DNA from: an uncultured Coriobacteriia bacterium
GTDB taxonomy: Bacteria > Actinomycetota > Coriobacteriia > Anaerosomatales > Anaerosomataceae
DNA length: 34,490 bases
Assembly (NCBI GenBank): GCA_927439865.1
Contig: CAKMKD010000172.1
Location: 1 to 34,490 of the forward strand
Direction: 5' to 3'
Shown here: positions 1 through 34,490 of the stretch, in pieces
How the letters are laid out: the number at the start of each line of letters is the position of its first letter
How positions within the stretch are numbered: the first letter of the stretch is position 1
Made by a program: the position numbers and the translations under genes
Notes under the pieces: generated by a model
The model's database searches: none
What the model was told of the DNA's origin: nothing
Seen by the model: only the letters and a program-made list of their open reading frames with translations

Positions 1-1200
1 CGCCCGGGCGTCGTCAGTCTCCTTGCGCACACGTCGCTGGTCGGCGAGGGATGCAGAGAGCGCTTCCTCGGCAGCAAGACGCCCCTTGCGGGCCGTCTCC
101 GACTCGCGGCGAAGCTCGCCTAGCTGCGTGTAGAGCGCCTGGATGCGGGCCTCGGTGACCGCTCGCTCCTCGGCGATCTGCTGCGCCTCGGTGTCACGCT
201 GTCCAAGACGCGACTCGCTCTGATGGATCTTCTGGCGAAGCTCCGAGAGGCGCTCGACGAGGTTCTTGCCTTTCTCCTCGAGCAGCAGGAGGCCGGAGTT
301 CAGACGTTCGAGCACAGACTGAAGGCGCCGACGCTGTTCGGAGAGGTCGCCAACGAACAGCCCCTTCTCCTCAAGGAGCGACTGGAACTTCGAGAGCTCG
401 CGCTCCTTCTCAGCAAGGCGATAGCGCGCAAGCTCGACCTCGGCGTCTTGCTCACGCTCACGCTTCTCAACGACGTCCCATCCACCCTGCAGGTCGCGCA
501 GATCGGTGACCGCGAGCGCGATCTCGAGGTCCCTAAGGCGCGAAGCCGCGTCGCGGTACTCGGCGGCCTTCGTGGCCTGGCGCTGCAGCGGGCGCAGCTG
601 GCGATCGATCTCGCCGAGGATGTCGCGGATGCGATCGACGTGCACGTCCATCGCGGTGAGCTTGCGCAGTGCGCGTTCCTTGCGCTTCTTGTGCTTCAGA
701 ACGCCAGCCGCCTCTTCGATGAGTGCGCGCCGGTCCTCCGGCTTGGAGTTCAAGACCTCGTCGAGCCGACCCTGACTGATGATCGAGTGTGTGTCACGGC
801 CGAGGCCGGTGTCGTGCAGTAACTCCTGGATGTCCATGAGTCGGCACGGCGACTGGTTGATGAGGTACTCACTCTCGCCGTTGCGGAACATCCGGCGGGT
901 GATCGTGACTTCATGGAACTCGAGCGGGAGCGTGCCGTCGCTGTTGTCGAGCACGAGGTCGACCTCGGCCACGCCTACAGCCTGCCGCGCCGAGGAACCG
1001 GCGAAGATGACATCTTCCATCGCGTTGCCGCGAAGCGATTTCGCACTCTGCTCGCCGAGTACCCACAGAACGGCGTCGGAGACGTTGGACTTCCCGGAGC
1101 CGTTCGGGCCGACGATGACGGTCACGCCGGGTTCGAGGGACATGCGGCTGCGGTCTGCAAAGGACTTGAAGCCCTTGAGCGTGAGCGTCTTGAGGTACAA
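1..1200 (-). CDS. smc: Chromosome segregation protein SMC, N-terminal part (cut by window edge)
   Basis: This is the first 400 codons of the SMC ATPase, which compacts and segregates the chromosome with ScpA and ScpB; the rest lies beyond the left edge. The N-terminus reads [17 protein letters not shown], followed by the Walker A loop GPNGSGKS at residues 31-38 and the conserved [17 protein letters not shown] stretch. From about residue 165 the protein is rich in Glu, Arg, Lys and Leu, as expected for the first coiled-coil arm. The start is TTG at 1200-1198: the SMC N-terminus begins exactly there and a GGAAGG ribosome site lies about 7 bases upstream. No ATG is available at that place. The gene follows rnc by 93 bases, the common rnc-smc order, and is probably the last part of the fab-rnc transcription unit. 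Confidence 0.95.
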
Positions 1201-1227
1201 CGGCTACCCTTCCGGAGATGGTCCCAC

Positions 1228-1255
1228 GGGGGCTGGCAACGCCGCCGGCGCCCCC
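1228..1255 (-). other. Inverted repeat in the rnc-smc spacer
   Basis: A 6-bp G+C stem (GGGGGC / GCCCCC) encloses a 16-base loop that can itself fold. It sits in the 93-base spacer between the rnc stop and the smc TTG start, about 28 bases before that start. No T-run follows on the minus strand, so it does not look like an intrinsic terminator. It could slow read-through or shape the smc leader, but that is inference only. Confidence 0.3.
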
Positions 1256-1293
1256 TCTCGCAACGCGAACCATGCTATCACAGCACGGGGCGT

Positions 1294-2001
1294 CTACCGC
1301 CTCGCGCGCGTGATCCCGAGCGTCGCGATGGCGGATGCCGCCGCGGCCTTCTCGGCGTCCTTCTTGGAGCGCCCGATTCCGCTGCCGAGGGAGTCGTTCC
1401 CAACGAACACCACGACGGTGAACGTGCGGTCATGCGGATCTCCGACTTCGCCCGTCACAACGTACTCGGGCAGAACGCCGAGCGCTGACTGCGTGTGTTC
1501 CTGCAGCACCGACTTCGGGTCCTCCAACGGGGCGGAGACAAGGCCAGCGTCGAGGACACCGGACAGGAGCCGCAGCACCACTTCTCTGGCAGCGACGATG
1601 CCGCCGTCGAGGTAGACCGCCGCGAGCGCTGCTTCGAAGACATTCTCGGCCATCGAGCGACGCGAACGACCGCCGCTCGCGCGCTCCCCCCTGCCGAGTC
1701 GGACGAGAGCTGGGATTCCGAGCGACTCTGATACCGCCGAGAGGGTCTCGCCGGAAACCGCGGTGATCTTGCGCTTCGTGAGATCTCCCTCCGGCGCCTT
1801 CGGAAAACGCGAGAAGAGCTCATCGGCGATCACGAATCCGAGGACGGAGTCGCCGAGGAATTCAAGACGCTCATAGCTCGGCGTGTGGTGCTCGGCAGCA
1901 TACGACGGGTGCGTAAGCGCCCGCTCGAGCAACGTGGGGTCGCTGAACCTGTAGCCGAGTATGGACTCCGCGAGCGCGAGTCTGTCAGGTGAGGAGGTCA
2001 T
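1294..2001 (-). CDS. rnc: Ribonuclease III
   Basis: This 235-residue protein is a double-strand-specific endoribonuclease that matures rRNA precursors and some mRNAs. The family signature ERLEFLGDSVL lies at residues 44-54, with E47 and D51 among the metal-binding acids, and a second acidic motif AENVFEAALAA follows. The C-terminal third (from about DPKSVLQEHTQ) is a double-stranded RNA-binding domain ending in the usual basic/alanine helix (KKDAEKAAAASA). Length and domain order are normal. The ATG at 2001-1999 overlaps the fabF stop as ATGA, so translation is probably coupled to fabF, which fits the lack of a strong ribosome site. A reading frame continues upstream inside fabF but is not part of the gene. 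Confidence 0.96.
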   Translation of the reverse strand: MTSSPDRLALAESILGYRFSDPTLLERALTHPSYAAEHHTPSYERLEFLGDSVLGFVIADELFSRFPKAPEGDLTKRKITAVSGETLSAVSESLGIPALVRLGRGERASGGRSRRSMAENVFEAALAAVYLDGGIVAAREVVLRLLSGVLDAGLVSAPLEDPKSVLQEHTQSALGVLPEYVVTGEVGDPHDRTFTVVVFVGNDSLGSGIGRSKKDAEKAAAASAIATLGITRARR

Positions 2002-3230
2002 GAGCTGCGCGCGAATACCAGACACGCATTGTGGCCCCCGAAACCGAACGAGTTGCTGAGGGCGGCGGGAATCTCCGCCTTCCGTGCGACGTTCGGCACG
2101 TAATCGAGGTCGCACGCCGGATCGGGATCGGTGTAGTTGATCGTTGGCGGCAGGATGCTGTTCTCGATGGCAAGCACGCACGCTACGGCCTCAAGTGCGC
2201 CAGCACCACCGAGGAGGTGTCCGGTCATCGACTTGGTGCTCGAAACGGGTGGCGCGTCCGGACCGAAGACGGCCTTGATGGCGCCGGTCTCGGCAGCATC
2301 CCCGAGCTGCGTGGATGTGCCGTGGGCGTTGATGTAGCCTATCTGTTCGGGAGCAAGGCCGGACTGAGCGAGCGCAAGCTGCATCGCCCGGCGACCCCCA
2401 TTGCCATCAGGAGCAGGCGCCGTCATGTGGTGCGCGTCAGCCGTGGCGCCGTAGCCGACGAGCTCGGCGTAGATGCGTGCTCCGCGGGCCTTCGCGTGCT
2501 CGAGTTCCTCAAGAATGAGGATCCCGCCGCCCTCGCCCATGACGAAGCCGTCACGACCCGCGTCAAACGGACGCGATGCGGCTGACGGGTCGTCGTTACG
2601 CGTGGACAGCGCGCGGGCAGCGCAGAAGCCGGCGAGGCCGAGTGGCGTCACGCCGCAGTCGAAGCCGCCTGCAATGACCGCATCGGCAGAGCCGCGCCGT
2701 ATGGCCTCGAACGCTTCACCGATCGAGTGATTTCCCGTTGCGCATGCCGAGACGGGCGCATAGTTGATGCCCTTGGCGCCCGAGCGGATCGAGATGTGGC
2801 CGGCAGCGAGATCGACGATCATCATCGGGACGAGGAACGGACTCACGCGGCTCGGACCCTTGTCGCGCAGGATGTCGTGCTGGTCTTCCATCGTCCCGAG
2901 CCCGCCGATTCCGGAGCCGACGATGACGCCCACTCGCTCGGCGTTGCTGTCGTCGATGACAAGGCCGGAATCCTTGAGGGCTTCCTCGGCAGCGACAACA
3001 GCGAACTGCTGGAACCGCGCCATCCGACGCGCCTCCTTGGTGTCGAGCCACTCGGACGGATTCCAGTCATCGAGCGTCGCTGCGAAACGAGTGGTGTACG
3101 CACTCGCGTCGAACGCCGTGATCTCATGGACGCCTGAACGTCCGGCGATGAGGCCTTCCCAGGTAGCCGAGGCGTTCGGGCCGAGAGCCGAGACGGCGCC
3201 GATTCCGGTTACTGCGACGCGCCTGGTCAT
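1998..3230 (-). CDS. fabF: 3-oxoacyl-[acyl-carrier-protein] synthase II
   Basis: This 410-residue condensing enzyme elongates acyl-ACP with malonyl-ACP in type II fatty-acid synthesis in the cytoplasm. The catalytic triad is visible: nucleophile Cys163 in SACATG, His303 in NAHGTST and His338 in TGHLLG. The thiolase-fold ending SNSFGFGGHNA is present. The start ATG at 3230 has an AGGAGGTG ribosome site about 5 bases upstream and overlaps the stop of the FabK-like gene (ATGA). The 3' end overlaps rnc in the same way. It lies in the fab cluster after acpP and the FabK-like flavoprotein. All key residues are intact, so it should be active. Confidence 0.97.
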   Translation of the reverse strand: MTRRVAVTGIGAVSALGPNASATWEGLIAGRSGVHEITAFDASAYTTRFAATLDDWNPSEWLDTKEARRMARFQQFAVVAAEEALKDSGLVIDDSNAERVGVIVGSGIGGLGTMEDQHDILRDKGPSRVSPFLVPMMIVDLAAGHISIRSGAKGINYAPVSACATGNHSIGEAFEAIRRGSADAVIAGGFDCGVTPLGLAGFCAARALSTRNDDPSAASRPFDAGRDGFVMGEGGGILILEELEHAKARGARIYAELVGYGATADAHHMTAPAPDGNGGRRAMQLALAQSGLAPEQIGYINAHGTSTQLGDAAETGAIKAVFGPDAPPVSSTKSMTGHLLGGAGALEAVACVLAIENSILPPTINYTDPDPACDLDYVPNVARKAEIPAALSNSFGFGGHNACLVFARSS

Positions 3231-4189
3231 TGGGCACCTCCTGAGGTGGCGGCGTTCCACTCGGCCACGAGTCTCTCCATGAGTTCGCGAACGGTGGGAA
3301 CGTCGTTGATCCGTGCCGCTGCCGAGCCGGCGAACACGAGCCCCTCGGTGACATCGCCTTGCTGGGCGCGAACGAGCTTGTCGATGATGCAGTAATCCTT
3401 GCCGCAATCCTTGAGGCACGCCACACACCGCTCGATGATCGGATAGTCTCCGGCGGCAAGGCGGTCCGTAAGCGGGTTGCGAATCGCGCGCCCGGGCAGT
3501 CCGACCGGGCTCTTGGTGAGCACGATGTCGGCGTCGGTCGCATTCACATACATCTGCTTGAATTCATCGGATGCTGAGGACTCGATCGTTGCGGCGAAAC
3601 GGCTCCCCATCTGGACACCGGCAGCGCCAGCGTCAAGCGTGCGCTTGATGTCTGCGCCGGTCACCACCCCTCCGGCCGCGATGACGGGGATGCTCACGGA
3701 ATCGAGGATCCTCGGCAACAAGTCAAGCATGTACTCGTCCGTGCCGAGATGCCCGCCCGCTTCGTAGCCCTCGACAACAACAGCTGACGCGCCGAACCGC
3801 TCAGAGAGTTTCGCAACGCGCTCCGAGCCAACGATCGGCACATACTCGACGCCGGCTTCTCGGCACCAGCCGAACGCGTCACGCGAGAATCCTGCCCCCG
3901 CGATGACGACGTCGACCCCCTCGGCGATCGCCACCTGTACGAGCTCCTTGAACGCCCGGATGGCGACCATGATGTTGACGCCGACGACGCCTGATGTTGC
4001 AGTGCGCGCCGCCCGGATTTCCTGAGCGAGTTCATCGGCAGTGAGGCCTGAGCCGGCGATGATTCCCACGCCCCCGGCCTCGGCAACAGCTGCAGCGAGC
4101 GGCGAAAGGGAGATGCGCACGGCCATGCCGCCCTGAACGATAGGCAGTCGGGCCGTTCTGCTTCCTATGGTGAGCGGGGGCAGCTCCAC
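3227..4189 (-). CDS. FabK-like / nitronate monooxygenase-family FMN oxidoreductase with cysteine cluster
   Basis: This 320-residue TIM-barrel flavoprotein belongs to the FabK / nitronate monooxygenase (NPD, YrpB) family. Visible motifs are PIVQGGMA near the N-terminus, VEGYEAGGHLG with His147 at the usual active-site place, PVIAAGGV, and GVQMGSRF in the FMN-phosphate region. Unlike the second FabK copy in this window it has a Cys cluster near the C-terminus (C255, C258, C262, C267; spacing C-x2-C-x3-C-x4-C) followed by a GLVFAGSAAARI tail. It starts at GTG 4189 with GGAGGA about 5 bases upstream; its stop overlaps the fabF start. Position between acpP and fabF suggests a role in fatty-acid metabolism, for example as a second enoyl reductase, but nitronate oxidation or another flavin reaction cannot be excluded. 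Confidence 0.85.
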   Translation of the reverse strand: MELPPLTIGSRTARLPIVQGGMAVRISLSPLAAAVAEAGGVGIIAGSGLTADELAQEIRAARTATSGVVGVNIMVAIRAFKELVQVAIAEGVDVVIAGAGFSRDAFGWCREAGVEYVPIVGSERVAKLSERFGASAVVVEGYEAGGHLGTDEYMLDLLPRILDSVSIPVIAAGGVVTGADIKRTLDAGAAGVQMGSRFAATIESSASDEFKQMYVNATDADIVLTKSPVGLPGRAIRNPLTDRLAAGDYPIIERCVACLKDCGKDYCIIDKLVRAQQGDVTEGLVFAGSAAARINDVPTVRELMERLVAEWNAATSGGAQ

Positions 4190-4225
4190 GCGGTCCTCCG
4201 AGGGTCAGCGTGAGTACGCGTTCGT

Positions 4226-4251
4226 CCCGGCCGGTCAAGTACCCGGCCGGG
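4226..4251 (-). other. Strong GC hairpin between acpP and the FabK-like gene
   Basis: A perfect 9-bp inverted repeat (CCCGGCCGG / CCGGCCGGG) around an 8-base loop lies in the 90-base acpP to FabK-like spacer. Reading in the direction of transcription it is followed by ACGAACGCG rather than a run of T, so it is not a classical terminator. It may stabilise the 3' end of the acpP message or mark an RNA-processing point, which would help make ACP more abundant than its operon partners. That function is inferred, not shown. Confidence 0.45.
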
Positions 4252-4279
4252 AGACGAAGCGTTCACGACGATGTATGCA

Positions 4280-4519
4280 TTAGGCGTTCGCGGCGATGTA
4301 CTCGACGGCGTCGCCGACGGTCTTGATGTTCTCGGCCTCCTCGTCGGGGATCGAGATGCCGAACGACTCCTCGAGTGCCATGACGAGCTCGACGATATCG
4401 AGCGAATCAGCGCCGAGGTCGTCGATGAACGACGCCTCCATGTTCACGTCGGCTTCGTCGGCGTTGAGCTGGTCGACGATGACCTCGGTGACCTTCGCAA
4501 GGATCTCCTCGTTATTCAT
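4280..4519 (-). CDS. acpP: Acyl carrier protein
   Basis: This 79-residue acidic protein carries growing acyl chains on a 4'-phosphopantetheine arm. The attachment motif GADSLD is present with the modified serine at residue 39, and length and helix pattern are typical of ACP. The chosen start is the ATG at 4519 (MNNEEILAK), which has AGGAGGTG about 7 bases upstream; an in-frame extension of 11 codons overlaps that ribosome site and is unlikely. It lies 51 bases after fabG in the fab operon. A strong hairpin in the spacer downstream could affect its message level. Confidence 0.97.
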
Positions 4520-4570
4520 GTGGTACACCTCCTCTCTCCTGTCTCGCTGCATTATGACGCGTTGCCGCGG

Positions 4571-5326
4571 TCAGGCGAACGTCATTCCGCCATCAACTGC
4601 CAGTACCTGTCCCGTCACGTAGGTGGCTTCGTCAGAAGCAAGGAAGGCAACGGCCGCTGCAATGTCGGCGGGCGAACCAAAGCGCTTCATCGCGATACTG
4701 CCGAGGGCGGCATCGCGGGCGCTTTCGGGAAGTGAGCCGGTCATGTCGGTCTCGATGAACCCGGGGGCGATCGCGTTCACACGCACGTTGCGCGACGCGA
4801 GCTCGCGGGCCACGGACTTCGTGAGGCCGATGAGGCCTGCTTTTGCGGCCGCGTAGTTGGCCTGCCCGGCGTTGCCGACAAGCCCCACAACCGATGAGAT
4901 GTTGATGATGGCTCCCGAGCGCTGCTTCATCATGAACTTAGCGGCCGCACGGGTAACGAAGAACGCGCCGCTCAGGTTGGTCGTGATGACCGAGTCCCAG
5001 TCGTCGTCAGACATGCGCACGAGCAGTCCGTCCCGCGTGATACCAGCGTTGTTAACGACGACATCGAGGCGCCCGTAACGCTCGACGATCGCGCTTACGA
5101 GCGCGGTGCTCGAGGCGGCATCCGCGACATCACCAACGAAGGCGTCGCTATCGCCCGCGCAGCCGATTTCGCCAAGTCGGGCGAGCACTGAGCGGGCGCC
5201 GGCGTCATCACCGCGGTAGTTCACCGCGACGGTGGCTCCCCTTCGGCCAAGGTCGAAGGCTATCTCGGCGCCGATACCCCGGGTCGCCCCGGTGACGAGC
5301 GCTATCTTGCCGGTCAGATCGCTCAT
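4571..5326 (-). CDS. fabG: 3-oxoacyl-[acyl-carrier-protein] reductase
   Basis: This 251-residue short-chain dehydrogenase reduces 3-oxoacyl-ACP to 3-hydroxyacyl-ACP using NADPH. The cofactor motif TGATRGIG lies at residues 12-19, NNAG at 92-95, and the catalytic set is intact: N117, S145, Y158 and K162 in the NYAAAKAG segment. The PGFIETDMT and VTGQVLAVDGG motifs typical of FabG are also present. The ATG at 5326 overlaps the fabD stop (ATGA), indicating coupled translation. It lies between fabD and acpP, the standard order. Confidence 0.97.
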   Translation of the reverse strand: MSDLTGKIALVTGATRGIGAEIAFDLGRRGATVAVNYRGDDAGARSVLARLGEIGCAGDSDAFVGDVADAASSTALVSAIVERYGRLDVVVNNAGITRDGLLVRMSDDDWDSVITTNLSGAFFVTRAAAKFMMKQRSGAIINISSVVGLVGNAGQANYAAAKAGLIGLTKSVARELASRNVRVNAIAPGFIETDMTGSLPESARDAALGSIAMKRFGSPADIAAAVAFLASDEATYVTGQVLAVDGGMTFA

Positions 5327-6246
5327 GCGCCAAGCACCTCCAGAACACGCTCGATGCCGCCATCCTCCACGGCCACAGCTTCAATGCCTTCAACCTTGCG
5401 CGCAAGTCCTGTGAGAACGGCGCCCGTGCCGGCCTCGATGATGACCTCGACGCCTGCGTCGCGCAGCGTGGTAACGGTCTCGGTCCAGCGTACCGCTCCC
5501 GTGATCTGTCCCAGGAGGCGCGATTTGATGAGCTTCTCGGCAGTAGCTGGTGTGGGGTCGGTGTTCTGGAGCAGCGGTATACGCGCATCCGAGAAGTCAG
5601 CCCCCGCGATGATCTCCGCGAAGCGATCCCCGGCCGGGGCCATGAGCGGCGAGTGGAACGGTCCTGCGACCGTCAGCGGGATGACGCGGCGTGCGCCTGC
5701 CTCGGTGAGTGCGAGAGTGGCGCCCTCGATGCCGGCGTGCGTGCCCGAGAGAACGACCTGCGTCTCGGAGTTGTCATTGGCGAGCCAGACCTCGCTCATC
5801 CCGTCGACAAGCTCAGCGACGACCGTGCGATCCATGCCGAGGACCGCAGCCATGGTGCCGGGGGCCGAAGCCGCTGCCGCCGACATCAGGGACGCGCGTT
5901 CGCAGACGAGCTCGAGTCCCGCCTCGGCAGAGAAGACGCCGGCAAGCGCAAGCGCTGCATACTCGCCCAGGCTGTGTCCCGCGAGGTACGCAGGCTCGAG
6001 CCCGCACTCCATGAGCGCAGATCCCCAGACCCAGTCCGAGAGGTAGAGCAGTGGCTGCGCGGCGCGCGTGTCCGAGAGCGATTCTGACGGGCCGGAGGCC
6101 GCGATCGTCCGCAGCGGCAGATCCGAGATCGCCTCGGCAGCATCAAGCAGGCGGTCGAGATCATCATGTTCGGGAAGCGTATCGAGCATGCCGATGCGCT
6201 GCGATCCCTGACCCGGGAAGACGAGCGCGTGCGTTCTCATGCCCAT
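5323..6246 (-). CDS. fabD: Malonyl-CoA:ACP transacylase
   Basis: This 307-residue enzyme moves malonyl groups from CoA to ACP, supplying the extender unit for FabH and FabF. Visible motifs are VFPGQGSQ (Q13), the nucleophile elbow GHSLGEYAAL with Ser92, Arg117 in the ERASLM segment and the catalytic His198 in GPFHSPLM. Two starts are possible: ATG 6246, which overlaps the fabK stop as TGATG, and ATG 6240 two codons later, which is closer to the usual N-terminus. I give the first because of the overlap. Length is normal for the family. Confidence 0.95.
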   Translation of the reverse strand: MGMRTHALVFPGQGSQRIGMLDTLPEHDDLDRLLDAAEAISDLPLRTIAASGPSESLSDTRAAQPLLYLSDWVWGSALMECGLEPAYLAGHSLGEYAALALAGVFSAEAGLELVCERASLMSAAAASAPGTMAAVLGMDRTVVAELVDGMSEVWLANDNSETQVVLSGTHAGIEGATLALTEAGARRVIPLTVAGPFHSPLMAPAGDRFAEIIAGADFSDARIPLLQNTDPTPATAEKLIKSRLLGQITGAVRWTETVTTLRDAGVEVIIEAGTGAVLTGLARKVEGIEAVAVEDGGIERVLEVLGA

Positions 6247-7193
6247 CACGCGACCGGGACCGTCCCGAGCGCGCGCATGACCTCCTCGGCACCGTTCACA
6301 AGGTCGGCGACGATGTCGGCAGCGGGCTCGATGCGGCATACCATTGCGGCGACCTGGCCCGCCATGAGGCTACCCATCGCGGTATCACCGTGGCGCATCG
6401 CGAGTGCAAGCTTCCCTGCACCGAGCGCCTCGATCTCCTCGGCCTTACCTTCGCGGTCGAGTTCCATGATCTCGCGCGCAAGCTTGTTCTTGATGACGCG
6501 GACCGGGTGCCCGGTCGAGCGACCGGTGACCACGGTGTCGCGGTCTTTCGCCTTGACGACCACGTCTTTGACGTCGGGGTGGATCGTGCACTCATCGGCA
6601 CACATGAAGCGGGTGCCCACCTGAACGCCTTCTGCCCCCAGCGCGAACGCTGCGGCCACTCCCCTGCCGTCAGCGATACCGCCGGCGGCGATGACGGGGA
6701 TGCTCACAGCGTCAACGAGCTGCGGCGTGAGCACGAGCGTGGTCAGATCGCCGATGTGCCCGCCTGCTTCCATACCTTCGCCGATGATGGCGTCGGCGCC
6801 GATCGATTCCATGCGCTTGGCGAGTGCCACAGATGGCACGATCGGGATGACCTTGATGCCCGCGCCCTTAAGCGCGCTCATGTACTTTCCGGGGTTACCG
6901 GCACCGGTGGTGACCACCTTCACACCTTCATCGATCACCATCTGAACGATGTCATCGATGTGGGGGGTCAGAAGCATAAGGTTCACGCCGAACGGCTTAT
7001 CGGTGAGCGACTTCGCGAGGTGGATCTGCTCGCGCAGTACGTCGGTGGGCATGTGCCCCGCACCGATGATGCCGATACCGCCGGCGTTACTGACGGCTGC
7101 CGAGAGCTCAGCAGTGGCGGTCCAGGCCATGCCACCCTGAATGATGGGGTGCTCGATACCGAGCAGCGTCGTGAGTCGCGTTCGCAGGGCCAT
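6246..7193 (-). CDS. fabK: Enoyl-[acyl-carrier-protein] reductase II (FMN)
   Basis: This 315-residue flavoprotein is the better FabK candidate of the two copies in the window. FabK completes each elongation cycle by reducing enoyl-ACP with NAD(P)H through FMN. The sequence shows [10 protein letters not shown] at the N-terminus, [11 protein letters not shown] with the active-site His146, [13 protein letters not shown], and GVQVGTRF for FMN phosphate. No Cys cluster is present at the C-terminus. The start ATG 7193 lies two bases after the fabH stop, with AAGGAGGA about 10 bases upstream inside the end of fabH. The place between fabH and fabD supports the enoyl reductase role. No fabI or fabL is seen here. 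Confidence 0.92.
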
Positions 7194-7195
7194 GC

Positions 7196-8185
7196 TTAGA
7201 GGTCCTCCTTGGTCCAGCGTACTATTGCGGCCCCCCATGTCAGTCCTGCACCGAATCCGACGAGCGCAAGCACGTCTCCCCGGCGCAGACTGCCGCTAGT
7301 ATACAGGTCGTTCACAGCGAGCGGAATCGAGGCAGCAGAGGTGTTGCCGAGGAGCTCGATGTTGGAAAACACGCGCTCGTGGGGCAGCTTGAGCCGGTCT
7401 GCGACGGTATCCAGGATGCGCTGATTCGCCTGATGCGGGATGAGCCAGGTGAGGTCGTCAAGCGCAAGGCCGGAAGCAGCCAAGGCCTTCTTGGTCGTCG
7501 CCGGAATCGCCCGCACGGCGAACTTGAAGACTTCCTGACCGTTCATCTGCAGGAAGTGGAGACCAGCGTCAACGGTCTCGTGCGAGGCGGGCATCGTAGA
7601 GCCCCCTGCCGGAACCTGCAGTACCTCAGGTTTGGTTCCATCCGAGCCAAGGTCGATGCCGAGAACACCCTGCTCCTCGCTCGCCTCAAGGACGAATGCG
7701 CCGGCGCCGTCACCGAAGAGTACGCACGTCCTGCGGTCGCTGAAATCGATGAGCCTGGTCAGCGCGTCGGCGCCCACGACCAGCACGCGGCGAGCCCTGC
7801 CGGACTCGATGGCGCTTGCCGCTGCCTGAAGCGCGAAGATGAAGCTCGTGCATGCAGCCATCACATCGAACGCGGCGCATGTCAGACCGAGCTTCCCCTG
7901 CAGGAGGCAGGCGGTCGAAGGCATGACCATATCCGGACTCGACGTACCCACCACGAGCAGATCGATGTCGTCAGGCTCGAGTCCAGCGTCAAGTAGAGCA
8001 GCGCGCGCAGCTCCCGCCCCCAGATCGGAGGTAGTCTCATCGGCAGCAACGATGCGTCGCTCACGGATGCCGGTGCGGGTGCGGATCCACTCATCAGAGG
8101 TGTCGACCGTTGCGGCGAGATCGTCGTTTGTGACGATCCGTCCGGGCAGGTACGCGCCAACGCCGGTGATTGCTGCGAAAGACAT
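7196..8185 (-). CDS. fabH: 3-oxoacyl-[acyl-carrier-protein] synthase III
   Basis: This 329-residue enzyme starts fatty-acid synthesis by condensing an acyl-CoA primer with malonyl-ACP. The catalytic residues are visible: Cys112 in MAACTSF, His251 in IPHQANQRI and Asn281 in LGNTSAAS. The start is uncertain. ATG 8185 ([10 protein letters not shown]) puts the active Cys at residue 112, as in E. coli FabH, and is used here. ATG 8209 would add eight residues and GTG 8266 more; none has a good ribosome site. A TATACT -10-like box lies at 8241-8246, so an internal promoter may serve the fab genes. The gene follows plsX and precedes fabK. Confidence 0.94.
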
Positions 8186-8240
8186 AGAAGGTGCACTCTT
8201 TTCACTCATGCTAGAAGCCGGGTGCCGGAAATGTTCGAGT

Positions 8241-8246
8241 AGTATA
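8241..8246 (-). promoter_or_regulatory. Possible -10 box upstream of fabH
   Basis: TATACT on the minus strand lies in the plsX-fabH spacer, about 56 bases before the chosen fabH start. The following bases extend the match to TATACTACTC, identical to a ten-base string upstream of the Asp23 gene. No convincing -35 box is seen at 16-18 bases, so this is a weak prediction of an internal promoter for the fab genes. Confidence 0.35.
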
Positions 8247-8272
8247 CACGTTCGGCTGACGCCCACATCCGG

Positions 8273-9265
8273 CTACAGGGCAACTGCTTGCTCGATGCGT
8301 CCGGTGAGATGACCGCGGGCCGCCCGTGCTGCCACCGCGATACCGGCGGCAACCGCGCGCGCGTTGCTGCTGCCATGTCCGATGATGCAGATGCCCCTCA
8401 CGCCAAGCAGCGGGGCTCCCCCATAGACGTCGGGGTTGATGCGCTCCTTGAGTTCCATGAGCGGCTTACGCAGGACGGCAGCGGCCAACGAACGAACGGG
8501 CGATGAGGTCATCGCATCCTTCACCTGCGTGAGAAGCGTCTTCGCGAGCCCCTCGAGCAGCTTGAGTGCCACATTGCCGGTGAAGCCGTCGGTGACTATC
8601 ACGTCCGTTGTCCCGGCTGCGATATCCCTTCCTTCGACATTGCCGATGAACCCCGGCACTGCGTCCACCATGAGCGCGTGCGCTTCCTGCGCGAGCATCG
8701 ACCCCTTGGTGGGTTCCTCGCCGATGTTCAGAAGCCCAACTGATGGTTCAGAAACGCCGAGCACCACCTGAGCATACGCCCGACCCATCAGCCCGAACTG
8801 CACGAGATTCTCCGGCTTGACGTCGGCGTTCGCGCCGATGTCAAGCAAGACGCTTGCTCGCTCGGACGCTGGTACGACCGTGGCGATTGCGGGCCGAGAC
8901 ACGCCCGGTATCCGGCCCATCACGAGCGTTGCTGCGGCCATGCACGCACCGGTGCTGCCCGCCGAGAAGAACCCTGCCGCCTCTTTGTCCCTGACCAGCC
9001 GACACCCGACGACGATCGATGAGTCCTTCTTGGTGCGCACCGCATTCGCGGGATGCTCGGCCATGTCGATGAACTCGGTGGTAGCCACCGCCCGCACCCT
9101 GTCATGGGTTGCCGAGAAGGGATCGACAACGTCAGCGGGACCCGTGAGGACGATCATGAGCGTTGGATCGGCGGCGAGTGCGGCTTCAACGCCTGCAAGC
9201 ACTACCGGGGGCGCATCGTCTCCGCCAAGTGCGTCAACGACGATAGTCACTGCACTGTCTGTCAC
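8273..9265 (-). CDS. plsX: Phosphate acyltransferase PlsX
   Basis: This 330-residue peripheral membrane enzyme makes acyl-phosphate from acyl-ACP, the donor PlsY uses for glycerol-3-phosphate acylation. The N-terminal VVDALGGDDAP motif (residues 9-19), the SAGSTGACMAAA segment, the DIGANADV motif and the FTGNVALKL segment are characteristic. The start is GTG 9265 with AGGAG six bases upstream, just after the stop of the DRTGG gene. It sits between rpmF-side genes and fabH, the classical plsX-fabH order. The FakA/FakB-like pair further upstream would produce or use the same acyl-phosphate, which makes the context consistent. Confidence 0.96.
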   Translation of the reverse strand: MTDSAVTIVVDALGGDDAPPVVLAGVEAALAADPTLMIVLTGPADVVDPFSATHDRVRAVATTEFIDMAEHPANAVRTKKDSSIVVGCRLVRDKEAAGFFSAGSTGACMAAATLVMGRIPGVSRPAIATVVPASERASVLLDIGANADVKPENLVQFGLMGRAYAQVVLGVSEPSVGLLNIGEEPTKGSMLAQEAHALMVDAVPGFIGNVEGRDIAAGTTDVIVTDGFTGNVALKLLEGLAKTLLTQVKDAMTSSPVRSLAAAVLRKPLMELKERINPDVYGGAPLLGVRGICIIGHGSSNARAVAAGIAVAARAARGHLTGRIEQAVAL

Positions 9266-9280
9266 GGACGGCTCCTGTTG

Positions 9281-10348
9281 TCAGCGGTCGAGTTCGAATG
9301 CCTGGACGAGCGCGTCCATATCCACGGAGTGCTCGAACATCTCGCGTATTTTAGCAGCCTTGGTTGCGTCGTGAAGACGCGTGTTCCCCATGAGCCGCTC
9401 CATCTTCTCCACAGCGGTCAGTGTGTCGGTGTCCACCATGATCACCGGAACCCCAAGTTCTTCGGCGCGGGAAAGCACAAGCGATGAGGGCGGAAGGTTT
9501 CCAGTGAGAATGATGCACCGGGTGTTCGTCTCCAGCGCGGCGAGCTGAACATCAGCACGGTCCCCGCCGGTTATCACTGCCTTTCGGGCCTTGCGTCGGA
9601 AGAAGCGGAGCGCCTTGTCCTGCCCCATCGCTCCCACCATGAACGTCTCCACAGGCTCGTCCAGTCGATCGTCCGCTGAAAGCACCGTGCCGTTCAGCGC
9701 CTCGACGATTTCGCGCACCGTCGCCGAGGAAAGCGTGGTGTCCTGCGGGATGAGGCCGAGAATCGGGATACCGCGAGACTTCAGGTACGGGACGACTCGT
9801 CCTGCGATGAAGTCGGCCTGCGATTCGTGAACCCAGTTGAAGATGACGCCGCGAAGCTGATCTCCGAGTCTCCGTGACTCGCAGACGGACGCGTCTGGCA
9901 GGTCGTTGCCGCTCAGGCGGTCCACAAGAAGGACGCGGGCATCAAGCATCATCGCAAGATCAGGCGCCGCCAGCCCGAGCGCTGACGCCTGGAACGGGTC
10001 GCTCGGACCCTCGATCACAACGACATCGCGCTCTGCCGAGCAGACCTCGTACGCCTGCCTTACCGCGGCCACAACGTCACCCTCCTTGTGCGAGAGGACG
10101 CTCTCGATGAGTGCCTGGGTGCGCACCACAGGACAGACGGCCTCCAACGGAGCGGGACGAGCGAGCGTCTTGTTGATGTAGAGCGCGTCTTGGTCCGTGA
10201 GCACGCCGTCCACCGTCACCGGCATCGCACCGTACGGTTTGAAGTACCCGACGTTCAGGCCTCTGGCCGCGAGAATCGAGATGAGCGCGAGGGAGAGCCC
10301 GCTCTTACCCGAGTACGGCGCTGTGGACGTGATGAGGATCGCGTGCAT
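9281..10348 (-). CDS. BioD-like / DRTGG-domain protein (phosphotransacetylase N-terminal-like)
   Basis: This 355-residue protein resembles the regulatory N-terminal half of long phosphotransacetylases (COG0857 type). Residues 1-200 form a dethiobiotin-synthetase-like P-loop NTPase with a STAPYSGKSG loop (residues 8-17) and VVVIEGPSDP. A DRTGG domain follows at about 205-320 (VETFMVGAMGQD, AVITGGDRADVQ). The catalytic acetyltransferase domain of Pta is absent, so it cannot be a phosphotransacetylase itself. I chose ATG 10348 because GGAGG lies six bases upstream; ATG 10354, overlapping the previous stop, has no spacing for it. It follows the ADP-forming acetate-CoA ligase directly and may regulate acetyl-CoA metabolism, but its function is not known. 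Confidence 0.85.
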   Translation of the reverse strand: MHAILITSTAPYSGKSGLSLALISILAARGLNVGYFKPYGAMPVTVDGVLTDQDALYINKTLARPAPLEAVCPVVRTQALIESVLSHKEGDVVAAVRQAYEVCSAERDVVVIEGPSDPFQASALGLAAPDLAMMLDARVLLVDRLSGNDLPDASVCESRRLGDQLRGVIFNWVHESQADFIAGRVVPYLKSRGIPILGLIPQDTTLSSATVREIVEALNGTVLSADDRLDEPVETFMVGAMGQDKALRFFRRKARKAVITGGDRADVQLAALETNTRCIILTGNLPPSSLVLSRAEELGVPVIMVDTDTLTAVEKMERLMGNTRLHDATKAAKIREMFEHSVDMDALVQAFELDR

Positions 10349-10350
10349 TG

Positions 10351-12444
10351 TCATCCTCCGATTCCGATGCGGATGTCGGCAGCGATAGCCCCCGCACCCT
10401 TGTCAGCAACGATAAGGGGATTGATGTCGAGCTCGGTGATCTCAGGAAAGTCAGTCACAAGCGCCGAGACACGCACGATCGTGTCTATGACCGCATCGAG
10501 GTCAGCAGGGTGTTGGCCGCGCGCGCCTCGAAGCAATCCGAATCCACGAATCTCGGACAGCATCGTTCTCGCCTCTTCAGCGGTAACCGGACAGAGCCTG
10601 AACGTGACATCTTTCATGATCTCAACATAGATCCCGCCCAGGCCGAACATCAACAGGGGACCGAACTGCGGGTCGCGGTTGACGCCGATGATGACCTCGC
10701 GTCCCGGATCGAGCATCCGCTGCACAGTGACTCCCCATATCTTCGCTTCGGGCATACGAGCCCGGACGCGCGTAATGATGTCATCGTATGCGGCATCAAG
10801 CTCCGCTTCGTCTTCGATGCCTACCTTGATGCCGCCGATATCGGACTTGTGCAGGATATCCGGGCTCGCGATCTTCAAGACGACCGGGTACCCGACTTCG
10901 GATGCAAGCGATCGGGCAGCATCCAAGTCCGGAGCGATGCCGCCAGCGGGGACGACGATTCCGTACGCCGCAGCGATTCGCGCTGCGGACTGCTCGGTGA
11001 TGAACGTCCTCCCGGCGGCCTGTGCGTGTGCAATCGCGTCGCGAACAACGCCGGTGTCGGCCTCGATGACCGGCGGAGACGTCCGCGGCGCATCGAGCTG
11101 GCGCCGGTACTGGAGCATTGCACCCAGCGTCGCAACGGCGCGCTCGGGAAAATCGAACTGCGGCACCCGGCCTTCGCGAAGGATCGGAATCGCCTCGGCG
11201 ATGGCGGCGCGTCCCATGAAGCTCGCGAACACGGGCAGTCCGGAAGCGTGCGACACCCGCACCACCGCCTGCGCAGTCTCGGCGGCGAGCGTCATCGCCT
11301 GAGGCGTGAGAATCACGAGGATCGCGCGCACATTCGGATCCTTCGCGAGGATTTCGGCCGCTGCTTCGTACCGTTCTGGCGGTGCATCGCCGAGTACATC
11401 AACCGGGTTGTAGAACGCCGAGGCGGGAGGAAGCGCCTCGCGAAGCGCGGTGATCGTCTCGGGCTCCAGGGAAGCGAGCCCTACTCCCGACCGCTCACAA
11501 GCGTCCGTTGCGAGGATCGCCGGCCCACCAGCGTTCGTGAGGATGACGAGACCGGGACCCTCGGGAAGCGGCTGACGCGAGAATCCGACGGCGTAATCGA
11601 ACAGTTCGAGAACCGAGCGCGCGCGGATGACGCCAGCTTTGTGGAATGCCGCGTCATACGCCTGCTCTGAACCCGCCAGACTGCCCGTGTGTGACGAGAC
11701 GGCACGTGCACCGGCGTCGGATCCGCCGGCCTTCAGTGCGATGACGGGTTTGTGCGCAGAGAGCGCAGTGGCAGCCTCGACGAATGCAGCACCGTCACTC
11801 ACAGCTTCCAGATACGCGGCCACAACGGCTGTATCGGGATCATCGGCCCAGGCACGGACGAGATCCACTTCGGAGACATCCGCCTTGTTGCCGAGCGAGA
11901 CGAAGCGCGAAAGCCCGATTCCTTCGCCGGCGGCCCAGTCGAGGACGGCTGTGCCGAGTGCGCCTGACTGCGACATGAAGGCGATTGTGCCCTGCTCGGG
12001 CATCGAGGGCGCGAAGGAAGCGTTTAGGTGGCTCGAAGTTGAGATGATGCCGAGGCAGTTCGGGCCGAGGATTCGGATGCTGTGGCGCGCGGCGGTTGCG
12101 AGCACATCCCGCTCAAGCGCAGCGCCTGCGGGACCGGTCTCCTTGAAGCCCGCCGAGATAACGATGACGGCCCGGATTCCAGCGAGCCCACACGCCTCGA
12201 CGACGGGAGCGACCGCTGGAGCAGGTACCACGATGATCGCGAGATCGACAGGACCCGGGAGAACCGAGACATCGGGATAGCAGACGTGTCCGTGCACCTC
12301 GGTAGCGCGCGGATTCACGGGATATACAGCGCCGGCGAAGCCTGCCGCCAGCAGGTTGTCAAAAATGTAGTGGCCGACTTTCCCTTCTTCACGGGAAACG
12401 CCGACCACTGCCACAGCGTGCGGTGAAAAGAACGATTCGAGCAT
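10351..12444 (-). CDS. Acetate-CoA ligase (ADP-forming), fused alpha-beta subunits
   Basis: This 697-residue single-chain enzyme of the ACD / NDP-forming acyl-CoA synthetase family converts acetyl-CoA, ADP and phosphate to acetate, CoA and ATP, reversibly. Order of domains: CoA-binding Rossmann domain (1-125, with AVVGVSR), succinyl-CoA-ligase-like domain (about 145-290) with the phosphohistidine His252 in SSHTGSLAG, a further ligase-CoA domain, then an ATP-grasp domain (about 470-690) with YPVVLKIASPDILHKSDIGG and ELDINPLIV. ATG 12444 (MLESFFSP) gives the usual family N-terminus; GTG 12456 is an alternative. The gene lies between rpmF and the DRTGG protein inside a lipid/ribosome cluster and suggests ATP formation from acetyl-CoA in an anaerobe. 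Confidence 0.93.
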   Translation of the reverse strand: MLESFFSPHAVAVVGVSREEGKVGHYIFDNLLAAGFAGAVYPVNPRATEVHGHVCYPDVSVLPGPVDLAIIVVPAPAVAPVVEACGLAGIRAVIVISAGFKETGPAGAALERDVLATAARHSIRILGPNCLGIISTSSHLNASFAPSMPEQGTIAFMSQSGALGTAVLDWAAGEGIGLSRFVSLGNKADVSEVDLVRAWADDPDTAVVAAYLEAVSDGAAFVEAATALSAHKPVIALKAGGSDAGARAVSSHTGSLAGSEQAYDAAFHKAGVIRARSVLELFDYAVGFSRQPLPEGPGLVILTNAGGPAILATDACERSGVGLASLEPETITALREALPPASAFYNPVDVLGDAPPERYEAAAEILAKDPNVRAILVILTPQAMTLAAETAQAVVRVSHASGLPVFASFMGRAAIAEAIPILREGRVPQFDFPERAVATLGAMLQYRRQLDAPRTSPPVIEADTGVVRDAIAHAQAAGRTFITEQSAARIAAAYGIVVPAGGIAPDLDAARSLASEVGYPVVLKIASPDILHKSDIGGIKVGIEDEAELDAAYDDIITRVRARMPEAKIWGVTVQRMLDPGREVIIGVNRDPQFGPLLMFGLGGIYVEIMKDVTFRLCPVTAEEARTMLSEIRGFGLLRGARGQHPADLDAVIDTIVRVSALVTDFPEITELDINPLIVADKGAGAIAADIRIGIGG

Positions 12445-12476
12445 GGCCCGTATCACCCTCTCCCCCGAATGCAGAA

Positions 12477-12496
12477 CGGCGCCCGGTCGGGCGCCG
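12477..12496 (-). other. GC hairpin between rpmF and the acetate-CoA ligase gene
   Basis: An 8-bp inverted repeat (CGGCGCCC / GGGCGCCG) with a four-base loop lies just after the rpmF stop. In the transcript it is followed by TTCTGCATTC, which has few T residues, so it would be at best a leaky terminator. It could lower expression of the downstream ligase and lipid genes relative to rpmF, or mark an mRNA 3' end. Confidence 0.4.
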
Positions 12497-12501
12497 ATTC
12501 G

Positions 12502-12678
12502 CTAATCCGTCTCGACGATTTCCTTACCGTCGTAATACCCACAATCGGGGCAGACCCTATGCGGCAGCTTCGGCTGATGGCACTGCGGGCACACCGAGCG
12601 AGCGGGAGCCTCGAGCTTGTGCGAGGAACGGCGGGAGTTCGTGACGGAGCGACCCGTTTTTCTCTTGGGCACTGGCAT
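12502..12678 (-). CDS. rpmF: 50S ribosomal protein L32, zinc-binding form
   Basis: This 58-residue ribosomal protein begins MPVPKRKTGRS and has the L32 zinc ribbon CPQC (30-33) and CPDC (43-46), so it is the zinc-containing C+ form. The ATG at 12678 has AGGGAG about 10 bases upstream. It follows DUF177 after a 122-base spacer; the DUF177-rpmF pair is conserved across bacteria and usually precedes plsX. Here the acetate-CoA ligase and DRTGG genes are inserted between rpmF and plsX. Confidence 0.97.
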   Translation of the reverse strand: MPVPKRKTGRSVTNSRRSSHKLEAPARSVCPQCHQPKLPHRVCPDCGYYDGKEIVETD

Positions 12679-12765
12679 GCTGGTGATTCTCCCTTCAAGG
12701 CGTCGCCTTCGACGCACTGCTTCTGTCTTCATCATGCGCCGAACGGAGCCATGGCGCAAAGCGAC

Positions 12766-12771
12766 ACTATA
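12766..12771 (-). promoter_or_regulatory. Possible -10 box upstream of rpmF
   Basis: TATAGT on the minus strand lies in the 122-base DUF177-rpmF spacer, about 88 bases before the rpmF start. A TTGCTT sequence at 12791-12796 is 19 bases upstream, a longer spacing than ideal. A separate promoter for rpmF would be sensible for a ribosomal protein gene, but the match is weak. Confidence 0.35.
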
Positions 12772-12800
12772 GCACACGAGTGCTGCGGAGAAGCAAGAAC

Positions 12801-13349
12801 TCATGCTCCAGAATCGGGATCCCCGATCATGTCCTTCAGAGCTGCGAATGGCGAGAGAGACAGGTCCGGTTCACACGAGCACGAGCCGGCGGAAAGGTCC
12901 ACGCCGCAGTTCGTGCAGATGCCAGGACAGTCAGGGTCATGCAGCGGGGCGAAGGGTAGCGCCAGGACAAGCGCGGCACGCAACGCCGGCAGCAGGTCTA
13001 TATCGCGCCCGGTGATCGTCTCCGCTTCCTGTTCTTCGGGAATCTCCGCAACCACGCCGGGTCGAACATAGAACCCTTCGACGTCACCAGTTGCGGACAT
13101 CACGAATTCCTTCAGGCATCGCGAGCATGTGGCCCGAACATCGACGGTGACCGTCCCGCTCGCGACGAGGCCGGTGCCCGCGTACGTGAGCGTCACATCC
13201 ACGTCCGCAGGTGCCACCGGAGCGAACTCCTCGGTGCCAAGGAGGATCGGAGCGAGTGGAAACGCAAGCTCGACATCGATCGTGTCTGCAAGTTCGTCAA
13301 TGATTGCCGCGACGTCGACCTTAAGCTCGTTGGGGGTGGCCTCAGCCAC
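12801..13349 (-). CDS. DUF177 (YceD/YlbN-like) protein
   Basis: This 182-residue protein belongs to the DUF177 family, which is linked to 23S rRNA accumulation in other bacteria and nearly always lies before rpmF. Cysteine pairs typical of the family are visible: C75/C78 (CSRC) in the core and C141, C145, C148, C157, C159 near the C-terminus, followed by the LSPFAALKDM tail. I chose GTG 13349 because AAGGTGG lies about 9 bases upstream and it overlaps the previous stop by eight bases. GTG 13382 would add 11 residues but lacks a ribosome site. The molecular activity of the family is not settled. Confidence 0.88.
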   Translation of the reverse strand: MAEATPNELKVDVAAIIDELADTIDVELAFPLAPILLGTEEFAPVAPADVDVTLTYAGTGLVASGTVTVDVRATCSRCLKEFVMSATGDVEGFYVRPGVVAEIPEEQEAETITGRDIDLLPALRAALVLALPFAPLHDPDCPGICTNCGVDLSAGSCSCEPDLSLSPFAALKDMIGDPDSGA

Positions 13350-13803
13350 GCTGGCCGCCCACCTTGCCCTGGAGTCGGTCACGACCGCGCTGGACGGCGG
13401 TCAGCAGCTTGCCGAGATTGACCTCAAGATTTGCGAGCATCTCGTCGGCATAGTCCTCAGCGCCGAGGCGGATCTCCCGCTCACGGGCACGTGCGTTATC
13501 GAGTATATCGGCGGCCTGCTGCTCGGCGAGCTTAACGATCTCCTGATCGCTTGCAATCGCCTGGGCACGGTCGCGCGCCTCTTCAAGAATACGGTTCGCT
13601 TCCTTCTCGGCCTCTTCGAGCATCTCCTGGCGCTCCTTGACGATCCAGCGCGCCTGCTTGAGCTCATCCGGGAAGTTTGCCCGGATCTCGTCGATGATCT
13701 CGTAGACCTTGTCTGGGTCGACCATCTTATTGGCCGAGAACGGCACGTTGCGACCGGAGTCGAGCAGTTCTTCAATCCGATCGATGAGCGCCATGATATC
13801 CAT
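13342..13803 (-). CDS. Coiled-coil protein of unknown role (DivIVA / V-ATPase-H-like)
   Basis: This 153-residue protein is highly charged and rich in Glu, Ala, Arg and Leu. From about residue 30 to 135 it is predicted to be long helices and coiled coil (QEMLEEAEKEANRILEEARD). No catalytic motif or membrane segment is visible. Similar short proteins are often labelled ATPase by weak similarity to V-type ATPase subunit H or DivIVA; nothing here supports ATP hydrolysis. It starts at ATG 13803 with GGGAGG about 9 bases upstream and overlaps DUF177 at its 3' end. The place between coaD and DUF177 is recurrent in related genomes as far as I know, but the function is unknown. Confidence 0.8.
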   Translation of the reverse strand: MDIMALIDRIEELLDSGRNVPFSANKMVDPDKVYEIIDEIRANFPDELKQARWIVKERQEMLEEAEKEANRILEEARDRAQAIASDQEIVKLAEQQAADILDNARAREREIRLGAEDYADEMLANLEVNLGKLLTAVQRGRDRLQGKVGGQRG

Positions 13804-13817
13804 CGTGTAGAACCTCC

Positions 13818-14309
13818 CTATTGGGACTGCTTCAAGCGTGTGGCCAAAGCCTCACATACTGCGTCCGGCACTAGTCCTCGGACGGAACCTCCGTGCCGGG
13901 CTATCTCCTTCACCGCGGAAGAACTCAGGTACGCGTACTCCGGAATCGACATGATGAACATCGTTTCGATGTTCTCATCCAGACGGTAATTGAGCTGTGC
14001 CATCTGGAACTCATGTTCAAAGTCCGTCACTGCGCGAAGGCCCTTGACGATGACCCGCGCGTCCATCTTCTGTGCGAAGTCTACTAGAAGTGTATCAAAA
14101 GGTCGCACGGAGACGTTGGGAAGATGTGTCACCGCATTCGAAATGAATGCTACTCGCTCATCGGGGCTGAAGAGCGGGCCAGCCCCTTTGTCGTGACTGA
14201 GCGCGACGCCAACGACGACTTCGTCGAAGATTCCGGCTGCCCGGCCGATGATATCGAGGTGTCCGGATGTGACCGGATCGAACGTACCCGGGCAGAGCGC
14301 TCGCTTCAC
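13818..14309 (-). CDS. coaD: Phosphopantetheine adenylyltransferase
   Basis: This 163-residue enzyme joins ATP and 4'-phosphopantetheine to dephospho-CoA, the penultimate step of CoA synthesis. The nucleotidyltransferase motif is present as GTFDPVTSGH (T14-x-x-H17), and the C-terminal PEYAYLSSSAVKEIA segment corresponds to the conserved ISSTxVKE motif. Length is typical. It starts at GTG 14309, overlapping the rsmD stop as GTGA, with AAGGGAAG about 8 bases upstream. The rsmD-coaD pairing is highly conserved. It supplies CoA for the acyl carrier protein arm made useful by the downstream fab genes. Confidence 0.97.
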   Translation of the reverse strand: MKRALCPGTFDPVTSGHLDIIGRAAGIFDEVVVGVALSHDKGAGPLFSPDERVAFISNAVTHLPNVSVRPFDTLLVDFAQKMDARVIVKGLRAVTDFEHEFQMAQLNYRLDENIETMFIMSIPEYAYLSSSAVKEIARHGGSVRGLVPDAVCEALATRLKQSQ

Positions 14310-14881
14310 GACGACTGCTTCCCTTCGTACGTTGCGTAGGACACTTCGGTGCTACCGTACCGACGGTCACCATCGGTTCGGAACCCGGCCGGCCACTCGG
14401 GCGTGACATGCCTATCATGCTCGTAGACGACGAGGGCTCCCTCGGCAAGTGAGCCGCTCTTGGAAAGGTCATCCAAGAAGCCGCTGACCTGCGCCGGAAC
14501 GATTCTATAGGGAGGGTCAAGAAAGAGCAACGCGAACGGCCCCCCGTTGAGCGGCCGGGATGCAAGGGCGAACGCGTCACCGGACACCACGGACACCACG
14601 GAACGAGCGCCGAGCGCAGCGATGTTGCGCTCGATGGATTCCCGCGCAGCCCGGTCTGGCTCGATCAGCACCGCGTACGCCGCCCCTCGTGAGAGCGCTT
14701 CGAGCGCAAGGGCGCCGCTCCCTGCGAAGGCGTCTAGCACACGGACTCCTGCAAGATCGCCGATGCGCGATCGTATGGCCGAGAACACCGCTTCACGAAC
14801 GCGGTCGGAAGTGGGGCGCGTGGCGGATCCTACAGGCGCGCCGATAGACCGTCCACGCCATTCACCGGCAACGATTCTCAT
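14306..14881 (-). CDS. rsmD: 16S rRNA (guanine966-N2)-methyltransferase
   Basis: This 191-residue SAM-dependent methyltransferase modifies G966 of 16S rRNA. The N-terminal MRIVAGEWRGR and TRPTSDRVREAVF segments, the SAM-binding DAFAGSGALALEAL (residues 50-63) and the catalytic LDPPY (121-125) are diagnostic. ATG 14881 overlaps the recG stop (ATGA) and has GAGG five bases upstream; a GTG five codons earlier is possible but less likely. The recG-rsmD-coaD order is conserved. Confidence 0.95.
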   Translation of the reverse strand: MRIVAGEWRGRSIGAPVGSATRPTSDRVREAVFSAIRSRIGDLAGVRVLDAFAGSGALALEALSRGAAYAVLIEPDRAARESIERNIAALGARSVVSVVSGDAFALASRPLNGGPFALLFLDPPYRIVPAQVSGFLDDLSKSGSLAEGALVVYEHDRHVTPEWPAGFRTDGDRRYGSTEVSYATYEGKQSS

Positions 14882-17001
14882 CCGCCCCTCACCCACGTTG
14901 CGTCATCGCCGAGGAGTGTCTCGGCCTCGCGTGCGAGAAGCGCGTGCTCGGGGCGCTCGAGATGCGGGTCGTTCTCGATGAGGGCCCGGGCGTCTTCGCG
15001 CGCTTGCGCGAGCAGATGTGCATCCCCCACGAGCGATGCAAGCCGAAGTCGCGGCATGCCACTCTGTCGTTCGCCGAGCAGCTCCCCCTCGCCGCGAAGC
15101 TTGAGGTCTTCCTCGGCAAGCGCGAATCCGTCGTTGGTGGATGCGATAGCTTTCATTCGCTGCCTGCCCTCATCAGAGCGCGGATCCGCGAACACGAGGA
15201 ACTCCCCCGGATGCTCGCCTCGGCCAATGCGACCACGGAGCTGATGGAGTTGCGCGAGGCCAAAGCGCTCGGCGTCCTCAACGATCATCACGGTTGCGTT
15301 CTGGACATCGACGCCGACCTCGATGACGGTTGTCGAAACGAGGATGTCGAGCTCGCCGCTGCGAAACGCATCCATCACGGAGGTCTTCTCGGCCGTCTTC
15401 ATACGACCGGTCAGGAGGCCGACCCGCAGATCAGGGAAGATCTGCGTACGGAGCCGTTCAGCTTCCCGCGTCGCCGCACGCGCCTCTGCTGCGTCTGACT
15501 CCTCGACGAGCGCGCAGACCACGTACGCCTGGCGGCCGGCGCGCACGGCCGAGCGGACAACATCGTAGGCGGCGGCGCGGTGCGAGGTGTTGACGAGGCG
15601 AGTCCGCACGTGTCCGGGGCCACGGTCACCGGGCCGCTCTCGAAGGTACGTGGTGTCGAGATCGCCGTAGCGCGTCAGGGCCAGGCTTCTCGGGATGGGA
15701 GTCGCAGTCATCACCAGCAGGTCAGCCGACTCCCCCTTATGACGCAGAGCGAGCCGCTGCTGAACGCCGAAGCGGTGCTGCTCGTCGACGATCGCGAGGG
15801 TAAGGTGCTTGTATTCGACGTCATCCTGGATGAGCGCATGAGTGCCGAATGCCACACTTGTCGCGCCATCTGCGAGCGACGCAAGTGCGGCGCGGCGCTC
15901 CGCCGCCGGCGTTGCCCCGGTCAGCAGAATCCATGTGACCCCGATCGCATCGAGGAGTGGACCGACTTTGCCCGCATACTGAGCGGCCAGCACTTCTGTC
16001 GGCGCCATCATCGCGGCCTGTGTCCCCGAGTCCGCGGCCGCTGCAAGCGCGCAAGCGGCCACCGCGGTCTTGCCGGTACCGACGTCGCCCAGGAGCATCC
16101 GGTTCATGGGGCGGCTCTCGGCCATGTCCGAGAAGACGTCCTCTTGTGCGGCACGCTGGTCGGCTGTGAGCGTGAATGGAAGCGCGGCCGACAGTGCCTT
16201 CACCTTCGGGCCGTCAATCGCGTGTGCGTGCCCCGGGGTGTCCGCGACTGCTCTGTGCCTGCGGATGGCCATTGCGAGCTGGAGCGTGAAGAACTCCTCG
16301 TAGGCGAGCCTTCTGCGGGCGATGGCTGCTTCTTCGAGCGTTTCGGGGAAGTGGATCGCCCTCAGAGCATGCCGCAACGACGGCATCTCATGTGAAGCAC
16401 GCAGCGCAGCCGGCAGGGGATCCGGAGCATCGCCAGCAAGGGTAAGCGCCTCGTGAGCAAGCCGGCGCATCCAGTTGACCGACACACCCTCGGTCGCCCG
16501 GTGGACCGGCAGAATGCGACCAAGCTGGGACGGACCGTCCTCGGCATCGAGTCGCTCCAGGAACGGCGTCTTCATCTGCTTGAGGCCGAAGTCCATCTCC
16601 AGGCGGCCGGCCATCGCGACCCGATCATCGACCTTGATGCGTTGAGCGACGTACGGCTGATTGAACCAGACGCCGACCACGACCCCGGTCTCGTCGGCAA
16701 CGGCTACCTCGGTGATCGTGAGGCGCTGTCGCGGTCGCTTGACCCGAACGTCGCGCACCACGCCCACGACAGTGGCGTCGTCCCCAAGCGGAACGTCGCG
16801 TATGGATCCGGCTGTGGCAAGGTCAAGGTACCTGAACGGGTAATGCCTGAGCAGGTCCTCAACCGTGTGAACGCCCGCCTTGCCGAGCGCATCGGCACGA
16901 CGCGAATCAACGAGCCGTACGACAGTGACCGGCTGAGACCAGAGCTCCCGTACCGCAGGCTCGACGCTCGTAGCGGCCGGGTTCTCGGTCTGAGCGGACA
17001 T
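14878..17001 (-). CDS. recG: ATP-dependent DNA helicase RecG
   Basis: This 707-residue branch-migration helicase remodels stalled replication forks and Holliday junctions. The N-terminal part contains the wedge/OB region (residues about 25-150). The helicase core has Walker A GDVGTGKT at 305-312, DEQH at 406-409, the MTATPIPR motif and the RIGRGEHPG motif, followed by the RecG C-terminal segment (LRGEGELLGERQSG). Length is typical. It starts at ATG 17001, nine bases after the DegV gene stop, with only a weak ribosome site. The C-terminus overlaps rsmD. Confidence 0.96.
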   Translation of the reverse strand: MSAQTENPAATSVEPAVRELWSQPVTVVRLVDSRRADALGKAGVHTVEDLLRHYPFRYLDLATAGSIRDVPLGDDATVVGVVRDVRVKRPRQRLTITEVAVADETGVVVGVWFNQPYVAQRIKVDDRVAMAGRLEMDFGLKQMKTPFLERLDAEDGPSQLGRILPVHRATEGVSVNWMRRLAHEALTLAGDAPDPLPAALRASHEMPSLRHALRAIHFPETLEEAAIARRRLAYEEFFTLQLAMAIRRHRAVADTPGHAHAIDGPKVKALSAALPFTLTADQRAAQEDVFSDMAESRPMNRMLLGDVGTGKTAVAACALAAAADSGTQAAMMAPTEVLAAQYAGKVGPLLDAIGVTWILLTGATPAAERRAALASLADGATSVAFGTHALIQDDVEYKHLTLAIVDEQHRFGVQQRLALRHKGESADLLVMTATPIPRSLALTRYGDLDTTYLRERPGDRGPGHVRTRLVNTSHRAAAYDVVRSAVRAGRQAYVVCALVEESDAAEARAATREAERLRTQIFPDLRVGLLTGRMKTAEKTSVMDAFRSGELDILVSTTVIEVGVDVQNATVMIVEDAERFGLAQLHQLRGRIGRGEHPGEFLVFADPRSDEGRQRMKAIASTNDGFALAEEDLKLRGEGELLGERQSGMPRLRLASLVGDAHLLAQAREDARALIENDPHLERPEHALLAREAETLLGDDATWVRGG

Positions 17002-17010
17002 ACGAAGGCT

Positions 17011-17862
17011 CTACCAGGCCGGACAGAATGCAGCGCCAACGGCGCGGGGACCGGCGTAGGTGCCGATGACCGCGCCTACCGATGTCGTGTGAATGAGCTC
17101 GTACTGACCGCCGAGACGATCGATCTCAGCGCTCAGTTCGTCGGCGAGTTCGGGTGCCATCGAGTGCAAGTATGCCACCTTCACAGGACCATTCGCTGAT
17201 GCGGCAGCGACAGCTGCGGCAATCTCGGCGATGGCCTTCTTCGTCCCCTTGACCTTCTTGTACGGCTCGATCGTGCCCTCATTGTTGAATGTCAGGACGG
17301 GCTTGATGTTGAGCAGTGACGCGGCGAGGCCCTGCGCCTTACCCGCACGCCCACCTTTGACGAGGTACTCAAGGGTATCGAGCGCAAACAAGAGCGTGTC
17401 CGACTCGACAACGCGCAGAGCAGCGGCCTCGATCGCAGCGCCGTCACCACCGGCGGCACGCGCCTCCAAAGCGGCCAGAATCACGAGTGCGACACCTGCC
17501 GAGACTGTGAGCGTGTCGATCACGCGAACCGGTATCGGTGAGTTGGCCGCTGCCATCGTCGCCGACTCGAACGTGCCAGAGAGCGCTGCAGTCAGGTGGA
17601 TCGAGACGATCTCGTCACAACCTTGCTCGGCAAGGGCAGCGTAGACGGCTGCGAAGTCAGCGGGAGACGGCTGCGACGTCTTCGGGAGCACAGGTGAGGT
17701 CGCCAACTTCGCAAAGAACGTTGGAGGCGTGAAGTCGACCCAGTCCAGGAACGTCTCCTCGCCGAAGAGCACCTTCAGGGGCACCATCACAACATCGTTC
17801 TCGGCGAGCCACTGCGGACCCATGTCACACGTACTGTCACAAACGATTCCGACCTTGCCCAT
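17011..17862 (-). CDS. DegV-family fatty-acid-binding protein (FakB-like)
   Basis: This 283-residue DegV protein binds a fatty acid; in Firmicutes such proteins (FakB) present it to FakA for phosphorylation. Visible family features are GIVCDSTCDM at the N-terminus, KTSQPSP with T62, LTAALSGTFESA with S95, LEYLVKGGRAGKAQGLA and the LLNIKPVL segment. The C-terminal motif, usually GTHxGPGALG, reads GTYAGPRAVG, so the conserved histidine appears to be Tyr269. The start ATG 17862 has AAGGGAG about 8 bases upstream. It directly follows the DhaL/FakA-like gene, which supports a FakAB pair. Whether the missing His weakens that role is not known. Confidence 0.88.
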   Translation of the reverse strand: MGKVGIVCDSTCDMGPQWLAENDVVMVPLKVLFGEETFLDWVDFTPPTFFAKLATSPVLPKTSQPSPADFAAVYAALAEQGCDEIVSIHLTAALSGTFESATMAAANSPIPVRVIDTLTVSAGVALVILAALEARAAGGDGAAIEAAALRVVESDTLLFALDTLEYLVKGGRAGKAQGLAASLLNIKPVLTFNNEGTIEPYKKVKGTKKAIAEIAAAVAAASANGPVKVAYLHSMAPELADELSAEIDRLGGQYELIHTTSVGAVIGTYAGPRAVGAAFCPAW

Positions 17863-17896
17863 GGTGCACACTCCCTTTGTCGTCACGCGGTAAGGC

Positions 17897-19528
17897 TTAT
17901 TCGAGTGCAAGGATCACCGGATAGAGCGGCTGATCGCCCCGGTGGGTCTCTACTTCAAGGTCCGGGTGTGCGGCTGCTGCAGCTTCAGCGATACGCGCGA
18001 GGGATGCATCGTCCAACTCCTCGCCAGCGAGGATCGTAAGCGTCTCAGCTCCGTCGCCGAGAACCGCGATCAACTTGATGGTGACTTCATCGACCGATTC
18101 TCCGATGACTTCGATCTCGTGATCCGCGATGCCGATGATCTGGCCGGCCTTGATGGCTCCGGCTTTGCCCTTAGCATCCTTGACCGCTGTCGTGACTTCC
18201 CCGGTACGAACCGCCGAGGCCGCCTCGGTCATCTCGGCGAGGATCGTCGGCAGATCGCTTGAGCCGTCGAATGCGAGGAGCGCAGCGAACGCCTGCGGCA
18301 CCGACGTGGTGGGAACGACGCCCGTCGGTCGCTGCGAGACACTCCCCACTTGCTGAGCGGCCAGGACGATGTTGCGGTTGTTCGGGAAGATGATGACCGT
18401 GTCGGCATGGACCTTCTCAACCGCTTCGAGGATCTCAGCGGTCGACGGGTTCATAGTCTGACCTCCGGTGACGATCTCATCGACGCCGAGGCTCTTGAGG
18501 ATGTCCGAAAGGCCGGGGCCCGACGAGACCGCGACGAATCCGATGCTCTTGGGGGGCGTGTTCGGCTTGGGTTCGGCGCGCAGCATTTCGGTGCGCTCGG
18601 CAGTCTGCCGACGCATGTTGTTGATGTGCACCTCGCCGACTTCGCCGAGCGAGGTCGCCCACGCCAGAACGGAACCCGGATCGTCGGTGTGCACGTGAAT
18701 CTTGTACGTCTCGCGGTCGCCAACAACCAACTCTGAACCACCTTTGGCGCCAACCCACTCTTCGATGAATGATTTGTCGGCGTCGGCGCCCCACAGGAGA
18801 AACTCTGTGCAGTAGAGGAACTCGTCGTCGTCCCAGTCGTTAGCGGGGCTCACAGTGAGCTCCCCGGTGGCGACGGCGATATCGCGCTCCGAGAACTCGT
18901 GTCCGTCCATTCCGGTGACGAATCCCTCGGCAAGTATCGCGAGCCCGAAGCCGCCGGCGTCGACCACGCCGTGCTCCTTGAGCACCGGCAGCAGGTCGGG
19001 ACCACGACGCACGGACTCGAACGCGGCTTTCACGACGATGTCGAGAAGCTCGTCGAGCGAGGCCCCCGCACCGGTCCCCGCCTGGGCCGCCGCGGCCATG
19101 TCCTTGAGCACGGTCAGCATCGTGCCCTCGACTGGCTTGCGCACCGCCTGGAACGCGACAGTGGTGGAACGGGACAGCGAATCGGCTAGCAGCGTGCCTG
19201 AGACCGTTTCATCGGCCATGACCCCTTCGCACAGACCGCGCAGGATCTGGCTGAGGATGACACCTGAGTTGCCCCGAGCGCCCATCAGGGATCCGTGGGT
19301 GATCGCCCGGCATAGTTCGGCGACTGACGGATCTGGTCCGAGAGCCGACAAATCGGCGATGACAGCATCCATGGTGAGGCTCATGTTGGTGCCGGTGTCG
19401 CCATCCGGGACAGGGAACACGTTCAGTCGGTTGATCTCCTCTTTGCGGGCCTTCAGCGCGACAGCGGCCGACTTGATGAGATCGATTGCGGTTGGAGCGC
19501 TTGTGTCTGTCATCGTCGCGTCCGCCAT
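17897..19528 (-). CDS. DhaL/DAK2-domain kinase, FakA-like
   Basis: This 543-residue protein matches the YloV/FakA family, in which the DhaL domain phosphorylates fatty acid held by a FakB (DegV) protein. The N-terminal DhaL domain (about 1-205) has the metal- and nucleotide-binding NVFPVPDGDTGTNM motif with D42 and D44 and the GARGNSGVILSQILRG segment. The middle domain shows C240 with H278 and H280 (YCTEF, KIHVHTDDPG), positions that resemble the zinc site described for FakA. The C-terminal domain (about 325-540) is DegV/DAK-like. ATG 19528 overlaps the Asp23 stop (TAATG). Its neighbours, Asp23 upstream and DegV downstream, match the usual arrangement. Confidence 0.9.
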   Translation of the reverse strand: MADATMTDTSAPTAIDLIKSAAVALKARKEEINRLNVFPVPDGDTGTNMSLTMDAVIADLSALGPDPSVAELCRAITHGSLMGARGNSGVILSQILRGLCEGVMADETVSGTLLADSLSRSTTVAFQAVRKPVEGTMLTVLKDMAAAAQAGTGAGASLDELLDIVVKAAFESVRRGPDLLPVLKEHGVVDAGGFGLAILAEGFVTGMDGHEFSERDIAVATGELTVSPANDWDDDEFLYCTEFLLWGADADKSFIEEWVGAKGGSELVVGDRETYKIHVHTDDPGSVLAWATSLGEVGEVHINNMRRQTAERTEMLRAEPKPNTPPKSIGFVAVSSGPGLSDILKSLGVDEIVTGGQTMNPSTAEILEAVEKVHADTVIIFPNNRNIVLAAQQVGSVSQRPTGVVPTTSVPQAFAALLAFDGSSDLPTILAEMTEAASAVRTGEVTTAVKDAKGKAGAIKAGQIIGIADHEIEVIGESVDEVTIKLIAVLGDGAETLTILAGEELDDASLARIAEAAAAAHPDLEVETHRGDQPLYPVILALE

Positions 19529-19878
19529 TACTTCCGGACCTTGATGCCCTGAACATGCACATCGACAGATGCGACCTGCACATCGCCATCGTGCGTGAGA
19601 GCGTACTTGACGCGGTCGACGAGGTTGCGGGACACCTCGGCCAGGTTGGTGCCGTGTTCGATCACGATATACAGATCGACCTGGATGTTGCGGTCGTCGA
19701 CGTTAGTGATCATCACGCCCTTGCGCAGCCGGTCGCGCGACAGCAGTTGTGCCACGCCGTCCCTGAGCGACGGACTCGCCATGCCCACGACGCCGTAACA
19801 CTCCAGAGCTACGAAGCCGGCGATGTCAGCGAGCACATCGTTGGCGATCGTCATAGAACCCTGAACAACCTCAGCCAT
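19528..19878 (-). CDS. Asp23/Gls24-family protein (DUF322)
   Basis: This 116-residue protein belongs to the Asp23/Gls24 family, abundant envelope-associated proteins of Gram-positive bacteria. The segments GSMTIANDVLADIAGFVAL, CYGVVGMAS and DLYIVIEHGTNL match the family. The ATG at 19878 has GGAGGAA about 5 bases upstream; an in-frame extension further upstream is unlikely to be used. It is the first gene of the long minus-strand unit. The Asp23-DhaL-DegV-recG order is common. Its exact biochemical function is not known. Confidence 0.9.
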   Translation of the reverse strand: MAEVVQGSMTIANDVLADIAGFVALECYGVVGMASPSLRDGVAQLLSRDRLRKGVMITNVDDRNIQVDLYIVIEHGTNLAEVSRNLVDRVKYALTHDGDVQVASVDVHVQGIKVRK

Positions 19879-19974
19879 CGAAGTTCCTCCTCGGAGTCGT
19901 CTCTTCGTGACACTGGCGTGCCGTGCAACGCGGGGCCTGAGCACCGAATGTTCCGGTAACATCTACGAAAGAGT

Positions 19975-19980
19975 AGTATA
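19975..19980 (-). promoter_or_regulatory. Possible -10 box of the asp23-recG operon
   Basis: TATACT on the minus strand is about 97 bases before the Asp23 gene start, in the spacer shared with the divergent rpmB. The surrounding TATACTACTC is identical to the string upstream of fabH. The region 17-18 bases upstream holds GTGTGC/GGTGTG, a poor -35 match. It is the best promoter candidate for the long minus-strand unit. Confidence 0.4.
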
Positions 19981-20026
19981 GCGGAGCCAGCGCGGGCGCA
20001 CACCGTTAGAACACGGCGTGCTATTC

Positions 20027-20055
20027 TTGCCGGTGACCGTACGCCGTGCTATCAT
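20027..20055 (+). promoter_or_regulatory. Promoter of rpmB
   Basis: A good housekeeping-type promoter: -35 TTGCCG at 20027-20032, a 17-base spacer and -10 TATCAT at 20050-20055. Transcription would start near 20062, giving an rpmB leader of about 65 bases. A related string, CGGCGTGCTATTCT, lies just upstream at 20014-20027 and CGCCGTGCTATCAT overlaps the -10, so part of the promoter is repeated. Confidence 0.6.
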
Positions 20056-20126
20056 TTCTTCGCTTTTCGCCAGCTCGACTCGCGCATGGAATGCGGGTCA
20101 ACACATACACGACAGGAGCCAGGACC

Positions 20127-20315
20127 ATGTCCCAGATTTGTACCGTTTGCGGCAAGAAGCCGTCGGCCGGCCGCAACGTGAGCCACTCGCACCGCGTGAC
20201 GAATCGCATGATCTATCCGAACATCCAGCGCGTGTCCGTCCTGGTCGAAGGCACATCCAAGAAGGTCAACGTCTGCACGAAGTGCCTCAAGGCCGGCAAG
20301 GTCACCAGAGGCTGA
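20127..20315 (+). CDS. rpmB: 50S ribosomal protein L28, zinc-binding form
   Basis: This 62-residue ribosomal protein has the L28 pattern CTVCGKKPSAGRNVSHSHR followed by a second CTKC pair, so it is the zinc-binding C+ form. The ATG at 20127 has AGGAG about 10 bases upstream. It is alone on the plus strand, divergent from the Asp23 gene and convergent with the HD-GYP-like gene, with only 21 bases between the two stops. The divergent rpmB-asp23 arrangement is common in Gram-positive bacteria. It should be expressed from the promoter at 20027-20055. Confidence 0.97.
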   Translation: MSQICTVCGKKPSAGRNVSHSHRVTNRMIYPNIQRVSVLVEGTSKKVNVCTKCLKAGKVTRG

Positions 20316-20336
20316 TTTCGTTTCTGAAGCGGCCCG

Positions 20337-22088
20337 TCAGGTCCGCTGGCGTACCGGAGCCCGGTCGATTCCCTGCGTGAGCAGGTCCCTAAGGACCTCA
20401 ACAACGGTGGGATCGAACTGGGCTCCTGCTTTATCCGAGAGTTCCGCGAGCGCCTGGCTCTGGCTCATCGCAGCCCGATACGGACGGTCGGATGTCATTG
20501 CGACGAAGGCATCAGCAACCGCAAGTATGCGAGCGCCGAGTGGGATGGTCTCACCCGACAGTCCCCCGCCGTATCCGTGGCCATCGAACCACTCATGATG
20601 GTGATACACGATTGGTACGACTCCCTGGAGTGCAGGAAGCTCGCTCAGTATGTCCGCAGCGATCTGCGGATGGAGCTTGAGGACACCGTGCTCCAGCGTG
20701 GAGAGCGGGCGACTCAGGGAGCCAAGAGCCTCCCCGGTGGTAGACATCCCGATGTCATGAAGCAGCGCAGCCACCCTGAGTGCTTCGCGTTGCGCATCCG
20801 GCAGCCCGAATGCATCGCCGATTGCTGTTGCGTACGACAGCACGCGTTCTGTGCCGCCGCGTGAGTACGGATCCTTCGTCTCAAGAGCGAGGGCGAGCGC
20901 CTTGAGCGTCTCGAAGTAGAGCTCGCGTGATGACGTCACCGCGTTGGCGTTGCGCAACGCGACTGCCGTCTGCTTGCCGAGCGTCTCAAGCGCGCGCATA
21001 TGCGACTCGGTGAACCTGGCCGGGAAACCACGGCTACCAACGTTGAGAACACCCATCGTCCCGTCTGCATCCGAGATCGGGACTGAAACCGCTGAACGAA
21101 TCCCATGCCGACGGCCGGACTTTGGCTTAGCCGGCAAGTCTTCGATCAGCAGGGGTTGGCCAGTAGCAAGGACCCACCCTGCGATTCCCTCTCCTTCGGA
21201 CAACGAGGTGTCGCGCACCACTTCGGCAGGCAGGCCATCGGCCTTGACGATGGTGAGCCTGCCCGAAGTATCGTCGATCAGCATGATGCTGCCCGTGGCT
21301 GCTTCGGAGATGCGCATCGCCGTCTGAAGCGCGGCTGTCAGGACCTCATCCGGATCAAGCTTCCTGCTCAGGTCACGCGCTACCTCTATGAGCGCGGTGG
21401 CCATCTCGGTCTCAGTGCGGGCGACATGAAGCGCCAGGCTGCCTGTCAAAGCTCCACGTAGCGGCGCGCTCAGTCTGGCAAGCTGTGCGCCGTCAGGGTC
21501 TGCGGTGACCGACAGATCAACGCCAACGACGCCCCTGGAGGTTCCGGGAGTGAGCGGCACCGCGAAGCGCCAGATCACGTGCTCCACGCCGCCGGACTGC
21601 ATCCGCGCCAGCGGGGCCAACGTTGATACGCCAGACGTGATCGATGTGCCAAGAATGGGGTCGTCGAGCGACTGGGGCTGCGTTGAGGGGCTCATCGGCC
21701 CGACAGCCGATACGAGGCGCAGCGTGGCCGAGGAAGGGTCTTCGAGCCACATGTGGGCTGCGACAACGTGGGCAACGGGCGCAACCGCATCCGCGAGCGC
21801 ATGCAAGACCGTATCGGCTTCGAGTGTGGGAGGTACACGAAGCTCGGGGCTCGGTGATGACACGGCAGCAGGCGTCTGAGGTGTCGAGTCGGCCTCGGGA
21901 GTCTTGTGACGCGCAGGTAGCACGGATGTCCCGATGGCGACAACAGCGAATGCGCCGCCGAGAATGCCGAGGAACGGCTGGCTCCAGGCGACCGCAGCTA
22001 TGGCGGCGAAGAATGCGAGAACGGCGAATGCCACGGCGCCGCCGCTCGGGCGACCGCCTACGTCATGCGATGTCGATTCTCTGGACAC
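20337..22088 (-). CDS. Membrane-linked GAF and HD-GYP-like signalling protein
   Basis: This 583-residue protein starts with two probable membrane helices (about residues 18-58). A divergent GAF-like region (about 90-225), a clearer GAF domain (about 235-385) and a C-terminal HD-GYP-type phosphodiesterase domain (about 390-570) follow. The HD pair is H444-D445 (ALLHDIGM) and the HHE motif is at 497-499. The name-giving GYP motif reads GYG at 505-507, and HDIGK reads HDIGM. HD-GYP proteins usually break down cyclic di-GMP; these changes leave activity uncertain. I chose GTG 22088, preceded by GGGGGTGA; GTG 22151 would add 21 residues and has no clear ribosome site. It follows thiN closely and may be co-transcribed with the thiamine genes. 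Confidence 0.85.
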   Translation of the reverse strand: MSRESTSHDVGGRPSGGAVAFAVLAFFAAIAAVAWSQPFLGILGGAFAVVAIGTSVLPARHKTPEADSTPQTPAAVSSPSPELRVPPTLEADTVLHALADAVAPVAHVVAAHMWLEDPSSATLRLVSAVGPMSPSTQPQSLDDPILGTSITSGVSTLAPLARMQSGGVEHVIWRFAVPLTPGTSRGVVGVDLSVTADPDGAQLARLSAPLRGALTGSLALHVARTETEMATALIEVARDLSRKLDPDEVLTAALQTAMRISEAATGSIMLIDDTSGRLTIVKADGLPAEVVRDTSLSEGEGIAGWVLATGQPLLIEDLPAKPKSGRRHGIRSAVSVPISDADGTMGVLNVGSRGFPARFTESHMRALETLGKQTAVALRNANAVTSSRELYFETLKALALALETKDPYSRGGTERVLSYATAIGDAFGLPDAQREALRVAALLHDIGMSTTGEALGSLSRPLSTLEHGVLKLHPQIAADILSELPALQGVVPIVYHHHEWFDGHGYGGGLSGETIPLGARILAVADAFVAMTSDRPYRAAMSQSQALAELSDKAGAQFDPTVVEVLRDLLTQGIDRAPVRQRT

Positions 22089-22166
22089 GTCACCCCCGCC
22101 AGTGATAAGCGTCGGCGCGACGACTCGTCCCGCCGAAGGATGTATCGGCACGAAGCCGGATATTCT

Positions 22167-22835
22167 TCAGTCCTGGAGGGCGTAGCCCGCGCCTCGTGAA
22201 GCTATCACGAGAAGGGTACCCGACGCGAGTGAGACCGTGACCTGATCGCTGAGGGCGATGTTACTGAGACCGAGTGACGAGAGGAGCGGAAGGTCGGCGT
22301 CCTGGAGCGGATACTGCAAGCCATGGAGGCTGACCCCGCTCGCAGCCTCGAGCGCCAGCACCGATATCGTCGCTCCGGAGCACACGTCGATGACCGCCGA
22401 ACGCAGTCCACGGTCAGAAAGGATGGTCGCCCGAAAGCTCGGCTCCTCGATTGTCACGCGCAGGTCGGCTGCGGCACACGCTGTCCCGATCGCCGCAAGC
22501 GTGTGGTCGAGCCGTTCTGTGTAAGCTGCTGTGAACACAAGGCCACCCGTTCCGAGGGATCTGGCGACTGCGACCGCAAGGGCGAGGTCGCTTTCGTCCT
22601 TGCCCACAGGGAACTGGCGTACATCGACCTCGCGAGCGCGAAGACGCTCGGGCGCCCCGGCCACGGCCGAGTCGAAGTCCCCAACGGCGACTTCCGGCAC
22701 TCGGCCAAGCGCGATGCACCACTCAGCGGCAGCATCGCAGGCGATAACATACGAGGCAGCCGAAAGGAGCGGACGATAGAACGACTCGGCGCCTGAGACA
22801 GGAGCAGAACCGACGATCAGCACGGAATCGGACAA
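22167..22835 (-). CDS. thiN: Thiamine diphosphokinase
   Basis: This 222-residue enzyme transfers pyrophosphate from ATP to thiamine, giving thiamine diphosphate. Family motifs are visible: IACDAAAEWC (31-40), GDFDS (52-56), KDESDL (79-84) and the RLDHTLA segment (108-114). The start is TTG 22835 with GGGGAG about 7 bases upstream inside the end of thiT; no ATG fits. It lies directly after thiT under the TPP riboswitch, so uptake and activation of thiamine are made together and switched off when TPP is plentiful. Confidence 0.94.
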   Translation of the reverse strand: MSDSVLIVGSAPVSGAESFYRPLLSAASYVIACDAAAEWCIALGRVPEVAVGDFDSAVAGAPERLRAREVDVRQFPVGKDESDLALAVAVARSLGTGGLVFTAAYTERLDHTLAAIGTACAAADLRVTIEEPSFRATILSDRGLRSAVIDVCSGATISVLALEAASGVSLHGLQYPLQDADLPLLSSLGLSNIALSDQVTVSLASGTLLVIASRGAGYALQD

Positions 22836-22839
22836 GCAG

Positions 22840-23406
22840 CTACTCCCCTTCTGTGGGGACGACGCGTTGTAGGACCGGCACGACGAGCGCAGCGCCGATT
22901 ACGCACAGTATCCCCGATACGAACACGAATGAGTTGTACCCTGCCGAGTATGCCCAGACCGGCTGTCCTTCGGCATACTCCCCGAAAAACACCATTCCGG
23001 ATACGAAGTGGAAGATAAAGCGGCCCATCGATCCAAGCACAATGCCGGGGATGATGGCGGTCCACAGGGCGCGTCCCCAGTCTCCACGCGACACCGACCG
23101 CGCCAACGTAGGCGCAAACACACCGGCTATGCCAACTGCCATGAAAGCGAGCGGGTAATCGAGGAAGAACTGCACCCAGTGCACGATGTAGAGCGGCGGA
23201 TGCATCAGGTCGAGCACGCCGTAGAGCAGGCCGGCCGAAAGGCCGACAGGCAGACCGCGTCGGAGCGCAAGGATGAACAGCGGCAGCATGGCGAGTGAAA
23301 CGCCACCACCCTGCGGCATCGACCACAGTCTCAGCCAGCCGAGTACATACGCAAGTGCAAGCGTCAGCGCTATCTCGGACATGATCACGAGCCGACGATG
23401 GGACAT
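22840..23406 (-). CDS. thiT: Thiamine transporter ThiT (ECF S component)
   Basis: This 188-residue membrane protein has about six hydrophobic helices and the ThiT signature around residues 29-51 (SMPQGGGVSLAMLPLF). It is the substrate-binding subunit of an energy-coupling-factor transporter; the shared EcfA/EcfT module is not in the window. The ATG at 23406 has AAGGAG five bases upstream. A TPP riboswitch precedes it and thiN follows, confirming thiamine as the substrate. The tail is charged (VVPTEGE). Confidence 0.94.
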   Translation of the reverse strand: MSHRRLVIMSEIALTLALAYVLGWLRLWSMPQGGGVSLAMLPLFILALRRGLPVGLSAGLLYGVLDLMHPPLYIVHWVQFFLDYPLAFMAVGIAGVFAPTLARSVSRGDWGRALWTAIIPGIVLGSMGRFIFHFVSGMVFFGEYAEGQPVWAYSAGYNSFVFVSGILCVIGAALVVPVLQRVVPTEGE

Positions 23407-23484
23407 AGGTACTCCTTGTCTCGACACGGGTGACGTACCCGTGACGGGGCGGAGCATGGGACTGATAGGATGCGAGAGCATCCA

Positions 23485-23572
23485 CCGTGCTTGCCGATCC
23501 GCATTATCGGACCGGTCCTTCGGTCGCGACCCGCAGGTCGCCTCTCAGCCGCGCACGCAGCTCCCGATACGG
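23485..23572 (-). ncRNA. TPP (thiamine pyrophosphate) riboswitch, divergent form
   Basis: In the thiT leader the minus strand shows the TPP aptamer hallmarks: the conserved CTGAGAG at 23542-23548, the P2/P3 stem AGCTGCG / CGCGGCT before it, a variable stem GCGACC / GGTCGC, and the pyrophosphate-side ACCGGTCCGATAATGCGGA with its P4 stem. CCGT (23569-23572) and ACGG (23485-23488) can pair as P1. The usual GCGnAGGGA motif at the 3' side is not present in normal form; the sequence there reads TCGGCAAGCACGG. Two hairpins follow: GGATGC/GCATCC, and CACGGGT/ACCCGTG close to the thiT ribosome site. These suggest control of translation rather than a terminator. Upstream and downstream genes support the identity. 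Confidence 0.82.
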
Positions 23573-23590
23573 TATTCAGGACAGACACAC

Positions 23591-23606
23591 TCTGTCACAC
23601 GACAGA
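23591..23606 (-). other. Small hairpin after the M23 peptidase gene
   Basis: A 6-bp inverted repeat (TCTGTC / GACAGA) with a four-base loop lies 14 bases past the M23 peptidase stop. No T-run follows in the direction of transcription, so it is a weak terminator candidate only. It separates the cell-wall genes from the riboswitch-controlled thiamine genes. Confidence 0.3.
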
Positions 23607-23620
23607 ATGCCAGGCAAGTA

Positions 23621-24658
23621 CTACTCCATTTGCCTCAGGTAGGAGTAGGGATTCACCGGAGCTCCCCCACCGGGGTGAATCTGGAAGTGGAGATGCGGTG
23701 CGCTCGCCGACGCATTCCCAGTTGAACCCACGTAGCCGATGAGCTCACCCGCCTGCACGCGCCCGGAGGTGCGCACGTAGCTGTTCAGGTGCGCGTAGTA
23801 GAACTCCCAGCCATTATCGGCAGTGAGCCAGATGGTCTTACCACCAAGGGAACTCGACTTCGACCGAACCGTGCCGGCGAGGACAGCCACGCACGGCGTC
23901 CCTGTCCGCGCCATGATGTCCGTGCCCTTGTGGGTGCGACCACCCGAGCGGGCGGCTCCCCATGTGTTCGAGTAGTAGTACGAGCCCTGCACCGGGAAGA
24001 CCATCCCATTCGGGCCTGCAGGATAGCGCGTGTTCCCTGCCTTCGGGCGTCCTGCGTTCTGCTTCGCCACTGCCGCGGCGAGCTTCTTCTGAACGGCGGC
24101 GTACTCGGACTCAACCCCCTTGAGCTTCTTGTCGAGGGCTGCGGCCTTTGACTTCAGGGACTTGGCCTCGGCAGACTGGTCGGCTTTAGCTTCCTCGATC
24201 GCTGCCTTTTCCGAGACGAGTTCCGCCTGAAGCGTCTTCACCTCGGCAACAACATCAGCATCCTGCTCACCGATTCGGCTCACGTACTCAAGTCGGACGA
24301 GCATGTCATCGAGCGTGTCGCTCGTGAGCAAGAGTGCGAGGTAGTCGACGTCTCCTTGCCGGTACATCTCGGCCGCATGATTGCCGAGGCGCGCCGAGGC
24401 CTTTGCGAGCTTCTCCTTGGTGGTGGAGAGACTCTTGTTGGTGGCAGAGAGTTTGGCGTTGGTCGCGTCGAGTTTCCAGTACGCCTTCGAGTACGCATCG
24501 CCGGCCTTCTGTGACTCCTTGCGCAAGGCGGCGAGCTGATCCTTGAGTTTGTCGACTTCGGATTTTGCACCGAAGGCCCGGGCAGCGGGCAGCATCAACG
24601 CGGCCAGTGCGACCACGATGACGAACCATGTGTATATGCGTCGGCTGCCTTTAGTCAT
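23621..24658 (-). CDS. Secreted coiled-coil M23 (LytM-type) peptidase, EnvC-like
   Basis: This 345-residue protein has an N-terminal signal or anchor segment (about residues 9-30), a long coiled coil (about 32-200) and a C-terminal M23/LytM domain (about 218-340). The zinc and catalytic residues are intact: H243 and D247 (HKGTD), H290 (YYAHLN), and H322 with H324 (PHLHFQ). It should cleave peptide bridges of peptidoglycan outside the membrane, unlike EnvC-type activators that have lost these residues. The ATG at 24658 has AGGA about 8 bases upstream. It lies 36 bases after the PASTA/pseudo-amidase gene and is probably co-transcribed with it. Confidence 0.9.
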   Translation of the reverse strand: MTKGSRRIYTWFVIVVALAALMLPAARAFGAKSEVDKLKDQLAALRKESQKAGDAYSKAYWKLDATNAKLSATNKSLSTTKEKLAKASARLGNHAAEMYRQGDVDYLALLLTSDTLDDMLVRLEYVSRIGEQDADVVAEVKTLQAELVSEKAAIEEAKADQSAEAKSLKSKAAALDKKLKGVESEYAAVQKKLAAAVAKQNAGRPKAGNTRYPAGPNGMVFPVQGSYYYSNTWGAARSGGRTHKGTDIMARTGTPCVAVLAGTVRSKSSSLGGKTIWLTADNGWEFYYAHLNSYVRTSGRVQAGELIGYVGSTGNASASAPHLHFQIHPGGGAPVNPYSYLRQME

Positions 24659-24694
24659 GTCCTCAATCCTGCTCTAGTCTACATGAACGAAACG

Positions 24695-25774
24695 TCACGC
24701 CTTCCCGAATGTGGCCCCCAGCGCACGGTAGAGAGCGCGCGCTACGACGTCGGCCCAGGCGGGGTCACTGAAGAGCGATGTGTCCCCGGGAGTCGTGGTG
24801 TTGCCGAGAATAACGCGCACGCCCGGAGCGCCTGACGCTGTCAGGAGTGGACTCGTCGAGGCGACGGGCGTGTGCACCTGCTGTCCGGGCGCGCGGAGCG
24901 CTTCGGTCATGCTTCCGGCAAGGCGTGCCGTGTCAGCGGTCGCCGACGCGTTGCCTGACGGTCGCGTGGTCACCTGAATGCCTTCAGGGCCCGTGACCGC
25001 AACGTCGAGCGCGACAACGACTGTGGCGGTGGACTCGGCGATGATCGCGGCACGATCAGCCGAGGATGTCGATGTGGAGATCGCGCTTCTCGTAATCACG
25101 ACTGTCGCTCCGGACGCCTTGAGGAGCGAGTCGAGCCGTCTGGCCACCTCAAGCGTGGTATCGCTACCTGTTGGCATCGGGGCCGGGTCGATGACAACCG
25201 TGACCCCGCCCATCGTGTAAGGAAGCAGTAGCGATGACGAAAGCGATCGTCCCGCAACGCGGAGCCGGACTGTGGAGCCATTGCGGACTTCCTGGCCGGA
25301 GGTGGGGAACGTCTCTGTCACGACACCTTCGGAGGCTGAAGCCTCGACCGTCTCGAGCGTCACCCGCAGGCCGAGCGTCTCGAGGGAGGCGCGGGCATCC
25401 TCGGACATGGTGCCTACCACATCGGGCATGACGAAGGTCTCAGAGCCGGCCGAGACGATGATCGTAATCGTGTCTCCGCGCCGAACGAGCGCACCGGCGG
25501 GCGGTTCCTGGGAGATGATCGAGCCCTTCGGGACCAAGACGGAAAACCACTCCCCGCCAACGGTTGTGATGAGGCCGGCACTTCCGAGAACGGCGGTGCC
25601 TTCGAGGGTGGTCTTGCCGGCAACGGCGGGTACGGCGATGAGCCCGCTTCGCATCGTGATCACGATGGCCGAGGTAGCAGCAATCACAATGACCGCGATC
25701 GAAACTGCGGTCACTACCAACCATCTGGGTATGAGAGGGCGGCGCCGTGGCCGCTCGGTAAGCAGTTCGTCCAT
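24695..25774 (-). CDS. Membrane-anchored PASTA protein with degenerate amidase_3-like domain
   Basis: This 359-residue protein has a basic cytoplasmic tail, one membrane helix (about 17-40), two PASTA repeats (about 44-110 and 111-176) and a C-terminal domain (about 188-355) with the fold pattern of N-acetylmuramoyl-L-alanine amidase type 3. The expected zinc-site motifs are altered: DPGHGG reads DPAPMP (196-201), the later SIHAN region reads ALDVAV (255-260), and the VELGF glutamate region reads VILGN (321-325). It is therefore probably a non-catalytic, wall-binding or regulatory protein. ATG 25774 has no ribosome site and a TATACT box lies only 7 bases upstream, so the message may be leaderless. 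The gene precedes an intact M23 peptidase. Confidence 0.78.
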   Translation of the reverse strand: MDELLTERPRRRPLIPRWLVVTAVSIAVIVIAATSAIVITMRSGLIAVPAVAGKTTLEGTAVLGSAGLITTVGGEWFSVLVPKGSIISQEPPAGALVRRGDTITIIVSAGSETFVMPDVVGTMSEDARASLETLGLRVTLETVEASASEGVVTETFPTSGQEVRNGSTVRLRVAGRSLSSSLLLPYTMGGVTVVIDPAPMPTGSDTTLEVARRLDSLLKASGATVVITRSAISTSTSSADRAAIIAESTATVVVALDVAVTGPEGIQVTTRPSGNASATADTARLAGSMTEALRAPGQQVHTPVASTSPLLTASGAPGVRVILGNTTTPGDTSLFSDPAWADVVARALYRALGATFGKA

Positions 25775-25781
25775 ATGCGCA

Positions 25782-25787
25782 AGTATA
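25782..25787 (-). promoter_or_regulatory. -10 box for a probably leaderless PASTA-protein transcript
   Basis: TATACT on the minus strand ends 7 bases before the ATG at 25774, so a transcript starting at the usual distance would begin at or next to the start codon. No ribosome site is seen. Leaderless messages are common in Actinobacteria. A good -35 box is not visible at 16-18 bases. Confidence 0.45.
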
Positions 25788-25801
25788 GCAACATCGATGC
25801 C

Positions 25802-25830
25802 TTGCCTGACCATGAGCACGGGTGTAAGCT
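25802..25830 (+). promoter_or_regulatory. Promoter candidate for the FmdB-family gene
   Basis: -35-like TTGCCT at 25802-25807, a 17-base spacer and -10-like TAAGCT at 25825-25830 on the plus strand. The start point near 25837 would give a leader of about 35 bases. It lies back to back with the minus-strand box at 25782-25787. Confidence 0.4.
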
Positions 25831-25871
25831 GCTCGTTCGCAGCCCTGGATGACATTCTCGGAGGTCGAACG

Positions 25872-26159
25872 ATGCCGGCATACGACTACAAGTGCCCGAA
25901 CTGTGCGTGCGTGTTCGAAGTGACGCGGGGCATCAAGGAGTCTGGACCTATCGCGTGTCCTGAATGCTCTGCCGAGGCGAAGCGCATCTTCTCGCCGGTA
26001 GGAATCGTCTTCAAGGGGACTGGCTTCCACAACACCGACTACCGCGCCAAGAAGGCGATTCCCGCGCCGTCGGAAGGCGCGAGCAGCGAGAAGGCCGAGA
26101 AGCCCGCCTGTGGTGGCGATGGCTCCCCGGCCTGCGCGTCGTGCCCCGCTGCTGACTAG
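25872..26159 (+). CDS. FmdB-family zinc-ribbon protein
   Basis: This 95-residue protein begins MPAYDYKCPNC and has two CxxC pairs, C8/C11 and C29/C32, forming the FmdB (CxxC_CxxC_SSSS) putative regulatory zinc ribbon. After GTGFHNTDYRAKK comes a low-complexity tail with further cysteines (C80, C88, C91). The ATG at 25872 has GGAGG about 7 bases upstream. It is divergent from the PASTA gene and convergent with glpX, whose stop is only three bases away. The name comes from a formamidase regulator, but the role here is unknown. Confidence 0.88.
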   Translation: MPAYDYKCPNCACVFEVTRGIKESGPIACPECSAEAKRIFSPVGIVFKGTGFHNTDYRAKKAIPAPSEGASSEKAEKPACGGDGSPACASCPAAD

Positions 26160-26168
26160 CAGCTAGTC
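26154..26168. other. Palindrome spanning two convergent stop codons
   Basis: GACTAG-CAG-CTAGTC is a 6-bp inverted repeat over a three-base centre. Each arm is the last Asp codon plus TAG stop of one gene: the FmdB-family gene on the plus strand and glpX on the minus strand. It is too short and lacks a T-run, so it is a doubtful terminator. Confidence 0.5.
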
Positions 26169-27128
26169 CATCCGCACCCAGAACTTCTCGGTGCCGGTGC
26201 GGTAAACCGTCTCGATGAAGCGCACGGTACCGGTCTTGTTGTCCATTGCGATCGAGTGAGTTCTTGCGCCCTTGCCGAAGTACTTGACGCCGCGAAGCAT
26301 CTCGCCGTCAGTGACGCCGGTTGCGATGAACGCGGCCTCATCGGTGTTGACGAGGCAATCCATGGTGAGAACGCCGTCAATGTCGCACTGCGACATCGTG
26401 AGTGCCCGGGCACGTTCCTCGGGGCTACGGAATTCGAAGCGGCCCATAAACGTTCCGCCGATGCACTTCATGGCGGCTGCCGCGAGCACGCCTTCCGGCG
26501 CCCCGCCTGCACCCATGTAGAGGTGAATGCCGGTGCCTTCGATGGCTGTCGCCACGGCGCCGAACACGTCACCGTCGGAGATGAGGCGAATCCTCGCGCC
26601 GGTTGCACGCACTTCCGCGATGAGGTCGTTGTGGCGGTCACGCTCGAGGATGCAGACCACGATATCGTCTACTGGTCGATTCAGCGCCTTGGCTACGTTT
26701 TTGACGTTCTCGGTCGGAGTGGCGTCGATATGAACAGAGCCATTCGCCGAGGGACCGGCGGCCACCTTCCACATGTAGGTGTCCGGCGCGTTCAGAAGGG
26801 TACCCTTGGGCCCGAATGCGAGCACAGCAAGTGAGTTCGGCTGGCCGTACGCCGTGAGGTTGGTGCCCTCAAGCGGATCGACCGCGATGTCGATCTCCTC
26901 GCCGCCACCGCCGACCTTCTCGCCGATGAACAGCATCGGGGCCTCATCGCGCTCGCCCTCACCGATGACGATCTCGCCGGAGATGTCCAGGATGTCAAAC
27001 GCGGTTCGCATGGCTTCAACAGCAGCTTTGTCAGCCGCGTCCTTGTCGCCCTTCCCCATCCAGCGAGCTGCAGCAAGTGCCGCCGCCTCGGTAACCTCGA
27101 GCATCTCAACGATACGGGTGCTGCGCAT
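26163..27128 (-). CDS. glpX: Fructose-1,6-bisphosphatase class II
   Basis: This 321-residue enzyme hydrolyses fructose-1,6-bisphosphate in gluconeogenesis. Motifs of the class II (GlpX) family are visible: [12 protein letters not shown] (55-66) and VDPLEGTN (83-90) for metal and phosphate, then [20 protein letters not shown] and the [10 protein letters not shown] segment near the C-terminus. The ATG at 27128 has GGAGG four bases upstream. It follows rsmB by 32 bases and ends three bases from the convergent FmdB gene. Many homologues also act on sedoheptulose bisphosphate; the sequence does not settle that. Confidence 0.96.
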
Positions 27129-27160
27129 AGTGCCTCCCCATCCTCGCGGTCGAGCGAACG

Positions 27161-28531
27161 CTAGCCTTCTTCGACCTGTTTCATGAGTCGTGCTACGAAA
27201 TGCCCGTCAGGCCCATCGTGTTCCGGCACCGAGCGGAACCAGCCCTGCGACGTAACGTGACGTTGCCATTCATGCGGAACGGTGCTGCTCACACTGACCG
27301 ATCGAAACGCGTTGCCCGCGCTCTCGGCCAGGAACTTCCCCACCACGCCGTCGTTCTCGGCGCGGGTGATACTGCACGTAGAATACACTACATGCCCACC
27401 CGGCCGGACGAGCGAAGCGAGTGCCGAGAGCATCTTCAACTGCAGATCTGCCATTCGAGGGACGTCGTCAGCGCTCACATTCCACCGCTGCTCCGGGTGG
27501 CGTCGCAGTGTGCCGAGACCGGTGCACGGTGCGTCGAGCAAGACCGCATCAAAGCCGCCGGGTGGGGTCGGGATTGCGCTCGGATCGAGGATGTCACCGG
27601 TGATCGCCTCAACTCCCGGAACCGCGAGGCCGTCCATCCGCTGACGCAGAAGCTTCGTCTTGAACTCGTGCACGTCGAGACTCACGATGCGCGCCGGACC
27701 GCCGAGAGCAACTGCGGTCGCCTGCAAGAAGAGGGTCTTCGTGCCACGACCAGCCCCGGCGTCAAGAATCGTCATGCCGGGCTTCGCCTCGACCGCAAGC
27801 GGAGCCACCTGAGCTGCAGCGTCGGTGACCAGGAAGTACCCTCCGGCAAGCGCCAGGCCGCGAACCGCAGCGCGCTCATTCTGTACGACGACGCACGCCG
27901 CGTCAGGAGGTGCGCTGAACGGCTCAGCGCCATCCTCGCGTAGGACTTCGAGGGCGGTATCAAAGCTCGCCCTGAACGGGTTGTGCCTCAAATAGAGCGG
28001 AGCCGGTGCATTGTCGGCTTCAAGGATCGCGCGTGCCACTTCGAAGTCGTTCTCATCGGCAATGAGCTCGGCGAGCCAAACCGGGTGTCCGGTCGAACGA
28101 GCGAGGGCGCTGATGTCCGCCGCCGCGTCGCCCCAGGGGAACGTCTCGGCTTCGTCAGCGATGCGTCGAAGCACTGCATTGGCGAGTCCGGCCGCTTGAG
28201 GTCGTACCCGGCGGACCGCCTCGACGCCTTGATGAACTGCGGCCCGGGCTGGCGTGCGCATGAAGAGGATCTCGTAGGCAGCCATGCGGAGTGCGTCGCG
28301 GACCCTGGGTTCGACTGCGCCGGGCTTGGACACCCGACCGTCGATCACCTCGTCGAGGGTGCCAAGCGTCTCGATCACTCCACGTGCAAGCCGGGTCACC
28401 AGCGCATGGTCCGCGTCGGAAAGTGATGCGCGACCGAGCTGCGTCTCGAGGACAGGCGCAAGGTACGCGTGACGTTCCCGGACTGCGGCGAGGACCTTGA
28501 GGGTGACGGCTCGTGCTGCAGTGACGCTCAT
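27161..28531 (-). CDS. rsmB: 16S rRNA (cytosine967-C5)-methyltransferase
   Basis: This 456-residue enzyme has an N-terminal NusB-like RNA-binding domain (about 1-145) and a C-terminal SAM-dependent methyltransferase domain. The SAM loop is [10 protein letters not shown] (257-266). The two catalytic cysteines are C336 in [14 protein letters not shown] and C386 in YSTCSI. The ATG at 28531 has GGAGG five bases upstream and overlaps the fmt stop (ATGA). The def-fmt-rsmB order is conserved. The C-terminus ends in a normal GHFVARL motif. Confidence 0.96.
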
Positions 28532-29448
28532 GCGCGCCTCCAGGAGGCTTCGTCGCTCAGGCGCGAGCCGCGCGCCCAGGCTGAGCCATCGACGGCTGTC
28601 TTGCCCGCTGGCTGTATCCGGTCGACAAGGACAGCTCCGTCCGAGAAGCCCAGCAGAAGCCCGTCGCTTACACGACAGGCGACGCCGGCGGGAATGGCAG
28701 CCTCGGCGGCGACCGCGCGGAGCAGCGTGAGGTCTACGCCCTCGATATGTATGCGAACGGGCGCCTGACGTGACGACGAACGCACCCTGCGGAGCGCGTC
28801 CGCCATCGAAAGCGCAGGATCGAGCGCGATGTCATCCTTGGTTATTTTGGCGGCGTAGGTTGCGTCAGCATCGTTCTGGGAGGTCCACGAGACGGTGCCA
28901 TCCTCGATATGTCGCAAAACCTCGATGAGCGCTTGTGCGCCGAGCTCGGCAAGGCAGCCGGTGAGATCGACCGCGTTGAGGTCTTCGATTTCAACCGAGC
29001 GCTGCAGCGCGAATGGTCCTGTGTCGAGCCCCTCTTCCATCAGCATGATGCTGACACCTGTCACACGGTCACCGGCAAGAATCGCTCGATGTACGGGCGC
29101 AGCTCCCCGATAACGCGGGAGAAGCGAAGCATGTACGTTCACGCACCCGTGCTCAGGGACTGCCAGCACCTCAGGTGGTAGCAGCAGTCCGTACGCGGCG
29201 ACGACGATCACGTCAGGGGCGTCCGCGCGAAGAGCGTCAACCACTTCGGCCGACCGGAGTGATGCCGGCTGAAAGACGGGGATGCCGAGATGCTCGGCTG
29301 CTGTCTTCACAGGAGGTGCGACAAGCGCCTTCCCGCGACCCGACACGGCGTCCGGCCGTGTGTAGACGGTAACGACTTCGTGTTCCTCGGCCAGACGTCT
29401 AAGAATGGGCACCGAGAATTCCGGCGTACCCATGAACACGATTCGCAC
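28528..29448 (-). CDS. fmt: Methionyl-tRNA formyltransferase
   Basis: This 306-residue enzyme formylates Met-tRNA for initiation using 10-formyl-tetrahydrofolate. The N-terminal MRIVFMGTPEFSVP, the catalytic set N104, H106 (VHASLLPRYRGAAP) and D142 (GLDTGP), and a C-terminal OB-like domain are visible. The start is GTG 29448 with GGGGGAGG four bases upstream. It lies after def in the def-fmt-rsmB operon. Confidence 0.97.
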   Translation of the reverse strand: MRIVFMGTPEFSVPILRRLAEEHEVVTVYTRPDAVSGRGKALVAPPVKTAAEHLGIPVFQPASLRSAEVVDALRADAPDVIVVAAYGLLLPPEVLAVPEHGCVNVHASLLPRYRGAAPVHRAILAGDRVTGVSIMLMEEGLDTGPFALQRSVEIEDLNAVDLTGCLAELGAQALIEVLRHIEDGTVSWTSQNDADATYAAKITKDDIALDPALSMADALRRVRSSSRQAPVRIHIEGVDLTLLRAVAAEAAIPAGVACRVSDGLLLGFSDGAVLVDRIQPAGKTAVDGSAWARGSRLSDEASWRRA

Positions 29449-29469
29449 GGCGCCTCCCCCTTCGGCTGA

Positions 29470-29958
29470 CTACTCTGAGGCAGCGGCGTCGTTGTACTCC
29501 CTGATGGCAGCTTTTCGCTGCTCAGTGGTGAGGCGATCGAGAATGATGACGCCGTCGAGATGATCGATCTCGTGCTGGATCACCCGGGCGAGAAAGTCCG
29601 CCGCCTGAAGCACGATAGGTTCGCCATCGATGTTGAGGCCTTCGCACACGACAGAGACAGCGCGTTCAACAGGGACGTTGATTCCGGGAACTGAGAGACA
29701 GCCCTCGTCGTCGACTGCGGTTTCCTCGGACTGCTCGATGATAACGGGGTTGCAGATGGCGCCAAGCTCCTCATCGATGTCGAAGACGATCACGCGCTTC
29801 TGAATACCGAGTTGTGGGGCGGCAAGCCCGACGCCCTGATTCTCGTACATCGCCTCGGCCATCTTGCGGACGAGTGGGCGCAGGTCAGCATCGGACGAGG
29901 GATCGACCTCGCCGGCACGGTCGCCGAGTACGGGATTTGGATGAGTGAGAATCTGCAT
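29470..29958 (-). CDS. def: Peptide deformylase
   Basis: This 162-residue metalloenzyme removes the formyl group from new proteins. All three motifs are present: GVGLAAPQLG (42-51), EGCLSVPG (85-92, metal ligand C87) and HEIDH (129-133). The ATG at 29958 has AAAGG about 6 bases upstream; an in-frame extension of 20 codons is unlikely. It follows priA and precedes fmt, the usual order. Length is typical of type 1 enzymes. Confidence 0.97.
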   Translation of the reverse strand: MQILTHPNPVLGDRAGEVDPSSDADLRPLVRKMAEAMYENQGVGLAAPQLGIQKRVIVFDIDEELGAICNPVIIEQSEETAVDDEGCLSVPGINVPVERAVSVVCEGLNIDGEPIVLQAADFLARVIQHEIDHLDGVIILDRLTTEQRKAAIREYNDAAASE

Positions 29959-30038
29959 CGAGTGCCTTTCGCGTGCGGGCGTACGTGGTCGAGACTGCAA
30001 CAACCTTGCCGGAAGCATTGTACAACGAGGTCAGGACA

Positions 30039-32288
30039 CTAGAGAAAGTCGACCGGGTCGATATCTGGTGCGACCGCAACGCCTGGCGGCGCAGGGCAGT
30101 GAGCGAGTGCCGACCGCACGAATGAGCCAAGCGCCGCACCGGGCGGTGCCTTGATGACGATGTGTCGGCGATACGCACGCTTCACTCTTGCAAGCGCGGC
30201 GTCCGCCGGGCCAAGAACCTCCCATCCAGCAGGCAGGGCATCCTCGAGCGCCTTGCCGAGGGCAGTTGAGTACGCAACGACAGTCGTTGCGGTCTCCCCT
30301 GACATCACGATGTTCGCAAGGCGTCGGTATGGCGACCAGCCGACTGCTGAACGCAGGTTGCGCTCCTCGGCGTACAGGATGTCGGCGTCACGCGCGGACA
30401 GCGCCAGGATGGCGGGATGGTCGGGCCAGTACGTCTGAACGATCACGAGCCCGGGATCCTCTCCTCGGCCAGCCCGCCCGGAAACCTGCTCGAGCAACTG
30501 ATAGGTACGTTCAGCGGCTCGGAAGTCGGGCAGATGCATCGTGGTATCGGCGTTGATGATTCCCACAAGCGTGACCTCAGGATAATCGAGGCCCTTGGCA
30601 ACCATCTGCGTGCCGAGGAGGATGCCTGACGTGAGATCCTCGAACTCGGTTAGTGAGCGTTCGTGGCCACCCTTCCCGGTCGTCGTGTCCGCATCCATCC
30701 GCACAACGGGCAACGAAGGCCAGCGCGCGTGAATCTCGTCCTCGACGCGCTGGGTTCCGGCGCCGAACCGACGAAGGTACGGACTCTGACACCGGGGGCA
30801 CGCAAGCGGCGTGGCCTCCGCGTGGCCGCAGTGGTGACAGACGAGCCGGTCAACTCGCTCGTGGTACGTCAAAGACACGCTGCAGTCCTGACACCGCGGC
30901 ACGAACCCGCACTCACGGCAGAGCAGAAACGATGCGAATCCCCTGCGGTTCAGGAACAGCACGCCCTTGCTCTGCCTGGCGACGATATCATCGAGCGCGC
31001 TGCCGAGAACCTCTGAGAACATCGACCGGTTGCCCGCAGCGAACTCCGCGCCCATGTCGACGATGCTGACCTGCGGCAGGCCATGCGCGGTCACCCGATC
31101 AGGGAGCTTGGCAGAGTGCCAGCGTCCCGTGCGAACCGCTTCGCGCGCCTCCATGCTCGGGGTCGCAGTGCCGAGGACGACGGTCACGTCGCTCGTCTCG
31201 GCCATGTGAGCAGCGACATCACGCGCATGGTATCGCGGCGCTGAACCCTGCTTGTAGGAGGATTCATGCTCCTCGTCGATGATGATGAGGCCGAGATTCT
31301 TGACGGGAGCGAAGAGCGCCGAACGTGCACCCACTACGACGGTAGCATCTCCTTGCGCGGCAAGAGACCACTGGTCGTAGCGCTCCCCCACTGAGAGCCT
31401 GCTGTGAAGAACCGCCACAAGACCGCCGAAGCGGGCGCGGAATCTGCCCACGGTCTGGGGGGTGAGCGAGATCTCCGGGACCAAGACGATTGCGCTCCGC
31501 CCCTCGGACAGCACGGCTTCGATGGCGCGGAGGTAGACCTCGGTCTTGCCCGATCCCGTGACGCCCTCAAGTACGACGACAGCTCCTCGCGCGGTGCGGA
31601 TTCGCGCTACGGCCTCGGCCTGCGCGGCGGTCAGCTTGTGCGAGGTGTCCTCTCTCAGTCGTCCGGCCTCTCCGCGCCATCGACGTCGTGCGGTGACCGA
31701 GACGGCCCCGTGACGCTCCAGAGCCTTGAGCGATTGCGTGACTGCGCCGAGCTCGGCGGCAAGCTCGCCCGATGTGACCGGTCCCATGCGAAGCGCGTCG
31801 ATGATCGAGCGCTGAAGGCGTGCGCCCGCTGCTGGTTCGAACTCGGGATCGACGAGCGTGATCACGCGGTCTTCTACCGCCGAAACCGTCGGCGCCACGA
31901 GGTCCCATGTGATCACGCCTGCAGTGTCACGCCGCACGACCTTCGGGGTCCCGCCGGGCGGCAAGAAGAGTCGCATAGCATCTGCGAGTGGTGCGGCGTA
32001 CTCATCGGCTATCCACCGCGCGAGATCATAGGCATCCGGACGCGAAAGTGCCTCGCCGAGGACCGCTTCGATCGGTTTCAGGTTCTCGTATGCGCTCTCG
32101 GTGCCAAGTCCGACGACGAACCCGACAGCACGCCGGCCTCCGAGAGGAACAAGCACGGGGCAGCCAACCGCAATCGTACCGGCGAGAGCGGACGGAATCG
32201 CGTAGTCGAACGGTGCGTCGAGCGCGCGTGCACGGACGTCGATGACGACGCGAGCGACTGTCGGGTTGATGTCGGTGGTGGTTCGCAT
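30039..32288 (-). CDS. priA: Primosomal protein N' / replication restart helicase PriA
   Basis: This 749-residue helicase reloads the replisome at collapsed forks. The N-terminal DNA-binding domain (1-105) is followed by a winged-helix region (about 140-215). The helicase core has Walker A GVTGSGKTE (242-250), DEEH (338-341) and GTATPSME. The zinc-binding insert has eight cysteines (C457, C460, C466, C469, C484, C487, C497, C500), and RFGAGTQRVEDE follows. All helicase motifs look intact, although many actinobacterial PriA proteins lack them. I chose ATG 32288, where the family N-terminus begins; the frame runs further upstream into metK but without similarity. It lies 64 bases after metK. 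Confidence 0.95.
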   Translation of the reverse strand: MRTTTDINPTVARVVIDVRARALDAPFDYAIPSALAGTIAVGCPVLVPLGGRRAVGFVVGLGTESAYENLKPIEAVLGEALSRPDAYDLARWIADEYAAPLADAMRLFLPPGGTPKVVRRDTAGVITWDLVAPTVSAVEDRVITLVDPEFEPAAGARLQRSIIDALRMGPVTSGELAAELGAVTQSLKALERHGAVSVTARRRWRGEAGRLREDTSHKLTAAQAEAVARIRTARGAVVVLEGVTGSGKTEVYLRAIEAVLSEGRSAIVLVPEISLTPQTVGRFRARFGGLVAVLHSRLSVGERYDQWSLAAQGDATVVVGARSALFAPVKNLGLIIIDEEHESSYKQGSAPRYHARDVAAHMAETSDVTVVLGTATPSMEAREAVRTGRWHSAKLPDRVTAHGLPQVSIVDMGAEFAAGNRSMFSEVLGSALDDIVARQSKGVLFLNRRGFASFLLCRECGFVPRCQDCSVSLTYHERVDRLVCHHCGHAEATPLACPRCQSPYLRRFGAGTQRVEDEIHARWPSLPVVRMDADTTTGKGGHERSLTEFEDLTSGILLGTQMVAKGLDYPEVTLVGIINADTTMHLPDFRAAERTYQLLEQVSGRAGRGEDPGLVIVQTYWPDHPAILALSARDADILYAEERNLRSAVGWSPYRRLANIVMSGETATTVVAYSTALGKALEDALPAGWEVLGPADAALARVKRAYRRHIVIKAPPGAALGSFVRSALAHCPAPPGVAVAPDIDPVDFL

Positions 32289-32352
32289 GACTCCAGCATA
32301 CAGAAGGCCACCGACACGATGTGCCGGTGGCCTCCATTCGGTGCAGGTTGTC

Positions 32353-33597
32353 TTACTCGACGGCGGCCAAGAGCGCGTCGACCTTATCGGTGCGCTCCCA
32401 GGTGAAGGCGGCATCATCGCGGCCGAAGTGGCCGTATGCCGCGGTCTTGCGGTAGATCGGTCGGCGAAGGTCGAGGTCACGGATGATCGCACCGGGGCGG
32501 AGATCGAACACGCTCCCGATGGCCTTCTCGATCTTCTCAACGGCGACCTTCTCGGTACCGAACGTCTCGAGTGTGATCGAGAGCGGATGCGCTACGCCGA
32601 TGGCGTATGCCAGTTCAAGCTCGCAACGGTCGGCGAGGCCTGCAGCGACCACGTTCTTCGCGACCCAGCGAGCGGCGTACGCAGCTGAACGGTCGACTTT
32701 CGTGCAGTCCTTGCCGGAGAACGCGCCGCCGCCGTGGCGACCCATGCCGCCGTACGTGTCGACGATGATCTTGCGGCCTGTCAGTCCGGAGTCGCCCATG
32801 GGACCACCGATGACGAAGCGACCGGTCGGGTTGATGTAGATCTCGGCACCCTTCCACTCGATGCCCTCAAGCGAAAGGACAGGGTCGATGATGTGCTCGA
32901 TGAAGTCGGGGCGCATCAAGTGCTCGATGTCGACACCCTCGGCGTGCTGGCTCGAGATGAGAATCTTGTCGACAGCCACAGGCTTGCCGTCAATGTACCG
33001 CACCGTGACCTGCGTCTTACCATCGGGACGCAGGTAGTCGAGCACGTCGGCCTTGCGAACCGCAGTGAGACGCTCGGCGAGGCGATGTGCGAGGTAGATC
33101 GGCATTGGCATCAGCTGCGTCGTTTCGTTGCACGCGTAGCCGAACATCATGCCCTGGTCACCCGCGCCGATGAGATCGAGGGGATCGGTGTCGCCCTTCT
33201 TGGCCTCAAGTGCCTCGTCCACGCCCATTGCTATATCGGCGCTCTGCTCGTGAATTGCGGTCAGAACGCCACACGTCTCGTAGTCGAAGCCGTACTTAGC
33301 GCGGGTGTATCCGATCTCCTTGACGGTGTCTCGCACGATGGTGGGGATATCCACATAGGCACGCGTGCGAATCTCACCGGCAACGACGATCAGTCCGGTC
33401 GTGGTCATGGTTTCGCACGCAACGCGGACGTTCTCGAGCGACGCCTTCACGCCCTTGTCGGTGACATACCCTTCTGCCTCGAGCTCTGCCTCACGCGAAA
33501 GAATCGCATCAAGAACCGCATCTGAGATCTGATCGCACATCTTATCGGGATGGCCTTCAGTGACTGACTCCGAAGTGAACACGTACTCGCGGGGCAT
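32353..33597 (-). CDS. metK: S-adenosylmethionine synthase
   Basis: This 414-residue enzyme makes SAM from methionine and ATP. Motifs: [13 protein letters not shown] (7-19), [12 protein letters not shown] (144-155), and the phosphate-binding [16 protein letters not shown] (289-304). The C-terminal [10 protein letters not shown] segment is also typical. The ATG at 33597 has AAGGAGG five bases upstream. A SAM-I riboswitch and terminator in the leader show feedback control by the product. The gene heads the metK-priA-def-fmt-rsmB-glpX direction. Confidence 0.98.
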
Positions 33598-33655
33598 AGA
33601 TCCTCCTTACGTGGGCGGGTCGATGGACCCGCATACCGTCACAGACCCGGTGGGC

Positions 33656-33690
33656 AAACAAAAAGCCCCTTGCCGGTTCGAGACAAGGGA
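33656..33690 (-). terminator. Intrinsic terminator of the SAM riboswitch
   Basis: In the metK leader the stem CCCTTG / CAAGGG (33684-33689 with 33667-33672), an 11-base loop, and then GCTTTTTGTTTG form a clear Rho-independent terminator on the minus strand, about 65 bases before metK. A second small hairpin, GGCGC/GCGCC at 33696-33708, is followed by TTTTG just upstream. Together they form the expression platform that stops transcription when SAM is bound. Confidence 0.85.
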
Positions 33691-33716
33691 CAAAAGGCGC
33701 TCAGCGCCGTTCTTCC

Positions 33717-33850
33717 CTCATCTGCCAGGCACGATCGCCTGTCGCAATGTGGCACCGTGTGTCATTTTCGACCTCGGTTGCCGGGGCTTCAACGGGTGCG
33801 ATCCCTAGGCCCTCTGCAGCTACGCTCTCACGCAGCCGCCTCATGATGAG
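33717..33850 (-). ncRNA. SAM-I riboswitch (S-box) aptamer
   Basis: The minus strand shows the SAM-I core: ATGAGGCGG, GAGGG, TTGAAGCCCCGGCAACC (near 33779-33800) and CGGTGCCA, closed by P1 formed from CTCATC (33845-33850) and GATGAG (33717-33722). An extra hairpin-like stretch (CTGC...GCAG) lies between the GGCGG and AGGG strands. The terminator downstream and metK as target confirm the assignment. It should reduce metK expression when SAM is abundant. Confidence 0.92.
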
Positions 33851-33857
33851 TACACCG

Positions 33858-33887
33858 ACCTTAGCACGGTGAATGCCAAGCGGACAA
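33858..33887 (-). promoter_or_regulatory. Promoter candidate for the metK riboswitch transcript
   Basis: On the minus strand, -35-like TTGTCC (33882-33887), an 18-base spacer and -10-like TAAGGT (33858-33863). A start about seven bases downstream would fall near 33851, exactly at the base of the riboswitch P1 helix, which supports the prediction despite a poor -10. Confidence 0.45.
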
Positions 33888-33910
33888 GCGCGGCCGAGGG
33901 GAACGATGGC

Positions 33911-33919
33911 TGGTATGAT
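33911..33919 (+). promoter_or_regulatory. Extended -10 promoter of the PsiE-like gene
   Basis: TGGTATGAT on the plus strand is an extended -10 element (TGn followed by TATGAT at 33914-33919). No -35 match is seen, as is common for extended -10 promoters. The start near 33926 would give a leader of about 28 bases that includes the AAGGAGGG ribosome site. Confidence 0.5.
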
Positions 33920-33953
33920 GTCGACGTGCTGCTACCGTCCAAGGAGGGTCCCC

Positions 33954-34490
<537 letters not shown>

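Follow-up and report, generated by a model that had tools for sequence, protein, structure and literature searches.

The window analysed here is a stretch of 34,490 nucleotides, and a gene on its minus strand at 24695..25774 encodes a protein of 359 amino acids, hereafter called the PASTA pseudo-amidase. The gene was delimited by its open reading frame and by orthologue starts; the start at 25774 agrees with the start position of most orthologues. All features of the protein that are described below lie on the same strand. Residues 7–18 form a short cytoplasmic tail, ERPRRRPLIPRW (25721..25756), whose Arg/Pro motif is conserved in orthologues as (R)ERPxRxPL(I/V)P and can be recognised in part of the outgroup. 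The tail leads into a membrane helix (residues 17–42; 25649..25726), supported by AlphaFold2 and by its hydrophobic sequence, which is followed by two PASTA repeats (PF03793) at 25451..25636 (6.0e-11) and 25253..25432 (3.9e-13). The Pfam match to PASTA has an overall value of 2.2e-24 in two stretches, with the repeats scoring 50.5 and 43.4 bits against a cut-off of 23.2, and the NCBIfam model PknB_PASTA_kin matched residues 17–175 (3.7e-24). A sequence-only reading of this DNA had proposed one membrane helix and two PASTA repeats, both of which were confirmed by AlphaFold2 and Pfam. The same reading had stated that no kinase is present. This holds for the protein itself, as Pfam and NCBIfam detected no Ser/Thr kinase domain in its 359 residues, but not for the genome, where a PASTA kinase with four or more repeats is encoded. 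A basic tail, a membrane helix and a PASTA stalk are common to the pseudo-amidase and PASTA Ser/Thr kinases (PknB/Stk1), whereas the pseudo-amidase has no kinase domain and carries a C-terminal amidase fold instead.

This C-terminal domain (residues 188–356; 24707..25213) was recognised by Pfam, profile alignment, AlphaFold2 and Foldseek as an Amidase_3 fold without a zinc site. The Amidase_3 match in Pfam covered residues 204–352 (1.3e-11; 45.2 bits, curated cut-off 27). The full-length AlphaFold2 model showed one helix at residues 17–42, a pair of PASTA folds and, starting at residue 188, an alpha/beta domain; the domain-only model, based on 44 domain sequences, reached a pLDDT of 94.8 and a pTM of 0.91. 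The best PDB match of the predicted domain in Foldseek was Rv3717 (E 1.5e-11, TMq 0.81), and the top matches were all Amidase_3 proteins (Rv3717, Ami1, CwlD, LytH and AmiB); the list also contained AmiB in complex with EnvC, as well as LytH with ActH. The amidase type 3 fold that had been read from the sequence was therefore borne out by Pfam and by the predicted structures, in which residues 188–356 resemble Amidase_3 enzymes rather than an unrelated fold. On these predictions, the domain is a member of the Amidase_3 (PF01520) fold family.

The catalytic positions were assigned by profile alignment to solved amidases and by a joint alignment with 15 paralogues, 14 of which carry the catalytic Glu. 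The position of the first zinc His is occupied by P199 (25178..25180; Pro in 46/50 orthologues), that of the zinc Glu by G203 (25166..25168; variable among orthologues), that of the second zinc His by D257 (25004..25006; Asp in 32/50, His in 0/50) and that of the catalytic Glu by I322 (24809..24811; variable, with Glu in 1/50 orthologues). The motifs DPAPMP, ALDVAV and VILGN were located where the earlier reading had placed them, and its claim of a lost zinc site held, with His, Glu, His and the catalytic Glu all replaced; the zinc Glu, replaced by G203, is a ligand which that reading had left unnamed. None of the 50 orthologues has a His at either zinc-His position, and His accounts for only 0.3% of the domain residues among them. 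Shifted His or Glu ligands were not found in the profile alignments, in the joint alignment with the 15 paralogues or in the 50 orthologues. Judged by its sequence, the protein lies outside the zinc N-acetylmuramoyl-L-alanine amidases, as the zinc ligands and the catalytic Glu are all absent. R320 (24815..24817), two residues N-terminal of the lost catalytic Glu, is present in 48/50 orthologues, and an equivalent also occurs in some CwlM-type amidases.

The loss extends to the remainder of the cleft. Residues with complete or almost complete conservation in active paralogues, namely H199, E203, N246, F253, H257, W313, E322 and N328, have been lost, and the loop joining the first two ligands has collapsed in the joint alignment. 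The structural residues D196, R229, R241, G265 and G324 are retained from the active paralogues. Strictly fixed in the dead orthologues are D331 together with D205, R213, A220, D337, P338, D342 and Y349, the latter seven being variable in active enzymes. Lost function combined with fixation at other positions appears here as the pattern of a re-used fold. Because the stem-peptide cleft is not conserved, the ancestral mode of wall binding is unlikely for the amidase domain.

Full-length orthologues were found in 54 of the 61 genomes of the order, with partial ones in two more. The order, assigned as Coriobacteriia, Anaerosomatales, was judged by named relatives, which include 'Anaerosomatales bacterium' and other Coriobacteriia; Anaerosomatales has been described previously (PMC9686372). 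An alignment of homologues, proposed earlier as a check, showed that the ligand loss is conserved across the order (50 orthologues) and in other families of the class. Pairwise dN/dS values of the amidase domain ranged from 0.04 to 0.20, although several dS values are near saturation and these ratios are rough. Distant full-length relatives in other families of the class (f86–f88) likewise lack the ligands, mostly sit at the equivalent chromosomal position, fmt-rsmB-(glpX)-[gene], and differ from the order in their residues at the old catalytic sites. All 34 sampled dead domains formed one clade (100/100) apart from active paralogues. Because the ligand loss is order-wide, dN/dS is low and the distant relatives are equally dead and belong to one clade, the protein is, as read from these comparisons, an ancient pseudo-enzyme under purifying selection. 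The genome assembly of the window is fragmented (213 contigs), which might suggest gene decay or an error of assembly; the intact gene in 54/61 genomes, the dN/dS range and the synteny kept over several families refute this idea, leaving it a negligible chance.

The pseudo-amidase gene was absent at the locus in sampled genomes of families f17–f19, which we take to be Coriobacteriales, and f90, and no orthologue-strength match was found outside the class in a sample of 396 phylum genomes. Two possible origins were considered and were unsupported by the tree: an origin from the CwlM lineage, hinted at by the shared VRVE and C-terminal helix, and derivation from the active PASTA-amidase found in these genomes. 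In genome G045, part of the pseudo-amidase domain is repeated in tandem as a truncated copy at 3303–3830 of L213, which is either a duplication or an assembly artefact.

Catalytically intact PASTA-Amidase_3 proteins occur in the same order, and L274, a PASTA-Amidase_3 protein with a full site, comes from a different family of the phylum. Thus, the fusion of PASTA to an amidase is itself neither new nor unusual there. The active proteins of the order resemble the pseudo-amidase in consisting of a membrane segment, PASTA and Amidase_3. In contrast, they have one PASTA repeat and the full HEHE site (DPGHQ, IHAD, VECGF), whereas the pseudo-amidase has two repeats and none of the site, and they belong to a separate clade and a different locus. 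In one paralogue of the active PASTA-amidases (L150, from G055), the catalytic Glu is replaced by Gln (SVQAGS) and the zinc ligands are retained. Loss of the Amidase_3 zinc site has occurred several times in the phylum sample. Among the other proteins observed, in which the losses were independent, L276 (family f56) has a PASTA repeat and a lost zinc site (DPGK, SIQM, VRVG), L269 (f39) has a PASTA repeat and has lost the first His alone, and L277 has lost its ligands (DPAR, AIDV, VQAG). L264, L267, L270, L271 and L273, with two PG_binding_1-like repeats and Amidase_3, formed a sub-clade of CwlM-type proteins with degenerate zinc sites (100/98).

Downstream of the pseudo-amidase gene, at 23621..24658 on the minus strand, lies a gene for a protein with an export signal, a PcsB-like coiled coil and an M23 peptidase domain with intact HxxxD and HxH motifs. 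These read HKGTD and HLH in the window, unlike the degenerate M23 site of EnvC-like activators. The M23 gene adjoins the pseudo-amidase gene in 39/50 loci, and its catalytic motifs are intact in every copy that includes the C-terminal part. In six genomes without this adjacency (five f5 genomes and G049), an M23 orthologue is placed elsewhere in the genome. A close M23 orthologue was not found in four f7 genomes, G055 and three outgroup genomes that were searched, all of which retain the pseudo-amidase; conversely, G011 has the M23 gene and no pseudo-amidase. The link between the two genes, mostly adjacent but with M23 missing in some genomes, is therefore strong but not obligate.

The wider neighbourhood, in which gene names are taken from sequence, is also conserved. 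A divergent FmdB-type zinc-ribbon gene (25872..26159, plus strand) is a conserved neighbour in the order, and upstream glpX, rsmB and fmt (26163..29448, minus strand) keep their order, also in outgroup families. The M23 gene is followed by ThiT and then thiamine pyrophosphokinase, and downstream of these thiamine genes a GAF and HD-GYP-like protein (20337–22151 of the window) is conserved in the order. A TATACT −10-like box lies at 25782..25787 on the minus strand, 8–13 bases 5′ of the ATG, and a similar box occurs in the range −20 to −8 in 31/50 orthologues. This position suggests that the gene has its own promoter and a leaderless mRNA, with the transcript starting at or beside the ATG. The M23 protein was also considered as a hydrolase of an FtsX operon and rejected, as FtsX is located elsewhere and the window M23 gene does not adjoin it. 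In G003 and G012 (L247 and L248), ftsEX is apparently followed by a gene for an S41-type C-terminal processing protease, with no M23 or NlpC hydrolase directly after ftsEX (both judged by eye).

The nearest precedent of the pseudo-amidase is CwlM (Rv3915) of mycobacteria, an Amidase_3 protein with lost zinc ligands that is an essential regulator of wall synthesis via MurA (PMC4946905). Both have an Amidase_3 domain that has lost its zinc ligands, and CwlM-type proteins were among the best non-orthologous profile matches in the phylum. However, CwlM is cytoplasmic and controls MurA, whereas the pseudo-amidase, with its membrane helix and PASTA repeats, is predicted to be extracytoplasmic. The CwlM-type proteins compared carry two PG_binding_1-like repeats, as named from sequence, in place of PASTA. 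None of the four ligands remains in the pseudo-amidase, and the CwlM-type clade (100/99) excludes it. A second precedent is EnvC, an M23 protein without catalytic residues that activates AmiA and AmiB (PMC4946905). In this system, a dead hydrolase homologue controls live hydrolases, with amidase and M23 folds as partners, as is proposed here, although the roles are exchanged: in E. coli the M23 protein EnvC is dead and the amidases are live, whereas in the window the amidase has lost its site and the M23 protein encoded next to it has not, and the pairing would be a presumed one. The precedents of CwlM and EnvC indicate that wall hydrolase folds are re-used as regulators.

We propose, with a probability of about 50%, that the pseudo-amidase is a non-catalytic adaptor that is tethered to the membrane, binds the wall and positions or controls wall hydrolases, chiefly the neighbouring M23 enzyme in most of the order. 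The earlier reading had suggested a wall sensor or an activator or scaffold for hydrolases, a reasonable but hypothetical function; the M23 neighbour, the Arg/Pro motif and the active PASTA-Amidase_3 paralogues of the order were not part of it. PASTA repeats as a family bring proteins to peptidoglycan. The membrane helix and the two PASTA repeats would hold the dead amidase domain outside the cell, with the repeats presumably binding wall or septal peptidoglycan as assumed from their family. With its cleft lost, the Amidase_3 shell would be more likely to dock proteins than to bind peptides. Together, PASTA repeats and shell could place or gate wall hydrolases, and the M23 endopeptidase would be the natural client wherever it is present. 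The conserved Arg/Pro tail would probably provide a link to an intracellular division or growth protein; in B. subtilis, GpsB is recruited to wall enzymes by a membrane-proximal arginine motif (PMC6335420). Against the adaptor, the partnership with M23 is not strict, and the adjacency of the two genes may reflect only shared expression.

A protein that merely anchors itself or a tail partner at the septum, with PASTA repeats and shell binding peptidoglycan and no hydrolase being regulated, would account for the conservation of the PASTA repeats and, in part, of the tail motif even where M23 is absent, and the GpsB system is in line with such a role. However, ancestral-type wall binding is improbable given that the stem-peptide cleft of active enzymes is not conserved, and the tail contains no strict SRxxR(R/K) match; we regard this explanation as possible but doubtful. 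Another candidate role is the regulation of a live Amidase_3 paralogue, for instance through a mixed dimer formed with the active PASTA-amidase that its own genome encodes. Pairing with active paralogues is common among pseudo-enzymes, active PASTA-Amidase_3 paralogues exist in many of these genomes, and a fragment with IRIHAD and VECGF is present in the genome of the window. Nevertheless, the pseudo-amidase is kept in G353 (98% complete), where it is the only Amidase_3 match, and in G361 (90%), where the Pfam model gave no Amidase_3 match. Control limited to an active Amidase_3 paralogue is therefore unlikely as a general function.

Finally, the domain could still catalyse a reaction with an altered or metal-free site, since its fold is intact and strong conservation of D196, D205 and R320 is seen around the former active site. 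However, residues 203 and 322 vary, proline occupies position 199, the loop of the cleft has disappeared and the former catalytic positions hold other residues in the outgroup, so that residual catalysis seems very improbable.

Literature searches for a PASTA pseudo-amidase returned nothing relevant, and the known examples of pseudo-enzymes that regulate wall hydrolases are chiefly dead M23 proteins and CwlM. Tentatively, the adaptor could represent a family not described before and present across much of one class, whose members are extracytoplasmic, PASTA-anchored pseudo-amidases controlling live endopeptidases in a reversal of the EnvC-AmiB arrangement. By the same tentative reasoning, repeated independent deaths of Amidase_3 linked to wall modules in Actinomycetota might point to a general regulatory role of the fold. 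A dead amidase that is under selection across an order, carried by PASTA repeats and encoded next to a live M23 enzyme, offers a testable case, in a lineage with cultured members (Anaerosoma and Parvivirga), of how cutting of the cell wall could be controlled by a wall-binding receptor that lacks a kinase.
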